NCBI RefSeq assembly: GCF_023660105.1
Contig: NZ_JAMHGA010000019.1
Coordinates: 1-64,000, forward strand
Direction: 5' to 3'
Length of the DNA stretch: 64,000 bases
Source: Desulfovibrio aminophilus
GTDB taxonomy: Bacteria > Desulfobacterota > Desulfovibrionia > Desulfovibrionales > Desulfovibrionaceae
Position numbers and translations under genes: made by a program. Positions 1-64,000 of this stretch are shown piece after piece. The notes beneath the pieces are model-generated. The model had not been told where the DNA came from and ran no database searches. It saw only the letters and a list, made by a program, of their open reading frames with translations. Position 1 is the stretch's first letter, and every line of letters starts with the position of its first letter.

Positions 1-41
1 CACGTGGATCGTCGGCAGCGTCAGATGTGTATAAGAGACAG
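1..41. other. Nextera sequencing adapter remnant at contig end
   Basis: Bases 9-41 match the Illumina Nextera Read 1 transposase adapter, including the mosaic end AGATGTGTATAAGAGACAG (23-41). Bases 1-8 precede it and are not recognisable. This is library-preparation sequence, not genome. The minus-strand translation of the mosaic end gives the familiar LSLIHI tail on the truncated CpaE-like protein. Biological sequence starts at about base 42. Confidence 0.97.
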
Positions 42-1175
42 GCGCAGCAGGCCCAGCAGGCCCGGACGGGCGGCCGGGGCCTCGGACGCCCCGCCCAGGT
101 CCACGGCCATGCCCCGCAGGGCCCGCGAGAGCCGCGACTTGGGCGCGGCCTCGGACACGGCCCGGCCCTGGTTCAGGGCCGAGAGCGCGGAGCGGGCGTC
201 GTCGGGCAGGAGCCAGTCCAGGGCGTGGCCCAGGACATCGGCGGCCTCGGCCGGGTCGATCTCGGAGTCGGCCAAGTGGCGGTTCATGGCGAGCCGGACC
301 TTTTCGGCCAGCCCCTGGCGGCGCAACTCCTCCAGGAAGGCGCGGGCCCGGGCCAGGCACGGCAGGGTCGGATTGAGCACGAGCACGGCCCCGTCCACGC
401 GCCGCATCAGGTCGACGGCCTGTTCCCCGGCCACGCCCGCGTCCAGGACCAGCAGGTCGAAGAGCCGGGACATCTCGGCCAACAGGCGGTCGCGGCCCTG
501 GCCGTCCAGCCTGGCATGGCCCGCCTCCGGGGCGGGCAGCAGGCCCAGGCCCGAGGAGTGGCGGGTGATGATGCTGTCCAGGAAGGTGTCGTCCAGGCGG
601 GCCAGGTTGTTGGCCACCTCCTCCCAGGTGTAGGAGCATTCGAGGTCCAGGAAGTACGGCGTCTCGCCCCGGGGCTCGCGCAGGTCCAGGAGCCCCACGC
701 GGCCGGGGCGGCCGCGGTTCGCCTCCAGGGCCAGGTTCACGGCCACGGTGCTGGCCCCCACTCCGGGCTTGGCCCCGAGGACGGCCAGGACGCGGCCCGT
801 CTCGCGGGCCTGCGCGCCGTCCACGCCGCCCCGGCGCTCGCGGCTGCGGGCCAGGGCCTCGGCCAGGTCGCGCTCCGAGGCTGGCAGGGGCAGAAACTCC
901 GTGACTCCGGCGCGGATGGCCCGGATGAGCAGCTCCGGCGAGGGTTCGCGGCCCACCAGGAAGACCTCGCCCACGCGGCCGTCGCGGCGGGCCCGCTCCA
1001 GGCGGTCCAGCTCGGCCCCGGGCTCGGCCCCGGGCTCGAACACGAGCAGGTCCACGGGGCCCGGCTCCTTCCCGTTGAGGTGGACCCCCGGGCACTCCCG
1101 GGCCGCCTGCTGGAAGATCCGCTTGGCCTCGGGATCGTGCACGGCCAGGGTGACGGTGATGGTCTCGGCGGACAT
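42..1175 (-). CDS. cpaE: CpaE/TadZ-like pilus assembly ATPase, 3'-truncated
   Basis: This is a MinD/ParA-type ATPase that localises the Tad (Flp) pilus machine. The start at 1175 (MSAETITVTL) follows a GGGAGGAAGCC ribosome site. Residues 1-125 form a receiver-like domain. Residues 134-143 (GAKPGVGAST) are the deviant Walker A loop of this family. After that come LLDLREPRGE and a VLDAGVAGE stretch matching the expected Walker A' and B regions. The reading frame is open to base 42 and then runs into sequencing adapter, so the true C-terminus is missing. It is the last visible gene of the minus-strand tad operon; cpaF, tadB and tadC would be expected beyond the contig end. The family assignment is firm, the exact end unknown. 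Confidence 0.88.
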
Positions 1176-1189
1176 GGCTTCCTCCCGCT

Positions 1190-1465
1190 CTACTTCTTGT
1201 CGCCCGAGCCGCCGAGGTTCAGCTGGAGCGTCTTCTTCGTCTCGGAGGAGGACTTGGGCGGCTTGTGGTAGTTGTCCATGACGCCCTTGGCGTAGACGCC
1301 GTCCAGGCCGACCACGGGGGCGTCGCTTGGCGGGGCCGCGGCCAGCTTCTGGGCCGCCACGGCCTGACGCACCGAGGCCCCCAGGGGCTCCTTGAACTCC
1401 TCGCTGGCGCACCCGGCGCAGGCCAGGAAGCCGATGATCGCGATGGCGGTGAGCAGTCTGGTCAT
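1190..1465 (-). CDS. Small lipoprotein of the tad locus
   Basis: This 91-residue protein has a lipoprotein signal: MTRLL, a hydrophobic stretch, then the lipobox LACAGC with the acylated Cys at about residue 19. The mature part is short, hydrophilic and Lys/Ser-rich toward the end, with no recognised domain. It sits between the secretin gene (12 nt away) and the CpaE-like gene (14 nt away), the position where tad loci often carry a small outer-membrane accessory lipoprotein of the CpaD/TadD type. I cannot show homology to CpaD. A role as secretin partner or pilotin is inferred from position and lipidation only. Confidence 0.75.
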   Translation of the reverse strand: MTRLLTAIAIIGFLACAGCASEEFKEPLGASVRQAVAAQKLAAAPPSDAPVVGLDGVYAKGVMDNYHKPPKSSSETKKTLQLNLGGSGDKK

Positions 1466-1477
1466 CTCCCCTCCCCC

Positions 1478-2896
1478 TTACCTGGGCAGCATGTGCCCGA
1501 ATTCGCCGTCAAAGCCCTCGGCCCGTCCGGCCGTTCCCTTGGCCCGCGGAGCCGGACCGGCCACCCCGGGGCCGCTCTTCCGGCCTTCCACCAGGCCGAG
1601 CATGTAGAACTCGTAGTCGTCGGGCTCGCGGAAGCCGTCCGTGGGCAGGCTCTGCTTGGCCACGTCCAGGGGCTTCACGAGGTGCGGGGTGATGATGATG
1701 ATCAGCTCGGACTCGTTCTTCTGGAAGTCGCTGCTGCGGAACAGGGCGCCCAGGATGGGCACCTCGCCCAGCACCGGAAACTTGCTCATGTTCTCGCGCA
1801 GGGAGTCCTTGATGAGTCCGGCGATGGCGAAGCTCTGGCCGTTGCCCAGCTCCACCGTGGTCGAGGCCCGGCGGCTGGTGAGCGACGGCACGTTGAAGGA
1901 GTTCACGGTCACGGCCCGGGAGTAGTCCAGGTCCGAAACCTGGGGCTCGACCTTGATGTTGATGGTGCCGGAGTCGAGCACCGTGGGCGTGAACTTGAGG
2001 CCCACGCCGAAGGGCTTGTACTCGATGCCCACGGTGCCCAGGCCCTGGGGCACGGGGATGGGCACCTCGCCGCCGGCCAGGAACTCGGCGGTCTGGCCCG
2101 AGAGGCAGATGAGGTTCGGCTCGGCCAGGACCTTGAGCAGACCGTTGGCCTTGAGGGCGTCCACGAAGTAGCTCAGGCTGGCTCCCCCGCTGCCCAGGCT
2201 GGTGGTGCCCGCGATGCCCACGTTGTTGGAGAGGGTGAGCGCCCCTTCCTCGTCCAGATAAGTCAGCCGGTTCAGGAAGCTGTAGAGGATCTCGTCGCCG
2301 GACATGAACCGGAAGTTGAAGCCCAGGCGCTTCATGACGCTGCGGCTCATCTCGGCCACGCGCACCTCGAGCATGACCTGCTGGACCCCGCCCACGCGCA
2401 GGAGGTTGACCACCTTGCCCGGCGCGGCCGCCTCGGCCAGCGACAGGGCCGTGCTCAGATTCGTGGCGCTGGACACGCTGCCGGAAAGGGTCACGGACTC
2501 GCCCGAGGACAGGACGCGGATGCCCGCCTCGTTGGGCAGGACCGTGTGCAGCATGTGCTTGAGCTGGGTCACGTCCGGCACCACCTCCAGGTCGTAGACC
2601 GCGTTCACGCGGTCCCCGGGGCCCCAGAGGGTCAGGTTCGTGGTCCCGGCCTTCTTGCCCGTGATGTAGACTTGGCGGGGCGAGATGAGCACCAGTTCGG
2701 CCTGCTCCGGCGCGGCCAGGGAGATGCGGGCGATGTCCGAGTCGCTGTTCAGGATCAGGGACTTGCCCGCCACGAGCTGCACGGCCTGGGGGGCCTCGGT
2801 GGCCAGGATGCGGAATCCCGGCCCGGCCTGGGCGGCCCGGGTCCAGCACAGGGCCAGGACCAGGGCGGCCGCGAAAATGATTCGACGCGCGTTCAT
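1478..2896 (-). CDS. cpaC: CpaC/RcpA-type secretin of the Flp pilus
   Basis: This 472-residue outer-membrane secretin forms the Flp pilus channel. It opens with a Sec signal peptide (about residues 1-24, ending ARAAQAG). A BON/pilus-formation N-domain follows (KSLILNSDSDIARISLA, then the GKKAGTTNLTLWG motif typical of CpaC), and the C-terminal half is the type II/III secretin domain (VPIPVPQGLG, VEPQVSDLDY, VELGNGQSFAIAGL, then VPILGALFRS and ELIIIITPHLV). Length is normal for CpaC. It is co-directional with cpaB upstream (15 nt gap) and the small lipoprotein downstream. Confidence 0.95.
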   Translation of the reverse strand: MNARRIIFAAALVLALCWTRAAQAGPGFRILATEAPQAVQLVAGKSLILNSDSDIARISLAAPEQAELVLISPRQVYITGKKAGTTNLTLWGPGDRVNAVYDLEVVPDVTQLKHMLHTVLPNEAGIRVLSSGESVTLSGSVSSATNLSTALSLAEAAAPGKVVNLLRVGGVQQVMLEVRVAEMSRSVMKRLGFNFRFMSGDEILYSFLNRLTYLDEEGALTLSNNVGIAGTTSLGSGGASLSYFVDALKANGLLKVLAEPNLICLSGQTAEFLAGGEVPIPVPQGLGTVGIEYKPFGVGLKFTPTVLDSGTINIKVEPQVSDLDYSRAVTVNSFNVPSLTSRRASTTVELGNGQSFAIAGLIKDSLRENMSKFPVLGEVPILGALFRSSDFQKNESELIIIITPHLVKPLDVAKQSLPTDGFREPDDYEFYMLGLVEGRKSGPGVAGPAPRAKGTAGRAEGFDGEFGHMLPR

Positions 2897-2911
2897 GGCC
2901 GTTCCTCCGCG

Positions 2912-3745
2912 CTAGAAGCGCACCCGGTCGCGGGTTCCGCCGCGGATCACCTCGACCTCCACGGCGGGTCGGGGCGCGGCCTTGTCCCCGGCCTTGCGCG
3001 CGACCTGGACCGGACGCAGGGAGGCCAGCGTGGCGGCGGTGTCCGCGCCGTTGGTCAGCACGGTCTCCTGGTCGGCCTCGTTGCGCAGGGCGAAGTTGAG
3101 CGTGCCCTGGGTGGCGGCCAGGGCCAGCTTCTCGCTCTCCTCGGGAGTCAGGTCCAGGGTGTAGACGTCCACGGAGGACGGCTTCTCGCCGTCGCCGGAA
3201 GGCTCCAGCTCCGTGCCCGTGGCCAGGACCGGGACCTTCTCCAGCACGAGCTTGGTCACCTTCTCCTCGCGTTCGCCCACGGGCAGGGTCACGAGCACGT
3301 CCACCAAGTTGCCGGGGCGGATGAATCCGGCCAGGCCCATGACCTTGTTGCCCTTCACGGCCATGGCCCTGCGGCCCGGGCCGAGCATGGCGCTGATGCC
3401 GCCGACCTTCACGTCCTCGGGAGCCAGGCGTGGAGCGGTCACGGCCTCGCCCTTGCCCACCGGCTGGGAAAGCACGCGGCCCGCCAGGGGAGCCGCCTCG
3501 CGAAAGGACTGGGACGGCTCGCTGCCCTCGACGAAGGGGGCCAGCCGGAGCATGCCGGGCTCGATCTTCACGCCCTTGGCCAGGTCGACGGAGGCCACCA
3601 CCACCTGCACGGTGCGCACCGTGACCGGGGCCGCGGCCTGGACCGGAGCGCGGGCGGAGAGCCAGCGGAACACGAGCACTCCGGCGGCCAGGGCCAGGAC
3701 CAGGGCCAGGACCATCTGCAACAGGGATCTGACGGTTCTGCTCAC
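2912..3745 (-). CDS. cpaB: Flp pilus assembly protein CpaB (SAF domain)
   Basis: This 277-residue RcpC/CpaB family protein starts at a GTG with an AGGAGG site five bases upstream. It has one N-terminal membrane anchor (about residues 8-30), then the SAF-type region beginning VVVASVDLAKGVKIEPGML and a second region with VLSQPVGKGEAVTAPRL. The C-terminal half carries the conserved FIRPGNLVDVLVT and VYTLDLTPEESEKLALAATQG segments. It is periplasmic and links the inner-membrane machine to the secretin. Spacing to cpaA (9 nt) and cpaC (15 nt) supports one operon. Confidence 0.95.
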   Translation of the reverse strand: MSRTVRSLLQMVLALVLALAAGVLVFRWLSARAPVQAAAPVTVRTVQVVVASVDLAKGVKIEPGMLRLAPFVEGSEPSQSFREAAPLAGRVLSQPVGKGEAVTAPRLAPEDVKVGGISAMLGPGRRAMAVKGNKVMGLAGFIRPGNLVDVLVTLPVGEREEKVTKLVLEKVPVLATGTELEPSGDGEKPSSVDVYTLDLTPEESEKLALAATQGTLNFALRNEADQETVLTNGADTAATLASLRPVQVARKAGDKAAPRPAVEVEVIRGGTRDRVRF

Positions 3746-3754
3746 GGCGACCTC

Positions 3755-4300
3755 CTAGAGGCCGATGGCCCCGCGCTCCCAGGCCGTGTAGACCAGGGAG
3801 AACACGGTGCCGGCGGCGATGGCCAGCCCGTAGCACAGGCGGGGCAGGGGCCTGCCCGCCGGCGCGGGGACCGGGGCGTATTCCAGCTTGCGGGTGGCCA
3901 CCAGGACCAGGAAGGCGTCGCGGATGTTGCGCAGGACGCGGGGCAGGAGCCCGTGGCGCAGCAGCATGAACAGGGCGTAGAGCCCGCCCGCCAGACAGGT
4001 GAAGAGAAAGGCGCTGAAGGCGTCGGCCGCGCCGAGCCACGCGCCCACCGCGGCCATGAGCTTCACGTCGCCCCCGCCCATGAGGCGCAGGAGGAACGGC
4101 ACGAGCATCACGGCCAGGCCCAGGGCCAGGCCGGCGGCGCTGAAGGCCAGTCCGTCCAGGCCCCGGGCCAGCCCGTGATAGGCCAGCCCGGCGAGCATCG
4201 CGGGAAGCGTGAGCAGGTTCGGGATCTTCTGGTCCCAGAGGTCCGTGACCACGGCCACGGACAGCATGGCGCAGACGATGGCGCCGATGAACAGATCCAT
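3755..4300 (-). CDS. cpaA: Prepilin peptidase CpaA/TadV
   Basis: This 181-residue A24-family aspartyl peptidase would cleave Flp and TadE-type prepilins at the inner membrane. The start is MDLFIGAIV. It is mostly transmembrane. The two catalytic aspartates of the family are visible: an early VVTDLWDQKIPN segment (about residue 21) and the GGGDVKLMAAVG motif (about residue 78). It lacks the N-terminal methylase domain of PilD, as is normal for TadV. Its natural substrate, flp, lies just upstream across a 150-bp gap with a hairpin. Confidence 0.93.
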   Translation of the reverse strand: MDLFIGAIVCAMLSVAVVTDLWDQKIPNLLTLPAMLAGLAYHGLARGLDGLAFSAAGLALGLAVMLVPFLLRLMGGGDVKLMAAVGAWLGAADAFSAFLFTCLAGGLYALFMLLRHGLLPRVLRNIRDAFLVLVATRKLEYAPVPAPAGRPLPRLCYGLAIAAGTVFSLVYTAWERGAIGL

Positions 4301-4419
4301 ATCTCTCCCCTCCGAATCCGTTACGGACTGCCTGGCCGGTCCCCCGTTTTCCCCCCGGGGGGCGCGGGGCCCGCGGTCTTCTCACAAAGGATTCCGCGAG
4401 CCCCGCCCTGCCGTCGGCT

Positions 4420-4436
4420 CCCGCGCCTGGCGCGGG
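4420..4436 (-). other. Hairpin between flp and cpaA
   Basis: A 7-bp perfect stem (CCCGCGC with GCGCGGG, loop of 3) lies 16 bases downstream of the flp stop codon. There is no T-run, so it is not a clean intrinsic terminator. A stem here is common behind major pilin genes and could stabilise the abundant flp transcript or partly terminate it, giving more pilin than assembly proteins. That role is inference. Confidence 0.45.
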
Positions 4437-4452
4437 ATCTGTTCGTTTTGGA

Positions 4453-4641
4453 TCAGCCGCCGGAGCCGGTGCTGGTGGTGGGCATCTTGCCGGCGATGGT
4501 GTCGAAGGTGCCGCTGACCTTGGTGCCCAGGGTGGTCACCGCGGTGATGATCACGGCCGCGATGAGGGCGGCGATCAGGCCGTACTCCAGGGCGGTCACG
4601 CCTTCCTCGTCCTTGAACAGCTGCATCAGTCTGGTCATCAT
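4453..4641 (-). CDS. flp: Flp-type (type IVb) major pilin
   Basis: This 62-residue Flp pilin starts at the ATG at 4641 (MMTRLMQLFKDEEG), behind a GGGGAG ribosome site; the second ATG at 4638 is also possible. The cleavage motif is DEEG|VTALEYGLIAA with the conserved Glu at +5 and Tyr at +6, followed by one hydrophobic helix. The tail is rich in Ser, Thr and Gly. A sigma-54 promoter lies about 80 bases upstream. An upstream in-frame extension exists but overlaps the promoter and is not coding. Confidence 0.95.
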   Translation of the reverse strand: MMTRLMQLFKDEEGVTALEYGLIAALIAAVIITAVTTLGTKVSGTFDTIAGKMPTTSTGSGG

Positions 4642-4718
4642 GATCGTTCTCCCCTTCTTGGTGGTTTCCGATTCCGGCCCGGGCCACCGGGATGGAGGCG
4701 CGGCCGATGCCCCCTCTT

Positions 4719-4735
4719 GAGCAACGGCCGTGCCA
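4719..4735 (-). promoter_or_regulatory. Sigma-54 promoter for flp-tad operon
   Basis: Read on the minus strand this is TGGCACGGCCGTTGCTC, an exact match to the -24/-12 consensus TGGCACG-N4-TTGC with correct spacing. Transcription would start near 4710, leaving a leader of about 70 nt before flp. A gene for a sigma-54 activator of the NtrC family lies directly upstream on the same strand. Confidence 0.88.
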
Positions 4736-4771
4736 GGACGCGCCACAAGGACAAGGGCCAGCAATTTTATC

Positions 4772-4785
4772 TTTTGAAATCAAAA
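4772..4785. promoter_or_regulatory. Candidate activator site upstream of flp promoter
   Basis: TTTTGAAATCAAAA is an inverted repeat (TTTTGA / TCAAAA) about 37 bp upstream of the sigma-54 promoter. The adjoining TCAAAATGATGA (4780-4791) recurs at 6478-6489 upstream of the tadE sigma-54 promoter. It may be bound by the neighbouring NtrC-type regulator. It is closer to the promoter than usual enhancer sites, so this is a guess from symmetry and repetition. Confidence 0.35.
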
Positions 4786-4943
4786 TGATGAGGAGATGAC
4801 GCAACAACCACGGGCCTCGCGGAGCAAGTCCCGGCGAAGAAAGGAATCTACGATTCGTGGATCACACGATTTTCATGCGACGCGTGAGCAGTGAATCAAC
4901 ACGCTGAATAAACTGATTTTTCACTCAATCCATTATTCATGGA

Positions 4944-6332
4944 TCACAGGGCGCGCAGGCAGGCGGCCGGGTCCAGGCCGTGCTTCTGGAGCTTGTTCCA
5001 GAGGTTCTTGGCCGTGATGCCCAGCAGCCGGGCCGCCTCGGTCTGCACGCCCCCGGCGCGCCGGAGTGCCTGCACGATGAGGCCCTTCTCATACTCGTTC
5101 ACCGCGCGCTTGAGCGGCAGGCCGGGCTCGGGCAGGGCCGCCTCCGGCACGGCCTCGGCGCGGCGTTGCAGGGCCTGCGACAGGTCCGCCGCCGTGATCC
5201 GGCCCGAGGCCGCGAAGATGGCCGTGCGCTCCAGGGCGTTGGCCAGCTGGCGCACGTTGCCCGGCCAGTCCTGGGCCTGGAGCAGGCGTAGGCCGTCCGG
5301 GGCCAGGGACAGCGGCTCCCCGCCCATGCGGCGGCCGATCCGGTCGAGGAAGAAATCGGCCAGCAGGGCCAAGTCCTCCTTGCGTTCCCGCAGGGGCGGC
5401 AGATGGATGGCGGCCACGTTCAGCCGGTAGTAGAGGTCCGCCCGGAATTCCTTGGCCTCCACGCGCTCGCGCAGATCCTGGTTGGTGGCCGCGATGATCC
5501 GCACGTCGAAGGTCACGGCCCGCGAGCCGCCCACCCGCTCCACCTGCTTCTGCTCCACGGCGCGCAGGAGCTTGGGCTGGAGGTGCAGGGGCATGTCGCC
5601 GATTTCGTCCAGGAGGATGCTGCCGCCCTGAGCCATTTCGAAGCGGCCGCGCCGGGCCGCCGTGGCCCCGGTGAAGGCCCCCTTCTCGTGGCCGAAGAGC
5701 TCGCTCTCCAGCAGATTTTCCGGGATGGCCGCGCAGTTCAGCTTGACGAAGGGCGCGGCGGCCCGGGGGCTCAGGGCGTGGAGGGTGTCCGCGATGAGCT
5801 CCTTGCCCGTGCCGGACTCGCCGGTGATGAGCACGTCGGCGTCCAGGCCAGCCCCCCGCTGGACCATCTCCTTGACCCGCAGCATGGCTTGGCCCTGGCC
5901 GATGATCCGGGACAGGGGCCCCTCGCGGTCCAGGGTCGTGCGCAGGGCCTGGACCTGGCCCTGGAGGCGGCGCTTTTCCAGGGCCCGGCGGATGACCACC
6001 TCCATCTCGGCCAGGCTGAAGGGCTTGGTGAAGTAGTCGTAGGCCCCGCGCTTGAGGGCCTCCACGGCGGAATCCTTGCTGGAGAAGGCGGTCATGACCA
6101 CGATGTCGGCCAGGGGCGCGGCCCGCTTGAGGTGCGGGATGGCCTCGATGCCGGACATGCCGGGGAGCATGACGTCCTGGAGCACGAGGTCGAAGTCCCC
6201 GTCCCCGGCCAGGCTGATCCCCTCCTCGGCCGATCCCGCCTCCTCAACCTCGAATTCCTTGTCCCGCAAGGCTTCCACGAGCATTCCCCGAAAGGCCGCG
6301 TCGTCGTCCACCACCAGGATTCTGGCCGCCAT
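4944..6332 (-). CDS. NtrC-family sigma-54-dependent response regulator
   Basis: This 462-residue protein is translated from the ATG at 6332 (MAARILVVDDD), behind GGGGGATC. It has a receiver domain with phospho-acceptor Asp at about residue 53 (LVLQDVMLPG). The AAA+ domain carries Walker A GESGTGKE (about 171-178), the sigma-54-contacting GAFTGA loop (about 218-223) and an arginine-rich segment further on. The C-terminus is a Fis-type helix-turn-helix (GGVQTEAARLLGITAKNLWNKL). It lies between two sigma-54 promoters that fire outward into flp and tadE, so it is probably the dedicated activator of the pilus locus. No sensor kinase gene is visible in the window. Confidence 0.95.
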   Translation of the reverse strand: MAARILVVDDDAAFRGMLVEALRDKEFEVEEAGSAEEGISLAGDGDFDLVLQDVMLPGMSGIEAIPHLKRAAPLADIVVMTAFSSKDSAVEALKRGAYDYFTKPFSLAEMEVVIRRALEKRRLQGQVQALRTTLDREGPLSRIIGQGQAMLRVKEMVQRGAGLDADVLITGESGTGKELIADTLHALSPRAAAPFVKLNCAAIPENLLESELFGHEKGAFTGATAARRGRFEMAQGGSILLDEIGDMPLHLQPKLLRAVEQKQVERVGGSRAVTFDVRIIAATNQDLRERVEAKEFRADLYYRLNVAAIHLPPLRERKEDLALLADFFLDRIGRRMGGEPLSLAPDGLRLLQAQDWPGNVRQLANALERTAIFAASGRITAADLSQALQRRAEAVPEAALPEPGLPLKRAVNEYEKGLIVQALRRAGGVQTEAARLLGITAKNLWNKLQKHGLDPAACLRAL

Positions 6333-6526
6333 GATCCCCCCTCGGGCGGAATCCTCCACCCGGGGAGAGCATACCCCGCCCAGGCCGGGAAATCCACAAA
6401 AAATAGATCGCCTGCGCCCCGCTACGGGACGACGGCCACCCGCCCAGCTGGGAACATAAAAATATAAGTAAATTATTTCAAAATGATGAAATATTTTTCA
6501 ACTCTTTCTTCAATGCCCGCGTCATT

Positions 6527-6542
6527 TGGTATGGCGGTTGCT
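6527..6542 (+). promoter_or_regulatory. Sigma-54 promoter for tadE operon
   Basis: TGGTATGGCGGTTGCT matches the TGG-N9-TTGCW form of the -24/-12 promoter with exact spacing. The start site would be near 6553, which rules out translation from the ATG at 6554 and favours the ATG at 6590. A TTCAAAATGATGAA element with TTCA/TGAA ends lies upstream at 6477-6490. Confidence 0.75.
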
Positions 6543-6589
6543 TTTCTAGGGATATGGAACGGAACCAAAACGGATCACACGAGGAAGCC

Positions 6590-6994
6590 ATGCGCACGAG
6601 ACACTCGAGACGGCACGGGCAGAAGGGGATGGCCGCGGTGGAATTCGCGCTCATCCTGCCCGTGCTGGCCGCCCTGTTCTTCCTGGTCCTGGAGGGCGCC
6701 AACGCGATCCGCACCTACTCCCTCATCTCCGAGGCCAGCCGCGAGGCCGCCCGGCTCGTGCTGCGCGAAGGCAGCACGGCCAACGTGGAATTCCTGGTGC
6801 AGTCCCTGACCGCCACCCAGCTCCCGGCCGACAGCCTGAACACCAACGTGACCGTCGACAGCGAGAAGAAGACCGTCACCGTCGAGGTTGACTATGATTA
6901 CCAAAGCATGCTCGGCACCCAGGCCATGGTCGAATCCTTCAACAGCGGCAAGCCCTATGTCCTTCTCGCCCGCACCACGATGCCGATGCCGTAG
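6590..6994 (+). CDS. TadE-like minor pseudopilin
   Basis: This is a 134-residue TadE-family protein. I chose the ATG at 6590 (MRTRHSRRHGQ) because it has a GAGGAAG ribosome site and lies downstream of the predicted transcript start; the frame also opens at 6554. The N-terminus carries the TadE prepilin-like segment QKGMAAVEFALILPVLAALFF with the conserved Glu, then one membrane helix and a periplasmic domain. It would be processed by the CpaA peptidase. It overlaps the next gene by 38 nt. Confidence 0.88.
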   Translation: MRTRHSRRHGQKGMAAVEFALILPVLAALFFLVLEGANAIRTYSLISEASREAARLVLREGSTANVEFLVQSLTATQLPADSLNTNVTVDSEKKTVTVEVDYDYQSMLGTQAMVESFNSGKPYVLLARTTMPMP

Positions 6995-8228
6995 GGACGG
7001 CCAGCGGGGCGCGACCCACGTCCTGGTGGCCCTGCTCATCCCGATTCTGCTGGGAGCGGCTGGTCTGGCCCTGGACCTGGGCAACCTCTACCTGGCCCAG
7101 ACCAAGCTCCAGGCCGCCGTGGACGCCGGAGCCCTGGCCGGGGCCCTGCAGCTGCCCTACGACCCGGACCTGACCAAGGACATCGCCCGCCCGGCGGCCA
7201 TCGACATGGTCCACACCAACTACGCCGAGGCCCAGATCCAGAGCGTGGCCGAGGGCTCCGAGGTGCGCAGCCTCTGCGTCACGGCCACGGCCGAGGTGAA
7301 GACCCTGCTGCTGGGCGTGCTGGGAGTGAATTCCGGCAGCGTGGCGGCCAAGGCCTGCGCCGGGTTCAACAACCTGGAGGTGGCCCTGGTCATCGACAAC
7401 ACGGGCAGCATGAAGGGCACGCCCATAAGCCGCGTGCGCGAGGCCGGCGCCGACCTGGTGGACCTGATCATTCCCGACGGCGCGGCCCCGAACACCCGCG
7501 TGGGCCTGGTGCCCTTCCGGGGCAAGGTCAAGGTCCTGGACGCCGAGGGCTTCCCCTCCGGCTGCCTGAACGCCGACGGCTCGCTCAACGTGGGCATCCA
7601 TCCCGACTTCATGCCCCTCTACTACGCCCTGCCGTCCTACCGCCGGAGCCAGATCAACCTGGACACCTGCACGGGCATCCCGCCGGTGCACGCCCTGACC
7701 ACGGACAAGGACGAAATCATCGCGGCCATCAGCCAGATGGACGCCCTGGGCGCGGGCTCGGGCACGATCATCTCCGAGGGCATCAAGTGGGGCCGCGAGG
7801 TCCTCACTCCCGAGGCCCCCTACACGCAGGGCAGCAGCGACGACAAGATCCGCAAGATCATGATCGTGCTCACCGACGGCGACACCGAGGACGGCACCTG
7901 CGGCGGCGCCTACGCCATGTCCTACACGCCCAACAACTACTGGACCAACGCCTACTACGGCATGAAGGTCACCAACTGCCACTGCGAGAACGGCGGCTGC
8001 CTGAACCAGGCCATGCTCACCGAAGCCCAGAAGGCCAAGGACGCGGGCATCGAAATCTTCGCCATCCGCTTCGGCGACTCGGACAGCACGGACATCCAGC
8101 TCATGAAGCAGATCGCCTCCAGCAAGCCCGGCACCAACGACCACTACTTCGACGCGCCCTCGGCCGAGGACATCCCCGATGTCTTCAAGCTCATCGGCAA
8201 GCAGCTGGGCTGGCGTCTGCTGAACTAG
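6957..8228 (+). CDS. TadG-like protein with von Willebrand A domain
   Basis: This 423-residue protein has an N-terminal TadE/TadG-type hydrophobic segment (RGATHVLVALLIPILLGAAG, about residues 15-35), then the LDLGNLYLAQTKLQAAVDAGALAG stretch typical of the family. From about residue 140 it has a VWA fold with a MIDAS start VALVIDNTGSMKG and a later IMIVLTDGDTEDG strand. Several cysteines (SGCLN, DTCTG, TCGG, NCHCENGGC) suggest disulfides in the exported domain. Start: the in-frame ATG at 6957 overlaps tadE by 38 nt and has only a weak ribosome site, so translational coupling is likely; no later ATG or GTG fits before the membrane segment. Confidence 0.88.
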   Translation: MSFSPAPRCRCRRDGQRGATHVLVALLIPILLGAAGLALDLGNLYLAQTKLQAAVDAGALAGALQLPYDPDLTKDIARPAAIDMVHTNYAEAQIQSVAEGSEVRSLCVTATAEVKTLLLGVLGVNSGSVAAKACAGFNNLEVALVIDNTGSMKGTPISRVREAGADLVDLIIPDGAAPNTRVGLVPFRGKVKVLDAEGFPSGCLNADGSLNVGIHPDFMPLYYALPSYRRSQINLDTCTGIPPVHALTTDKDEIIAAISQMDALGAGSGTIISEGIKWGREVLTPEAPYTQGSSDDKIRKIMIVLTDGDTEDGTCGGAYAMSYTPNNYWTNAYYGMKVTNCHCENGGCLNQAMLTEAQKAKDAGIEIFAIRFGDSDSTDIQLMKQIASSKPGTNDHYFDAPSAEDIPDVFKLIGKQLGWRLLN

Positions 8229-8237
8229 GAGGCGGTC

Positions 8238-8702
8238 ATGCGGCGCAAGCATTCCCTCCTCTCCCGCGGCGTGGCCGCCGTGGAGATGGCCCTCATCCTC
8301 CCGGCCCTGCTGGTCATGGTCTTCGGCCTGCTGGAGAGCGGAAACCTCTTCCTCTCCTGGCTCACGGTCCAGAAGTCCGCCGAGATGGGCGCGCGCTTCG
8401 CGGCCACGGGACAGGGCGAGGACGAGGGCACCCGGCTGGCTCAGATCGTGGAGCAGGCCGACATCCTCCTGAGCACCCTTTCCGGCGCGGGCTCCTCGGT
8501 CTCGGTCAAGAGCTGGCCGGGGCTGGACACCAGCGGCCCCGGCGTCACCGGCAGCGCGGGCCAGCCCTGCGGCGTGGTCGAGGTCGGCGTGTCCTTCCTC
8601 TACAAGCCCATCACGCCGCTGGTCGGGGACATGATGCCGGAGACCGTCCAGCTCACCGGCGCGGACCGCAAGGTCAACGAACCCTGGAAGCCCTGCCCCT
8701 GA
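8238..8702 (+). CDS. Second TadE-like pseudopilin
   Basis: This is a 154-residue protein with the TadE signature RGVAAVEMALILPALLVMVF near the N-terminus (conserved Glu after VAAV), a single membrane helix, and an exported domain containing one Cys (PCGVVEVGVSF). It begins 9 nt after the VWA protein behind TAGGAGG, so it belongs to the same plus-strand operon. Two TadE-type proteins plus a VWA TadG protein make a full minor-pilin set for the Flp pilus. Confidence 0.9.
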   Translation: MRRKHSLLSRGVAAVEMALILPALLVMVFGLLESGNLFLSWLTVQKSAEMGARFAATGQGEDEGTRLAQIVEQADILLSTLSGAGSSVSVKSWPGLDTSGPGVTGSAGQPCGVVEVGVSFLYKPITPLVGDMMPETVQLTGADRKVNEPWKPCP

Positions 8703-8751
8703 TTTCCGACCACACCCTCCCCGCCCTCCGGTGTCCATCGGAGGAAAAAAG

Positions 8752-8783
8752 AAAGCCGGGCCAAGCCCGGCTTTCCCTTTTTC
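8752..8783. terminator. Bidirectional terminator between tadE2 and tupA
   Basis: A 10-bp perfect stem (AAAGCCGGGC with GCCCGGCTTT, 3-nt loop) is flanked by an A-run on the left and a T-rich run on the right. It separates convergent genes and can serve both. Confidence 0.88.
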
Positions 8784-8798
8784 CGACGAACGCCCGCG

Positions 8799-9635
8799 CT
8801 ACTTCTTGGCGTTGGGCGTGAACAGCGGCTTGCCCGCCACCTTGAAGTCGCCCACGAACTTCTGGGTCTTGGCCGAGGTGATCCAGTCGCTGAACTTCTT
8901 GGCCAGGTCCGCGCGCACGCCCGGGCAGTGCGCCGGGTTCACGGGCATGACGCTGTACTGGTTGAGCAGCGGCTTGTCGCCCTCCACCAGGATGGCCAGG
9001 GGCGCCTTGCCCTTCTGGTCGGCCTCGTACTTGTACCACGTGCCCCGGTCCACCAGGGTGTAGGCCCCGCGCTCGGCGGCCATGGCCAGGGTGGCCAGCA
9101 TGCCCTGCCCGGCGGAGATGTACCAGGACTCCTTGTCCGGCGTCGGCAGTTCGGCGGCCTTCCAGAGCTTGAGTTCGGCCTTGTGCGTGCCCGAGTCGTC
9201 GCCGCGGCTGACGAAGGGGGCCTTGGCCGAGGACACGGCCTTGAGCGCCTCGGACACGGTCTTGCCCTTGATCTTGGCCGGGTCCTTTTGCGGGCCCACG
9301 ATCACGAAGTCGTTGTAGAATATTTCCTTGCGGTCCATGCCGAAGCCCTTGTCCAGGAACTCCTTCTCGGCCTGGGGCGCATGGACCATGAGCACGTCCA
9401 CGTTGCAGTCCTCGCCCAGCTTGAGGGCCTTGCCCGTGCCCACGGCGGTCCACTGCAGTTCGATGCCCGTGTCCTTCTGGAAGGCCGGGCCCAGGGCGTC
9501 CAGCAGGCCGGTGTCCTGGGTGCTGGTGGTGGTGGCCATGCGCAGGACGTCGCCCGCCAGGGCCGGAACCGCGCAGAGCAGGACGGCCAGGGACAGGACC
9601 ACGGCCAGGGCGGGTTTCTTGAACAACCGATGCAT
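8799..9635 (-). CDS. tupA: Tungstate ABC transporter, periplasmic binding protein
   Basis: This 278-residue binding protein starts at 9635 behind a perfect AAGGAGG. It has a Sec signal peptide (about residues 1-27, ending VPALAG), then the TTTSTQDTGLL motif diagnostic of TupA rather than ModA. Other family blocks include VGTGKALKLGEDCNVDVLMVHAP and SRGDDSGTHKAE. It delivers tungstate to TupBC, for tungsten formate dehydrogenases and aldehyde oxidoreductases common in sulfate reducers. It is divergent from tupBC across 141 bp. A tungstate-responsive repressor site may lie there, but I could not identify one. Confidence 0.93.
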   Translation of the reverse strand: MHRLFKKPALAVVLSLAVLLCAVPALAGDVLRMATTTSTQDTGLLDALGPAFQKDTGIELQWTAVGTGKALKLGEDCNVDVLMVHAPQAEKEFLDKGFGMDRKEIFYNDFVIVGPQKDPAKIKGKTVSEALKAVSSAKAPFVSRGDDSGTHKAELKLWKAAELPTPDKESWYISAGQGMLATLAMAAERGAYTLVDRGTWYKYEADQKGKAPLAILVEGDKPLLNQYSVMPVNPAHCPGVRADLAKKFSDWITSAKTQKFVGDFKVAGKPLFTPNAKK

Positions 9636-9776
9636 GCGTTCCTCCTTGTTTGGAAAACAGACTGGCATGTCTTCTGGAACAAGCGTGACATATATCGGTT
9701 TAGACAGGGAAAACAGAAATGGCAAGGATATTGTGTCCGCCTTGACACCGTCGCCGCGTTTCTGGGACAAGGTCCG

Positions 9777-10469
9777 ATGGACTTCATTCTGGAGGGTCTC
9801 GCCCGGGCCCTGGACCTCCTCCTGTCCGGCGACGAAGTCACCTTCTCGGCCGTGGCGGCCACGCTGAAAAGCTCGGCCCTGGCCATGGCTGCGGCCCTGG
9901 CGCTGGGCGCTCCGGCCGGATTCTGCCTGGGCCACCTGGAATTCCCCGGCCGCCGCGCCCTGCGCCTGGCCGTGGACACGGCCCTCTCCTTCCCCACCGT
10001 GGTCATCGGGCTCATCGTCTACGCCTTTCTCACCCGGCGCGGCCCGCTGGGCGACTGGCAGATGCTCTTCAGCGTGCCGGGCATGTCCGCGGGTCTGACC
10101 CTGCTGGCCCTGCCCATCGTCATCGCCCACACGGCCGCCGGCGTCGAAGGGCTGGACCGCCGCCTGCGGCCCACGCTCCTGACCCTGGGCGCGGGGCCCC
10201 TGCGCCTGGCCCTGACCACCCTGCGCGAGGCCCGCTTCGCCGTGGTCCTGGCCCTGGCCATGGCCTTCGGCCGGGTGGCCTCGGAGGTGGGCATCGCCAT
10301 GATGGTCGGCGGCAACATCAAGTGGCACACCCGGACCATCACCACGGCCATCGCCCTGGAAACCGGCAAGGGCCAGTTCGCCGAGGGCATCGCCCTGGGC
10401 ATCGTGCTCCTGGCCATCGCCCTGGTGGTCAACCTGCTTCTCGTCCTGCTGCGCCGGAGGATGGCGTGA
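9777..10469 (+). CDS. tupB: Tungstate ABC transporter permease
   Basis: This is a 230-residue inner-membrane permease. I chose the ATG at 9777 (MDFILEGLARAL) because the upstream extension of the frame crosses the tupA promoter and antisense tupA. It has about five to six membrane helices. The cytoplasmic EAA-type loop (TLGAGPLRLALTTLREARFAVVLALAMAFGRVASEVG) contacts the ATPase. Its stop overlaps the tupC start (GTGA). Confidence 0.92.
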   Translation: MDFILEGLARALDLLLSGDEVTFSAVAATLKSSALAMAAALALGAPAGFCLGHLEFPGRRALRLAVDTALSFPTVVIGLIVYAFLTRRGPLGDWQMLFSVPGMSAGLTLLALPIVIAHTAAGVEGLDRRLRPTLLTLGAGPLRLALTTLREARFAVVLALAMAFGRVASEVGIAMMVGGNIKWHTRTITTAIALETGKGQFAEGIALGIVLLAIALVVNLLLVLLRRRMA

Positions 10470-11467
10470 ACGCGCTCTTCCGGCTGGAGAACGCCGTGGT
10501 GCGCTACGCCGGGGCCGAGATCCTGCGCGTGGAGTCCCTGGAGGTCCCGGAGCGCTCCGTGTTCGGCCTGGCCGGGCACAACGGCTCGGGCAAAAGCACC
10601 CTGCTGCGGCTCCTGGCCCTGTTGGAACGGCCGACCAGCGGCCGCGTGCTGGTGGACGGCGCGGACAGCGCCGGGCGGGAACGGGAGCTGCGCCGGGGCA
10701 TCACCCTCCTGGACCAGGAGCCCTACCTCCTGCGGCGCTCGGTGCGCGAGAACGTGGCCTATGGCCCGCGGGCGCGCGGGGATGTCGCGGACCTGGACCG
10801 CCGCGTGGCCGAAGCCCTGGACTGGGTCGGGCTGGCCCCGGGCTTCGCCCGCCGCTCCTGGCGCGAACTTTCCGGCGGCGAGGCCCAGCGCGTGGCCCTG
10901 GCCGCCCGTCTCGTCCTCCGGCCCCGGGCCCTGCTCCTGGACGAGCCCACGGCCAACCTGGACGCCGAGAGCGTGGCCCGCATCAACCTGGCCGCGTTGC
11001 GGGCCCGCGAGGAATGGGGCGCGACCCTGGTGCTCGTGAGCCACGACATGGCTTGGCTCTCCGAGATGGCCGACACGGTGCTCCACCTGCACCACGGCCG
11101 CGTGGCGGGCCGGGGCCGGACGAACATCCTGCGCGGCTCCTGGCTGGAGGAGCCGGGCGGCTCGCGCCTGGACCGGGGAGACGACGTCCCGCTGCGCGCC
11201 CCGGCCGCGCCCGCGCCGGACTCTCCGGCGGCCGTGGAGCCCGGGGACATCACCCTGCTCCCCGCCGCGGACGCCGCAACCGCCCGCTTCGACACCCTGC
11301 TCCCGGCCGTGGTGGAGGAGTTGTCCCGCGACCGGGACGGCCTGCTGGCCCTCTGCCGGGCCGGAGACCTGCGCCTGCTCGTCCGCGTGGCCGCCGACCG
11401 GGCCGTGGTTCCGGGAACCCCGGTGGCCCTGGGAATGGAGCGCCGGGCCGTGCGTTTCCTGGACTGA
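10466..11467 (+). CDS. tupC: Tungstate ABC transporter ATPase with C-terminal extension
   Basis: This 333-residue ATPase starts at a GTG overlapping the tupB stop, behind CCGGAGG. It has Walker A GHNGSGKST (about residues 36-44), a Q-loop at LLDQEPYL, the signature ELSGGEAQRVALAARL, Walker B LLLDEPTANLD and the switch His in LVSHDM. The ABC core ends near residue 225. About 100 further residues include a Pro/Ala-rich linker and a small beta-rich tail (AEPGDITLLPA to VALGMERRAVRFLD) that looks like a TOBE/Mop-type oxyanion-sensing domain. That domain call is inference. Confidence 0.92.
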   Translation: MNALFRLENAVVRYAGAEILRVESLEVPERSVFGLAGHNGSGKSTLLRLLALLERPTSGRVLVDGADSAGRERELRRGITLLDQEPYLLRRSVRENVAYGPRARGDVADLDRRVAEALDWVGLAPGFARRSWRELSGGEAQRVALAARLVLRPRALLLDEPTANLDAESVARINLAALRAREEWGATLVLVSHDMAWLSEMADTVLHLHHGRVAGRGRTNILRGSWLEEPGGSRLDRGDDVPLRAPAAPAPDSPAAVEPGDITLLPAADAATARFDTLLPAVVEELSRDRDGLLALCRAGDLRLLVRVAADRAVVPGTPVALGMERRAVRFLD

Positions 11468-11481
11468 AGCCCAACAAGACG

Positions 11482-11514
11482 AAAGGCCCGCCCGGAACAC
11501 CGGACGGGCCTTTT
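11482..11514 (+). terminator. Intrinsic terminator after tupC
   Basis: The stem pairs AAAGGCCCG with CGGGCCTTT, then CCGG with CCGG across one mismatch and a 4-nt loop. It ends in TTTT. It lies between convergent tupC and the small acidic gene and may serve both. Confidence 0.85.
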
Positions 11515-11530
11515 GCCGCCGTCGAAATTT

Positions 11531-11821
11531 CTATTCCTCTTCCTCTTCGTCCTCGGCGTCCAGGTCCACCAGCCCCATCTCCCCGGCGTGGGCCACCAGC
11601 TCGGCCAGCAGCTGTTCGGCGTCCTCGAAGAGCGGCGCCAGCTCCTCGCGAGGCGTCTCCCCGAAACGGGCCTGGAGAAAGTGGCGGATGCCCAGGGCCA
11701 GGGTCATCTCGGCCAGGTCCGCGTATTCCTCCTCGGAGGTCAGCAGGTCGTACAGCCCCCCTTCCAGGTTCTCCAGCAGATCCTCGCGGCTCAGCTTCGC
11801 CAGCTCCTTGTCCTTGGCCAT
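11531..11821 (-). CDS. Small acidic conserved protein
   Basis: This is a 96-residue soluble protein beginning MAKDKELAKLSREDLLENLEG, predicted mostly helical, ending in a run of Asp/Glu (DLDAEDEEEEE). It has no Cys, no signal peptide and no domain I recognise. The AAGGAGCATGCG ribosome site supports the start. It lies 26 nt downstream of the RSH gene on the same strand, so the two may be co-transcribed. Function unknown. Confidence 0.75.
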   Translation of the reverse strand: MAKDKELAKLSREDLLENLEGGLYDLLTSEEEYADLAEMTLALGIRHFLQARFGETPREELAPLFEDAEQLLAELVAHAGEMGLVDLDAEDEEEEE

Positions 11822-11847
11822 CGCATGCTCCTTGTTGGTTGAAATGA

Positions 11848-14025
11848 CTACGAAACCCGCACCGCCTCATTGACCACGTCCAGGTTCTTGAGACGCGCCA
11901 GGGCGTGGTAGAGCTGGTTCAGACTCGTGACCTCCACGGTGAACTCAAGCACCGACGTGCCGTCCACGCTGGACTCGAAGGTGCCGGAATCGATGTTGAT
12001 GTCGTCATCGGAGAGCATGGTCGCCACCTGGCCGAGCACGCCCTTGCGGTTGGAACACTTGATGCGCACCCGCGCCGGATAGGGCGTGTCCTCCTGCTTG
12101 CCGTCCCAGGAGACCGTGAGCAGGCGCTCGGGTTCGAAGCCCTTGACGTTGGGGCAGGTGGTCGTGTGGATGGTCACGCCCCGGCCGCGCGTGATGTAGC
12201 CCACGATGGGCTCGCCGGGCAGCGGGTTGCAGCAGCTGGCGAAGCGCACGAGCACGTTGTCCACGCCGCTGATCTTGAGGCCCTCGCCCTTGCCCTTGGC
12301 CTTGGCCTCCTCGGCCGGAGGCCCGGCGGGACGCTCCTGGGGCTTGGGCTCCTCGGGCCTCTCCGGCTGGAGCGAGGCCACCAGCCGCTTGACCACCTTG
12401 TTCGGCGTGATCCGCGAATAGCCCACCTGGGAGAGCAGTTCGTCCACCGAGCCGCAGGAGAACTCCTCGGCCAGCTTGAGCAGGAGGCCGTCCTTCATGG
12501 CCTTGGCCATGTTGATGCCGACCTTGCGGCCTTCCTTCTCCAGGAGTTCCTTGGCCAGGTCGATGCTGCGGGCCCGCTCCTCGGTGCGGATGTACTGCTT
12601 GACCCGCGTGCGGGCCCGGGCGGTCTTGACGAACTTGAGCCAGTCCCGGCTGGGCGCGCGGTGGGGGTCGGTGATGATCTCCACCCGGTCGCCGTTCTTG
12701 AGCGGCGAGGAGAGGGGCACGAGCCTGCCGTTGACCTTGGCCCCGGCGCAGTGGTCGCCCACCTCGGAGTGGATGGAGTAGGCGAAGTCCACGGGCGTGG
12801 CCCCCTCGGGCAGCTCCTTGATGTCGCCCCGGGGGGTGAAGATGTAGACCTCGTCCTGGAACAGGTCGAACCGCAGGGAGGCCATGAACTCGCGCGGATC
12901 CGAAAGCTCCCGCTGCCAGTCCAGGATCTGGCGGAGCCAGGTGAAGCGCTCGGCGTCGCGCGAGCTGCCCGCGCCGCCGCCCTTGCGGTGCTTTTCCTTG
13001 TATTGCCAGTGGGCGGCCACGCCGTACTCGGCCACCCGGTGCATCTCCTCGGTGCGGATCTGGATTTCGATGCGCTCCCCGTCCGGCCCGATCACCGTGG
13101 TGTGCAGGCTCTGGTACATGTTGGCCTTGGGGATGGAGATGTAGTCCTTGAAACGGCCGGTCACGGGCTTCCAGATGGAGTGCACCAGGCCGAGCACGGC
13201 GTAGCAGTCCTTGAGCGAGTCCACGATGACCCGGAAGGCGATGAGGTCGTAGACCTGGTCCAGGCTCAGGTTCTGCTGGAGCATCTTCTGGTAGGTGCTG
13301 TAGGCGTGCTTGGTCCGCCCCACCACCCGGGCCTTGATCCCGTTCTCCGTGAGCATGTCCCGGATGAGCCCGATGACCTTGTCGATGTAGTCCTGGCCCA
13401 GGGTGTGGTGCTGGCGCACGCCCTCGGTGATCTGCTCGTAGACGTCGGGCTTGAGGTACTGGAGGCAGAGATCCTCCAGCTCGATCTTGGTCCGGTGCAG
13501 GCCCAGCCGGTTGGCCAGGGGCGCGTAGATGTCCAGGGTCTCCTGGGCGATGAGCCGCTGCTTCACCGTGTCCTGGTGGAAGCCCAGGGTGCGCATGTTG
13601 TGCAGCCGGTCGGCCAGCTTGACCATGACCACCCGGATGTCCTCGGCCATGGCCAGGATCATCTTGCGGATGTTCTCGGCCTGGGCCACGGCCTTGGACT
13701 CGAACTGCATCTGGCTGATCTTGGTCACGCCGTCGACGATGTCGGCCACTTCCTCGCCGAAGAGGTCCTCGATCTCGTCCAGGGTGACGCCGGTGTCCTC
13801 CACCGTGTCGTGCAGGAGCCCGGCGGCCACCGTGGGCTCGTCCATGTTCATGTCGGCCAGGACGTTGGCCACGGCCAGGGGGTGGGCCAGGTAGGGCTCG
13901 CCGGAGAGGCGGGTCTGCCCCTCGTGGGCCTGGGCGGCGTAGACGTAGGCCTTCTGGATCAGGGCCAGGTCCGGCTTGTCGATGTAGGAGGACAGCTTGT
14001 CCGTGATTTCGTTGATGCGGATCAT
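11848..14025 (-). CDS. Bifunctional (p)ppGpp synthetase/hydrolase (RSH, SpoT/RelA)
   Basis: This 725-residue enzyme makes and degrades the stringent-response alarmones. The start is the ATG at 14025 (MIRINEITDKLSSYID) with GTGAGG upstream; the frame extends further but that overlaps the next gene. Domains in order: HD hydrolase with the intact HDTVEDTG motif (about residue 72), the synthetase domain (RVIVDSLKDCYAVLGLVHSIWKP and the YQSLHTTVIGP loop), TGS (EVYIFTPRGDIKELPEGATPVDFAYSIH), a helical/zinc-finger region with CCNPLPGEPIVG, and a C-terminal ACT domain. Both catalytic halves look intact, as in single-RSH bacteria. Confidence 0.95.
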   Translation of the reverse strand: MIRINEITDKLSSYIDKPDLALIQKAYVYAAQAHEGQTRLSGEPYLAHPLAVANVLADMNMDEPTVAAGLLHDTVEDTGVTLDEIEDLFGEEVADIVDGVTKISQMQFESKAVAQAENIRKMILAMAEDIRVVMVKLADRLHNMRTLGFHQDTVKQRLIAQETLDIYAPLANRLGLHRTKIELEDLCLQYLKPDVYEQITEGVRQHHTLGQDYIDKVIGLIRDMLTENGIKARVVGRTKHAYSTYQKMLQQNLSLDQVYDLIAFRVIVDSLKDCYAVLGLVHSIWKPVTGRFKDYISIPKANMYQSLHTTVIGPDGERIEIQIRTEEMHRVAEYGVAAHWQYKEKHRKGGGAGSSRDAERFTWLRQILDWQRELSDPREFMASLRFDLFQDEVYIFTPRGDIKELPEGATPVDFAYSIHSEVGDHCAGAKVNGRLVPLSSPLKNGDRVEIITDPHRAPSRDWLKFVKTARARTRVKQYIRTEERARSIDLAKELLEKEGRKVGINMAKAMKDGLLLKLAEEFSCGSVDELLSQVGYSRITPNKVVKRLVASLQPERPEEPKPQERPAGPPAEEAKAKGKGEGLKISGVDNVLVRFASCCNPLPGEPIVGYITRGRGVTIHTTTCPNVKGFEPERLLTVSWDGKQEDTPYPARVRIKCSNRKGVLGQVATMLSDDDINIDSGTFESSVDGTSVLEFTVEVTSLNQLYHALARLKNLDVVNEAVRVS

Positions 14026-14029
14026 GGCC

Positions 14030-15709
14030 TCACCGCTCCAGGACCGGGCGCTGGAGTTCGCGTGGTATCCACCACTGGTAGAAGTTGTAGTCGATGCCCG
14101 CCGGAGCCGGGGCGATCCCCCGGATCCGGGCCTGGAGAATGGGCAGGGACATGGGCACGTACAGGAAGCAGTACGGCTGGTCCTCGTGCAGGATTTCCTG
14201 GACGCGGCCGTAGATCCGCTTGCGTTGCTCCTGGTCCAGGGTCCGTCGGCCCTCATCGAGCAGCCGGTCCAGCTCCGGGTTGCGGTAGCGCACGAAATTC
14301 AGCCCCCCGGGCACGGCCTTGGACGAGTGCCAGACGTCATAGATATCAGGATCCTGGGTGATGTTCCAGCCCAGGACCACGGCGTCGAAACGGCCCTTGT
14401 ACACGAATTCCTTGATGAAGGCGGCCCACTCCACGGTGCGGATGCGGGCGTCGATGCCCACGTCGCGCAGGCGGCGCTGGATGATGGTGGCGGACTGGAT
14501 GCGCTGGGTGTTGCCCTGGTTGGTCAGGATGGTGAAGGCGAAGGGCCGGCCGTCCTTGTCCAGGAGGCCGTCGCCGTCGGTGTCGCGCCAGCCCGCCTCG
14601 GCCAGCAGGGCCTTGGCCCGGGTCGGATCGTGGGGCCGGGGCTTGAGGGACTCGTTGTAGACCCAGGTGCCGGGCTTGTACGGCCCGACCGCCGGAACCC
14701 CCAGCCCCGCCAATACGCCCTTGACGATCTCCTCCTTGTCGATGGCGAAATCCAGGGCCCGGCGCACGCGCACATCCCGGAACAGGGGGTTCTCCAGGTT
14801 GTAGCCGAGATAGGTGTAGCCGAAGGAGAGGTACTTGTACTTGCGGAACTTCTCCTTCCACTCCGGCCCGTTGGTTTCGAAAAGATACTGGTAGGGCGAC
14901 AGGCTCATCTCGTCCAGGTTCCCGGCCTTCAGCTCCAGGAACTGGGTGGCCTGGTCCGGGATGACCCGCATGACCAGCTCGTCGATGTGCGGCCGCCCCT
15001 CGAAGTAGTCGGGGTTGGCCGTGAGCACGAGGCGGCTGCCGGGCAGCCATTCCTTGACCTTATAGGCCCCGCAGCCCAGGGGCTCGCGGGAGTATTTGGT
15101 GTTCATGAGATCCTGCCCGGCCAGGGCGTGCTCCGGCAGGACGGACAGGGCCCAGGTCACCAGGGCCCGGGCGAAGGGCTGCTCGTAGCGCACCTCGAAG
15201 GAATAGCGCCCCGTGACCGTGAAGGACTTCACGGCCAGGTAGTCCTCGGCGTAGGCCGTGGGCGTCTTGGGGTCGACCATGAGCTTGTAGGTGAACTCCA
15301 CGTCCTTGGCCGTGAGCTCCACCCCGTCCCACCAGCGGATGCCGGGCCGCAGGCGGAAACGCAACAGGCGGCCGCCGTCGAGCACCTCGTAGGACTCGGC
15401 GGCCCAGGGCACGAGCTTGATGTCCTTGTCGTACTTGAGCGGCGCCACGTAGAGATGCGAGGCCACCGCGTGGGAAGCCGAGTCCGTGGACAGGGGGGGG
15501 ATGAGGTTCATGGGCTCGGCCAGGGTCGCCTCAAGCAGGCGGCCGCCGTCCACGGGCGGGCCGTAGTCCCGGGACGCGGCCGCAGACGAGGCGCTCCCCC
15601 CGTCGGGAGAGGGGCGGTCGCACCCCGGCAGCAGGGCGAGCAGCGCAACAAGCAGGAATGCGACTTTTATCAAGAGAGACCCCTTGCCAAGCGCGGGAAA
15701 AACGTTCAT
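14030..15709 (-). CDS. Oligopeptide/dipeptide-type ABC substrate-binding lipoprotein
   Basis: This SBP_bac_5 (OppA/DppA-like) periplasmic binding lipoprotein has a hydrophobic leader ending in lipobox LLPGC. The family block LRPGIRWWDGVELTAKDVEFTYKLM is clear, followed by LGCGAYKVKEW and RRALDFAIDKEEIV. Start: the ATG at 15709 is used here, but a TTG at 15673 with AAGGGG seven bases upstream would give a shorter, more typical signal peptide (MIKVAFLLV); either is possible. No permease or ATPase genes lie nearby, so it is an orphan binding protein. It ends 4 nt before the RSH gene. Confidence 0.88.
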   Translation of the reverse strand: MNVFPALGKGSLLIKVAFLLVALLALLPGCDRPSPDGGSASSAAASRDYGPPVDGGRLLEATLAEPMNLIPPLSTDSASHAVASHLYVAPLKYDKDIKLVPWAAESYEVLDGGRLLRFRLRPGIRWWDGVELTAKDVEFTYKLMVDPKTPTAYAEDYLAVKSFTVTGRYSFEVRYEQPFARALVTWALSVLPEHALAGQDLMNTKYSREPLGCGAYKVKEWLPGSRLVLTANPDYFEGRPHIDELVMRVIPDQATQFLELKAGNLDEMSLSPYQYLFETNGPEWKEKFRKYKYLSFGYTYLGYNLENPLFRDVRVRRALDFAIDKEEIVKGVLAGLGVPAVGPYKPGTWVYNESLKPRPHDPTRAKALLAEAGWRDTDGDGLLDKDGRPFAFTILTNQGNTQRIQSATIIQRRLRDVGIDARIRTVEWAAFIKEFVYKGRFDAVVLGWNITQDPDIYDVWHSSKAVPGGLNFVRYRNPELDRLLDEGRRTLDQEQRKRIYGRVQEILHEDQPYCFLYVPMSLPILQARIRGIAPAPAGIDYNFYQWWIPRELQRPVLER

Positions 15710-15858
15710 ATGCTCAGGCTTTGCCGCGCCGGTCCAGTATGACCCAGGGATGCGCAAAAGCCAAGCGTCCCCTTGATCTGTGCGGGGATTTCGGGTTAGA
15801 TTTCAGTGCTCGGCCGCGTTCCCGCGAAATGCGTCCCAGCCAAGGAGTTTCGAGGTTC

Positions 15859-18800
15859 ATGGCCCACGGCGAAGAAGCTGTCGTCAAGAGAATCCTCCAG
15901 AAATTCATCCGCGACACGGTCCCGGAGTATATTCTGGATGGAGCCCACACGATCCTGGACTCCGGCGGAGTGCAGAAGATCGACCTGAAGAAGCGCGCCC
16001 AGTACTGGGACGTGGACGGGCAGATCCAGGGCGACGATTTCCAGGTCTATGCCGCCGAGCTCGGCCTGAACCTCGAAGAGCACACGCTGAACTATTTCTG
16101 CAACTGCCCGGATTCCTTCTCCGGGGTCTGCCGCCACATCGGGGCCACGGCGCTCAAGCTCCTCAAGTCCCTGGACACGGACTCCGACGAGGAGGCCCCC
16201 AAGCCCCGCACGGACTGGCGCCAGACCTTCCGCTCCTTCTTCTCCACCGAGCTGGAGCCCGAGCCGGGCAAGCACTACCTCATCTTCCGCTTCTTCCCCG
16301 AGCCCGGCCGCCTGCAGGTGGCCCTGTTCCGGGGCCGCCAGAACAAGGGCGGCATCTCCAACGTGCAGACGCCCGTGACCCTGGACCAGGTGGTCCAGAA
16401 CCCGGACTGGTGCGAGGTCTCGCCCCACCTGCCGCGCGTGGCCGAGATGATCGGCCACTACCTGGACTACCGGGGCCACAAGGTGGAGCTTCCCGCGGGC
16501 CTGCATTCATGGTTCTTCCGGGCCATCAAGAACGAGTACTACCTGTTCCTGCGCGAGTCGGACCAGCCCCTGCGCATCGAGAACAAGACCATGCAGCTCA
16601 AGCTGTCCCCGGCCCTGTCCGAGGACGGCCTGCACTTCGAAATCCTGCTCTCGCGCGAGGGCAAGCCGCCCTTCTCCATCAACGACGAGAACGAGGTCTA
16701 CTTCTACGGCCGCCTGCCGCTCTGGGTCTACTACCACGGAGGCTTCTTCCCGGTGCAGACCGGCCTGGACCCGGAACTCGTGCAGCAGATGGTGGAGCAG
16801 AAGCCGATCATCCCCCACGCCGACATCTCCGAGTTCCTGGACCGGGTCTGGACCGCCATCCCAGCTTCGGACCTCTATGGCCAGGAGGACTTCCTGGAGC
16901 GCATGGGGCCCATCTTCGCCCCGGCCACCTTCAATCCCAAGCTCTACCTGGACGAGGAGGGCAGCCTGCTGACCCTGACCATCCAGAACGTCTACGACAC
17001 CGAAGTGGGCGAGGTCACGCTGCCCGGGCCCAACCCGGACCTCCAGACCGGCAGCTACCGCTTCGAGGGCCGCTCCTACCTCCTGCGCCGCAGCCAGGAC
17101 GAGGAGGCCCTGCTCTTCAGCGAGCTGCAGGGCGTGGGCTTCCAGCCCCGCAGCAACTCGGTCTGGTTCATGGAGCAGGAGGAGGCCATCACCTTCCTTC
17201 TGGACCACTACCCCCGCCTGGTGGAGGCCTACCGCGTCTACGGCGAGAAGAACCTCACGCGCTACAAGGTCCGCTTGGCCAAGCCCGAGATCGTGGCCGA
17301 GCTGGAGAGCGACGAGGAGAACAAGTGGTTCAACCTGGACTTGGCCGTGCAGTATGACGACCAGAAGGTGCCCATCGACCTCATCTGGAAGGCCTGGACC
17401 CTGGGCAAGCGCTACGTGCAGCTCAAGGACGGCTCCTACACGAGCCTGCCCGAGGCCTGGCTGCGCAAGATCGGCCACAAGCTCAAGGCCCTGGGCTTCG
17501 ACCCCGAGAAACCCCCGCAGAAGCAGTTCCAGCAGTTCGAAGTGCCGGTGCTGGAGAAGATCCTGGAAGACCTGCCCGAGGCCAAGACCGACGGCTACTT
17601 CGTGAAGCTGCGCGAGAAGATCAACAACTTCCAGGAAATCCGCTTCATCGAACCGCCCAAGGGACTGACCGCCACCCTGCGGCCCTACCAGGTCCACGGC
17701 CTGAGCTACCTGAATTTCCTGCACGAATACGGATTCGGCGGCATCCTGGCCGACGAGATGGGCCTGGGCAAGACCATCCAGACCCTGTCCTTCGTCCAGA
17801 TGCTCGTGGAAAAGGGCATCCGGGGCGCGAACCTGATCATCGTGCCCACCTCGGTGCTGCCCAACTGGGAGCGCGAGGCGGCGAAGTTCGTGCCCGGCCT
17901 GCGGCGGCTGACCATCTACGGGGCCAAGCGCGACGACCTGTTCCAGCAGATCGGCGAATCGGACCTGATCATCACCACCTACGCCCTGCTCCGCCGCGAC
18001 CTGGACGAGCTGCTCAAGTACCGCTACGCCACGGTCATCCTGGACGAGGCCCAGAACATCAAGAATCCGAACACGATCACGGCCCGCTCGGTGCGCCGCC
18101 TGGACGCCGAGATGCGCCTCTGCCTCTCGGGCACGCCCATCGAGAACAACCTGTTCGAACTCTGGAGCCTGTTCGAGTTCCTCATGCCAGGCTTCCTGGG
18201 CTCGCAGCACTCCTTCCAGCGCGGCATCGTCAAGCCCATCAAGGACGGCGACGAGGAAACCCTGGAGTACCTCAAGACCCGGGTCAAGCCGTTCATCCTG
18301 CGCCGGACCAAGTCCGAGGTGGCCAAGGACCTGCCGCCCAAGATCGAGACCACGCACTACTGCGACCTGGTGGACGAGCAGCGCGACCTGTACAACGCCC
18401 TGGCCAAGCGCCTGCGCGACCAGGTCATGAAGGACGTGGAGGAGAAGGGCATGGCCAAGAGCCAGATGTCCATCCTCGACGCCCTGCTCAAGCTGCGCCA
18501 GATCTGCTGCCACCCGCGCCTGCTCAAGCTGGACATGCCCGGACTGGACACCAACCTGCCCTCGGGCAAGTTCGACGCCTTCAAGGACCTCGTCACGGAC
18601 ATCGTGGAGGGCGGGCACAAGGTCCTGGTCTTCTCCCAGTTCGTGCAGATGCTGCACATCATCCGCTCCTGGCTCCAGATCAAGGAAGTGCCCTTCGCCT
18701 ACCTGGACGGCTCCAGCAAGGACCGCTTCGAGCAGGTGGACCGCTTCAACGAGGACCCGAGCGTGCCGATCTTCCTCATCTCGCTCAAGGCGGGCGGCAC

Positions 18801-19068
18801 GGGCCTCAACCTCACGGCCGCGGACTACGTGATCCACTACGATCCGTGGTGGAACCCGGCCGTGGAGAACCAGGCCACGGACCGCACCCACCGCATCGGC
18901 CAGAAGCGCCAGGTCTTCGCCTACAAGATGATCTGCCAGAACACGGTGGAGGAGAAGATTCTCAAGCTCCAGGAGATGAAGAAGGACGTGGCCGAGGCCA
19001 TCATCCCCGGCCAGTCGGCCTTCAAGACCCTGACGCGCGACGATCTGGAGATGCTCTTCGAAATCTAG
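15859..19068 (+). CDS. SNF2-family helicase with N-terminal SWIM zinc finger
   Basis: This 1069-residue RapA/SNF2-type DNA translocase starts at the ATG at 15859 (MAHGEEAVVKRIL). A SWIM zinc finger (CNCPDSFSGVCRHIG, CxC...CxH) lies at about residues 78-92. A long middle region follows. The C-terminal half holds the motor: motif I DEMGLGKTIQT, motif II DEAQNIKN, SGTPIENN, then helicase C motifs LKAGGTGLNLT and TDRTHRIGQKR. The role is presumably remodelling of DNA-bound proteins or RNA polymerase recycling; the family is often annotated only as a DEAD/SNF2 helicase. Confidence 0.93.
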   Translation: MAHGEEAVVKRILQKFIRDTVPEYILDGAHTILDSGGVQKIDLKKRAQYWDVDGQIQGDDFQVYAAELGLNLEEHTLNYFCNCPDSFSGVCRHIGATALKLLKSLDTDSDEEAPKPRTDWRQTFRSFFSTELEPEPGKHYLIFRFFPEPGRLQVALFRGRQNKGGISNVQTPVTLDQVVQNPDWCEVSPHLPRVAEMIGHYLDYRGHKVELPAGLHSWFFRAIKNEYYLFLRESDQPLRIENKTMQLKLSPALSEDGLHFEILLSREGKPPFSINDENEVYFYGRLPLWVYYHGGFFPVQTGLDPELVQQMVEQKPIIPHADISEFLDRVWTAIPASDLYGQEDFLERMGPIFAPATFNPKLYLDEEGSLLTLTIQNVYDTEVGEVTLPGPNPDLQTGSYRFEGRSYLLRRSQDEEALLFSELQGVGFQPRSNSVWFMEQEEAITFLLDHYPRLVEAYRVYGEKNLTRYKVRLAKPEIVAELESDEENKWFNLDLAVQYDDQKVPIDLIWKAWTLGKRYVQLKDGSYTSLPEAWLRKIGHKLKALGFDPEKPPQKQFQQFEVPVLEKILEDLPEAKTDGYFVKLREKINNFQEIRFIEPPKGLTATLRPYQVHGLSYLNFLHEYGFGGILADEMGLGKTIQTLSFVQMLVEKGIRGANLIIVPTSVLPNWEREAAKFVPGLRRLTIYGAKRDDLFQQIGESDLIITTYALLRRDLDELLKYRYATVILDEAQNIKNPNTITARSVRRLDAEMRLCLSGTPIENNLFELWSLFEFLMPGFLGSQHSFQRGIVKPIKDGDEETLEYLKTRVKPFILRRTKSEVAKDLPPKIETTHYCDLVDEQRDLYNALAKRLRDQVMKDVEEKGMAKSQMSILDALLKLRQICCHPRLLKLDMPGLDTNLPSGKFDAFKDLVTDIVEGGHKVLVFSQFVQMLHIIRSWLQIKEVPFAYLDGSSKDRFEQVDRFNEDPSVPIFLISLKAGGTGLNLTAADYVIHYDPWWNPAVENQATDRTHRIGQKRQVFAYKMICQNTVEEKILKLQEMKKDVAEAIIPGQSAFKTLTRDDLEMLFEI

Positions 19069-19123
19069 GCGACGTTCCGGCGACGCTGTTTTCTTTCCGG
19101 CCGATCCCGGCTATTCTCCGGGC

Positions 19124-20014
19124 ATGGCGAATCCCTTCATCCGGTCCATCGAGGCCCTGCGCGACCTGTTCGACGCCCTGCACCAGTTCTGGGAGGCCAA
19201 GTCCACCCAGCGCGCCGCCGCCCTCATCCTGGTGGCCGCCTTCCTCCTGGTCCTGGCCGGGGTGGAGCTCTCCCGGCGCGGCCTGCTCAACGAGCACCTG
19301 ACCCAGATGCTCGGGCAGAGCCACTTCCTGGCCGTGAACCAGGCCTTCACCCTGGTCCTGATCATGGAGGTGGTGAGCCTCATCTTCACCCTGCCCTGCT
19401 CGGTGTCCAAGGCCGTGGGCAAGCAGATCGAAATCCTGGCCCTGATCCTCCTGCGCAGCGCCTTCAAGCATCTGGCCCAACTCCAGGAGCCCGTGGTCAT
19501 CACCGAACTGAGCGAGCCCGTGCTCCGGCTCCTGGCCGACGGAGCGGGCGCCCTGGCCATCTTCGCCATCCTCGGCTACTACCACCACATTCAGCTGAGC
19601 GCCCGCCCGGCGATCATGGACGGCGCCTCGCGCTACGCCTTCGCCACGGCCAAGAAGCTCATCGCCCTCGTCCTCCTGGGCTGCTTCCTGGTCATGGGAG
19701 CCGAGAACATCGTCCTGGGCCTGAGCGGGCAGCATCAGTTCGACTTCTTCTCGGCCTTCTACACGGTGCTCATCTTCAGCGACATCCTCATCGTGCTCAT
19801 CGCCCAGCGCTACCTGCCGCACTTCCGGGCCATATTCCGCAACTCCGGCTTCGCCGTGGCCACCCTGCTCATCCGCCTGGCCCTCACCGCCCCGCCCTAC
19901 CTCAACGCGGCCCTGGGCGTGACAGCGGCCGTGTTCGCCGTGCTCCTGAGCCTGATCTACAACCGCTTCTGGGAAATCAAGAGGCCGGTATGTCCGACGG
20001 ATTCCGAGCAGTGA
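19124..20014 (+). CDS. Polytopic inner-membrane protein of unknown function
   Basis: This 296-residue protein has about seven predicted membrane helices: near residues 30-45, 70-95, 105-115, 138-152, 178-198, 215-230 and 245-280. Hydrophilic residues concentrate in short loops, and one Cys (LPCSVSK) lies near the second helix. There are no transport motifs I recognise. It lies 55 nt after the helicase gene and overlaps the DUF3783 gene by 25 nt, so those two are probably co-translated. Function unknown. Confidence 0.8.
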   Translation: MANPFIRSIEALRDLFDALHQFWEAKSTQRAAALILVAAFLLVLAGVELSRRGLLNEHLTQMLGQSHFLAVNQAFTLVLIMEVVSLIFTLPCSVSKAVGKQIEILALILLRSAFKHLAQLQEPVVITELSEPVLRLLADGAGALAIFAILGYYHHIQLSARPAIMDGASRYAFATAKKLIALVLLGCFLVMGAENIVLGLSGQHQFDFFSAFYTVLIFSDILIVLIAQRYLPHFRAIFRNSGFAVATLLIRLALTAPPYLNAALGVTAAVFAVLLSLIYNRFWEIKRPVCPTDSEQ

Positions 20015-20412
20015 AGGAGACCGGACGGCCCATGCACGGGCCGCGCGGAGTGCTGGTCTGCGGCTACGCGCCCGCCGAGCAGGAGGCCCTGCTGGCCATG
20101 ATGGAACGCCGGGGCTTCGGCGACGCGCCCGCGATCTTCGTGGATGCAGGGGCCGCCGGCCTCGCCCTGGCCGAGCTCCTGGCCCTGCCCGGCGGCTCGG
20201 GCCGGGGCCAGGCCTCGTCCCTGCCCCGGGCCGTGATCCTCTCCGGGCTCCTGGAAAAGGAGCTGCACGCCTTCATGGCCGCCTGGAAGACCCTCGGGCT
20301 GCCGTCCCAGCTCTGGGCCTGCCTCACGCCCACGTCCGAGTCCTGGCCCCTGCGCGACCTGCTCACCGAGCTGGAGCGCGAGCGCCAAGCCTTCGCCCAG
20401 CGCGGCCAATGA
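19990..20412 (+). CDS. DUF3783 family protein
   Basis: This 140-residue protein opens with a Rossmann-like beginning (GVLVCGYAPAEQEALLAMM) and carries the AVILSGLLEKELHAFMAAWKT segment characteristic of DUF3783, whose function is unknown. The ATG at 19990 has GAGG five bases upstream inside the preceding gene. An alternative ATG at 20032 (MHGPRGVLVCG) would avoid the overlap. Confidence 0.8.
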   Translation: MSDGFRAVKETGRPMHGPRGVLVCGYAPAEQEALLAMMERRGFGDAPAIFVDAGAAGLALAELLALPGGSGRGQASSLPRAVILSGLLEKELHAFMAAWKTLGLPSQLWACLTPTSESWPLRDLLTELERERQAFAQRGQ

Positions 20413-20415
20413 AAA

Positions 20416-20433
20416 GGGGCGCCGAAGCGCCCC
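20416..20433. terminator. GC stem between convergent DUF3783 and ssb genes
   Basis: A 7-bp perfect stem (GGGGCGC with GCGCCCC) with a 4-nt loop lies just after the DUF3783 stop. It lacks a T-run, so it may be a weak terminator or only a 3'-end stabiliser. Confidence 0.4.
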
Positions 20434-20457
20434 GCGGATGTCCTTGAAGTCTCCCGC

Positions 20458-20961
20458 CTAGAACGGCACGTCGTCCATGCCGCTGGCCTCGGATGGGAAG
20501 GCCGGGCCCAGGTCCTCCTCGGGCTCCGGGGCCTGCTGCCGCTGGGCCGGGCGGCCCTGCTGGCCGCCGCCGCGCCGCTCCTGGGGAGCGCGGTCCTGGG
20601 GCGCGCCCTGGGGCCGATCCTCGCCGCCGCGCCGCTCCAGGCCCTGGATGCGGTTGGCCACGATCTCGGTGGTGTAGCGGTCCTGGCCGTCCTTGTCCTG
20701 CCACTTGCGGGTCTGGAGGCGGCCCTCCACCAGGGCCAGGGCGCCCTTGCCGAGATAGTTGGAGACGTACTCGGCCTGGGAGCCCCAGGCCACCACGTTG
20801 TGCCACTCGGCCTTGTCCACCCACTGGCCGCTCTTGTCCTTGTAGCCCTCGTCCGTGGCCAGCCGCAGATTGGCCACGGCCTGGCCGGACTGGGTGTAGG
20901 ACAGCTTGGGATCCTGGCCGAGACGGCCGATGAGAATGACCTTGTTCATGCTGGCAGCCAT
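20458..20961 (-). CDS. ssb: Single-stranded DNA-binding protein
   Basis: This 167-residue SSB has an N-terminal OB fold (NKVILIGRLGQDPKLSYTQSGQAVANLRLATDE) with the typical LGKGALALVEGRLQTRKWQDKDG loop. A Gln/Gly/Arg-rich linker follows, then the acidic interaction tip MDDVPF. The start at 20961 has AGGAG. It protects ssDNA and recruits repair and replication proteins through the tip. It is the distal gene of the minus-strand cluster with the carboxylase genes. Confidence 0.97.
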   Translation of the reverse strand: MAASMNKVILIGRLGQDPKLSYTQSGQAVANLRLATDEGYKDKSGQWVDKAEWHNVVAWGSQAEYVSNYLGKGALALVEGRLQTRKWQDKDGQDRYTTEIVANRIQGLERRGGEDRPQGAPQDRAPQERRGGGQQGRPAQRQQAPEPEEDLGPAFPSEASGMDDVPF

Positions 20962-20971
20962 AACGTCTCCT

Positions 20972-21316
20972 TCACGGTTTACGAACCAGATCCTCGGCTT
21001 CGTCCAGGGCGTCTTCCAGGGCGTAGGTCGCCTTGTCGGCCTCGGCGGGCTTGCGCCCGGCCAGGGCCTCCTCCAGTTCCAGGCGGAGCGCCTCGGCGCG
21101 GCGCGCGGGCTTGTCCAGGGCCTTGGCCGCCTCGGCGGGCAACATGCCCAGCCCAAGACGGTCGGCCAGGGCCGCGGTCAGCTCCAACACGCCCCGCCGC
21201 CCCTCGGGCGGCAGGCCGTCGGCCCAGGCCAGCTTGGCCAGCGCGGGCCAGGCCCGGGCCACGGCGTCCTCGTCCACGGTGGAGACCGAGACGCGCACCT
21301 GCAGGTATCTGCCCAT
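20972..21316 (-). CDS. Small conserved hypothetical protein
   Basis: This is a 114-residue soluble protein starting MGRYLQVRVSVSTVDED, rich in Ala, Leu and Glu and predicted helical after an initial beta strand. It begins 2 nt after the stop of the biotin-attachment gene and ends 10 nt before ssb, so it is in the operon. There are no recognised motifs. An earlier TTG start at 21337 would overlap the preceding gene. Function unknown. Confidence 0.75.
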   Translation of the reverse strand: MGRYLQVRVSVSTVDEDAVARAWPALAKLAWADGLPPEGRRGVLELTAALADRLGLGMLPAEAAKALDKPARRAEALRLELEEALAGRKPAEADKATYALEDALDEAEDLVRKP

Positions 21317-21318
21317 CT

Positions 21319-21969
21319 CTATTCCGGTTCGTCCCAATCGCTTTGCACTTTGGTGACCATGTCCTGAATGAGGGTCAGCTGGTCCTCGGGGCAGACCCCG
21401 ATGAGCGGCTGGCCCGCGTCCACGTTGTCGCCCCGGTGGAAATACACGGCGTAGATGAGGCCCTCGGGCCCGCTGTAGGCCAGCGGGGTCTCGCGCTTCA
21501 TGCGCGAGACTATGAGCATGTCCATGCCCTCGCGCACCTTCACCGAGCGCTTGCCCGAGACCTTGAGCTTCTGGTCCACCTCGGGGATGAAATAGTACTT
21601 GGCCCGTTCCGGGGCCACGAAGAGATGCAGGGCCTTCTTCAGGATGAGTTCGATGACCTCTTTCTTGGAGAGGTAGTGGCGCAGGGTCAGCAGAGGGGTC
21701 CCGGCCTCCACGAACTTGCCCTCCAGCTCCGCGCGCACCTCCACGACCTCGCCGCGCTCCGGCGCGGTGATGGGCTTGCGGTTGCGCTCGCGGGTCAGGT
21801 GGGCCAGCAGGGTGCCGGGCTTTTCCTTGAAGGCCCCGGACACGCCGGTCACCTTGTCGCCGGGCTTGAGCCCCGCGAACTCCACGACGCCGGTGTGCGG
21901 CGCCTTGATCTCGATGACCTCGTAGGGGGAAGCCTTGATGTCGTCCAGAAGCTGTTTGATGTCGAGCAC
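21319..21969 (-). CDS. Biotin/lipoyl attachment-domain protein (BCCP-like)
   Basis: This protein of about 216 residues is placed directly after the carboxyltransferase gene and is probably the biotin carrier of the acetyl-CoA carboxylase. Two hammerhead-like segments are visible: IKAPHTGVVEFAGLKPGDKV with KPITAPERGEVVEVRAELEGKFVEAGTPLLTL, and a C-terminal LIVSRMKRETPLAYSGPEGLIYAVYFHRGDNVDAGQPL. The expected EAMKM motif is replaced by SRMKRE, so the biotinylated Lys is not certain. The GTG at 21969 (VLDIKQLLDDI) has AGGACG upstream and is preferred to a TTG at 22011 that would abut the previous stop. Confidence 0.8.
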   Translation of the reverse strand: MLDIKQLLDDIKASPYEVIEIKAPHTGVVEFAGLKPGDKVTGVSGAFKEKPGTLLAHLTRERNRKPITAPERGEVVEVRAELEGKFVEAGTPLLTLRHYLSKKEVIELILKKALHLFVAPERAKYYFIPEVDQKLKVSGKRSVKVREGMDMLIVSRMKRETPLAYSGPEGLIYAVYFHRGDNVDAGQPLIGVCPEDQLTLIQDMVTKVQSDWDEPE

Positions 21970-22011
21970 TGTCGTCCTGTCCTTTGCAAAAGTCCGCCGC
22001 CGGGCGGCCAA

Positions 22012-24276
22012 CTATCGATAATAGAGATTTCGCCCACCCATGGTCAAGAGCGCGCGGTGGAGATTCTTGCGCAGGTCCCGGCGGTCCCAGATGCCCTGGA
22101 TGTGCCCGCGCGAGAGGGCTTTCCAGCAGCTGTGGTAGTGCGGGGGCACGGGCATGCCGGTGGTCTCGGCGATGACTCCGGGCCCGGCGAAGCCCACATT
22201 GGCCGAGCGCACCGCGAACTGGTAGGGCGAACAGCCCAGGAAACTGGCCACCGGCCCGGCGTAGGAATTGGTGTCGTAGAGCACGACGTAGAGCCCACCG
22301 GCCTCGATGTAGCGGCGCACGGCGATGGTGCAGCGGGGCATCTGGATGACCCCGGCCACGCCCTCCTGGATGCGGATGCCCGCCGTGCCGTGGACATAGG
22401 CCAGGAACGGCAGGTGCATGCGCCGGGCGCGCTCGGCGGCGCGGATGAACTTCTCGCCCTCGGCCGCGCCCACGCTGCCGCCCCGGAACGGCCCAACCAG
22501 GGCCGCCACCACGAGGTTCAGCCCCTCCAGGGCCGTCTCGAAGGTGATGCAGGAGCTCTTCAGCCGCGTGTTCTTGCGGGCCTGGGCCAGCTTGAGGTCC
22601 AGCCCCTCGTAGCCCAGGGGATTGGCGGCCTCCAGTTCGGCGTTGAACTCATAGGCGCTCTTGAAGTCCAGCACGTTGTGCAGGACCCACTGGTACTCCA
22701 TGGGGAAATGGTGCCCGCAGGTGGCGCAGACCCCGGCGAACTCGTCGAACAGGTCCGGGGCCCAGAGGTCCGGGCAGCCGTGGGTGCGCGCGTTGGGGCA
22801 GGTCACGGTCCGGTCCTCCCGGCTGCGCGGGCTGACCCAGTCCCAGAGGGCTTCGGAGCGGCAGGCCTCCTCCCCGGGCCGGGACAGGCAGGTGAGCATC
22901 TCCTGCACCTCGGGCGCGGCCTCGGCCAGCTCCTCGCCGTCCCCGCCGGGGCCTCGGAAAGGCTGGAGCAGGCGGCGCTTGAGCACGTGGGCCTCGGCGG
23001 CGATGTCTTCCATGACCTCCATGACCCGGCGTTTGCGCCGCCCCAGGAAGTCGTGGCGGAACAGGGTCAGGCCGGCCCAGACCATGTCCTGCAGGGAGGC
23101 GTAGGCCCGGCGCACGGAAGAGCGCGGGTCGCGGTAGGCCCAGCGGCTCATCTGGCGGAAGCGCACCGCGCGTTTCCAGACGAGGCGGTCCTTGGCCCGG
23201 TTCCCCAGGTCCCAGCGCATGTAGACGCTCTCCTCCCGGCCGTCGGAGGCCTCGTCGGCCCGGCGGCGCAGGGCCAGGGCGCGCACGAACTTCATGCCCG
23301 CCACCTGGGAGACCACCTCGTTGGTGGCGTGGACCAGCTCGCGCCGCAGGCGGCGGAAGAATTCGGCGTGATCCGGCCGCGCGCCCAGGGGCGGCTCCTG
23401 GATCACCCGGTCCACGAAGCCGAGGGCGGCGTTGTCCCGGGCCGTGATCTTGAGCCGCGCGGCGCACTGGGCCACCAGCTCCGCGTCGGCGCGCTGGCCG
23501 GGCCGCAGGCCGCTCTCGATGGCCGCCGCGCCCTCGGGCGAGATGACCGAGTAGTAGCCGTGGGAGAGCATGAGCCTCTTGTCCGCCAGGGCGATGGCCT
23601 CGGCCCCGCCGGAGCCGCCCTCGGAGAACACGGCCACCACCGGCACGCGCAGCCCGGCCATTTCGTAGAGGTTGCGGGCGATCTGCTGGGCCGCGCCGGG
23701 GTAGTCCTCCAGGGGATAGGCCCCGGGCGTGAAGACCCAGGCGTGCACCGGGATGTTCTCGATCTCGGCCACCTTCATGGCCTGCAGGGCCTTGGCGTTG
23801 CCCCAGGGCTTGGCCGAGCCGCCGTTGCGGAACTCCTCGCCGTGGCCCTTCTCGTGGCCGATGACCATGACCGGCTGATCGAAGACCTTGCGGCCCACCC
23901 GGCGCAGGAAGGTCGCCCGGGCGATGAGCATGGCCGGGTCGATGCTGTGCTCGCCCTGGCCGCCGATCTCGGAATAGTTGTCGTAGACGTTTTCCAGCAC
24001 GTCCTTGAGGCAGAAGCGCTGGGGGTGGCGCACGATGCGCACCCGGTCCATGGGGCTCAGCTCGGCGTCCAGGCGGCGTTCCAGGAGATCGAAGAGCTCC
24101 TCCAGCTGGGTCAGCCGGGCCCACTGCTCCTCGCGCGCCAGATTCGGCTCGGCCTCCAGGAACTCGGCCAGCTTGGAGCGGAGCATGCGGATGGTGTCGT
24201 TCTCGCGGTCCCCGAAGATGTCCCGCACGTAGGTCAGGCGGTCCCGCAGCGCCGCGACGCGTTTTTCCGTATCCAT
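22012..24276 (-). CDS. Fused acetyl-CoA carboxylase carboxyltransferase (alpha-beta order)
   Basis: This 754-residue protein joins the two carboxyltransferase subunits. Residues about 1-330 resemble AccA (DRENDTIRMLRSKLAEFL, the VFSEGGSGGAEAIALADKRLML oxyanion loop, YYSVISPEGAAAI). A poorly conserved linker of about 150 residues follows. The rest resembles AccD, with a zinc ribbon (CPNARTHGC then CATCGHHF) and the TAGIRIQEGVAG and GPVASFLGCSPYQFAVRSANVGFAGPGVI blocks. In most bacteria these are separate; a fused form in alpha-beta order is known among Desulfovibrio relatives. It starts 1 nt after accC. Confidence 0.9.
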   Translation of the reverse strand: MDTEKRVAALRDRLTYVRDIFGDRENDTIRMLRSKLAEFLEAEPNLAREEQWARLTQLEELFDLLERRLDAELSPMDRVRIVRHPQRFCLKDVLENVYDNYSEIGGQGEHSIDPAMLIARATFLRRVGRKVFDQPVMVIGHEKGHGEEFRNGGSAKPWGNAKALQAMKVAEIENIPVHAWVFTPGAYPLEDYPGAAQQIARNLYEMAGLRVPVVAVFSEGGSGGAEAIALADKRLMLSHGYYSVISPEGAAAIESGLRPGQRADAELVAQCAARLKITARDNAALGFVDRVIQEPPLGARPDHAEFFRRLRRELVHATNEVVSQVAGMKFVRALALRRRADEASDGREESVYMRWDLGNRAKDRLVWKRAVRFRQMSRWAYRDPRSSVRRAYASLQDMVWAGLTLFRHDFLGRRKRRVMEVMEDIAAEAHVLKRRLLQPFRGPGGDGEELAEAAPEVQEMLTCLSRPGEEACRSEALWDWVSPRSREDRTVTCPNARTHGCPDLWAPDLFDEFAGVCATCGHHFPMEYQWVLHNVLDFKSAYEFNAELEAANPLGYEGLDLKLAQARKNTRLKSSCITFETALEGLNLVVAALVGPFRGGSVGAAEGEKFIRAAERARRMHLPFLAYVHGTAGIRIQEGVAGVIQMPRCTIAVRRYIEAGGLYVVLYDTNSYAGPVASFLGCSPYQFAVRSANVGFAGPGVIAETTGMPVPPHYHSCWKALSRGHIQGIWDRRDLRKNLHRALLTMGGRNLYYR

Positions 24277-24277
24277 G

Positions 24278-25696
24278 TCAGAACCTGAGGATGTCCGCCG
24301 TCTTGCGGCGCAGGTACTCCAGATTGCCGCGCCAGGGCTCGCCGGAGGTGGTCAGGCCTTCGAGCGTGACCTCGGAAAGGAAACGCTCCCCGCGTTCCCG
24401 GGCCTCGGCCAGGTCCCGGCCCCAGACGATGCCCAGGGCCAGGTTCGGGTCGAAGTCCGTGGGCACCTCGTAGGCCCGGTCTCGGGGCAGATGCGTGTGC
24501 ACGGCGAGCCAGGGATGCTCGGGCACGCCGAAACGCTCGATGCGCCCGGACTGGGGCGCGAAGCGGTTCTCGGGCTTCTCGGCCACGATGCGGTACTCGA
24601 TGCCCACGCCCTCGAAGGAGATGTCCTCCTGGCCGTAGCCCAGGGACTCGCCCAGGGCCAGGCGGATCTGCTCCCCGACGAGGTCCGGCGCGGGCGCGCC
24701 CCGCAGCCGGGAAATGGCCGTGGACACGCCGTTCTCCACCTGGATGCGCGTGTTCACCTCCATGAGGAACGGCTCGCCCCTGGGAGTGACGATCCACTCC
24801 CAGGTGCCCACGGAATCGTAGGCCACCTCGCGGGCCATGGCCAGGGAGTGCGCGACCACGTCCTCCAGGACCCTGCCGGCGTCGAAGGCGTAAGGCACCT
24901 CTCCGGGCGCGAAGCCCGGGGCCGCCTCCACGCGCTTCTGGCGGCCCGGGCTCTGGATGGAACAGTTGCGGGTGCCGAAGTGCACGATGTTCGCGCCCTG
25001 CCGTTCGCCCAGGATCTGGACCTCGATGTGGTTGAAGTCCTGGATGCGCTGTTCGATGAGCACGCCCTCGTCCTGGAAGTGGCGCAGGGCGTAGTTCCGC
25101 ACCCGACGGAAGGCGCGGCGGAACTGCGCCGGGTCGCCCACCTCCTCGATGCCCATGCCCCCGCCGCCCGCCGAGGCCTTGACCAGGATCTGGCCGTTGG
25201 CCACGCCCTGCTTGGCCTGGAAGGCGAACAGCCCGGCCGCGATCTCCTCGGCCTCCATCTCGTCGTAGACCGGCCGGTCCGAGCCGGGAATGGTGGGCAC
25301 GTCGAGCCGGCGCGCCAGGCGCTTGGTGTTGATCTTGTCGCCCAGGTCGCGAATGAGCCACCAGGACGGCCCGATGAAGCACATGGACCGGCCGCGCAGG
25401 GACACGCGCCGGGCGAAGCGGAAGTCCTCGGCGAAAAAGCCGTAGCCGGGATGGATGGCCCCGCACTCCGAGGCGTCGGCCACGGCCAGTATCTCATTGG
25501 CGTCGTGATAGGAGCTGATGCGGTAGAGGGCCCGCCCGCCGCCCTCGGCCAGGGCCAGGGCCGCGTGGCCGGAGTCGCGGTCGGCGTCCGTGACCACGCA
25601 GACGAACTCGTGCCCCAACCGGCGGCAGGCCCGCAGGATGCGCACGGCGATCTCACCGCGGTTGGCGATGAGGATGCGGCACTTGGATTCAGCCAC
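24278..25696 (-). CDS. accC: Biotin carboxylase subunit of acetyl-CoA carboxylase
   Basis: This 472-residue enzyme carries out ATP-dependent carboxylation of the biotin carrier. The N-terminal biotin carboxylase domain begins CRILIANRGEIAVRILRACRRLG. The ATP-grasp region carries the glycine-rich loop VKASAGGGGMGIEEV, followed by HIEVQILGE, NCSIQSPGRQKRVEAAPG and the catalytic FLMEVNTRIQVENGVSTAISR. It is slightly diverged from E. coli AccC (for example ENGVST for EHPVTE). It is the first gene of the acc cluster. Confidence 0.92.
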   Translation of the reverse strand: MAESKCRILIANRGEIAVRILRACRRLGHEFVCVVTDADRDSGHAALALAEGGGRALYRISSYHDANEILAVADASECGAIHPGYGFFAEDFRFARRVSLRGRSMCFIGPSWWLIRDLGDKINTKRLARRLDVPTIPGSDRPVYDEMEAEEIAAGLFAFQAKQGVANGQILVKASAGGGGMGIEEVGDPAQFRRAFRRVRNYALRHFQDEGVLIEQRIQDFNHIEVQILGERQGANIVHFGTRNCSIQSPGRQKRVEAAPGFAPGEVPYAFDAGRVLEDVVAHSLAMAREVAYDSVGTWEWIVTPRGEPFLMEVNTRIQVENGVSTAISRLRGAPAPDLVGEQIRLALGESLGYGQEDISFEGVGIEYRIVAEKPENRFAPQSGRIERFGVPEHPWLAVHTHLPRDRAYEVPTDFDPNLALGIVWGRDLAEARERGERFLSEVTLEGLTTSGEPWRGNLEYLRRKTADILRF

Positions 25697-25711
25697 GGAA
25701 GGCTTCAGTCC

Positions 25712-26092
25712 TCACATTTCCTCTTTCTTGGCCTTGCGCAGCTCGATGAGGCGCTTCTGGACCTCGAGCACGAGCTTGTCCAGCTTCATTTCCTGGCGGC
25801 GGTCCAGATCCTGGAAGTTGCAGCCCACGATGCCGTTGTCCAGGACGCGCATGACCCGCCCCTTGATCTGGGAGAGGAAAAGCTTGCGGGCCAGGAGCAG
25901 GTCGAATTCGAAGGCCTGCCCCTCCTTGAAGACCCGGGCTTCCTCCAGAATGGCGAAGCCGCTGGCCGAGAGGTCCTTGACCTGATATTCCTTGCCGCTG
26001 TCCGCGACGCGGATCAGCAATCCCGGCACCCGGGTGCGGAACGCCTTGCGGAGCTGATCGTCGTCATTGGGCAAACGCACGTCGAAGTCCAT
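25712..26092 (-). CDS. PilZ-domain c-di-GMP receptor-like protein
   Basis: This 126-residue protein carries one PilZ domain: the RKAFRTRVPG segment supplies the RxxxR part and KDLSASGFAIL the D/NxSxxG part, both needed for c-di-GMP binding. The ATG at 26092 has a GGGGG site. The C-terminus is a charged helix (KRLIELRKAKKEEM). It lies just downstream of motAB on the same strand, suggesting a role in tuning motility, which is inference from position. Confidence 0.88.
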   Translation of the reverse strand: MDFDVRLPNDDDQLRKAFRTRVPGLLIRVADSGKEYQVKDLSASGFAILEEARVFKEGQAFEFDLLLARKLFLSQIKGRVMRVLDNGIVGCNFQDLDRRQEMKLDKLVLEVQKRLIELRKAKKEEM

Positions 26093-26125
26093 CAATCCCC
26101 CCTGAAGTACCTATGCTCGGGACCG

Positions 26126-26872
26126 TCACTGCGCCCCGATCACGCGCTTTTCAAGCACGATCTCCACCCGGCGGTTGCGGGCCCGGTTTTCCTCGGTGTT
26201 GTTGGGATAGAGCGGATCGAGGTCCGCCAGGCCCGTGGCCGTGAGGCGCTTGGGCTCCACCCCCATCTGCATGAGCGCGCGCAGCACGTTCACCGCGCGC
26301 AGGGAGGAGACCTCCCAGTTGTCGGCGTAGCGCACCCCGGAAGGCTTCACGTCGTCGGTGTAGCCCTTGATGTTCACGGTCTGGTCCGGGTGGCGGAAGA
26401 GGAAATCCTTGAGTTCGGTGAGCGCCCGCAGCCCCTGGGGCGTGAGCTGGACCTGGCCCGGGGCGAAGAGCACGTCGCCGGACAGGCGCAGGGTGATGAG
26501 CCCGTTCTCGAAGTTGGCGCTGACGAGGCCCTCCACGCCCTTGGTGGTCTGGAGCGTCTTGACCTCGGCGAAGACCTTGCGCTGGGACTCGATGATCTGG
26601 CGGCGCATGAGGGCCTGGTCGATGAGCACCCCGGCCTCCTCGCGCGTCACCCGGCTCGTGGCGACCTTCTCCATCTTGCCCTTGAGGGCCTTGGTCACGG
26701 AGGAGAAGGTGTCGGATATCTTGGCCTTGTCCGGGGTGGACATGGAGAAGAGCAGGATGAAGAAGGTCAGGAGGAGCATGGTCACGTCCGCGAAGGTCGT
26801 GAGCCATTCCTTGCCTTCCTCCTCGGACTCGATGTCCGAGCCGGACAGAAGCGCCCGTTCGTCGTCGGTCAT
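26126..26872 (-). CDS. motB: Flagellar motor stator protein MotB
   Basis: This 248-residue stator subunit has a short cytoplasmic N-terminus, then one membrane helix with the proton-path Asp (TTFADVTMLLLTFFILLFS). The C-terminal OmpA-like peptidoglycan-binding domain contains VNIKGYTDDVKPSG and ATGLADLDPLYPNNTEENRARNRRVEI. It begins 2 nt after motA. Both peptidoglycan anchor and ion-channel residues are intact. Confidence 0.95.
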   Translation of the reverse strand: MTDDERALLSGSDIESEEEGKEWLTTFADVTMLLLTFFILLFSMSTPDKAKISDTFSSVTKALKGKMEKVATSRVTREEAGVLIDQALMRRQIIESQRKVFAEVKTLQTTKGVEGLVSANFENGLITLRLSGDVLFAPGQVQLTPQGLRALTELKDFLFRHPDQTVNIKGYTDDVKPSGVRYADNWEVSSLRAVNVLRALMQMGVEPKRLTATGLADLDPLYPNNTEENRARNRRVEIVLEKRVIGAQ

Positions 26873-26874
26873 GG

Positions 26875-27621
26875 CTATTCACGCTCCTTGGGCGCCAGGA
26901 ACGAGGAAAGCTTCTCGTAGACCAGCCTGGGGTTGTTGTTCTCCAGGATGGACTTGGCGCCCTCGAAGATGATCTCCAGATGCAGCTGCTCTTGCAGGGT
27001 GCGGGCCTTGAGCTTGATGGCGATGGGCAGGAAGAGGATCGTGGAGAGCAGCGAGCCGTAGAAGGTCGTGATGATCGCCACGGCCATGGCCGGGCCGATG
27101 GTCTTCGGATCGTCCAGGCGCATGAGCATCTGGATTAGGCCGATGAGGGTTCCGATCATGCCGAAGGCCGGGGCCAGGCTGCCCAGGCGGATGAACACGT
27201 CCTGGGCCACCTTGTGGCGACGCTTCATGGAGCCGATCTCGATGGCCAGGGTGGTGCGGATGAGGTCGGGGTCCGCGTTGTCCGCGATGAGCTGGCAGGA
27301 CTTCTTGAGCACCATGTTCTCGGTCTGCACGTTCTCCAGGGCCAGCAAGCCCTCGCGGCGGCTGATCTCGGCCACCTTGACCATGATGTTGACCACGTCG
27401 CGGGCCTGGACGCGCTTGGTGGCGAAAATCTTGAAGCCCGCGTAGAAGGCCTGTATGACCTCCTCGAAGGGAAAGGCGATGCAGATGGAGGCCAGCGAGC
27501 CGCCGAGAACGATCATGGCGCTGGGGAGGTTGAAGAAGATCATCATGTCGCCACCCATGTAGATGGCGCCGATGACCAGGGAGAGACCGAAAAGGAGGCC
27601 GAGGAGGGTTGCGAAATCCAT
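26875..27621 (-). CDS. motA: Flagellar motor stator protein MotA
   Basis: This 248-residue MotA/PomA-type protein has four membrane helices: two at the N-terminus (IGAIYMGGDMMIFFNLPSAM), then a large cytoplasmic loop with charged residues that touch FliG. The second pair includes LGSLAPAFGMIGTLIGLIQML and MAVAIITTFYGSLLSTILFLP, carrying the conserved Pro. It is divergent from the purine nucleoside phosphorylase gene across about 120 bp, where I see no sigma-28 consensus. Confidence 0.95.
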   Translation of the reverse strand: MDFATLLGLLFGLSLVIGAIYMGGDMMIFFNLPSAMIVLGGSLASICIAFPFEEVIQAFYAGFKIFATKRVQARDVVNIMVKVAEISRREGLLALENVQTENMVLKKSCQLIADNADPDLIRTTLAIEIGSMKRRHKVAQDVFIRLGSLAPAFGMIGTLIGLIQMLMRLDDPKTIGPAMAVAIITTFYGSLLSTILFLPIAIKLKARTLQEQLHLEIIFEGAKSILENNNPRLVYEKLSSFLAPKERE

Positions 27622-27743
27622 AACGGAGCCTACCCTTTATTGAAGGTGTTTCCTGGCCGCTTGTGAGCCGTATACGCACTTTCGCGGGCCCGGTCCAGCC
27701 TCGGCCGGACGCCGCCAACCCTCCCCCCGACAAGGAGTCCCGC

Positions 27744-28637
27744 GTGCGCATTCTGGACACTGTACTGCATGCTTCTCAATACCTACACGAAAAGATGGGA
27801 GAAATTCAAGCGGGCAGTATCGGCCTCCTGCTGGGCAGCGGTCTGGGTCATGTCCTGAAGGATTTCCGCGAGCAGGCCTCCCTGCCCTACTCGGAAATCC
27901 CCGATTTCCCGTGCTCCACGGTGCCCGGCCACTCGAGCCGCCTGCTCCGGGGCGAACTCGCCGGCCGCCCCCTGCTCGTGCTCTCGGGCCGCGTCCACCT
28001 CTACGAGGGCTACGACGCCGCCCAGGTCTGCCTGGGCGTGCGGCTGCTCCGGGAACTGGGGGTGCGCACCCTCATCCTGACCAACGCCGCCGGCGCCCTC
28101 AACCCCCTGTTCGAGACCGGCTCGCTCATGTGCCTCTCGGACCACATCAACCTCACGGGCCACAACCCGCTGCGCGGTCCGCACGATCCACGGTTCGGGG
28201 AACGTTTCCCGGACATGAGCGCGGCCTACGACCAGGAATTGCGCTCCCTGGCCCAGGCCCAGGCCCGGCGGCTGGGCCTGCGCCTGGAGCACGGCGTGTA
28301 CCTCCAGGTGCTCGGGCCGAGCCTGGAGACCCCGGCGGAAACGCGCGCCTTCCGGGCCCTGGGCGCCGACGCCGTGGGCATGTCCACGGCCGTGGAGGCC
28401 ATCGCCGCCCGCCAGATGGGCATGCGCGTCCTGGGCATCGCCTGCCTGACGAACAAGAACCTGCCGGACTGCATGGCGCCCACGAGCCACGCGCAGGTCC
28501 TGGCCCAGGCCCGCGCCGCTTCGGCCGAACTCGGGCGTCTGCTCGCCGGGATCATTAAAGAAATTCCAGCGGCGGCCGATGAGTCGGTGAGGCCGACGGC
28601 CGCGAGGAAACGGAGCACGGGGAGGAAGGGGAAATGA
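27744..28637 (+). CDS. Purine nucleoside phosphorylase
   Basis: This 297-residue trimeric-type PNP releases the free base and ribose-1-phosphate. The GTG at 27744 is the start, with a perfect AAGGAG six bases upstream; the frame upstream is open but not coding. Family motifs are GLLLGSGLGHVL (phosphate site), VPGHSSRLLRGEL, RVHLYEGYDAAQV, LTNAAGALNP, SDHINLTGHNPL, GPSLETPAETRAFRALGADAVGMSTAVEAIAARQMG and LTNKN. The C-terminal 25 residues are a basic extension. It overlaps the next gene by 4 nt (ATGA). Confidence 0.93.
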   Translation: MRILDTVLHASQYLHEKMGEIQAGSIGLLLGSGLGHVLKDFREQASLPYSEIPDFPCSTVPGHSSRLLRGELAGRPLLVLSGRVHLYEGYDAAQVCLGVRLLRELGVRTLILTNAAGALNPLFETGSLMCLSDHINLTGHNPLRGPHDPRFGERFPDMSAAYDQELRSLAQAQARRLGLRLEHGVYLQVLGPSLETPAETRAFRALGADAVGMSTAVEAIAARQMGMRVLGIACLTNKNLPDCMAPTSHAQVLAQARAASAELGRLLAGIIKEIPAAADESVRPTAARKRSTGRKGK

Positions 28638-29248
28638 GACGATGGGCCGCATGGATTCTGGCGCTGGCCCTGGCCGCGCCGGTGGCCGGGTGCACCTGGC
28701 GGGAGACGAAGCAGGACTTCCGAAACACCAAGAACAGCTTGCTCGGCACCGACCCCACCACGCGCCGCCTCTATGAGGAGGACGACACCTCGATCATCGA
28801 GCTGAACTACAAGGCCGCCGACAAGCTGTTCTCCACCCTGCGCGGCGTCCTGCCCGCCGGATCCCCGGTCTCCGTGGAGCGCTTCGTCAACGACGCCGAC
28901 CCCTCGGACAAGGCCCCCTTCGGCCGCGTGGCGGCCGGACAGGTGGCCGCCCGACTGGCCCAGTCCGGCATCCGCATCAGCACCAAGGCCTCGACTCCGG
29001 CAGCCCGCACCGCCGCACCGCAGAACGCCACGGAATCCGACAAGGATACGCCCAGGCCGAGCATCCTGTCCGGGAGCTACGTGCTGGCCGGGGACGTGAT
29101 CCTCATGCACGCCAAGGTGGTGGCCCTGGACGACGACACCGAGCTGGCGGCCTACGACTGGACCCTGCCGGTGAACAAGAGCACCCGCGAACTTTTGCCG
29201 CAGCTCAAGCAGGGCGGCTTCACCCCCTCGGTGAAGAACTCCTTCTAG
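28634..29248 (+). CDS. FlgO-like outer-membrane lipoprotein
   Basis: This 204-residue lipoprotein has signal peptide MRRWAAWILALALAAP and lipobox VAGC. The mature part follows the FlgO pattern: an AADKLFSTLRGVLPAGSPVSVERFVN beginning, a GRVAAGQVAARLAQSGIRI segment, and a late SYVLAGDVILMHAKVVALDDDTELAAYDW block. FlgO proteins are surface lipoproteins linked to flagellar stability in Vibrio. Here the gene is translationally coupled to PNP and opposite motAB. The family call is by pattern recognition. Confidence 0.75.
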   Translation: MRRWAAWILALALAAPVAGCTWRETKQDFRNTKNSLLGTDPTTRRLYEEDDTSIIELNYKAADKLFSTLRGVLPAGSPVSVERFVNDADPSDKAPFGRVAAGQVAARLAQSGIRISTKASTPAARTAAPQNATESDKDTPRPSILSGSYVLAGDVILMHAKVVALDDDTELAAYDWTLPVNKSTRELLPQLKQGGFTPSVKNSF

Positions 29249-29259
29249 CCTCGCCGCGA

Positions 29260-29308
29260 GACGAAAAAACGGCCGCCGGACGCATGGTCCGGCGGCCGTT
29301 TTTTCGTC
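29260..29308. terminator. Strong bidirectional terminator
   Basis: A 21-bp near-perfect inverted repeat, GACGAAAAAACGGCCGCCGG with its complement, 7-nt loop, A-run on the left and T-run on the right. It separates the FlgO-like gene from the convergent kor operon. Confidence 0.93.
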
Positions 29309-29319
29309 GTTTCAGGGCC

Positions 29320-29928
29320 CTACTCGGCCTCTTCGTCCTGGGAGGGCTTGGCCTTCCATTCGGCGGCGTCCTCGCCGAAGACCCGGCGTGCCTCCTTGAG
29401 TCCCAGGGAGAAGGCCTTGGCGTTCACTGCCCGGATCTTCTCCGGCAGGGATTCCTCCAGGCTCTTCTTCATGACCCGCTGCTGGGCGAAGGGCAGAAGG
29501 AAGGTCAGGGCGCCGAGGACCACGGTGTTCATGGCCTGGGCCACGCCGACCTTGTCCCGGGCCAACCGCGTGAAGGGCAGGCCGAGGAACATGTTGGTCG
29601 GCGGCTGCTTGACCAGCTCGGACTCCAGGACCAGCAGGCCCCCGGGCTTGAGATTGCGGTAGTAGGAATTGCAGGCGTCCTGCGAGAGGGCCACGAGCAC
29701 GTCCAGGTCCTGGGCCTTGGGGTAGCTGATGGGCCTGGAGCTGACCACCAGGTCGCAGCGGCTGGAGCCGCCCCGGGCCTCGGGGCCGTAGCTCTGGGTC
29801 TGGGTCACGAAGTAGCCGTGGCCTAGGGCCAAGCCCGCGCCGAGCACGCGGCCCAGGGTGATGACGCCCTGGCCGCCCAGGCCGGACAGGCGGATTTCGA
29901 AACGATCCAAGACGGGAAGCGGCTTCAT
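29320..29928 (-). CDS. korC: 2-oxoacid:ferredoxin oxidoreductase gamma subunit
   Basis: This 202-residue gamma subunit has the nucleotide-like loop RLSGLGGQGVITLGRVL and the SYGPEARGGSSRCDLVVSS block typical of KorC/VorC. The start at 29928 overlaps the korB stop (ATGA). The C-terminus is charged (KAKPSQDEEAE). With korDAB it forms the four-subunit enzyme that oxidatively decarboxylates a 2-oxoacid (2-oxoglutarate most likely) to acyl-CoA and reduces ferredoxin. Confidence 0.9.
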   Translation of the reverse strand: MKPLPVLDRFEIRLSGLGGQGVITLGRVLGAGLALGHGYFVTQTQSYGPEARGGSSRCDLVVSSRPISYPKAQDLDVLVALSQDACNSYYRNLKPGGLLVLESELVKQPPTNMFLGLPFTRLARDKVGVAQAMNTVVLGALTFLLPFAQQRVMKKSLEESLPEKIRAVNAKAFSLGLKEARRVFGEDAAEWKAKPSQDEEAE

Positions 29929-30764
29929 CGCGCGCCCTCCATGAGCTTCTCCTTGAGGGCCTGGTAGCGCTCCTCCAGGCCGGGAACGTCGCGCTCCACG
30001 AACACGCCCAGGGGCAGCTTGCCCGCGCGCTGGTCCTCGGACAGCTCGTTGTAGCGCTCCAGCGGCGTGGCGTTCTTCTTGATCCAGCGGTACATGTCCA
30101 CGGGCGACTTGTACTTGTTCTTGCGGCCGAACTGGGTGTGGCAGGGCGAGACGATCTCCACCAGGTTGAATCCCGGCCGCTCGATGGCGCGGGTCACGAT
30201 CCGGTCCAGGTTGTGGATGTGAAAGACCGTGCCCCGGGCCACGAAGTTGGCCCCGGCCGCCGCGCCCAGTTCCACCACGTCGAAGCTCTTCTCCATCTGG
30301 CCGAAGGGCGAGGTCATGGACCAGGCCCCCTCGGGCGTGGTCGGCGAGCACTGTCCGCCGGTCATGCCGTAGATGTTGTTGTTCAGGATGAGCGCGGTGA
30401 TCCCGATGTTGCGCCGGGCGGCGTGGATGAGATGGTTGCCGCCGATGGACAGGGCGTCGCCGTCGCCCATGATGCAGATGACCTTGAGCTTGGGGTTGGC
30501 CATCTTGATGCCCGTGGCGAAGGTCAGGGCCCGGCCGTGGGTGGTGTGCACGGTGTTGAAGTCCACGTACACGGCCAGCCGCCCGGAGCAGCCGATGCCC
30601 GCCACCAGGACCACGTCGTCCTTGGGCAGGGCCAGGGAATGCACCGAACGGATGAGCGAGCCGAGCACGATGCCGTGCCCGCAGCCCGGGCAGAGCACGT
30701 GCGGGAACTTCTTGTTGTGCCGCAGGTACTGATGGATGATCTCGTTGCCGGTGAACTCGGACAT
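29925..30764 (-). CDS. korB: 2-oxoacid:ferredoxin oxidoreductase beta (TPP) subunit
   Basis: This 279-residue subunit binds thiamine pyrophosphate and one iron-sulfur cluster. The motif HVLCPGCGHG supplies cluster cysteines, with further Cys in GIGCSGR and SPCHTQFGR. The TPP motif runs MGDGDALSIGGNHLIHAARRN to NNNIYGMTGGQ, the latter typical of KorB. It starts 3 nt after korA ends and overlaps korC. The substrate cannot be decided from sequence between 2-oxoglutarate and branched 2-oxoacids. Confidence 0.92.
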   Translation of the reverse strand: MSEFTGNEIIHQYLRHNKKFPHVLCPGCGHGIVLGSLIRSVHSLALPKDDVVLVAGIGCSGRLAVYVDFNTVHTTHGRALTFATGIKMANPKLKVICIMGDGDALSIGGNHLIHAARRNIGITALILNNNIYGMTGGQCSPTTPEGAWSMTSPFGQMEKSFDVVELGAAAGANFVARGTVFHIHNLDRIVTRAIERPGFNLVEIVSPCHTQFGRKNKYKSPVDMYRWIKKNATPLERYNELSEDQRAGKLPLGVFVERDVPGLEERYQALKEKLMEGAR

Positions 30765-30767
30765 GGC

Positions 30768-31922
30768 TCACACCTTCTTGATGGCCTTGAGGATCTCGTC
30801 GGGAGTGATGATCTGGCCGTCCACCCGGTTCACGGTGCGCACCTGCGCCCGGCCGTTGTTGACCCGCTTCACCTCGCGCGAAATCTGGCCCATGTTCATC
30901 TCGGGCACGATGACGGCCCGGCTGTGGCCGAGAATCTTCTCCAGCGCCCGGCGCGGGAAGGGGAAGAGGGTTCCGAGCTTGAGCAGCCCGGCCTTGAGCC
31001 CCTGTCCCCGCGCCTGGGTCACGGCCAGCTCGGCCGAGCGGGCCACGCTGCCGTAAGCCACCACGCAGACCTCGCAGTCCGCGCACTCGATCTCGCGCAC
31101 GATCTGGACCTGGTAGAGGAACTGATCGATCTTGCGGTGCATGCGGTCCATGAGGGCCACGACCTCGTCCGGCCGGGAGGTGGGGAAGCCGTTGATGTCG
31201 TGGCTCAGACCCGTGACGTGGAAGCGGTAGCCCGAACCCAGGGGCGGCATGGGCGGCACCCCGCGCACGGTCTCCTCATACGGCTTGTACCACTCCGGCG
31301 GCATGGTCGGGGTGGTCCGGTTGACGATCTCGAACTCCTCGACCGGGGGCACGAAGATCTTCTCCCGGGTGTGGGCCGTGATCTCGTCCAGGAGCAGGAT
31401 CACCGGGGTGCGGTACTTCTCGGCCATGTTGAAGGCCGTGACCGTCATCTCCAGGCACTCCTGCACGTCCGAGGCCGAGAGCACGATGATCGGATGGTCG
31501 CCGTGGGTGCCCCAGCGGGCCTGCTGCACGTCGCCCTGGGCCGGGCTGGTGGGCAGGCCGGTGGAGGGGCCCCCGCGCATGACGTTGACCAGGACCAGCG
31601 GGGCCTCCACCATGCAGGCGTAGCCGATGTGCTCCTGCATGAGCGAGAAGCCCGGGCCCGAGGTGGCGGTCATGGCCTTGCGCCCGGCCAGGGACGCGCC
31701 GATGACCGCGCCCAGGCCGCCGATCTCGTCCTCCATCTGGACGAACACGCCTTCGGGCCGCGACGGCAGCTTCTGGGCCATGGACTCCATGATTTCCGAC
31801 GAGGGGGTGATGGGGTAGCCCGCGTAGAACGAGCACCCGGCGATGAGCGCGCCCTCGACCACGGCCTCGTTGCCCTGGGCGAACAGGGCCTTGCGCCCCT
31901 TCTTCTTGCCGTTTGCGGACAT
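30768..31922 (-). CDS. korA: 2-oxoacid:ferredoxin oxidoreductase alpha subunit
   Basis: This 384-residue alpha subunit begins with MSANGKKKGRKALFAQGNEAV, then the pyrimidine-binding domain CSFYAGYPITPSSEIMESMAQ and the catalytic-loop block AMTATSGPGFSLMQEHIGYA. The MRGGPSTGLPTSPAQGD block is shared by KorA/VorB-type enzymes. The C-terminal transketolase-like region ends VNNGRAQVRTVNRVDGQIITPDEI. It lies 6 nt from the ferredoxin gene and 3 nt from korB. Confidence 0.92.
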   Translation of the reverse strand: MSANGKKKGRKALFAQGNEAVVEGALIAGCSFYAGYPITPSSEIMESMAQKLPSRPEGVFVQMEDEIGGLGAVIGASLAGRKAMTATSGPGFSLMQEHIGYACMVEAPLVLVNVMRGGPSTGLPTSPAQGDVQQARWGTHGDHPIIVLSASDVQECLEMTVTAFNMAEKYRTPVILLLDEITAHTREKIFVPPVEEFEIVNRTTPTMPPEWYKPYEETVRGVPPMPPLGSGYRFHVTGLSHDINGFPTSRPDEVVALMDRMHRKIDQFLYQVQIVREIECADCEVCVVAYGSVARSAELAVTQARGQGLKAGLLKLGTLFPFPRRALEKILGHSRAVIVPEMNMGQISREVKRVNNGRAQVRTVNRVDGQIITPDEILKAIKKV

Positions 31923-31928
31923 GGCGTT

Positions 31929-32168
31929 CTACTCCTTGTCCCGGCGGCGGGCGCCCGGCTTCTTGTCCGTGACCACCACGGCGAAATCCGGGCAGTGCAG
32001 TTCGCAGAATCCGCAGTGGATGCAGTCCTGCTCGCGCGCCACCCGAGCCTTGCCCTGACCGTCCATTTCGATGACCCCCGCCGGGCAGAAGGCCGCGCAG
32101 ATGCCGCAGCCCTTGCACCAGTCCGGGTAGATGGTCACCTTGCTTGCGCCTTTCGTTTTTTTCGACAT
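31929..32168 (-). CDS. korD: Ferredoxin-type 2[4Fe-4S] delta subunit
   Basis: This 79-residue ferredoxin has two clusters: CKGCGICAAFCPAG and CIHCGFCELHCPDFA, each a full CxxCxxC...CP. The start MSKKTKGASKVTIYPDWC at 32168 is chosen because the longer open frame upstream runs through the intergenic region. It is the first gene of the kor operon and probably carries electrons from the TPP centre to free ferredoxin. Confidence 0.93.
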   Translation of the reverse strand: MSKKTKGASKVTIYPDWCKGCGICAAFCPAGVIEMDGQGKARVAREQDCIHCGFCELHCPDFAVVVTDKKPGARRRDKE

Positions 32169-32293
32169 GGCTCCAACCACGGCTGAGCGTCGCGCCGATT
32201 CCCGGCGTGACGGAGAGGTTTGCGCGGGACTTTGCCCTGTTTTGGAAATCAAGGCAAGGGAAACGGCTGGGAAAGGGGGCTGTCCGGGCCGAA

Positions 32294-32932
32294 TCAGGCC
32301 CGCGAAACGGCCTCGGCCAGGGCGTTGACCACGCTGGCGGCCAGGGCCGAGCCGCCCTTGCGGCCGCGCAGGGTCACATAGGGCACGCGGTCCTGGGCCA
32401 GCAGCAGGTCCTTGGATTCGGCCGCGTTGACGAAGCCCACGGGCATGCCCACCACCAGGGCCGGACGCGCCCGCCCGGCCTCCAGGTGCTCCAGCAGGCG
32501 CAGCAGCGCGGTGGGCGCGTTGCCGATGACCCAGATGGCCGGGGAAAGCCGCTCCACGGCAAGGTCCACCGCCGCGCGGGCCTTGGTCACGCCGCGCTCC
32601 CGGGCCAGGGCCGCGGTCTCGGCGTCGGCCATGAGGCAGCGCACGGTGCAGCCCAACGGCTCCATGCGCCGCATGGGAATGCCGCAACGGGCCATGTCCG
32701 TGTCCGTGACCAGGAGGCAGCCCGAGGCCAGGGCGGCCATGCCCGCCTCGCAGGCGCTGGGGTGGAAGCGCAGCAGGGAGAGGATGTCGAAATCCGCCGT
32801 GGTGTGGATCATGCGCCGGGCGACCTGCCATTCCACGCCCTGGAACGGACGCGGCTCGGGCACCTCGGAGTCGATGATCTCGAAGGAGCGCCGCTCGATG
32901 TCCCCGGGTGCGCGGATGTCCTCGACGCCCAT
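32294..32932 (-). CDS. cbiC: Precorrin-8X methylmutase
   Basis: This 212-residue CobH/CbiC enzyme moves the C11 methyl to C12 to form cobyrinate in corrin synthesis. Family features are IERRSFEIIDSEVPEP, the catalytic-His region RRMIHTTADFDILSLLRF, LVTDTDMARCGI, and VWVIGNAPTALLRLLEHLE followed by VVGMPVGFVNAAESKDLL. Length is normal. It starts 1 nt after deoC. Other cobalamin genes are not in the window, so its position behind an amino acid transporter operon is unusual. Confidence 0.93.
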   Translation of the reverse strand: MGVEDIRAPGDIERRSFEIIDSEVPEPRPFQGVEWQVARRMIHTTADFDILSLLRFHPSACEAGMAALASGCLLVTDTDMARCGIPMRRMEPLGCTVRCLMADAETAALARERGVTKARAAVDLAVERLSPAIWVIGNAPTALLRLLEHLEAGRARPALVVGMPVGFVNAAESKDLLLAQDRVPYVTLRGRKGGSALAASVVNALAEAVSRA

Positions 32933-32933
32933 C

Positions 32934-33590
32934 TCAGTCCTCCGTGACGATGGCCACCGAGGCCGAAGCGCCCAGGCGGTCGGCTCCGGCGGCCAGCAGG
33001 GCCAGGGCCTGGGCCCGCGTGCGGATGCCGCCGCTGGCCTTGACCCCAATGTGGCCCGGGACGTTCGCCCGCAGCAGGCGCACGTCGGCCTCCGTGGCCC
33101 CGCCGCCGGAAAAGCCCGTGCAGGTCTTGACGAAGGCCGCCCCGGCCCCGGCCGCGAGGCGGCAGGCCAGGACCTTTTCCGCATCGGTCAGGAGCGCCGT
33201 TTCCAGGATGACCTTCACCGGCGCGCCGCAGCTCCGCGCCACGGCCTCGATGTCGGCGGCCACGGCCGCCTCGTCGCGGTCCTTGAGGGCCCCGACGTTC
33301 AGGACCATGTCGATCTCCCGGGCCCCCTGCTCCACGGCGCGCGCGGCCTCGAAGGCCTTGACCGGCGTGGACTGGAACCCCAGGGGGAAACCGATGACGG
33401 TGATCGGCAGGACCGCGCTCCCGGCCAGCAGGCGCGCGGCCTGGGGAATCCGACAAGGTGCGACGCAGACGGAAAAGAAGCCGTGCTCCAGGGCCTCGGC
33501 GCAGAGCCGCTCCACCTCCGCCGCCGTGGCCTGGGGCTTCAGCAGCGTGTGGTCCAGGCGGCGGGCCAGCTCCGCGCGATCCGGGGCCAC
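32934..33590 (-). CDS. deoC: Deoxyribose-phosphate aldolase
   Basis: This 218-residue class I aldolase splits 2-deoxyribose-5-phosphate into glyceraldehyde-3-phosphate and acetaldehyde. It starts at a GTG one base after the upstream stop codon. Motifs are LDHTLLKPQATAAEVERLC, VIGFPLGFQSTPVKAFEAARAVEQGAREIDMVLNVGAL, VKVILETALLTD, FVKTCTGFS (Schiff-base region) and GVKASGGIRTRAQALALLAAGADRLG. All key residues appear present. Confidence 0.94.
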   Translation of the reverse strand: MAPDRAELARRLDHTLLKPQATAAEVERLCAEALEHGFFSVCVAPCRIPQAARLLAGSAVLPITVIGFPLGFQSTPVKAFEAARAVEQGAREIDMVLNVGALKDRDEAAVAADIEAVARSCGAPVKVILETALLTDAEKVLACRLAAGAGAAFVKTCTGFSGGGATEADVRLLRANVPGHIGVKASGGIRTRAQALALLAAGADRLGASASVAIVTED

Positions 33591-33591
33591 G

Positions 33592-34311
33592 CTAGCGCCC
33601 CCGGGCCTGGTAGCGGGCGAGCTGCTTCTCCAGGCGGCGGCTGATGGCCGTGAGCACCCAGCAGACGAGGAAATAAAGCACCGCGATGGCGATGAAGATC
33701 TCGAAGGGCGCGTTCATGGTCCGGTTGTTCACCTGGGTGGCCGTGTTGGTCAGCTCGTTGACCCCGATGATGGAGGCCAGCGAAGTGTCCTTGGTCAGGC
33801 TCACGAACTGGTTCACGAAGGACGGGATCATGTTGCGCAGGGCTTGGGGCAGGATGACCAGGCGCATGGCCTGGAAGTGGGAGAGCCCCGTGCCCCGGGC
33901 GGCCTCCATCTGGCCCTTGGGCAGGGCCGTGACCCCGGCGCGCACGATCTCGCCCACGTAGGCCCCGGTGAAGACGATGAAGGCGATGAGCGTGCTCTGG
34001 AACTCCGGCACGGCCGTGCCCAGGAGGATGGGCGCCAGGAAATAGAACCAGAAGATGAGCATCAGGAGCGGCGTGCCGCGCACGATCTCGATGTAGAGCA
34101 CGGCGATGCTCTTGACCCAGAAGCGGCGGGAGAGGCGCATGAGGCCCGCGGCCAGGCCCAGCCAGAAGGCCCCCAGGATGCCCAGGGCCGCCAGGACCAC
34201 GGCCAGGGCCAAGCCGCCGAGCTGGCCCTCGAAACTCATGGTCTGGGTGTTGAAGGTCAGCGACCCCCAGAGAAAGTAGTCGAAATTGCTCCAGACGACG
34301 TCCCAGCGCAC
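33592..34311 (-). CDS. Polar amino acid ABC transporter permease
   Basis: This is a 239-residue HisMQ-type permease. The GTG at 34311 (VRWDVVWSNFDYF) has AGGGGG upstream; the frame continues into the previous gene but that part is not coding. It has about five helices. Family blocks: EIVRGTPLLMLIFWFYF, FTGAYVGEIVRAGVTALPKGQMEAARGTGLSHFQAMRLVILPQALR and SFVNQFVSLTKDTSLASIIGVNEL. It pairs with the preceding permease to form a heterodimeric channel. Confidence 0.93.
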   Translation of the reverse strand: MRWDVVWSNFDYFLWGSLTFNTQTMSFEGQLGGLALAVVLAALGILGAFWLGLAAGLMRLSRRFWVKSIAVLYIEIVRGTPLLMLIFWFYFLAPILLGTAVPEFQSTLIAFIVFTGAYVGEIVRAGVTALPKGQMEAARGTGLSHFQAMRLVILPQALRNMIPSFVNQFVSLTKDTSLASIIGVNELTNTATQVNNRTMNAPFEIFIAIAVLYFLVCWVLTAISRRLEKQLARYQARGR

Positions 34312-34322
34312 CCCGAATCCCC

Positions 34323-35024
34323 CTAGTACTTGATCTGACGCAGGAAATGCTTGTTGTAGATGTTGATGGTCAGGGAGACCACCAGGGAGATGCAGAGATA
34401 GATCACCGTGGCCGCCGTGAACGCCTCGAAGCCCCGGAAGGTGTGCGACTCGATCTGCCGGGCCATGTAGGTCAGGTCCATGACGCCGATGGTCATCACC
34501 AGGGAGGAGTTCTTGATCAGGTTGAGGAACTGGGAGATGAGCGGCGGAATGACGATGCGGAACGCCTGCGGCAGGATCACGTAACGGTAGGCCTGGATGA
34601 ACGACAGGCCCGTTGCCCGGGAGGCCTCCAACTGGTTCTTGGGGATGGCGAGGATGCCCGCGCGGATCTCCTCGGCGATGAAGGCCGCCGTGTAGACCGT
34701 AAGCGCGATGACGCCCGTGGCGAACTCGAAGTCCTGCTTGTAGAGCCACTTGTTCACGGCTTCGGGCAGGAGCACGTAGGAGCCGAAATACCAGAAGTAG
34801 ATCTGCACCAGCAGCGGCGTGTTGCGGAAGAACTCGGTGAAGGCCAGGCTGAACCAGACGCAGGCCTTGACCCGGGTCATGCGCAGCACGGCCACCAGGG
34901 TGCCCAGGGCCAGGGCCAGGGCGATGGAGATGGCCGAGATCTTGAGCGTCAGCCAGAAGCCGTCCACCAGCCACTGGTGATACTCGCCGGTGAGGACGAC
35001 GCTCCAGTCGAAATTGTACTTCAA
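34323..35024 (-). CDS. Polar amino acid ABC transporter permease
   Basis: This 233-residue HisMQ-family permease begins MKYNFDWSVVLTGEYHQW. The core motif ALTVYTAAFIAEEIRAGILAIPKNQLEASRATGL is followed by YVILPQAFRIVIPPLISQFLNLIKNSSLV. It is related to the second permease but clearly diverged, as expected for GltJ/GltK or AapQ/AapM pairs. It is separated from the binding-protein gene by about 80 bp containing a GC-rich hairpin. Confidence 0.93.
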   Translation of the reverse strand: MKYNFDWSVVLTGEYHQWLVDGFWLTLKISAISIALALALGTLVAVLRMTRVKACVWFSLAFTEFFRNTPLLVQIYFWYFGSYVLLPEAVNKWLYKQDFEFATGVIALTVYTAAFIAEEIRAGILAIPKNQLEASRATGLSFIQAYRYVILPQAFRIVIPPLISQFLNLIKNSSLVMTIGVMDLTYMARQIESHTFRGFEAFTAATVIYLCISLVVSLTINIYNKHFLRQIKY

Positions 35025-35050
35025 GTCGCTGTTCCCGTTTCGCGCGGACG

Positions 35051-35075
35051 GGGCGCGCCGCGACGCGGCGCGCCC
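35051..35075 (-). other. Intercistronic hairpin behind the binding-protein gene
   Basis: A perfect 11-bp stem, GGGCGCGCCGC with GCGGCGCGCCC, 3-nt loop. On the operon strand it has no T-run, so it probably protects the 3' end of the abundant binding-protein mRNA and lowers expression of the permease genes. This is a common layout in ABC operons; the role is inferred. Confidence 0.6.
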
Positions 35076-35105
35076 CTTTTCGTTTTCAACGGCCCGAAAG
35101 CCGGA

Positions 35106-35921
35106 CTACGGCCAGAGCTCCATCTTCCAGTTCAGCGGCAGGGGGCACTTGCTCTTGGGGCCGAACCACTTGTCATAGACCTTGGCGTATTCGCCGGAAC
35201 GCCACATCTCCATGAGCGTGGCGTTGGCGAAATCACGGAAGTCGGAATCGTTCTCGGGCAGGCCCAGGCCGTAGGGCTCGTCGGCGATGAAGTCGCCGGT
35301 GATCTCCCACATCTCGGGATTCTCGTCGCTGGCCTTCAGCCCGGCCAGGATGGGACCGTCGGTGGTCACGGCGTCGACCTTGCCCTGCTTCAGGGCCAGG
35401 AAGGCCATGGGGTAGGTGTCGAAGGAGATGACCTGGCACTTGGGCTGGGCCTTCTGGATGTTCTTCTCCGAGGTGGAGCCCTTGGCCGAGCCGACCTTCT
35501 TGCCGGCCAGATCGGCCACGGTCTTCACGCCGCCGCCCTTCTTCACCAGGAGCTTCTGCTCGGCCGGGAAGTAGGTGATGGAGAAGTCGATCTCGGCCTC
35601 GCGCTCGATCTTGTGGGTCATGGTGCCGGCCACGATGTCCACCGAGCCCTGGGTGAGCATGGGGATGCGGGTGGCCGAGGTCACGGGCTTGAGTTCCAGC
35701 TTCACGCCGAGCTTGTCGGCCAGGTACTTGCAGATGTCGATCTCGAAGCCGACGATCTGCTTGCTGTTCTCGTCCACGTAGCCGAAGGGCGGCTGGGAAT
35801 CCTTGACGCCCGCCACGAGGACGCCTTTGCTCTTGATGTCCTCCAGCTTCCCGGCGAAGGCGGCGCCGGCCAGGAGCGAGAAGAGCGCGACAAAAACCAG
35901 GACAACGGACAGCTTCTTCAT
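35106..35921 (-). CDS. Polar amino acid ABC transporter substrate-binding protein
   Basis: This 271-residue SBP_bac_3 protein has a Sec signal peptide (about residues 1-23, ending GAAFAG). The mature part begins with the family pattern LEDIKSKGVLVAGVKDSQPPFGYVDENSKQIVGFEIDIC. It also has VDIVAGTMTHKIEREAEIDFS and the hinge-proximal KKVGSAKGSTSEKN block. The KxxRxxEIDFS/T pattern resembles glutamate/aspartate (GltI/AapJ-like) binders, but the substrate is not proven. Two Cys may form a disulfide. Confidence 0.92.
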   Translation of the reverse strand: MKKLSVVLVFVALFSLLAGAAFAGKLEDIKSKGVLVAGVKDSQPPFGYVDENSKQIVGFEIDICKYLADKLGVKLELKPVTSATRIPMLTQGSVDIVAGTMTHKIEREAEIDFSITYFPAEQKLLVKKGGGVKTVADLAGKKVGSAKGSTSEKNIQKAQPKCQVISFDTYPMAFLALKQGKVDAVTTDGPILAGLKASDENPEMWEITGDFIADEPYGLGLPENDSDFRDFANATLMEMWRSGEYAKVYDKWFGPKSKCPLPLNWKMELWP

Positions 35922-35959
35922 GGAATCCTCCTCTGGGTATGCGTCCCGCCCGCGCGGGG

Positions 35960-36688
35960 TTACAGAATCTCCTTCAGGAAGGCCCGGGCCCGCTCATGCT
36001 TGGGATTGGAAAAGAAGACGTCCGGCGGGGCCTGCTCCAGGACCACGCCGCCGTCCATGAAGATGACCCGGTCGGCCACCTCGCGGGCGAAGCCCATCTC
36101 ATGGGTCACGCAGAGCATGGTCATGCCCTCGCGCGCCAAATCCTTCATGACCGTCAGCACCTCGTTGATCATCTCCGGGTCCAGGGCGCTGGTGGGCTCG
36201 TCGAAGAGCATGACCTTGGGCTTCATGGCCAGGGCCCGGGCGATGGCCACCCGCTGCTGCTGGCCGCCGGACAGTTCCGCCGGATACTTGTGGGCCTGGT
36301 CGTGGATGCCCACCCGTTCGAGCAGGGCCAGGGCCACGGTCTCGGCCTCGTCGCGGGCCATGCCCCGGACCTTGATCGGGGCCAGGGTCACGTTCTTGAG
36401 CACGGTCAGATGCGGATAGAGGTTGAACTGCTGGAAGACGATGCCGATCTCGGCCCGCAGGGCGTTCACGTCCACGCTCTTGTCGTGGATGTCCTTGCCC
36501 TCGAAGAGGATGGTGCCTTGCTGGTAGTCCTCCAGGCGGTTCACGCAGCGGATGAAGGTGCTCTTGCCCGAGCCGCTGGGGCCGCAGATGACGAGCACCT
36601 CGCCCTTGTCCACGCTCTCGGTGACGCCGCGCAGGACGTGGAAATCGCCATACCACTTCTGAAGCTTCTGGATCTCGATCATGGACAT
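35960..36688 (-). CDS. Polar amino acid ABC transporter ATPase
   Basis: This 242-residue GlnQ/HisP-type ATPase has Walker [10 protein letters not shown] (about residues 36-44), Q-loop [14 protein letters not shown], signature [15 protein letters not shown], Walker [16 protein letters not shown] and switch His in [10 protein letters not shown] used the ATG at 36688 ([16 protein letters not shown]); the next ATG at 36682 is equally good. It is the first gene of the transporter-deoC-cbiC operon and lies just behind a good sigma-70 promoter. Confidence 0.94.
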
Positions 36689-36793
36689 GGGCAGGGAACT
36701 CCGAAACCGCCGGAATGGGCGGGGATTCTCGCCGAATTGCCTGGGGATTCGACTTGTTGGGCTCGAAAAAGACAAGCAAAACGGGAAGGAAAA

Positions 36794-36822
36794 CATATAC
36801 ATGTGGAAATACGTCTTGTCAA
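36794..36822 (-). promoter_or_regulatory. Sigma-70 promoter of the amino acid transporter operon
   Basis: On the minus strand: TTGACA (-35, perfect) at 36822-36817, a 17-bp spacer, and TATATG (-10, four of six) at 36799-36794. The transcript would begin near 36787, about 100 nt before the ATPase gene. It is divergent from the serine deaminase gene. Confidence 0.7.
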
Positions 36823-36903
36823 GGCGCAACGCGGCCGGACTCCCCCTCTCTCCTGTTGACAGCTTCCCGCCCTTCGCGCAGAAGACCGATCAAGAGGAAC
36901 CCC

Positions 36904-38271
<1,368 letters not shown>

Positions 38272-38339
38272 ATTTCTTGGCGAAAGGGTTTCTTTCTGCT
38301 AGGAAAGGGAAAAACCAAGAACCATCCCCGGGAGCGGAC

Positions 38340-39461
38340 ATGACGCGCGCCACCCTGCACCGCCTCGCGATCCTGACCCTGGTCCTCACCGTGTTCACGC
38401 TCCAGGCCTGCCGGGGCGAACACGCCGCCCCGCAGCATCCCGCGCCGGTGCGCACGGCCCTGGCCGAGCCCCGCGACACCCCCATGATCCTCTGGTCCGT
38501 GGGCTCGGTGCGCGGCTCCAACTCGGTCTCCGTCAAATCCCGCCAGGACGGCCGAATCATCAAGATCCACTTCCTGGACGGCGACGAGGTGCACGCCGGG
38601 GACCTGCTCTTCACCATCGACCCGGTCTCCCAGGCCCTGGCCCAGGCCCAGGCCAAGGCAGGGCTGGCCAGCGACCGGGCCTCGGCCGAGATGGCCGTGA
38701 AGGAACTGGACCGCTACAAGACGCTCTACGCCCAGGGCGCGGTGAGCAAGGACGAGTTCGACCAGAGACGCACCGCCGCCGAGACGGCCCTGGCCCAGGT
38801 CCGCTCCTCCCAAGCCGCCGTGGGCATCTCGGCCCAGACCCTGAGCTACACCTTCATCCGCTCGCCCATCGACGGCCGCATCGGCATCGCCAAGCTGGAC
38901 GAGGGCAACCTGGCCCTGGCCAACCAGGACGTGTTGGCCGTGATCAACACCATCGCGCCCATCGACCTCGATTTCTCCCTGCCCGAACGCTACCTGGAAG
39001 ACGTGCGCCTGGCCTTCCGCACCGGCCCGGTGCAGGTCATCGCCGCCACCCGGGGCGGCAAGCCGGTCCAGGTCAAGGGCTCGCTGCGGGCCATCGACAA
39101 CAGCATCAATCCGGCCACGGGCATGTTCAACATGCGGGCCCGCTTCGAGAACACCGACGAAATCCTCTGGCCCGGACAGTTCGTAAGCGCCGGAGTGGTC
39201 CTTTCGACCATCAAGGGCGCGGTGCTCGTGCCGGCCCAGGCCGTGCAGCGCGGGCCGGACGGCGACTTCGTCTACCGCGTGAGCGAGGGCAAGGCCGAGC
39301 CCGTGGCGGTCAAGGTCGGCATCCCGGTGGACGACCATGTGGTCCTGGACTCGGGCCTCAAGGTCGGGGACGAGGTGGTGGTGGAGGGCCAGATCCGGCT
39401 CTACCCCGGCGCGCCGGTGGTCCAGCCGACGCCCGGCAAGCCCGCGGGGGCGTCCTCGTGA
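38340..39461 (+). CDS. RND efflux periplasmic adaptor (MdtA-like)
   Basis: This 373-residue membrane-fusion protein has a leader ending in lipobox-like LQAC (acylated Cys at about residue 22). The biotinyl-lipoyl half-motif VKSRQDGRIIKIHFLDGDEVHAGDLLFTID is followed by a helical hairpin with KELDRYKTLYAQGAVSKDEFDQ, then TFIRSPIDGRIGIAKLDEGNLAL and a C-terminal beta-barrel/MP domain with VPAQAVQRGPDG. It ends in a GTGA overlap with the pump gene. No TolC gene lies adjacent. Confidence 0.93.
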   Translation: MTRATLHRLAILTLVLTVFTLQACRGEHAAPQHPAPVRTALAEPRDTPMILWSVGSVRGSNSVSVKSRQDGRIIKIHFLDGDEVHAGDLLFTIDPVSQALAQAQAKAGLASDRASAEMAVKELDRYKTLYAQGAVSKDEFDQRRTAAETALAQVRSSQAAVGISAQTLSYTFIRSPIDGRIGIAKLDEGNLALANQDVLAVINTIAPIDLDFSLPERYLEDVRLAFRTGPVQVIAATRGGKPVQVKGSLRAIDNSINPATGMFNMRARFENTDEILWPGQFVSAGVVLSTIKGAVLVPAQAVQRGPDGDFVYRVSEGKAEPVAVKVGIPVDDHVVLDSGLKVGDEVVVEGQIRLYPGAPVVQPTPGKPAGASS

Positions 39462-42400
39462 GCCTCTCCAGCCCGTTCATCGAACGGCCGGTCATGACCT
39501 CCCTGGTCATGGCCGCCCTGCTCCTCTTCGGCCTGGGCGCGTATTTCGTCCTGCCCACCAGCGACCTGCCCGCCGTGGACTTCCCGACCATCCAGGTCTC
39601 GGCCAGCTATTCCGGGGCCTCGCCCGAGACCATGGCCTCCAGCGTGGCCGCGCCCCTGGAACGGGAGTTCGCCAGCATCGCCGGGCTCTCCTCCATGAGT
39701 TCGTCCAACAGCCTGGGCTCCAGCACCATCACGCTCCAGTTCGACCTGGACCGCAACATCGACGGCGCGGCCATGGACGTGCAGGCGGCCATCACCCGGG
39801 CCAACACCAACCTGCCCGACGACCTCACCGACCCGCCCACCTTCCAGAAGGTGAACCCGGCGGACGCGCCCATCCTGTACATCGCGCTGAGTTCGCCCAC
39901 GCTGCCCATCTGGACCATCAACGACTACGCCAAGACCTACCTGGCCGAGACCATCTCCATGATCCCGGGCGTGGCCCAGGTGCTCATCTACGGCGAAAAG
40001 AAGTACGCCCCGCGCATCCGCCTGGACCCCATGGCCCTGGCCTCGCGCGGAATCAGCCTGGACGAGGTGAGCCAGGCCGTGAACGACCAGAACGTGAACC
40101 TGCCCCTGGGCAGCCTGCAGAGCCCCACCCGCACGGTGACCCTGATGGCCAAGGGCCAGCTCGTGAACGCCGAGGAATACCGCAAGGTGGTGGTGACGTA
40201 CCGCGACGGCCAGCCCGTGTACCTGGGCGATCTGGCCCAGGTGGACGACGGCGTGGAGCACGAATATTTCGGCGCCTTCCACAACAACAGGCCGGACATC
40301 CTCCTGGCCGTGAAGCGCCAGCCCGGGTCCAACACCATCGCCGTGGTGGACGCCATCCGGAGCAAGCTGCCCAACATCCAGAAGCAGATTCCGGCCTCGC
40401 TGTCCGTGAACGTCATCTACGACCGCAGCGAGTTCATCCGGGACTCGGTGGCGGACGTGAAGTTCACCCTGGCCCTGGCCGTGGGCCTAGTCATCCTGGT
40501 GGTCTTCGTCTTCCTGCGCAGCTTCGCCGGAACCTTCATCGCCGGGGTGGCCATCCCCTTCTCCATCATCGCCACCTTCTCGGCCATGTATCTCCTGGGC
40601 TTCACCCTGGACAACCTCTCGCTCATGGCGCTGACGCTCTCGGTGGGCTTCGTGGTGGACGACGCCATCGTCATGCTGGAGAACGTCTTCCGACACGTGG
40701 AGCAGGGCAAGTCCCCGCTGCGCGCGGCCTTCGACGGGGCGGCGGAGATCGGCTTCACCATCCTCTCCATGACCCTGTCCCTGGCCGTGGTCTTCGTGCC
40801 CATCCTGTTCATGCCCGGCATCCTGGGCCGCATTCTGCGCGAATTCGCCGTGACCATCACCGTGGCCATCCTCATCTCCGGCGTGGTGGCCGTGACCCTC
40901 TCACCCATGCTCTGCTCCAAGGTGCTGCGCAAGGACACCAAGATCGCCGAAAGCGGCCGCTTCTTCTCCTGGATCCTCGCCGGCTACCGCAAGAGCCTGC
41001 GCCTGGCCCTGGACCATCGCGGCAAGACCCTCATCCTGGCCGTGCTCATGCTGGCGCTCACGGGCCTGCTCTTCGCCTGGGCGCCCAAGGGCTTCCTGCC
41101 GCCCAACGACGTAGACCTGCTCATCGGCTACACCCAGGCCCGCCAGGGCATCTCCTACAACGCCATGGCCCAGCTCCAGCGCAGCCTCTCGCCCCGGCTG
41201 CACGCGGACCCGGACGTGGAGAGCGAGAGCCAGATCATCAGCTATCCCTTGGAGAATCAGGGGCTCACGGTCGTGATCCTCAAACCCCAGACCGAGCGCA
41301 AGGCCACCGCCGACGAGGTCCTGGCCCGGCTGCGGCCCAAGCTCAATTCCGAGCCCGGCCTGGTGACCTACCTGGTGAACCCGCCGCTCATCCCCATCGG
41401 CGGCAAGTCCGCGCGCGGCGACTACATGCTCACCCTCCAGTGCCCGGACACGACCCTGCTCTATAACTCGGCCCAGAAGCTGGAGAAGGTCCTCATGGCC
41501 GAGCCGTCGCTCACGGGCGTGAACTCGGACCTGCTCCTGGCCGATCCGCAGATGCACCTGGACATCGACCGGGAAAAGGCCGCGCGCCTCGGCATCCCGG
41601 TGCGCTCCATCGAGGACGCCCTGTACTCCTCCTATGCCGAACGCGGCATCTCCAACATCTACGGAGACCAGGACGTCTACAAGGTGGTCATGGAGCTCAA
41701 GCCCGAGTTCCAGCGCAACGAAAAGGCCCTGACCATGCTCTACCTGCGTTCCGCCGCCGGAGACCTCGTGCGCCTGGACGCCCTGGCCCAACTCCGGCCC
41801 GAACTGGGCCCGGCCACGGTGAACCACACCGGCCAGCTCACCTCGGTGACGTATTCCTTCAGCGCCGCGCCGGGAGTGTCCCTGGGCCAGGTGAGCGAGA
41901 CCGTGGAGCGCCTGGCCGACGCCAACCTGCCCGCCGAGGTGAGCCGGTTCATGGAGGGCACGGCCAGCGCCTTCAAGGAATCCCTGGGCGGCATGACCCT
42001 GCTCCTGGGCATCACCGTGTTCCTCATCTACGTGCTCCTGGGCTGCCTCTACGAGAGCTACGCCCACCCCCTGACCATCCTCTCCGGCCTGCCCTCGGCG
42101 GCCATGGGCGGACTGCTCACCCTGCTCATCTTCGGCCAGGAACTGGACCTCTACGGCTACGTGGGCATCATCATGCTCATCGGCATCGTGAAGAAGAACT
42201 CCATCATGGTCGTGGACTTCGCCATCCAGGCCGAGAAGACCGGCAAGAGCCCGGAGGAGGCCGCCTTCGAAGGCTCCCTGGTGCGCTTCCGGCCGATCAT
42301 GATGACCACCATCGCGGCGATCATGGGCGCGATGCCCATCGCCCTGGGCTTCGGCGCGGGCGCGGAGGCCCGGCGGCCCATGGGCCTCGTGGTGGTGGGC

Positions 42401-42511
42401 GGCCTGATCCTCTCCCAGGTGGTCACCCTGTACCTGACCCCGGTGGTCTATACCTACATGGACCGGCTCCAGCGCGGAAAGCACGCGCCGGAGGCCGCTC
42501 CCGAGGCCTGA
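39458..42511 (+). CDS. RND multidrug efflux pump (MdtB/C, AcrB family)
   Basis: This 1017-residue HAE-1 pump opens with the usual FIERPVMTSLVMAALLLFGLGAYFVLP and has 12 expected helices. The proton-relay aspartates are in the family block SVGFVVDDAIVMLENVFRHVEQG. Two large periplasmic loops are present, and GIVKKNSIMVVDFAIQAE and the FRPIMMTTIAAIMGAMPIALGFGAGAEARRPMG C-terminal blocks are intact. It starts at a GTG overlapping the adaptor stop. Confidence 0.94.
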   Translation: MSLSSPFIERPVMTSLVMAALLLFGLGAYFVLPTSDLPAVDFPTIQVSASYSGASPETMASSVAAPLEREFASIAGLSSMSSSNSLGSSTITLQFDLDRNIDGAAMDVQAAITRANTNLPDDLTDPPTFQKVNPADAPILYIALSSPTLPIWTINDYAKTYLAETISMIPGVAQVLIYGEKKYAPRIRLDPMALASRGISLDEVSQAVNDQNVNLPLGSLQSPTRTVTLMAKGQLVNAEEYRKVVVTYRDGQPVYLGDLAQVDDGVEHEYFGAFHNNRPDILLAVKRQPGSNTIAVVDAIRSKLPNIQKQIPASLSVNVIYDRSEFIRDSVADVKFTLALAVGLVILVVFVFLRSFAGTFIAGVAIPFSIIATFSAMYLLGFTLDNLSLMALTLSVGFVVDDAIVMLENVFRHVEQGKSPLRAAFDGAAEIGFTILSMTLSLAVVFVPILFMPGILGRILREFAVTITVAILISGVVAVTLSPMLCSKVLRKDTKIAESGRFFSWILAGYRKSLRLALDHRGKTLILAVLMLALTGLLFAWAPKGFLPPNDVDLLIGYTQARQGISYNAMAQLQRSLSPRLHADPDVESESQIISYPLENQGLTVVILKPQTERKATADEVLARLRPKLNSEPGLVTYLVNPPLIPIGGKSARGDYMLTLQCPDTTLLYNSAQKLEKVLMAEPSLTGVNSDLLLADPQMHLDIDREKAARLGIPVRSIEDALYSSYAERGISNIYGDQDVYKVVMELKPEFQRNEKALTMLYLRSAAGDLVRLDALAQLRPELGPATVNHTGQLTSVTYSFSAAPGVSLGQVSETVERLADANLPAEVSRFMEGTASAFKESLGGMTLLLGITVFLIYVLLGCLYESYAHPLTILSGLPSAAMGGLLTLLIFGQELDLYGYVGIIMLIGIVKKNSIMVVDFAIQAEKTGKSPEEAAFEGSLVRFRPIMMTTIAAIMGAMPIALGFGAGAEARRPMGLVVVGGLILSQVVTLYLTPVVYTYMDRLQRGKHAPEAAPEA

Positions 42512-42624
42512 CCGTCCGGCCTTGAACCCCCGGCCGATCCGTGGCATAGGGGGCGGCGCGGGAAACGGGGCCCGGCCAGGCGCGACCGCGCCCGGAACAT
42601 CTCCCCGCAAGGAAGCGACACATC

Positions 42625-43272
42625 GTGGACATCCTGCTCCAATACGTGGATTTCATCCTGCACGTGGACCGTCATCTCGGCGGCCTGTTCGAGCACTACG
42701 GCGCCTGGATCTACCTCATCCTCGCGGCCATCGTCTTCTGCGAGACGGGCCTCGTGGTCACGCCCTTCCTGCCCGGCGACTCCCTGCTCTTCGCCGTGGG
42801 GGCCCTGGGAGGGGCCGGGCTCATCGACCCCTGGCTGGCCTTCGTCCTGCTCATGGTCGCGGCCATCTGCGGGGACAACGTGAACTACTGGCTGGGGCGC
42901 AAGGTCGGCCCGGCCGTCTTCGTGCGCGAGACATCGCGGCTGCTGAACAAGAAGCACCTCTTCCACGCCCAGGCGTTCTACGAACACCACGGCGGCAAGA
43001 CCATCATCATCGCCCGCTTCGTGCCGATCGTCCGCACCTTCGCGCCCTTCGTGGCCGGGATCGGACGCATGCGCTACCGCCGCTTCCTGGCCTACAGCCT
43101 GGGCGGCGGCATGCTCTGGACCGGCTCGTTCATCGCGCTCGGCGCCTTCTTCGGCAACCTCCCGGTGGTGCGCGAGAACTTCGGCCTGGCTGTCATCGCC
43201 ATCATCATCATCTCGGTCCTGCCCGCGATATTCGAATTCCTGCGGGCCCGCGGCCGCGCGAAAAAGGCATGA
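42625..43272 (+). CDS. DedA family membrane protein
   Basis: This 215-residue DedA/VTT protein starts at a GTG (GCAAGGAAG upstream). It has the family pattern: a re-entrant region with the FCETGLVVTPFLPGDSLLFAVGAL motif (acidic residue followed by PFLPGD), GDNVNYWLGRKVG, and IIIARFVPIVRTFAPFVAGIGRMRYRRFL with the conserved Arg residues. DedA proteins act as proton-coupled undecaprenyl-phosphate or lipid flippases. It overlaps the next gene by 4 nt. Confidence 0.93.
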   Translation: MDILLQYVDFILHVDRHLGGLFEHYGAWIYLILAAIVFCETGLVVTPFLPGDSLLFAVGALGGAGLIDPWLAFVLLMVAAICGDNVNYWLGRKVGPAVFVRETSRLLNKKHLFHAQAFYEHHGGKTIIIARFVPIVRTFAPFVAGIGRMRYRRFLAYSLGGGMLWTGSFIALGAFFGNLPVVRENFGLAVIAIIIISVLPAIFEFLRARGRAKKA

Positions 43273-43934
43273 ACGACGCAACCACCGCCTCCGCCTCCAA
43301 GACGAACGCCACCTTCGGAACCATCGCCGTCTGGGTGATCTCGACCTATGCCGGGGCCCAGCTCATCTCCAACGTGGCCAGCCTGAAGATCGGCCTGGTG
43401 GCCGGCTACGCCGTGGACATGGGCACCTTCCTCTATCCCATCACCTTCACCCTGCGCGACTTGGTGCACAAGGTTCTGGGCCGTTCCGGGGCCCGGGCCG
43501 TGATCCTGGCGGCCGGAGCCCTGAACCTGTTCATGGCCCTCTACCTCATGTGGATCACCGCCGTGCCCGGCGACCCGCAGTGGGGCCTCAACGAACAGTT
43601 CAGCGCCGTGCTCACCCCGGTCTGGCGGCTGGTGGCGGCCTCCATCCTGGCCCAGGTGGTCAGCGAGCTCACCGACACCGAGGTCTACCACTGGTTCGTG
43701 GTCCGCGTGACCCGGCGGTTCCACTGGCTGCGCGTGCTCCTGAGCAACTCCGTGAGCATCCCGGTGGACAACGTGATCTTCGCCGTGGGGGCCTTCGGCT
43801 TCACCCTGCCCTGGTCCGTGGTGGGCGAAATCTTCCTCTTCAACCTGGTGATCAAGTACGGCGTGACCTTGGTGAGCCTGCCCTTCATCTACTTCGTGCG
43901 GGAGCGCCGCAACGGCGAGGGCCCGGCGGACTGA
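43269..43934 (+). CDS. Queuosine precursor transporter (YhhQ/QueT-like)
   Basis: This 221-residue VUT-1/YhhQ family membrane protein takes up 7-deazaguanine precursors for queuosine. The start ATG overlaps the DedA stop (ATGA). The family pattern includes AGAQLISNVASLKIGLVAGYAVDMGTFLYPITFTLRDLVHKVLGRSGARAVI, then AQVVSELTDTEVYHWFV and SNSVSIPVDNVIFAVGAFG. Six helices are expected. No preQ1 riboswitch is visible upstream, as expected inside an operon. Confidence 0.9.
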   Translation: MNDATTASASKTNATFGTIAVWVISTYAGAQLISNVASLKIGLVAGYAVDMGTFLYPITFTLRDLVHKVLGRSGARAVILAAGALNLFMALYLMWITAVPGDPQWGLNEQFSAVLTPVWRLVAASILAQVVSELTDTEVYHWFVVRVTRRFHWLRVLLSNSVSIPVDNVIFAVGAFGFTLPWSVVGEIFLFNLVIKYGVTLVSLPFIYFVRERRNGEGPAD

Positions 43935-44368
43935 TCCCGGCCCAACGGGACGCGGTTTCCAAGGATTGAGAGGGCAGCGGCGCTGCCCCGCTCCTCCCCG
44001 GTTCCACGGAGGCGACGGAATTCGCACCCGCGCACATGCCCTTCGCCCACATCCGCGTCCTGACGCCGCATGGGCGACCCCCCGGCGCGGCACGCCGTCC
44101 ATCTCCGTGCCGGCCCGGCGACGATTCCAGCCATTTGCCCGGTCGCGGGTTGCAACGTTCCGGCCCGCCCCTGCCGCACGTTTCTCGCCGCTCCAGTCGG
44201 ACGGTCATGGCGCTTCCCCCAGCAGTCCGGAGAATGCGACCAGCGGGCCCGGCCACCCGGCCCGTTCGCGAAATCGAAACCCGCGCGCAGCCCTCCCAGA
44301 CCAGCTCCCCATAAAAAAAGCCCGGCCGAAGCCGGGCTTTTTCATATCAGGGGCGTTTGCCGTCGCAA
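43935..44368. other. Intergenic region between YhhQ-like gene and qrcD
   Basis: About 430 bp of GC-rich DNA between convergent genes. I see no convincing gene on either strand; open frames here lack ribosome sites and resemble nothing known. The right part holds the shared terminator at 44313-44342. I looked for a tRNA and found none. Confidence 0.6.
44313..44342. terminator. Bidirectional terminator downstream of qrcD
   Basis: The stem AAAGCCCGGC pairs with GCCGGGCTTT across a CGAA loop, flanked by seven A on the left and five T on the right. It serves the minus-strand qrc operon and possibly the plus-strand gene cluster. Confidence 0.92.
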
Positions 44369-45601
44369 CTACTTGGCGTTGAGCGCCTTCTCCTGCGGGA
44401 AGACCGGCAGGTAGCGGTACGACAGGCTCATGACCAGGAAGCCGTAGGCGATGATCATGACGCTGGGAGCCCACTCCGCCCAGTTCGGCACGTACACGTA
44501 CCACTTGTCGAAGGGCATCACCGGCAGGGCGATGGTCTGCACGGTGAACACGTAGCGGTTGATGACGATGCCGAGGCAGTCCAGGATGCCCGCGAGGTAC
44601 AGCAGCGCCGGGCGGTTCCTGATGGCCGGGGTGATGAGCATGATGGCCGGGATCACGCCGCAGATGAACAGCTCGGTCCAGAGCATCCATTTGCCGTACA
44701 CGGTGCCCCAGAACATCTGGTCGAAGGTCAGGCCCATGCGGGGCAGGACGTCCACGGCCCAGGCCCAGGTGTCCAGGAGCTTGAAGAACATGTACACCGT
44801 GAGCATGGTGCCCGCGATCTTGCCCATGAGGGCCTTGACCTTGAAGTCCACCAGCTTGCGGCCGGTGAGCTTCTCCATGAACGTGCAGACCAGCACGGTG
44901 AACACCGGGCCGGAGCCGACGGCGGAGAGCACGAACAGGAAGAAGGTCCAGGGCCAGATGAAGAAGCCCTCGCGGAAGGCGTACGGACGGCCGAAGAGCA
45001 CGCCGTACATGCCGCCCAGGGAGCCCTGGTGGAAGGTGGACAGGAAGGTGCCGATGCCCGCGAACAGGGCCATGTGCACATGCATCTGGTGGGCCAGATG
45101 GTGCAGGAAGGGAATCTTGTTCAGCTGCTTCTGCTCAAGGATGAGCGGCAGGTACTCGATCACGAGCACCAGGCAGTAACAGGTGATGCAGAAGATCACT
45201 TCCGTGAGCATGGAGTGGACGTTCGGGTGCCAATAGCCGAACCAGGCCCGGATCGGCTGGCCGATGTCGAGCGTCAGGACGAGCATGGCGCCCGAGTAGC
45301 AGATGAAGCCGACGATGACCGTCAGGTTGATGATGTTCTTCAACTGGTCGATCTTCAGGATGTACTTCAGGAAGCCGGTGAAGAACGCACCCGCGCCCAG
45401 GGCGATGACCGCCAGGTCGAAGGTGATCCACAGGCCGAATCCGAAGTAGTTGTCCAGGCCGGTGACGCCGATGCCCTTCCAGAAGATGATTCCGGCCGCG
45501 TAGGCGCCCCAGGCCAGGCCCAGGCTGATGAAGGCCAGCCAGGCCAGGAACTTTCCGAGCGAGCAGCGCTCGATTCCCTCGGGAAAGAGTTTGCTGTCCA
45601 T
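44369..45601 (-). CDS. qrcD: Quinone reductase complex subunit QrcD
   Basis: This 410-residue NrfD/PsrC-type integral membrane subunit has about ten helices and binds menaquinone. Segments such as WLAFISLGLAWGAYAAGIIFWKG, QPIRAWFGYWHPNVHSMLTEVIFCITCYCLVLVIEYLPLI and LLYLAGILDCLGIVINRYVFTVQ fit the family. It is the last gene of the qrc operon. With QrcABC it moves electrons from periplasmic type I cytochrome c3 to menaquinone during sulfate respiration. Confidence 0.93.
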   Translation of the reverse strand: MDSKLFPEGIERCSLGKFLAWLAFISLGLAWGAYAAGIIFWKGIGVTGLDNYFGFGLWITFDLAVIALGAGAFFTGFLKYILKIDQLKNIINLTVIVGFICYSGAMLVLTLDIGQPIRAWFGYWHPNVHSMLTEVIFCITCYCLVLVIEYLPLILEQKQLNKIPFLHHLAHQMHVHMALFAGIGTFLSTFHQGSLGGMYGVLFGRPYAFREGFFIWPWTFFLFVLSAVGSGPVFTVLVCTFMEKLTGRKLVDFKVKALMGKIAGTMLTVYMFFKLLDTWAWAVDVLPRMGLTFDQMFWGTVYGKWMLWTELFICGVIPAIMLITPAIRNRPALLYLAGILDCLGIVINRYVFTVQTIALPVMPFDKWYVYVPNWAEWAPSVMIIAYGFLVMSLSYRYLPVFPQEKALNAK

Positions 45602-45610
45602 TTACGCCCC

Positions 45611-46414
45611 CTATGCTTTCTTTTCGTTGGGCAGATAGTTGTCGCCCAGGCGATGCACCCATTCGCGCTTGCTGTAGTAGTAGACCTGCGGTCCCAGGCC
45701 CAGCTTCTCCAGCAGGCGGAAAGCGTACTTGCTGTGCGCCAGCGCATGCACCTTGTGCTCGGGGTTGTTCAGGTCCCCGAAGACGATGGCCCCGGTGGGG
45801 CAGACCTCGGCGCAAGCCGTGACGTAGGCGCCGTCGGGCAGATTGTTCGGATCGCCGCCATCCTGCCGGGCCTTGTCCTTGGCCTGCTGGAAGCGCGTGT
45901 GGCAGAAGTTGCACTTCTCCACCACGCCGCGCGGACGGACGGACGTGCTGGGCGACAGCCCCTTGTCCATGCCGGTGGGCCAGGTCGGGTCGAACCAGTT
46001 GAAGTAGCGGGCGTGGTAGGGGCAGGCGGCCATGCAGTACCGGCAGCCGATGCAGCGCGGGTACACCTGGCTCACGATGCCGCCTTCCTCGTTCTTGTCC
46101 GTGGCCACGACCGGGCAGACCGGCACGCAGGCCGGGCTGGCGCACTGCATGCAGGGGCGGGGCATGTAGGCCGCCTCGTATTCCGGGAAGGCCTTCTTGT
46201 TGTTGATCTCGTACACGAGCATCCAGGTCAGCGTGCGCAGCTTGTTGGAGGCGTCGTGCGTCACGCCGGCCCAGGCGTCCATCTCCGGCGTGGCCGGAGC
46301 GATGTTGTTCTCAACCTGGCAGGCCACCATGCAGGCACCGCAGCCGGTGCACTTGTCCACATCGATGACCATGCCCCATCTGACTTTGAATTCCTTAGTC
46401 GCGTGTCCGCTCAT
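45611..46414 (-). CDS. qrcC: Quinone reductase complex iron-sulfur subunit QrcC
   Basis: This 267-residue ferredoxin-type subunit has four cluster motifs: CTGCGACMVACQVENN, CMQCASPACVPVCPVVA, CIGCRYCMAACPYHARYF and the CNFCHTR...CAEVCPTGAIVFGD pair. It is PsrB/DmsB-like, located on the periplasmic side with QrcB. It links the hemes of QrcA to the quinone site in QrcD. It starts 12 nt after qrcB. Confidence 0.94.
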   Translation of the reverse strand: MSGHATKEFKVRWGMVIDVDKCTGCGACMVACQVENNIAPATPEMDAWAGVTHDASNKLRTLTWMLVYEINNKKAFPEYEAAYMPRPCMQCASPACVPVCPVVATDKNEEGGIVSQVYPRCIGCRYCMAACPYHARYFNWFDPTWPTGMDKGLSPSTSVRPRGVVEKCNFCHTRFQQAKDKARQDGGDPNNLPDGAYVTACAEVCPTGAIVFGDLNNPEHKVHALAHSKYAFRLLEKLGLGPQVYYYSKREWVHRLGDNYLPNEKKA

Positions 46415-46426
46415 GACGGCTCCCCT

Positions 46427-48484
46427 CTACATTTTCGCAACGCTTACGGCGGAGCCGGCCCACACGGAGAAACCCGTGCCCGGTTCAGCGCTCACGGCGA
46501 GGATTTTGCTGACGTTATCGCCCTTGCCCTTGGTGTAGGGATCCCAAGCCGTGCGGCCCAGGCCCAGGGGGGCGGCCACCACGCCGGGCATGACGCCCTC
46601 GTACAGGGACACGCGCGCCGAGATGTCGGCGCCGCCGGCGGCGAGCTTCACCTTGGAGCCTTCGGAGACGCCCAGCGACTTGGCCGTGGCCGAGCACATC
46701 TGGACGAAGACATCCTTGCCGTAGAGTTCGGTGTCGCGGATGGTGGGCAGGTTGTGGGGCGGCGTGGCCAGCTTGCCCGTGCCGATGTTCAGGTGGGCCT
46801 GGGCGACGAGCACCAGTCCCTCGCCCTTGATCCCGGCCAAGGCCTTGGACAGCGCTCCGGCGTCCAGGGAGGCCTGGGCCGAGCCCTTCTTGTCGGAGAC
46901 GTAGGCCGCGCCGCCGGCCAGGGCGTCCCAATCGGCGCCGATGGCAGAAACCTTGGCCTTGAGCACGTCCTCGAAGGCGCCGAAGCCCAGGTCCACGCCG
47001 AGCTTGCCGGACAGGCCCAGGATGAAGTCGGGCGTGCCCTTGCAGTCCTTCTCGGGAGCGACCACGGCGGTGGCCAGCGCATAGGTGGCCTTGCCCAACC
47101 CGTAGGGATTCTGGGCGTCGTCCAGGCGCTCGAAGGGATGCGGGGCGGGCAGGACGAGGTCGGCCAGGGCCGCGGTCTCATCCATGAAGGTGCTGAAGGC
47201 GACCAGCGTCCCGGCCTTGCGCAGGGCCTTGGCCATGTTCGCGGCCTGAGGCAGGGCGTATGCGGGGTTGGCCTCGTAGACGAAGAGCACTTCCGGGGCC
47301 GGGGCCTTGCCCGCGTCCACGGCGTTCAGCCAGCCGACGAGGTCCTTGGCCAGCAGGCCCGCGCGGTCCGGGGCCGAAGCCACGGCCTTGGGGAACTCCG
47401 GCAGGACGGTCAGGGAGCCGAGCATGGCGTTCAGGGCCACGCCCGCGGCGTTCAGGGCCACGCCCGCGCCCTGGCCGGGCTCGGTGCCGACCACGACCAC
47501 GGGGTTCTTGGCCGTGAACAGGGCCTTGGCCACGTCCTTGAGCGCCTCGGCGTTCACGCCGGCCAGCTTCTCCACGGCCTCGGGGCCGAACTTGGCGGCC
47601 AGGTCGGCGAACTCGGAGAAACCGCCCAGGGAGGCGGATTTGCCGGACTTGGCCAGCAGGTTGACCAGACCCATGGCGAAGGCGGCCGCGCCGTCGGGGC
47701 GCACGGCCACCCACTTGTCGGCCACGGCGGCGGTGCGGTTGCGCACCGGACCGGCGTAGACCAGGGTCAGGGCCTTGTCGCCCTCCATGGGGCGCTTGGC
47801 GGCGAAGGCCTTCTGGTTGCGCACCACGGGGCCGAAGGCGTCCATGATGTCGGCGCCGATGCAGAGGATCAGGTCGGCCTCTTCCAGGTCGTAGCCGATC
47901 TGGCCCGAGCCGCCCATGACGCCGTTCCAGGTCTTGGCCATGGCCGTCTGGTCGGCGGGCATATAGAAGTAGGACTTGGAGCCCAGTCCGGCCAGGAAGC
48001 CGGAGAGAACCTCGTTGGCCGTGCCGGAGAGGTCGCCGCTGATGGCCGCGACCTTGCCGTCCTGGCCCTTGAGGCCCTTCAGCTTCTCAGCCAGCAGGGC
48101 CTCGGCCTCGTCCCAGGAGATCGGCTTGAACTTGTCGCCGTCCTTCTTCATGGGACCGGCCACCCGCGAGGGGCTGCGCAGCATCTGGGAGCCGGTGGCG
48201 CACAGGGGGCAGACGCCGCCCTTGCTCAGCTCATTGGCGGAGTTGCCCTCGACGCCGTAAGCGATGCCCGCGACCTTCTTGACCTTCACGGCGCAACCGG
48301 CGGGGCACAGCTTGCTGTACGTGGCGTCGGCGGTGAGCGCGCCGTATTTCAGCCGCGGAATCCAGGACCAGTTCTGGCTCCAGATGGAGGCGTCGTCGGC
48401 CAGTTTCCACGGGATCGGCGTAAACAAGGTGCCCGCCGCGCCGCCCACGACGAATTTTATGAATGCTCTGCGATCCAAACCCAT
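46427..48484 (-). CDS. qrcB: Quinone reductase complex molybdopterin-family subunit QrcB
   Basis: This 685-residue protein of the DMSO-reductase superfamily has a Tat-type leader (LDRRAFIKFVVGGAAG). An N-terminal cluster motif is seen: CPAGCAVKV then GGVCPLC. It is shorter than catalytic molybdoenzymes, and in the characterised Qrc complex this subunit carries no molybdenum and is structural or electron-conducting. That lack of cofactor is established knowledge and not visible here. The rest has typical family loops (GDLSGTANEVLSGFLAGLG, GADIMDAFGPVVRNQ). Confidence 0.93.
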   Translation of the reverse strand: MGLDRRAFIKFVVGGAAGTLFTPIPWKLADDASIWSQNWSWIPRLKYGALTADATYSKLCPAGCAVKVKKVAGIAYGVEGNSANELSKGGVCPLCATGSQMLRSPSRVAGPMKKDGDKFKPISWDEAEALLAEKLKGLKGQDGKVAAISGDLSGTANEVLSGFLAGLGSKSYFYMPADQTAMAKTWNGVMGGSGQIGYDLEEADLILCIGADIMDAFGPVVRNQKAFAAKRPMEGDKALTLVYAGPVRNRTAAVADKWVAVRPDGAAAFAMGLVNLLAKSGKSASLGGFSEFADLAAKFGPEAVEKLAGVNAEALKDVAKALFTAKNPVVVVGTEPGQGAGVALNAAGVALNAMLGSLTVLPEFPKAVASAPDRAGLLAKDLVGWLNAVDAGKAPAPEVLFVYEANPAYALPQAANMAKALRKAGTLVAFSTFMDETAALADLVLPAPHPFERLDDAQNPYGLGKATYALATAVVAPEKDCKGTPDFILGLSGKLGVDLGFGAFEDVLKAKVSAIGADWDALAGGAAYVSDKKGSAQASLDAGALSKALAGIKGEGLVLVAQAHLNIGTGKLATPPHNLPTIRDTELYGKDVFVQMCSATAKSLGVSEGSKVKLAAGGADISARVSLYEGVMPGVVAAPLGLGRTAWDPYTKGKGDNVSKILAVSAEPGTGFSVWAGSAVSVAKM

Positions 48485-48500
48485 GTCAGCACCCCTCTCG

Positions 48501-49052
48501 TTACTTGTGGCAAACGTGGCAGGCGTTGCTCACGCCGTTTTCGGCGTGGCAGCGCTCGCACTGCCACATCTTCATGGTGTCCCTGCTGTAGCCGCTGAGC
48601 TTGTTCTCGTAGTACTTCGGGGCCTTGTCGGCCTTGGCCACGTCGAGGTGGCACTCCGTGCACTCGAAAGGCTCGTGGGCCTTGTGCGAGAACAGGACGT
48701 TGTCCGGCTGGTACTGATAGGTCCGCCAGGGAACTTCCTTGTTCTTCTGGACATACTCCTGCACGTACTTGGCCTCGTCCGGCGTCTGGCCGATCACATC
48801 CGAGTGGCAGCCGCTGCACTGCTCGTTGGTGGGCATGCCCTGATAGGAGCCGTCTTCCCGGAAGAAGTGACAGCTGTCACAGGTGAGGCCCTGGTCCTCG
48901 GTGTGGATCTTGTGGCTGAATTGGATAGGTTGATCGAGCTCACTGTACAACAAGCTCGGGAACACGACCCAGCCGGCGACCACGGAGAGAAGGAATCCCA
49001 GGACAAACGCCAGGAATCCTCCGCCACATTTGGTAGTTTTCTTCTCCTCCAT
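48501..49052 (-). CDS. qrcA: Multiheme cytochrome c QrcA
   Basis: This 183-residue membrane-anchored cytochrome has an uncleaved-type N-terminal helix (CGGGFLAFVLGFLLSVVAGWVVF). I count five CxxCH heme sites: CDSCH, CSGCH, CTECH, CERCH and CHVCH. Distal His pairs lie in FSHKIH and FSHKAH. The described D. vulgaris subunit is reported as hexaheme, so a sixth heme with a non-standard site may exist. It is first in the operon and accepts electrons from cytochrome c3. Confidence 0.93.
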   Translation of the reverse strand: MEEKKTTKCGGGFLAFVLGFLLSVVAGWVVFPSLLYSELDQPIQFSHKIHTEDQGLTCDSCHFFREDGSYQGMPTNEQCSGCHSDVIGQTPDEAKYVQEYVQKNKEVPWRTYQYQPDNVLFSHKAHEPFECTECHLDVAKADKAPKYYENKLSGYSRDTMKMWQCERCHAENGVSNACHVCHK

Positions 49053-49108
49053 AACCTCGCCCCATCACTCCTTGAGTTAAAGACACGTTCTCCAGAATGA
49101 ATGCCGTT

Positions 49109-49137
49109 CTTTAATTTGAAGCTTCTTACCGTGTCAA
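49109..49137 (-). promoter_or_regulatory. Candidate sigma-70 promoter of qrcABCD
   Basis: On the minus strand: a perfect TTGACA (49137-49132), 17-bp spacer, then TTAAAG (49114-49109), a weak -10. It lies 57 bp upstream of the qrcA start. The -35 match and AT-rich context support it; the -10 is only three of six. Confidence 0.5.
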
Positions 49138-49206
49138 GCGAATAGGAAAAATTTCACGAGTCCTCGAAGTCCGAGGACACCGTGAAGCGGAAACTATTTC
49201 GGCATG

Positions 49207-50664
49207 TTACCTGTCACTCTCGGGCAGCGCGTCCCGTCCGTACACGTCCTCGAACCGCACGATGTCATCCTCGCCCAAGTAGGGTCCGCTCTGAATTTCA
49301 ATGATTTCAAGCGGAACCTTGCCGGGATTGCTCAGCCGGTGGGACGTGGTCTTGGGAATATCGATGGACTGATTTTCCACCAGAAGCGTCTCCTTGCCGC
49401 CCACCTCCACCACGGCCGTGCCCTCGACCACGACCCAGTGCTCGCTGCGGTGATGGTGCATCTGCAGAGAGAGACGGGCGCCGGGAAGAACCTCGATGCG
49501 CTTGATCTTGAAGCGCGGCCCCTCCTCCAGCACGCAATAGCTGCCCCAGGGGCGGCGCACGGTGGGATGGCTCTCCACCAGGGAGCTGCCCTCCTCCTTG
49601 AGCCTGCCGACCACCTCCTTGACGCGCTGGGCGTCGCGGAACGGCATGGCCAGGGTGGCGTCGCGGGTCTGCACGACCATGGCGTCGGTCAGGCCCACGG
49701 CCGCGAGCTTGCCGCCGGTGCTCACCAGCAGACACCCCCGGCAGTCCAGCTGGAGCACGTCGCCCTGGAGCACGTTGCCCGAGGCGTCCTTGTCCCCCAG
49801 GCGGTAGATGGCCTCCCAGCTGCCCAGGTCGTCCCATTCGAATCCGGCCTCGACCACGGCGATGTTCTGGATGCCCTCGACCACGCCGTAGTCCACGGAC
49901 AGGCTCGGGAGGTTCCGATAGCCGGCGGTGAGCGGCGTCTCGGAGCGGCCCAGCCACCAGGCCCAGAGATCGGGCTGGAAGCGCGCCACGGCCTTGAGGA
50001 AATCCTTGACGCGGAAGAAGAACATGCCGCTGTTCCAGTAGTGCTCCCCGTCGCGCAGGAAGACCTCGGCCACGTGCAGCGGCGGCTTCTCCACAAAGGC
50101 CTTGACCATGAAGGCCCCGCGCCCCAGGGCCTCGCCCCGGGCGATGTAGCCGTATCCGGTCTCGGCCTTGAGCGGCTTGACGCCGAAGGTGACGAAACGC
50201 CCCTCGCGGGCCAGCTCCTGGGCCCGGGCCAGGGCCTCAACCCAGGCGTCGTGGCCGTGGACCACGTTGTCCGAGGGAAACACGGCCACGGTCACGCGGT
50301 CGGTCTCGGCCGCCACCCGGTCCAGGGCCAGCAGGATGGCGGGCAGGGTGTTGCGCGCCAGGGGCTCGGCCAAGACCTGGGGCTCCAGGCGGGGGTCCAG
50401 CTCGCGCACCTGGTTGCGCACCTCGAAGACGTGCTCCTCGTTGGTGACCACCCAGACGCGCTCCGGCGCGAACAGGCGCATGACCCGCTCCACGGTCTGC
50501 TGGAGCAGGGTCCGCCGGCCATCCAGGGCGATGAGCTGCTTGGGGAACAGGCTGCGGGACAGCGGCCAGAGCCGGGAGCCCGAACCGCCCGCCAGGATCA
50601 CGGCGTGGCTTTCGGCGAACGCGGCTGCCGCATCGGGCCGCGGGGAGGCATCGGACACGACCAT
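49207..50664 (-). CDS. manC: Mannose-1-phosphate guanylyltransferase / mannose-6-phosphate isomerase
   Basis: This 485-residue bifunctional ManC/AlgA protein makes GDP-mannose. The N-terminal nucleotidyltransferase motif is VILAGGSGSRLWPLSRSLFPKQ (about residue 22), then FPSDNVVHG and FVEKPPL. The C-terminal cupin isomerase domain carries RPWGSYCVLEEGPRFKIKRIEVLPGARLSLQMHHHRSEHWVVVEGTA. It lies 3 nt after the epimerase gene on the same strand. A role in surface polysaccharide synthesis is likely. Confidence 0.94.
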   Translation of the reverse strand: MVVSDASPRPDAAAAFAESHAVILAGGSGSRLWPLSRSLFPKQLIALDGRRTLLQQTVERVMRLFAPERVWVVTNEEHVFEVRNQVRELDPRLEPQVLAEPLARNTLPAILLALDRVAAETDRVTVAVFPSDNVVHGHDAWVEALARAQELAREGRFVTFGVKPLKAETGYGYIARGEALGRGAFMVKAFVEKPPLHVAEVFLRDGEHYWNSGMFFFRVKDFLKAVARFQPDLWAWWLGRSETPLTAGYRNLPSLSVDYGVVEGIQNIAVVEAGFEWDDLGSWEAIYRLGDKDASGNVLQGDVLQLDCRGCLLVSTGGKLAAVGLTDAMVVQTRDATLAMPFRDAQRVKEVVGRLKEEGSSLVESHPTVRRPWGSYCVLEEGPRFKIKRIEVLPGARLSLQMHHHRSEHWVVVEGTAVVEVGGKETLLVENQSIDIPKTTSHRLSNPGKVPLEIIEIQSGPYLGEDDIVRFEDVYGRDALPESDR

Positions 50665-50667
50665 GGC

Positions 50668-51228
50668 TCACTCCTGCCCGAAGACGAAAGGCGTCTCGAA
50701 GTCCCGCAACCGGCCGTGCAGGAGGTCCTTGTCCGAGAGCACGGGCTCGGCCACGGGCCAGCGGCAGTCCAGGTCGGGATCGTTCCAGAGGATTCCCCCC
50801 TCCGTCTCCGGGGCATAGGGGGCGTCCACCTTGTAGCAGAAGTCGGTGCCCGGTTCGAGGGTCAGGTAGGCATGCGCGAAGCCCCGGGGCAGGAACAGCC
50901 GCAGGTGGTTCCTGGAGCTGAGTTCCTGGCGGAAGACCCGGCCGTAGGTGGGCGAGCCGCGCCGCAAATCCAGGGCCAGATCGAGAACCGCGCCGCGCGC
51001 GACCCAGACGAGCTTGGCCTGGGCCTTGGGCGGCCGCTGAAAATGAAAGCCGCGCAGCACCCCGGCCACGCCGGAGTGGCCGTGATTGTCCTGGACGAAA
51101 TCCACGTCCAGACCGGCGGCGCGGAAAGCCTCGCGGCTCCAGGTTTCGAGAAAGAATCCCCGCGCGTCGCGGAAGACGCGGGGCTCAATGAGCAACAGCC
51201 CAGGGAACTCGGTGGGAACGACCCGCAC
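50668..51228 (-). CDS. rfbC: dTDP-4-dehydrorhamnose 3,5-epimerase
   Basis: This is a 186-residue RmlC enzyme of dTDP-L-rhamnose synthesis. It starts at a GTG behind AAGGAGGAGAGA. Features are GLLLIEPRVFRDARGFFLETW, FVQDNHGHSGVAGVLRGFHFQ (catalytic His near RGFHFQ), LVWVARGAVLDLALDLRRGSPTYG, and LRLFLPRGFAHAYLTLEPGTDFCYKV with DAPYAPETEGGILWNDPDL. All usual active-site residues appear present. No rfbABD genes lie in this window. Confidence 0.94.
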   Translation of the reverse strand: MRVVPTEFPGLLLIEPRVFRDARGFFLETWSREAFRAAGLDVDFVQDNHGHSGVAGVLRGFHFQRPPKAQAKLVWVARGAVLDLALDLRRGSPTYGRVFRQELSSRNHLRLFLPRGFAHAYLTLEPGTDFCYKVDAPYAPETEGGILWNDPDLDCRWPVAEPVLSDKDLLHGRLRDFETPFVFGQE

Positions 51229-51407
51229 TCTCTCCTCCTTGGAAACCGCGCCGGCGGGCGCTCCGGTTCAGATAGCCGAGAACACGGCCGGTTACAACCC
51301 CGAGCGCCCCTCCGGCGGCCTCTTTTCAGGCCCTTGCGGCGCACTTCCCTTTTCCGCCCCCCTCTGATACTCGATTGGCGGGCCGCAACCCCGGCCGAGG
51401 AAGCGCC

Positions 51408-51983
51408 ATGAACTTTCTGGACGTGACCATCGTCGCCATCCTCATCCTGGCGGCCATCCGAGGGCTGGCCAAGGGATTCGTACGCGAGGCGATCTCCCTG
51501 GGCTCCCTGGGGATCGCCACCCTCGCGGCGTCGCGCTACCACGGCGTCCTGGCCCCGCATCTGGCCGTGTACATGAAAAACGGGGCCACCATCGCGGCCA
51601 CCAGCTATCTCCTGACCTTCCTGGCCACGCTCGTGGGCTGCTGGTTCCTGGCGCTGTTCCTGCGCAACCTGCTCAAGGTCACCCTGCTCGGCTGGCTGGA
51701 CCACACCGCCGGGGCCGTCCTGGGCTTCGCCGAAGGCTGCCTGATCAGCCTGGTGATGCTCCTGCTCCTGAACACCTTTCTGCCGGGCATGGACACCGTG
51801 CGCCGCTCCCTGCTGGCGCCCCGCGCCGACCCGGCCCTGCGCGCGCTGGCCGACATGGCCCCGAACACCTGGCGCAAGACCCTGGAGGACCGCGGCATCA
51901 CCCTGCCCAAGCAGCCGCCGTCCCTGCGCGACATCCTGGAAAAGAACGGCATGCCCGTACAGGATGCGGCCGGCACGCCCTGA
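51408..51983 (+). CDS. CvpA family membrane protein
   Basis: This is a 191-residue protein with the colicin V production (CvpA) pattern: four helices starting NFLDVTIVAILILAAIRGLAKGFVREAISLGSLGIA and the LGWLDHTAGAVLGFAEGCLI block. The C-terminal 55 residues are a soluble tail (LPKQPPSLRDILEKNGMP). The start ATG has GAGGAAGCG upstream. CvpA proteins are linked to envelope and purine-related phenotypes; the exact role is unknown. It is followed 33 nt later by mazG. Confidence 0.88.
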   Translation: MNFLDVTIVAILILAAIRGLAKGFVREAISLGSLGIATLAASRYHGVLAPHLAVYMKNGATIAATSYLLTFLATLVGCWFLALFLRNLLKVTLLGWLDHTAGAVLGFAEGCLISLVMLLLLNTFLPGMDTVRRSLLAPRADPALRALADMAPNTWRKTLEDRGITLPKQPPSLRDILEKNGMPVQDAAGTP

Positions 51984-52016
51984 CGCCTTTCCCTCACCCA
52001 CAGCAAGGAGCGATTC

Positions 52017-52826
52017 GTGAGCGCGGAACAGTCCCTGGCCCGCCTGTTGAACGTCATCGACCGGCTTCTCGGCCCCGACGGCTGCCCCTGGGACAGGGAG
52101 CAGACCCCGGAAAGCCTGTGCGACTATGTAATCGAGGAATCCTATGAGCTCATCGAGGCCATCCGCGCGGACCAGCCGGACGACGCCCGCGAGGAGCTGG
52201 GGGACGTGCTCTTCCTGCTGGCCTTCATCGCCGTGCTCTTCGAACGGCGCGGCGACTTCAGCCTGGCGGACGTCATTGAGAACAACGCGGCCAAGATGAT
52301 CCGCCGCCATCCCCACGTGTTCGCCGATGCCTCCTTCGAAAACCAGAAGGAGCTGCTCCAGAACTGGGAACGCATCAAGCGCGAGGAGAAGAACGGGGAC
52401 GACGGCAAACCCGCGCGCGTCTTCGCCTCCCTGCCCAAGGGCCTGCCCCCGCTCCTGCGCGCCTACCGCATCCAGGCCAAGGCCGCCCGCCTGGGCTTCA
52501 CCTGGGAAAAGGACGGACAGGTGGAGGAGCAGCTGCGCTCGGAATGGGAGGAGCTGCGCGAGGCCCAGGCCCTGGGGGACAAGGCCGCCATCGAGGAGGA
52601 GTTCGGCGACTACCTCTTCACCCTGGTGGAATACGGACGACGCATGGGCATCAAGGCCAACGCCGCCCTGGACGCGGCCAACCGCAAGTTCCTGAGGCGT
52701 TTCGAATGCATGGAGGACCTGGCCGAGGACGCGGGCCAGGACGTGCCGTCACTGGACCTCGCGGCCCTGAACGCGCTCTGGGACCGGGCCAAAGCCGGGG
52801 ACGACCCGTCGGGCAAGGCCTCCTGA
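52017..52826 (+). CDS. mazG: Nucleoside triphosphate pyrophosphohydrolase MazG
   Basis: This 269-residue enzyme hydrolyses NTPs to NMPs and may lower (p)ppGpp precursors. The GTG start has AAGGAG. The N-terminal MazG repeat has GCPWDREQTPESLCDYVIEESYELIEAI with the EExxE metal site and ELGDVLFLLAFIAVL. The second repeat has QVEEQLRSEWEELREAQ and IEEEFGDYLFTLVEYGRRMG. Length is normal. Confidence 0.95.
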   Translation: MSAEQSLARLLNVIDRLLGPDGCPWDREQTPESLCDYVIEESYELIEAIRADQPDDAREELGDVLFLLAFIAVLFERRGDFSLADVIENNAAKMIRRHPHVFADASFENQKELLQNWERIKREEKNGDDGKPARVFASLPKGLPPLLRAYRIQAKAARLGFTWEKDGQVEEQLRSEWEELREAQALGDKAAIEEEFGDYLFTLVEYGRRMGIKANAALDAANRKFLRRFECMEDLAEDAGQDVPSLDLAALNALWDRAKAGDDPSGKAS

Positions 52827-52845
52827 AAAAAGACGCCGGGCCCCC

Positions 52846-52873
52846 TAAAGTTCCGAGGGCGAAAGGCCGATAA
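52846..52873 (+). promoter_or_regulatory. Sigma-28 (FliA) promoter
   Basis: TAAAGTTC, a 12-bp spacer, then a perfect GCCGATAA. This matches the flagellar class-3 consensus TAAAGTTT-N11-GCCGATAA with one extra spacer base. It lies 39 bp upstream of the start of the 68-residue gene. Confidence 0.8.
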
Positions 52874-52912
52874 GACGGATGTCTCGTATCAGGCCCAACC
52901 ATCGGAGTCTTC

Positions 52913-53119
52913 ATGGACACCACGGCAACACTCGTTTTCCAGCCCATCCCCCTGGCGGCCCCCCTGCCGTCGGCGGTGGACCGCCCGGATACCCGGCCGG
53001 TGGAAGCCGCCTCGGGCCCGGGAGCCCAGCTCTCCAAACGCGAGGCCTCGGACGGCGAGGACGGTTCCTCCCGCAACCAGGCCGAAGGCAAGGGGCTGCG
53101 GCTGGACCTCACGGTCTGA
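52913..53119 (+). CDS. Small protein of the flagellar (sigma-28) regulon, function unknown
   Basis: This 68-residue protein starts MDTTATLVFQPIPLAAPLP and is Pro/Ala-rich in the first half and charged in the second (QLSKREASDGEDGSSRNQ), ending GKGLRLDLTV. It has no Cys, no signal peptide and no membrane helix. The GGAGTCTTC ribosome site supports the start. The sigma-28 promoter upstream links it to late flagellar or chemotaxis genes. The end slightly resembles FlaG-type small proteins, but I cannot claim homology. Confidence 0.75.
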   Translation: MDTTATLVFQPIPLAAPLPSAVDRPDTRPVEAASGPGAQLSKREASDGEDGSSRNQAEGKGLRLDLTV

Positions 53120-53126
53120 GATCCGC

Positions 53127-53160
53127 CCGCGCCGCCGGGACGCAAGTCCCGACGGCGCGG
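53127..53160. terminator. GC-rich hairpin between small flagellar gene and rubrerythrin
   Basis: The stem CCGCGCCGCCGGGAC pairs with GTCCCGACGGCGCGG (one mismatch), loop GCAA. There is no long T-run on either side. It lies between convergent genes and is likely a weak terminator. Confidence 0.6.
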
Positions 53161-53168
53161 AGGAGTGG

Positions 53169-53663
53169 TCAGTCGATGGCGCGGAACGCCTTGGCGGCGG
53201 CCCCGCAGACCGGACACTTGGCCGGGGCCTCGTTCTCCGCGATGTAGCCGCAGACGGTGCAGATCAGATAACCCACATCTTCCTTGGCCTCCATGTTCTT
53301 CAGCGCCTTGGCGTACAGTTCGGCGTGCACCCGCTCCGCGTCCAGGGCGTAGCGGAAGCTGCGTTCGGCGGCCTTGTTGCCCTCCGCCACGGCGGCCTCG
53401 ATCATGGGCGGATACATGGTCTCGAACTCGTAGGTCTCGCCTCCCACGGCCTCCTTCAGGTTCGCCGCGGTGTTCCCCACGGCGCCCAGGGCGCGAAGGT
53501 GGGCATGGGCGTGGACGGTCTCGGCCTCGGCCGCGGCCCGGAACAGCTTGGCCACCTGGGGATAGCCTTCCTTGTCGGCCTGCTGGGCGAAGGCGAGATA
53601 TTTGCGGTTGGCCTGGGACTCACCGGCGAACGCCTGCTTCAGATTGGAATCGGTCTGTGACAT
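53169..53663 (-). CDS. rbr: Rubrerythrin
   Basis: This is a 164-residue rubrerythrin. The start at 53663 (MSQTDSNLKQAFAGESQANRKYLAFAQQADKEG) has a perfect AGGAGG-type site (TGAAGGAGGCATTC); an upstream in-frame ATG is less likely. The diiron ligands lie in EAETVHAHAHL and DAERVHAELYAK. The C-terminal rubredoxin-like FeS4 domain is ICTVCGYIAENEAPAKCPVCGA. It is a short-form enzyme that detoxifies hydrogen peroxide in anaerobes. An inverted repeat lies 20 bp upstream. Confidence 0.96.
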   Translation of the reverse strand: MSQTDSNLKQAFAGESQANRKYLAFAQQADKEGYPQVAKLFRAAAEAETVHAHAHLRALGAVGNTAANLKEAVGGETYEFETMYPPMIEAAVAEGNKAAERSFRYALDAERVHAELYAKALKNMEAKEDVGYLICTVCGYIAENEAPAKCPVCGAAAKAFRAID

Positions 53664-53683
53664 GAATGCCTCCTTCATTTTGT

Positions 53684-53704
53684 TAGTAATGATTCCTATT
53701 ACTA
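53684..53704. promoter_or_regulatory. Inverted-repeat operator candidate upstream of rubrerythrin
   Basis: TAGTAAT-N7-ATTACTA is a perfect 7-bp inverted repeat with 7-bp centre, in an AT-rich stretch of otherwise GC-rich DNA. It overlaps the expected -10 region, with a TTGACC at 53716-53721 as a possible -35 on the minus strand. Size and sequence resemble Fur/PerR-family sites, which fits peroxide or iron control. The regulator is not shown. Confidence 0.6.
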
Positions 53705-53722
53705 TTTATATGAAAGGTCAAC

Positions 53723-53752
53723 AAAAAAGTCCGACCGCTGACGCGGCCGGAC
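53723..53752 (-). terminator. Intrinsic terminator after rubredoxin gene
   Basis: On the minus strand: GTCCGGCCGC, loop GTCA, GCGGTCGGAC (one mismatch), followed by TTTTTT. It lies between rubredoxin and rubrerythrin, so the rubrerythrin gene needs its own promoter. Confidence 0.87.
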
Positions 53753-53776
53753 CTGCGCAAAGCATTCGAACATGCT

Positions 53777-53947
53777 CTACTCGTCCTCTTCCTTGCGGGC
53801 GAAGTGGCGCTCCGGCGCGCCGCAACGGGGGCACTTCCAGTCCGGCCCGACCTGGGAGAAATCCGTGCCGGCCGCGAGCCCGCCCACCGGATCGCCCTTG
53901 GCCGGGTCATAGATGTAGCCGCACCTGAGGCAGACATAGCGATCCAT
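53777..53947 (-). CDS. Rubredoxin
   Basis: This 56-residue rubredoxin begins MDRYVCLRCGYIYDPAKGDP and continues to GPDWKCPRCGAPERHF. The four iron ligands are the two CxxC pairs (CLRC and CPRC), with typical aromatic residues Tyr, Trp and Phe around the site. AGGAGG lies about 11 bases before the ATG. It transfers electrons to rubrerythrin or to rubredoxin:oxygen oxidoreductase. It has its own terminator and follows the small four-Cys gene by 62 nt. Confidence 0.95.
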   Translation of the reverse strand: MDRYVCLRCGYIYDPAKGDPVGGLAAGTDFSQVGPDWKCPRCGAPERHFARKEEDE

Positions 53948-54009
53948 GATGTGACCATCCTCCTTGCAAACGGACGCCGACGGAAGTCGAGCGCCATCGG
54001 CGGATGATC

Positions 54010-54246
54010 CTAGCCCCGCCCACGGGGAAGCGCAATGCGCCCGTCACCGCCCTGCTCCGTGGTCTCCGTGGGCAGCACGTCGCCCTCCGGCATCTCCCCA
54101 TGGGCGAGCTGGTGCGCCCGGCGCGCACAGGATTCCCGAAACTCGCCCAGGCAATAGAGGTCCAGGATCTTGCGCCGGACCGTCCGCTGCTCATACCGAT
54201 GCGCCCGAAAGAACAGGCATCTCTCCGCGAATTCGCACGGCTCCAT
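54010..54246 (-). CDS. Small four-cysteine protein
   Basis: This 78-residue protein starts MEPCEFAERCLFFRAHRYEQ. It has two cysteines in a CxxxxxC arrangement near the N-terminus, then YCLGEF and ESCARRAH, giving four Cys in 38 residues that could bind a metal or Fe-S cluster. I have seen the C-F-A-E-x-C-x-F pattern in Desulfovibrio-type hypothetical proteins, but the function is unknown. The ATG has GTGGGGAAC upstream. It is co-directional with rubredoxin. Confidence 0.65.
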   Translation of the reverse strand: MEPCEFAERCLFFRAHRYEQRTVRRKILDLYCLGEFRESCARRAHQLAHGEMPEGDVLPTETTEQGGDGRIALPRGRG

Positions 54247-54415
54247 CTGTTCCCCACGGATCGGCGCAAGACGGGCGCGGCGCGGCCGCCGCCCCAGGCC
54301 GATTCCTGAATGGAGTCTAGCATCGCCCCGGGCGAGGCACAGCAAGAACCGTTTTTTTATAAGAATGGCGAGGAAGCGAAGCGGACCGACGGGTGAGCGG
54401 GAAAACGGGCAGGCG

Positions 54416-54847
54416 TTATTTCGTGTCCTTCCAGTACGACCAGCTCTTTTTCGGATCCTTGGTCATGTTCCCGCAGAACTCCTCGTATTCGCCGACAAGC
54501 ATGGACACGTCCTCGCAGGTATCCATCCTCGTCTTCATCTCGGCCTTGTAGGTGCTCATCTTCAGGGCCGCCAGGCGCACGTCGGAAAAGAAACTCGCCA
54601 GGGCGAGGTTGTAATCCGCGGCCGAACGGTAATTTTCCCGGACCATGGCTTCCGAGCCGAGCAGATCGCTCTTCTCCAGGCATTCCAGGACGATGTACTG
54701 GTAGGCCGCGCACTTGGCGTGCCCATCGGCCAACTCGGCGCGGGCGGCCTCGTCATCGAAGGCCCACGCCGCTCCCGCATTCAGGATCAACAGCGCGGCC
54801 AGCGCGAGAACCAACATCAGACGCGGACGCGAAAAAACGCGTTTCAT
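54416..54847 (-). CDS. Exported hypothetical protein
   Basis: This 143-residue protein has a Sec signal peptide (basic MKRVFSRPR, hydrophobic core, cleavage near GAAWAFDD at about residue 29). The mature domain is predicted helical, with four Cys (AKCAAY, LECLEK, DTCEDV, EEFCGN) that could form two disulfides. There are no domain matches I know. It lies on the same strand 79 nt downstream of the AcrB-like pump gene. Confidence 0.75.
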   Translation of the reverse strand: MKRVFSRPRLMLVLALAALLILNAGAAWAFDDEAARAELADGHAKCAAYQYIVLECLEKSDLLGSEAMVRENYRSAADYNLALASFFSDVRLAALKMSTYKAEMKTRMDTCEDVSMLVGEYEEFCGNMTKDPKKSWSYWKDTK

Positions 54848-54926
54848 CTCACCTCCGGAGGAACGTTCCCGCTCACCCGAGCACGCCGGTCCGCTGGAAA
54901 GACGGACGGCGTCAATGCCGCCCCAC

Positions 54927-57900
54927 TCAGACGGCCTGATCCTTCCGCAGCCTCGTCTTCATTCGGAACAGGCGGGCGACCGCAACGAAAAACAACGGAA
55001 TGAAGACCAGGTCGATGAAGGTGGCGGAAATCATGCCGCCGCACACGGCCGTGCCGATGGCGTTCATGGCGCCCGCGCCCGCGCCGCTCGCCACGGCCAG
55101 CGGCAGCACGCCGAAGAAGAAGGCCAGGGACGTCATCATGACCGGCCGGAACCGGGTCTTCACCGCGCCGAGCGTGGCGTCGATGAGGCTGTCCCCGTGG
55201 GACATGCGCTCCTTGATGAACTGGATGATCAGGATGGCGTTCTTCGTCGAAAGGCCGAGAGTGGTCAGGAAGCCGATCTGGAAGTACACGTCGTTGGCCA
55301 TGCCCCGGAACGTCGTGGCCAGGATCGCGCCGAGCACGCCCAGCGGCAGCATGAGCAGGTTCACGAAGGGGATCGTCCAGCTCTCATACAGCGCGGCCAC
55401 GCAGAGGAAGATCACGAAGATGGAGAAGGCGTAGAGGACCGGGCCCTGGGCCGTGGCCATGCGCTCCTGGTAGGAAAGGCCGTTCCAGTCGAAGCCGATG
55501 CCCTGCGGCAGCTTGGCCGCGAGTTCCTCCATCACGCTCATGGCCTCGCCGGTGCTGTGGCCCGGCGCGGGTTCGCCCCAGATGTTGATGGACGGGAAGG
55601 CGTTGAAGCGCTCCAGCTTGGGAGAGCCGAGCGACCAGCGGCTCGAGGCGAAGGAGGAAAACGGCACCATCTTGCCGGAGGTGTTGCGCACGTAGAGGCG
55701 CTCCAGGTCCTCCGGCAGCATGCGGAACGGCGCGTCGGCCTGGACGTAGACCTGCTTCACCCGGCCGCCCTGAACGAAGTTGTTCACGTAATACCCGCCG
55801 AAGGCCGCGGACAGGGTCTCGTGGATGGAGGCCACGGGCAGCCCCATGGCCCCGGCGCGGTCCCAGTCCACGTCGATGTAATACTGGGGCACGTCGTCCA
55901 CGCCGTTGGGCCGCACCCGCGTCAGGCGCGGATCCTTCATGGTCATGCCGAGAAGCTGGTTGCGCGCCGCCATGAGTTTTTCGTGTCCGAGGCCGCCCAC
56001 GTCCTGCAACTGGAAATCGAAGCCCGTGGCCATGCCGAGTTCGATCACCGGCGGCGGCGGGAAGGCGAAGACCATGCCGTCCTTGATCTGCGAAAAGGCC
56101 CGCATGGCCCGGCCGGCGACGGCCTTGACCTTCTGGTCGTCCCGGCCGCGCAGGTGCCAGTCCTTGAGCTTGACGAAGGCCAGGGCCATGTTCTGCCCCT
56201 GCCCGCCGAAGCTCGTGCCCACGACGCTCAGAACGCTCGCCACGGCCGTCTTCTCGTTTTCCATGAAATGCGTCTGCACCCTGTCCATGACCGCCTGGGA
56301 CTGCTCCAGGGTGGAGCCCGCGGGCAGCATGGCCTGGATCATGAGAATCCCCTGATCCTCGTCCGGAATGTAGGAAGTGGCCATGCGGCTGAAGGAGAAG
56401 ACGACGGCCGCGACGAGCAGGACATAGAGCAGCAGGAAGCGTCCCTTCCTGCCGAGTGAATAGTCGACGAGCCCCACGTACATGGAGCGGGCCTTGAAGA
56501 AGACCTTGTCGAACCAGCGGAAGAAGGGCCGCAGGAAGAAGATCGCGCTGTCCGAGGGCTCGTGCCCCTTGGGCACCGGCTTGAGGAACGTGGCGCAGAG
56601 CACCGGGGTCAGGATCAGGGCCACGAGCACGGAGAGAAGCATGGAGGCGATGACGGTGATGGAGAACTGGCGATAGAGCACGCCGGTGGAGCCCTGGAAG
56701 AAGGCCATGGGCCCGAAGACCGCCGAGAGCACCAGGCCGATGCCGATGAGCGCGCTGGTGATCTCCTCCATGGACTTGGCCGTGGCCTCCCGGGGCGGGA
56801 GCCCCTCCTCGGCCATGATGCGCTCCACGTTCTCCACCACGACGATGGCGTCGTCCACCAGCAGGCCGATGGCGAGCACCATGGCGAACATGGTCAGCAT
56901 GTTGATGGAGAAGCCCGCGGCGTCGAGCACCGCGAAGGTGCCGAGCAGGACCACCGGCACCGCGATCGTCGGGATGATCGTGGCCCGGATGTTGCCCATG
57001 AACAGGTACATGATGAGAAAGACGAGCAGCACCGCCTCGAACAGGGTCTTGACCACCTCCTCGATGGCCACCTTGGTGAACGGCGTGGTGTCGTAGGGGT
57101 AGATGACCTTCATCCCCGGCGGGAAGTAGCGGCGCATCTCCTCCATCTTCTTCTTGACGGCGTTGGCGGTGTCCAGGGCGTTGGCGCCGGCCGCCTGGCG
57201 GATGGCCATGGCGGCCGAGGGCTTGCCGTTGTAGTTGGCCAGGACGTCGTAGCGCTCGGTGCCCAGCTCCGTGCGGCCGATGTCCTTGATGCGCACCACC
57301 GAGCCGTCGGCGTTGGAGCGGATGGGGATGTTGGCGAACTCCTCCGGCGTCTGCAGCAGGTGCTGGACGATGATGGAGGCGTTCAGCCGCTGGCCGGGCT
57401 GGGCGGGCGCGCCGCCCAACTGTCCGGCGGAGACCTCGACGTTGTAGGCCCGCAGGGCGAGGACCACGTCCTCCATGGTCAGGTTGAAGTTGGTCAGCTG
57501 GTTCGGGTTGACCCAGACGCGCATGGCGTACTGGCTGCCGAAGTTCTCCACCTCGCCCACGCCGGGCACGCGCGAGAGGACCTTTTCCAGCTTGGACTGG
57601 GCGTAATCGCGTAGGTCGTCGCCGTTCATGCTGCCGTCCTCGGAGATCAGGCCGACGACGATCAGGTAGTTCCGCGTGGATTTGCTGACCTTGACGCCGG
57701 ACCGCTGCACCGAATCCGGCAGGCTGGCCATGGCGAGCTGGAGCTTGTTCTGCACCTTGGACCAGGCCACGTCCGGGTCGGTGCCCGCCGCGAAGGTCAT
57801 CTCGATGCGCGCCGCGCCGGACGAGGAGCTCGTGCCGCTCAGATAGAGCAGGCCGTCCAGACCCGTCATCTTCTGCTCGATGATCTGGGTCACGGTGTTT

Positions 57901-58076
57901 TCCACCGTCTCGGCGGAAGCGCCCGCGTAGTAGGCGTCAATGGCGATGGAGGGCGGCGCGATGGGCGGATACTGGGCGATGGGCATCTTGTACAGGGACA
58001 AGAGGCCCAGCGTCATGATGATGATGGCGATCACCCAGGCGAAAACGGGTCTGTTCAGGAAGAATTTGGAGAGCAT
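54927..58076 (-). CDS. RND efflux pump inner-membrane component (AcrB/MexB-like)
   Basis: This 1049-residue HAE-1 pump begins MLSKFFLNRPVFAWVIAIIIM, the typical start of AcrB/MexB proteins. The proton-relay motif AIGLLVDDAIVVVENVERIMAEEG is intact, with the GMANDVYFQIGFLTTLGLSTKNAILIIQFIKE and TRFRPVMMTSLAFFFGVLPLAVASGAGAGAMNAIGTAVCGGM blocks. Length is normal. No adaptor gene is next to it: directly upstream is 247 bp and then the integrated element at tRNA-Ser. It must share an adaptor from elsewhere. Confidence 0.94.
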   Translation of the reverse strand: MLSKFFLNRPVFAWVIAIIIMTLGLLSLYKMPIAQYPPIAPPSIAIDAYYAGASAETVENTVTQIIEQKMTGLDGLLYLSGTSSSSGAARIEMTFAAGTDPDVAWSKVQNKLQLAMASLPDSVQRSGVKVSKSTRNYLIVVGLISEDGSMNGDDLRDYAQSKLEKVLSRVPGVGEVENFGSQYAMRVWVNPNQLTNFNLTMEDVVLALRAYNVEVSAGQLGGAPAQPGQRLNASIIVQHLLQTPEEFANIPIRSNADGSVVRIKDIGRTELGTERYDVLANYNGKPSAAMAIRQAAGANALDTANAVKKKMEEMRRYFPPGMKVIYPYDTTPFTKVAIEEVVKTLFEAVLLVFLIMYLFMGNIRATIIPTIAVPVVLLGTFAVLDAAGFSINMLTMFAMVLAIGLLVDDAIVVVENVERIMAEEGLPPREATAKSMEEITSALIGIGLVLSAVFGPMAFFQGSTGVLYRQFSITVIASMLLSVLVALILTPVLCATFLKPVPKGHEPSDSAIFFLRPFFRWFDKVFFKARSMYVGLVDYSLGRKGRFLLLYVLLVAAVVFSFSRMATSYIPDEDQGILMIQAMLPAGSTLEQSQAVMDRVQTHFMENEKTAVASVLSVVGTSFGGQGQNMALAFVKLKDWHLRGRDDQKVKAVAGRAMRAFSQIKDGMVFAFPPPPVIELGMATGFDFQLQDVGGLGHEKLMAARNQLLGMTMKDPRLTRVRPNGVDDVPQYYIDVDWDRAGAMGLPVASIHETLSAAFGGYYVNNFVQGGRVKQVYVQADAPFRMLPEDLERLYVRNTSGKMVPFSSFASSRWSLGSPKLERFNAFPSINIWGEPAPGHSTGEAMSVMEELAAKLPQGIGFDWNGLSYQERMATAQGPVLYAFSIFVIFLCVAALYESWTIPFVNLLMLPLGVLGAILATTFRGMANDVYFQIGFLTTLGLSTKNAILIIQFIKERMSHGDSLIDATLGAVKTRFRPVMMTSLAFFFGVLPLAVASGAGAGAMNAIGTAVCGGMISATFIDLVFIPLFFVAVARLFRMKTRLRKDQAV

Positions 58077-58323
58077 GCGCTGCGTCCCTCACCATGTCCG
58101 TGGGGCCGGCCGTGCTGGTCGGACTGGAGATTTCATCAATCGGAGCCCGGCGGCGGATCGTCCGCTCCCGCGGATCGACGCGTCACCCGCGTCCTGGGTA
58201 CATTCCCGGGGTGCGGCCGTCAAGACGGCTCGGCCGTTTCCCCCGCTTGGCGGGCGCAAATACCTCCTCCTTATCCCCCGCGCGGGATGACGGAGAAGCA
58301 GGGCGGGGGGAACAAGGACGAAC

Positions 58324-58343
58324 TGGCGGAGGGGGAGGGATTC
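58324..58343. repeat. Left attachment repeat (attL)
   Basis: TGGCGGAGGGGGAGGGATTC, identical to the 3' 20 nt of tRNA-Ser (read as reverse complement). The following TCCGCC pairs with the GGCGGA inside the repeat, giving a 6-bp inverted repeat around the core, as in recombinase core sites. Confidence 0.93.
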
Positions 58344-58747
58344 TCCGCCATTCGATCAATACGCTGAAATGACTTGCTTTCGCTGGCGAGTGGTTAAGGA
58401 AATGTCTCACCTCAATGTCTCACCTAAGCTACCTCCAGGCGCTCCCAATGTCCAGACGGGAGGTGCCCCATGTTGCCCTATGGGGTGGCAAGACATCGAG
58501 AATCGCCCTGAATCGTCGCAAGGGAAGGCGTGTGGCCCTGGGTGGCCTGATGATCTCGAAAATCGATCCTGGGCTATGCAGACGCGTCACGGGGAGATTA
58601 GGCGGATAATATCTCCCGATAATCGCATCAGTATCTCATTGTGCCGCGAGAACTCTCACCAAAGAATAACGAAACCATATTCAGCATATTGATATTCCAA
58701 CCAGAATGGGGCACACTCAACACAAAATGTAGGTATATGGAGACTGT
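58344..58747. other. Left non-coding end of the element
   Basis: About 400 bp without a supportable gene. It contains the paired 10-mers at 58403-58425 and a GGGAGAT / ATCTCCC inverted repeat (58592-58617, 12-nt spacer) that could be an operator. Composition drifts from GC-rich to AT-rich toward the start of the membrane-protein gene. Confidence 0.6.
58403..58425 (+). repeat. Paired arm-type sites, left end
   Basis: Two identical direct copies of TGTCTCACCT (58403-58412, 58416-58425) with a 13-bp period, about 60 bp inside attL. The same arrangement recurs at the right end. Likely binding sites for the recombinase N-terminal domain or an excisionase. Confidence 0.75.
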
Positions 58748-59779
58748 ATGCGCCGGGTGTGGTCTGTTGTGATTATTGGGGTTGTGTTGTTTGGAATAGT
58801 CCTGGGAATGAACCTCGACACCAAGGTCGGCAATCCCGGCCTCCAGCCCCCGAGTGATGCGTTCGACAAGTACGTGCAGGACTTCAACAAAAGCACGTAC
58901 GACCCCAGCTACATTTCCCCGCGACACGCCCGGGAGATAGCCGACTTTGAATCGCACGAGCAGACGGTAAAGCAGACCCTCAAGGACAGCTTCACGGTGA
59001 ACAACAACGCCGTCAAGCTGTACGAGTATGTCAATCGAAAGCTCACGTATGACTCCGACCCGAACTTCGTGCTCGCGGTGCACATCACGAAGCTCGGGGA
59101 CGGGGTGCCTATCCAGTACTGGCACAAATTCAACGACTGCGAGTCGCTCGGTGAGGCCGAGGCCCTGCGCGGAACGATCCTGGAGCGTGTCGCCGCCGAG
59201 CGCCGCCTGAGCTTCATGGGCATCCACGCTATGGGGGCCGGACTCGTGGCTGTCCTCATGGACGTGACCACAATACTCGGCGCTCTGGTCCTAATTCTTT
59301 TGGTTCGAATAGCAAAGGCTGCGCTAGCCCGCTTAAGACGTGATCAAGGGGGGCGAGGTCACTTATCAGGCCGCAAACACCAAGAGAATGAGGAAGTATC
59401 CGCCAATAAAACATTATCAAATTTTGTATTGGATTTCAGACGTATTATGTCCATGAAGTTATCATGGTCGCAACGTACAACGCTTGAAAAATCTCACACA
59501 ATTCTCATTATACTGTTTATCATTACCATATTACCGCTGCCATACGAATCATATATAACGATACGTGTTGTTGTCTTTATTTGTTTATTTTATTTCTTCC
59601 AAGCAATTCGCCCGATACGGCAGACAAATCGCTGGCCATATTTTATGATTATTCTTTTATTAATTTTATACAATCCAATTATTCCTATTCACTTCGGAAG
59701 TAAGTTGTTATGGACAGTAATAAACGTCACTACGATTTATTTCGCGTATAGGTTCAGATCAATATGCTCTGAAAATTAA
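58748..59779 (+). CDS. Membrane protein of the element (mosaic, function unknown)
   Basis: This 343-residue protein has GGAG six bases upstream of the ATG. It has an N-terminal helix (VWSVVIIGVVLFGIVLGMNL), then about 130 hydrophilic residues (residues 23-160) probably outside the membrane, and a helix at about 166-188. A charged linker follows (RRDQGGRGHLSGRKHQENEEVS). Three to four helices at the C-terminus end with LILYNPIIPIHFGSKLLWTVINVTTIYFAY. That last block recalls the DUF6804 membrane family. DNA is GC-moderate up to about residue 210 and strongly AT-rich after it, as if two pieces were joined. Confidence 0.8.
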   Translation: MRRVWSVVIIGVVLFGIVLGMNLDTKVGNPGLQPPSDAFDKYVQDFNKSTYDPSYISPRHAREIADFESHEQTVKQTLKDSFTVNNNAVKLYEYVNRKLTYDSDPNFVLAVHITKLGDGVPIQYWHKFNDCESLGEAEALRGTILERVAAERRLSFMGIHAMGAGLVAVLMDVTTILGALVLILLVRIAKAALARLRRDQGGRGHLSGRKHQENEEVSANKTLSNFVLDFRRIMSMKLSWSQRTTLEKSHTILIILFIITILPLPYESYITIRVVVFICLFYFFQAIRPIRQTNRWPYFMIILLLILYNPIIPIHFGSKLLWTVINVTTIYFAYRFRSICSEN

Positions 59780-59798
59780 CATAACACTGCCTGGCTAG

Positions 59799-59873
59799 CG
59801 CGAGCTTGGGTTGCTCCCCTCGTACGGGCGGCACGATCCGGGCAAGCGTGATGCTCCCATCACGCCAAGCGCG
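59799..59873 (+). ncRNA. Candidate structured RNA segment
   Basis: The nested stems are CGCGagCTTGG (59799-59809) with CAAGCGCG (59866-59873), enclosing a perfect 8-bp hairpin GCGTGATG / CATCACGC (59846-59865). A GTACGGGCGGCA and a later CGTACCGCC could pair further. There is no known RNA family match by eye. It could be a folded 3' end of the upstream mRNA instead. Confidence 0.35.
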
Positions 59874-60370
59874 TACTGCCTTGTCGTACCGCCGCCGTCT
59901 CAAAAAATGATATAAAATTCCGTCCGGGCGAATCGACCTTCCCGCCGTGAGTGGTCCCCCGGGGGGGATGGCTGGGTACGGTAAGGCCAACATAGCGCTG
60001 CTATTTCAACCAGAATCGGGCCTTGGCTGCATCCTGGCCTGTTCCGGCAGGCCCGTGCCCGGGTGGCGCTGGTTTGGGCTGCCTTGGGTTGGGCGCAGCC
60101 TGCCGGGTATCTGTTATCTATCCTAACCGGGCTCTTGCCTACTCTGGCGGGAAGCATGGGCGGGCATCTTCCGCCGGAGCCGTGCCGACCGGGGCGGGGC
60201 CTGTGCTGCCATTTCCTGTCACGGAGCGACACGGACAAGGCCGGGTCTGTCCGATGCAGTAGCGGGCCTGTTCCGGGCTCCTGGCGGGGCGCTGGGTGTG
60301 GGCATGGGTGGACGTGGCGGGGCTGGTATCTGTTGCCTTGCCGAGGCGGGGCAGGACTGGCCGGGCACGA

Positions 60371-60402
60371 CCAGGGAACTTAGAGCCGCAACGGTTCCCT
60401 GG
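60371..60402. repeat. Inverted repeat at the composition switch
   Basis: CCAGGGAAC (60371-60379) and GTTCCCTGG (60394-60402) form a perfect 9-bp stem with a 14-nt loop. It sits exactly where the plus strand changes from A-poor to T-poor. Confidence 0.75.
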
Positions 60403-60444
60403 GTGTCACGTAACTTAGGAATACCGTAGCCTTGTATCGGTTAC

Positions 60445-60479
60445 AAAAAACCCGGCCCTGCCGAGGCAGGCAGGCCCGG
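60445..60479 (-). terminator. Intrinsic terminator facing the membrane-protein gene
   Basis: On the minus strand: CCGG, C mismatch, GGCAGG paired with CCTGCC and CCGG, 6-nt loop, then six T. It would end minus-strand transcripts coming through the T-poor region, including read-through from the recombinase gene 490 bp upstream. Confidence 0.75.
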
Positions 60480-60968
60480 CCCAACCCAGCCAGTACAGGC
60501 AGGACAGTACAACAGCACACGGGGACCAGGACCACAGGAACACGAACTAGGAACAGAACCAGGGCTAGCCCAGACCAACCAGGACCAGACAGGACGAGCC
60601 AAGCCAGGGAAGACCAAGAGAAAGGCAAAGAGAAGAATCAAGATAAATATCAAGACAAATACTAAGACAAGACCAGGAATACCAATATAAAGGCCAGTAA
60701 AATGCTAAGAACAGAAGAGTCGTATACCATAAACAGCACATGGTTAATGTACTGATAACTGGTACGACATTACCGTATGGCATATAGTATAAACATGTAC
60801 TCACGACAAAAAATATCATCTAACTATCAAAACAAGCCATGTTCAACTAACATGCATTAGCTTACTAGAACACAATCTACATTCAAGCCAACACATACGA
60901 GCTTATCAGTATACGTCTATCACCTATCCAATCTCGTACATGAACTCCATACGGTAATAGTCGTGATC

Positions 60969-62552
60969 CTATCTATGCACGAGGCGAATAGCTTGAACTA
61001 GCTGTTCCGGCTTATACCCATCCGTGAAGTATACTTCCATTGTCACACCAGTTTGAGCGTGTCCAACAATGGCCTTTGTGATACCGTCTGATACACCAGC
61101 CTGTAGAAGTTCTGTAACCATCGTATGCCTGAGACTGTGAAAAACTAATTGCTTGTCCTTCATACCAAGGCGAACCAGAAACGTCTCATTGAACCACCTG
61201 CCGAGATTCCGCCCATACCCATTATTCTTGTCATACGTCAGTTCGTGAAACAATTTGTCGTGTCCGGCCTCCCGTACAGCCTGGACGAACTCCAGGAAAC
61301 CAAATCCAATGAGCCTTGGGTGTACGGGGACAATGCGCCTTGCTGCCTCTGTCTTGAGGTGCTTACCGGCATCGTGTTCATTGATATCCAGGCACCAGAT
61401 GCCGTCGATCTGCCGAACGTCTCCCGGCGTGAGTTGGGCAATTTCATTGAGCCGTGCGCCCGTAAATATTCCGAGCAGTGTCCCCCATTTCTGAGAGTCC
61501 TTCCGTACGAGCCCGCCGGTATTATCGTGAAGCTCTTGAACCATTCGGCTGATCTGATCCTTAGAAAAGGCGGTACGGGCTTCCTTTTTCTTGTACTTGA
61601 TCGCAAGCCCTTCGAAGATATTGGTCGGCAAGTAGCCGTTCATCTTTGCCCACCGAAACAGGCCGCTATACGCCATGATATGCTTATTGACCGTTTTGAC
61701 GTGCAGCGTGTCGGCGCTCGTTGAAACAGCATCCGGTTTTTTGGCTCGCCTCGGCGTGAACCCCCTGCGCGTGTTTGTCCTCTTACGCTGAGTCAACGCC
61801 TCTTTGACTTTCCGCCCATCCGCTACGGTCAGCGTACGGCAATCCCGGTCCTGAACAAGAATTTCGGCCAGGAATGCAAACATTGCCCTGTACTCTCGCT
61901 CTGTCTTGGCGGTCCAATTCTTGCCCGTGTTTCGTTCTTGCACGTACCGATCAATCAACGCACCAACGGAAATACCGGTTTGTGCCGAGGTGCCTGTTTC
62001 CACGGGCTGCACCTCAATCGTCTCGAAAGAGTACGTGTCGAACTCCGCGTTCAGTTCAACAGCCTTCGCACAGTAAGCCCTAAACGCCTTGTCGAATTCG
62101 GCCTTGAACGTGTCGTATTGGGCCGTCCCCTCTTTGATCGGCAATTGGTGCTGAGCGATGAACTTGTTCGCAATCGCGTTCTCATCATCCGAGGTGCCCA
62201 TACCTCTCAGCCCCAGGTCCATGCTGTTGCGAAGGGCGTGTACGCTCTGGCAGGACAGTTGCCCGGTGCTTTCAATCTGATTTCGCTGATTGTTCAAGAA
62301 GGCCGTGAAGTGCTCCCGCAAGATGGCCCGAATTTCGGCGTAGGTCATTCCGCCTTGGATAGCTTTGTTTGCCATAATATCGCCCACATACGCGAGGAGC
62401 CGGGAGGTCTGCAAGGCTCTCCGGGAATCCCGTGTATGGAGGGATATCTTGATTTCCCTCGCCACGCCTGCGGATTGAATGGCTTTGGGCAACGGATACC
62501 GGAAGTAATAAACATTGTGCCGGGACAGTGTGATGTAGGCAGGACTGCGCAT
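60969..62552 (-). CDS. int: Tyrosine recombinase / integrase
   Basis: This 527-residue site-specific recombinase of the element has the N-terminal domain of large phage-like integrases (DUF6538-like, ITLSRHNVYYFRYPLPKAIQ) and a core-binding domain at about 196-310. The catalytic domain has Arg367 (FTGARLNEIAQL), His472-x-x-Arg475 (FHSLRHTMVTELLQ), His498 (VGHAQTG) and nucleophile Tyr508 (EVYFTDGY). All five residues are present, so it is probably active. Its start lies 6 bp from the paired right-end repeats, suggesting self-repression by bound recombinase. Codon use is less GC-biased than in flanking genes. Confidence 0.95.
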   Translation of the reverse strand: MRSPAYITLSRHNVYYFRYPLPKAIQSAGVAREIKISLHTRDSRRALQTSRLLAYVGDIMANKAIQGGMTYAEIRAILREHFTAFLNNQRNQIESTGQLSCQSVHALRNSMDLGLRGMGTSDDENAIANKFIAQHQLPIKEGTAQYDTFKAEFDKAFRAYCAKAVELNAEFDTYSFETIEVQPVETGTSAQTGISVGALIDRYVQERNTGKNWTAKTEREYRAMFAFLAEILVQDRDCRTLTVADGRKVKEALTQRKRTNTRRGFTPRRAKKPDAVSTSADTLHVKTVNKHIMAYSGLFRWAKMNGYLPTNIFEGLAIKYKKKEARTAFSKDQISRMVQELHDNTGGLVRKDSQKWGTLLGIFTGARLNEIAQLTPGDVRQIDGIWCLDINEHDAGKHLKTEAARRIVPVHPRLIGFGFLEFVQAVREAGHDKLFHELTYDKNNGYGRNLGRWFNETFLVRLGMKDKQLVFHSLRHTMVTELLQAGVSDGITKAIVGHAQTGVTMEVYFTDGYKPEQLVQAIRLVHR

Positions 62553-62557
62553 GGCAA

Positions 62558-62580
62558 TGTCTCACTAGGTTGTCTCACCT
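62558..62580 (+). repeat. Paired arm-type sites, right end
   Basis: TGTCTCACTA (62558-62567) and TGTCTCACCT (62571-62580), direct copies with the same 13-bp period as at the left end. CACCTAACG also recurs at 62576-62584 and 62593-62601. They cover the presumed int promoter. Confidence 0.75.
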
Positions 62581-62619
62581 AACGAAACTTGCCACCTAAC
62601 GCATTGATCTGACTGGGAT

Positions 62620-62639
62620 TGGCGGAGGGGGAGGGATTC
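62620..62639. repeat. Right attachment repeat (attR) within tRNA-Ser
   Basis: Second copy of TGGCGGAGGGGGAGGGATTC. It covers the CCA end, discriminator, 3' acceptor strand and the 3' half of the T arm of tRNA-Ser, the classical target for tRNA-directed integrases. Confidence 0.93.
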
Positions 62640-62709
62640 GAACCCCCGGACAGGTCGCCCCGCCAGTGGTTTTCAAGACCACCGCCTTCAACCGCTCGGC
62701 CACCCCTCC
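62620..62709 (-). tRNA. tRNA-Ser (anticodon TGA)
   Basis: This is a 90-nt class II tRNA. Acceptor GGAGGGG pairs with CCCCTCC, discriminator G and encoded CCA. The D arm has GGCCGAGCGGTTGAAGGC. The anticodon arm GGTGGTC-TTGAAAA-CCACT contains TGA. A long variable arm follows, then the T loop GGGGGTTCGAATCCCTC. The element joined its 3' end without destroying the gene. Confidence 0.96.
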
Positions 62710-62826
62710 GCTTCGGGTGTCCTGACTTTGCCTAGAACACGCTCCCTGTCAAGCGGCGGGACGGCCCGCCCCAATCATCGCCACGACTTGCCATCACCGC
62801 GAGATTCCTTTAGGGAAAAAAAGAAC

Positions 62827-63258
62827 ATGAAGTCGGCGGAAGAAGCCTTCACCCGCTATCTGGCTGAAAACGGCCTGAAAATGACCCCGCAGCGTCGGAC
62901 CATCCTCGACGCGTTCCTGAACGCCTCCGGCCACATCTCCTCCGAGGAACTCTACGCCTCGGTGAAGCGCGCGGACGAAAGCATCGGCCAGGCCACGGTC
63001 TACCGCACCCTGAAGCTCCTGGCCGACTCCGGCTTGGCCCGGGCCCACGACTTCGGGGACGGAGTGTCCCGCTATGAACCCCTCTGGGGCCAGGAGCACC
63101 ACGACCACCTCATCTGCGAGTCCTGCCGCAAGACCATCGAGATCATGGACCCGACCATCGAGCGCCGCCAGGAAGAGTTGGCAAAAAAGTACGGGTTCAC
63201 CCTCTCCCACCACAAGATGACCCTCTACGGGCTCTGCCCGGACTGCCGCAAGAAGTAG
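62827..63258 (+). CDS. fur: Fur-family transcriptional regulator
   Basis: This 143-residue metal-dependent repressor starts at the ATG at 62827 (MKSAEEAFTRYLAENG). The winged helix includes RRTILDAFL and SIGQATVYRTLKLLADSGLARAHDF. Metal sites are HHDHLICESC, the C-terminal GLCPDC zinc pair, and the IEIMDPTIERRQEELAKKYGFTLSHHKMTLYGLC block, which matches Fur more than PerR. It could control the iron- or peroxide-linked genes left of the element, such as rubrerythrin. Confidence 0.92.
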   Translation: MKSAEEAFTRYLAENGLKMTPQRRTILDAFLNASGHISSEELYASVKRADESIGQATVYRTLKLLADSGLARAHDFGDGVSRYEPLWGQEHHDHLICESCRKTIEIMDPTIERRQEELAKKYGFTLSHHKMTLYGLCPDCRKK

Positions 63259-63301
63259 GCGGGCGGTCCGCGTTCGGCTTGACGCCTTGTGCCGGGGCAA
63301 G

Positions 63302-63321
63302 ATATAGCAATATGCAAATAT
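63302..63321. promoter_or_regulatory. ATAT-phased operator candidate upstream of arsR
   Basis: Three ATAT tetramers lie at exact 8-bp steps (63302, 63310, 63318), ending just before the arsR ribosome site. ArsR/SmtB repressors often bind AT-rich imperfect repeats overlapping their own promoter, so autoregulation is likely. Confidence 0.5.
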
Positions 63322-63330
63322 GAGGATTTC

Positions 63331-63699
63331 ATGCGGACGTTCCTGAAAGTCATGCGGGCCATGTCGGACCCTGGACGGGTGAAGGCGCTCAAGCTGCTGG
63401 AAGGCGGCGAATTGTGCGTCTGCCGCATCCAGGAATCCCTCGGCCTGGCCCAGCCCACGGTTTCCCGCCACCTGCGGCGCCTCGTGGAGGCCGGGCTGGT
63501 CCAGAACAGGAAGAAGGGCCCCTGGGTCTACTACCGGCTGGCGGACGAGCCCCGCCCGCCCATGGTCGCCACCGCGCTCGCCAACCTCCGGCACTGGCTC
63601 AACGAGGACGAGGACGTGCGCCAGGCCCTGGAGTTGCTGGCGCGGACCTACGAAACGCACCCCGAGGGCGAAGCCTGCCCACGGCCGGAAGGGAAATGA
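63331..63699 (+). CDS. arsR: ArsR-family repressor
   Basis: This 122-residue winged-helix repressor starts at the ATG at 63331 (MRTFLKVMRAMSDPGRVKALKLLEGGELCVCRIQESLG) with GAGG upstream. The metal-binding motif ELCVC is in the alpha3 helix, the arsenite site of classical ArsR proteins. The recognition helix AQPTVSRHLRRLVEAGLV is followed by the KKGPWVYYRLAD wing. It ends 3 nt before the methyltransferase gene, so the two form an arsenic-response operon. Confidence 0.94.
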   Translation: MRTFLKVMRAMSDPGRVKALKLLEGGELCVCRIQESLGLAQPTVSRHLRRLVEAGLVQNRKKGPWVYYRLADEPRPPMVATALANLRHWLNEDEDVRQALELLARTYETHPEGEACPRPEGK

Positions 63700-63702
63700 C
63701 GG

Positions 63703-64000
63703 ATGGACGACGTCAAGAAGATCGTGCGGGAAAACTACGCCCGCATCGCCCGCGCCGGCGGTTCATGCTGCGCCCCCGGCCCGTCGGAGCAGGCCGAAGC
63801 CAGCCGTCGCGCCGGATATGCCGACGGGCGGCTGCGCGGCGTTCCGGCGGGCGCGGACCTCGGCCTGGGATGCGGATCGCCGGTGGATCGCGCCAGGCTC
63901 CGCCCAGGCGAGGCGGTGCTGGACCTTGGGTCGGGGCCGGGCATGGACGCCCTGCTCGCCGCCCGCGAGGTCGGGCCCGAGGGCCAGGTCGTCGGCGTGG
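63703..64000 (+). CDS. arsM: Arsenite methyltransferase, cut by window end
   Basis: The first 99 codons begin MDDVKKIVRENYARIARAGGSCCAPGP. The CC pair near residue 22 and GLGCGSPVDRARLRPGEAVLDLGSGPGMDALLAAREVG (AdoMet motif I with LDLGSGPG) match ArsM. It methylates arsenite using S-adenosylmethionine. It is directly downstream of arsR. The 3' part lies outside the window. Confidence 0.92.
   Translation, partial: MDDVKKIVRENYARIARAGGSCCAPGPSEQAEASRRAGYADGRLRGVPAGADLGLGCGSPVDRARLRPGEAVLDLGSGPGMDALLAAREVGPEGQVVGV

Follow-up and report, generated by a model that had tools for sequence, protein, structure and literature searches.

The window, by which we mean the whole 64-kb stretch of DNA analysed here, contains a short gene that lies behind a FliA (sigma-28)-type promoter, is conserved at the level of the genus, and ends in a C-terminal signature like that of an unnamed family of small proteins in the Desulfovibrionaceae, as our computational analysis established (Table 1). 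We call this family FGA, which is our own label for proteins with the pattern FGAxVVxxTLDYMN...YDFQxSVL...GKGxxxNxxV. Our best explanation is that the gene encodes a FliA-controlled late flagellar protein that is related to FGA and docks by its C-terminal peptide, and we put the probability of that whole explanation at about one half. In what follows, G000 is the genome that holds the window, and G001 and G002 are the two other genomes of the same genus that were searched.

Table 1. Positions of the gene, its promoter and its neighbours within the window.
Feature	Position	Strand	Basis or remark
mazG, upstream neighbour (context)	52017..52826	+	PF03819
-35 element, FliA (sigma-28) type, TAAAGTTC	52846..52853	+	Pattern search; kept in G001 and G002
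-10 element, GCCGATAA	52866..52873	+	Pattern search; identical in G001, GCCGATAT in G002
Ribosome site GGAG	52904..52907	+	5 bases 5' of the start codon
68-codon gene, function unknown	52913..53119 (stop codon included)	+	ORF list; purifying selection in frame against G001
Coding sequence for the conserved C-terminal end, GKGLRLDLTV	53087..53116	+	Within the most conserved orthologue block; agrees with the matrix of FGA C-termini
Hairpin rich in G+C in the convergent intergenic region; probably ends the transcript; no U-run	53123..53163	+	RNA folding
Rubrerythrin gene, convergent neighbour (context)	53169..53678	-	PF02915

The open reading frame begins with an ATG at 52913, ends with a TGA whose last base is 53119, and translates into a 68-residue protein. 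The orthologue in G001, a genome of the same genus, is 69% identical, of equal length and in the same place, and against it the in-frame dN/dS is 0.26, while the other five readings give 0.46 to 2.9; the differences by codon position 1/2/3 number 16/10/31. Because of this in-frame ratio, and because both promoter elements and the ribosome site are conserved around a spacer that has changed, we conclude that the ORF is a real gene with purifying selection on its frame. The ribosome-site block kept in the DNA alignment with G001 is CATCGGAGTCTT. An earlier note on this DNA had described a short gene with a good ribosome site 39 bp behind the promoter, set between the housekeeping genes mazG and rubrerythrin, and this description is accurate: there are exactly 39 bases between the promoter site and the ATG, and profile matches identify both flanking genes.

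We obtained no match for the window protein in Pfam (at E values up to 10), NCBIfam or PHROGs, and on the PHROGs result we rejected a phage origin of the gene; a search for tandem repeats gave no lead for it either. The 68 residues include 7 prolines, 9 alanines, 6 glycines and 6 serines. A structure model from the single sequence, which is weak evidence, had a mean pLDDT of 62 and a pTM of 0.18, with no secondary structure reported and no confident fold. Because of this composition and the low model scores, the protein would fit a disordered chain with no stable fold. Elsewhere in the window, on the minus strand at 54416-54847, a 143-residue protein has no Pfam match and, by eye, an N-terminal stretch like a signal peptide.

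The convergent arrangement of the window gene and the rubrerythrin gene, and a predicted folding of the window transcript that is better than that of shuffles (z -2.4), would suit a transcript that acts as RNA, damping the rubrerythrin gene by convergent or antisense transcription while flagella are built, with the ORF secondary. However, selection acts on the protein frame, the intergenic hairpin, whose inverted repeat is by eye partly kept in G001, could end the transcript before rubrerythrin is reached, and the Rfam scan found no family at a meaningful score (its one match, Mnt IRES, reaches 11.9 bits where the gathering score is 100 and is chance). We consider such an RNA role highly unlikely.

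The promoter pattern TAAAGTTC-N12-GCCGATAA has a single match in the window, where 100 dinucleotide shuffles give an expectation of 0.00, and this bears out the near-consensus sigma-28 site reported in the earlier note. The -35 counterparts are TAAAGCTC in G001 and TAAAGAAT in G002, and in G002 the locus reads TAAAGAAT...GCCGATAT, then an ATG, then an assembly gap, then the same C-terminus. The site is thus kept in all three genus genomes searched, with constant -35 and -10 elements and a drifting spacer. The E. coli FliA consensus has a spacer one base shorter than that of the window site; the longer spacer is common in the family, occurring in 33 of 74 distinct TAAAGTT...GCCGATAA sites, while 41 of the 74 have the shorter one. 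Since mazG is only a short distance away, one could argue that the promoter likeness is chance and that an ordinary small gene owes its transcript to a different promoter or to read-through out of mazG, but neither the absence of expected matches in shuffles nor the conservation of both elements around a drifting spacer in three genomes agrees with this, and we regard it as very unlikely indeed.

G000 has a FliA gene (TIGR02479 over its cut-off at G000:C38:83214-83864), as do all the genomes tested for one (6/6). The earlier note had placed the window gene away from flagellar clusters, which is right for its housekeeping flanks but not for the contig, where flgM (PF04316) lies 37.6 kb downstream and, from our reading of the translations, csrA and flgL adjoin it. 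A second FlgM-like match, at G000:C28:40795-40893 (L032 1501-1599), scores 24.6 bits, below the cut-off. Because the site is kept in the genus, the FliA gene is present, and sibling sites mostly precede known or plausible flagellar genes, control of the window promoter by FliA is well supported from sequence comparison. We infer that the gene depends on FliA in the cell, and its expression very probably begins along with that of the late flagellar genes. Of the earlier suggestion of a late-flagellar or chemotaxis factor, the first half fits and nothing points to the second.

The sibling sites were sought with a looser pattern, TAAA-N15-17-CCGATA, with the reversed pattern as control. G000 has eight sites against one for the control: one precedes flaG (PF03646) at a spacing equal to that of the window site, one precedes a YggS-type gene with motA and motB behind it (L251 1179-3550, on G000:C11), one precedes a cytidylyltransferase gene whose start is about 200 bases downstream of the site, two precede glycosyltransferase genes (one of them scoring below the Pfam cut-off), and the others are found before a zinc-ribbon gene, an FGA small-protein gene, and the window gene. 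In G001 there are six sites (control 3), four of which match G000 sites by spacer sequence, namely those of the glycosyltransferase, zinc-ribbon, window and flaG genes. The looser pattern gave 7 sites in G002, 12 in G015 and 5 in G022, with a control of 2 in each, and 47 sites against 43 in the A+T-rich G009, where it is therefore uninformative. The stricter TAAAGTT-N12,13-GCCGATAA has 75 sites, 74 of them distinct, in 63 of 285 family genomes, against 5 by our own count for the reversed control; by inspection, the genes 3' of these sites encode flagellins, FlaG, chemoreceptor-like and glycosyltransferase-like proteins, and many small proteins. Among the literature matches listed, going by the starts of their abstracts, none dealt with the FliA regulon of Desulfovibrio or related bacteria, and none concerned the window gene.

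The zinc-ribbon protein itself has 139 residues, a C-terminal CxxC part and no Pfam match, and its FliA-like site is at G000:C12:163371-163397 on the minus strand (L066 ~1501). By eye, look-alikes occur under FliA-like sites in G001, G002, G262, G270 and G301.

Conservation across the Desulfovibrionaceae, whose absence the earlier note took as a ground for refutation, extends to gene and promoter in the three genus genomes, but of the 288 family genomes searched these three alone gave a convincing match to the whole protein, which answers that check half for the gene and half against it. When a profile built from the three orthologues was run on the 288 genomes, six had a match at E 0.01 or better: the three genomes of the genus, at E 3.4e-33 or better, and three weak matches (1.5e-4, 9e-4 and 0.01), two of which have an internal stop codon and none of which reaches the C-terminal residues. 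The best weak match of this search in other genera is on G006:C67 (E 1.5e-4). In an earlier whole-protein search of 59 genomes, G029 matched at E 1.6e-4, and 45 of the 59 matched at E up to 10; we judged the weak whole-protein matches in other genera to be compositional, as the stronger among them are parts of longer frames or do not cover the C-terminus, and some have stop codons. A scan of genome contigs returned one locus, in a Desulfovibrio sp. UBA4079 record. As far as seen, the whole protein is a genus-level gene.

The position behind mazG is shared more widely. We found mazG in 55 of 59 genomes and scanned the 400 bases downstream in 54 of them, leaving out G057, where the contig ends; the mazG match of G006 is interrupted by a stop codon, and there the scanned stretch began 453 bases further on. 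A strong FliA-like site (at least 21 of 25.5 on our own scale) follows mazG in 5 of the 54 genomes (G000, G001, G002, G009 and G015), while G022 and G019 reach 19.5 and the remaining genomes 19 or less. In G009 and G015 an FGA gene stands behind the post-mazG site and encodes a protein unlike the window protein. G022 also has an FGA gene directly after mazG, so that FGA occupies this slot in three other genera, two of them with strong sites; in G025 and G006 an FGA gene is found 1.3 kb and 1.7 kb after mazG, respectively. The five mazG-FGA genomes are spread over several unresolved deep branches of the mazG tree. The FGA family is present in 73 of 119 family genomes. The FGA gene of G000 is at G000:C38:56498-56829 (L069 1501-1832), away from the window gene and under a FliA-like site, and G001 also carries one elsewhere; a search of the family genomes found none in G002. 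The FGA members scanned have no Pfam or NCBIfam match over cut-off, and a search for PDB relatives gave three matches, the best at E 0.1, and no lead. In several genomes the FGA protein has a tandem copy of the FGAxVVxxTLDYMN unit.

The longest block kept in the three orthologues, AEGKGLRLD, is near the C-terminal end, and FGA proteins end in peptides such as GKGTLLNLTV, GKGTMVDMMV and GKGGIADMNI. The G-x-G-x-hydrophobic-x-D/N pattern typical of FGA ends is present in the window protein too. We built a weight matrix from 35 FGA C-termini (36 minus the weak row L231), with the window protein kept out of the training set. The C-terminus of the window protein scores 10.07, just below the 11.2-25.9 of the FGA members, each of which was scored under a matrix including it. 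In a first background 3 of 869 ORFs reach 10.07, and these are the window ORF itself and the FliA-linked L191 and L272; once FliA-linked ORFs, the C-termini of FGA proteins and the orthologue in G001 are removed from the background, 0 of 1088 do. The observed score is reached by 4 of 20000 shuffles of the protein's own letters at length 10, by 328 of 20000 at length 7 and by 13 of 20000 at length 16, and 2 of 20000 random 10-mers reach 10.07, figures that have to be read knowing that the region was picked after being seen and that the score is weaker at lengths other than 10. Among the 48 small FliA-linked ORFs that do not belong to the FGA profile set, 8 score at least 6, against 5 of 1088 in the background, but five of those eight are the window gene and the likely distant FGA members L191, L324, L331 and L338, and without these five the count is 3 of 43. 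Profile-profile alignment (hhalign) of the window family with FGA covers the last 11 columns only (E 0.017, probability 2.7%).

A first C-terminal regular expression, made by eye from the set behind the stricter promoter pattern, was dropped as a general rule in favour of the FGA-only matrix, since in a holdout of other FliA sites 1 of 20 small ORFs matched it, and 29 of 1282 did so in the background. The holdout input was 97 distinct FliA sites with a candidate ORF, among the matches listed, for which reversed-control matches were non-negligible; 68 sites, again among the matches listed, were fetched by region with near-identical repeats skipped by eye, and 30 loci were used. With moderate confidence, the window protein and FGA appear to have a C-terminal signature in common, which is not proof of homology, and a relation between them seems moderately supported.

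The gene could instead be a young, genus-restricted orphan under FliA control, unrelated to FGA; a relic post-mazG FliA promoter would then have come to drive a new ORF, and the resemblance to FGA at the C-terminus would be due to chance or convergence. The restriction of convincing whole-protein relatives to three genomes of one genus, the empty database searches and the low hhalign probability are what such an orphan would lead one to expect. On the other side, none of the 1088 background C-termini scores as high, and FGA genes with FliA-like sites fill the same slot in other genera. We treat an unrelated orphan as a possibility to be kept in mind, though an unlikely one.

In the explanation that we favour, a FliA-controlled late flagellar gene, FliA (sigma-28) RNA polymerase would transcribe the window gene as one of the late class, and the product would be a short protein without a stable fold, most constant in its C-terminal end, EGKGLRLDLTV. 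Because of the promoter, the chromosomal slot directly after mazG and the C-terminal signature, we would group the protein with the FGA set, either as a paralogue that has diverged far or as a protein that replaces FGA in function; we infer that at the mazG slot the two share an ancestor or a function. The set would consist of mostly disordered accessory proteins under sigma-28 control, which the window protein would have joined by divergence or convergence. The C-terminal peptide would most likely bind a conserved flagellar partner, for which the filament, the export gate and an export chaperone are the candidates. In that role the protein would serve filament assembly as a factor that is accessory or exported. 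A wider and more doubtful proposal is that a GKG-x-x-hydrophobic-[DN] peptide serves as a shared docking or export tag, recognised by one partner, on otherwise unlike sigma-28-controlled small proteins of the Desulfovibrionaceae, with the window protein, whose body is wholly unlike the others, as its cleanest example. If this were true, the tag would mark late flagellar proteins, accessory or exported, that have so far not been described as a set. Flagellar regulons outside the enteric bacteria contain many unnamed small proteins, and the window gene together with the widespread FGA family offers a concrete sigma-28-linked set of them in sulfate reducers, with one candidate docking peptide. 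If our explanation is right, flagellum assembly in this group would have an extra layer of accessory or exported factors.

Among known systems, YjfB of Bacillus is SigD-dependent, and the pattern of its C-terminus is similar to that of the window protein. The YjfB_motility family (PF14070) resembles the window protein in being small, linked to sigma-28 and of unknown function. In a published study, YjfB is described as an uncharacterized small protein encoded in a sigma-28 sub-module (PMC11607428). The window protein could accordingly be imagined as a YjfB-type motility protein or as an anti-sigma factor that regulates FliA directly: its size, sigma-28 control, M-D start and short G-rich, hydrophobic-D end recall YjfB, and one protein out of 14 in the FGA set has a marginal match to PF14070 (E 0.07). 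However, a search with PF14070 found nothing in G000, G001 and G002 and exceeded the cut-off in 0 of 39 genomes, and we rejected YjfB membership. FlgM (PF04316) is likewise a small protein of the flagellar regulon, but the true FlgM is the separate gene downstream on the contig, and with this and the empty Pfam search FlgM membership was rejected as well. A YjfB-type or anti-sigma role therefore seems to us quite unlikely. The window protein differs from FGA in lacking the core FGAxVVxxTLDYMN...YDFQxSVL, in being proline-rich and confined to one genus, and in that G000 and G001 keep a separate FGA gene; the two are alike in small size, in a FliA-like site close upstream (in the FGA members inspected), in the slot after mazG in several genera and in the C-terminal GKG-hydrophobic-D/N peptide. 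FlaG (PF03646) has a recognised domain that the window protein does not have, but in the same genome its gene is preceded by a FliA site with the same spacing.
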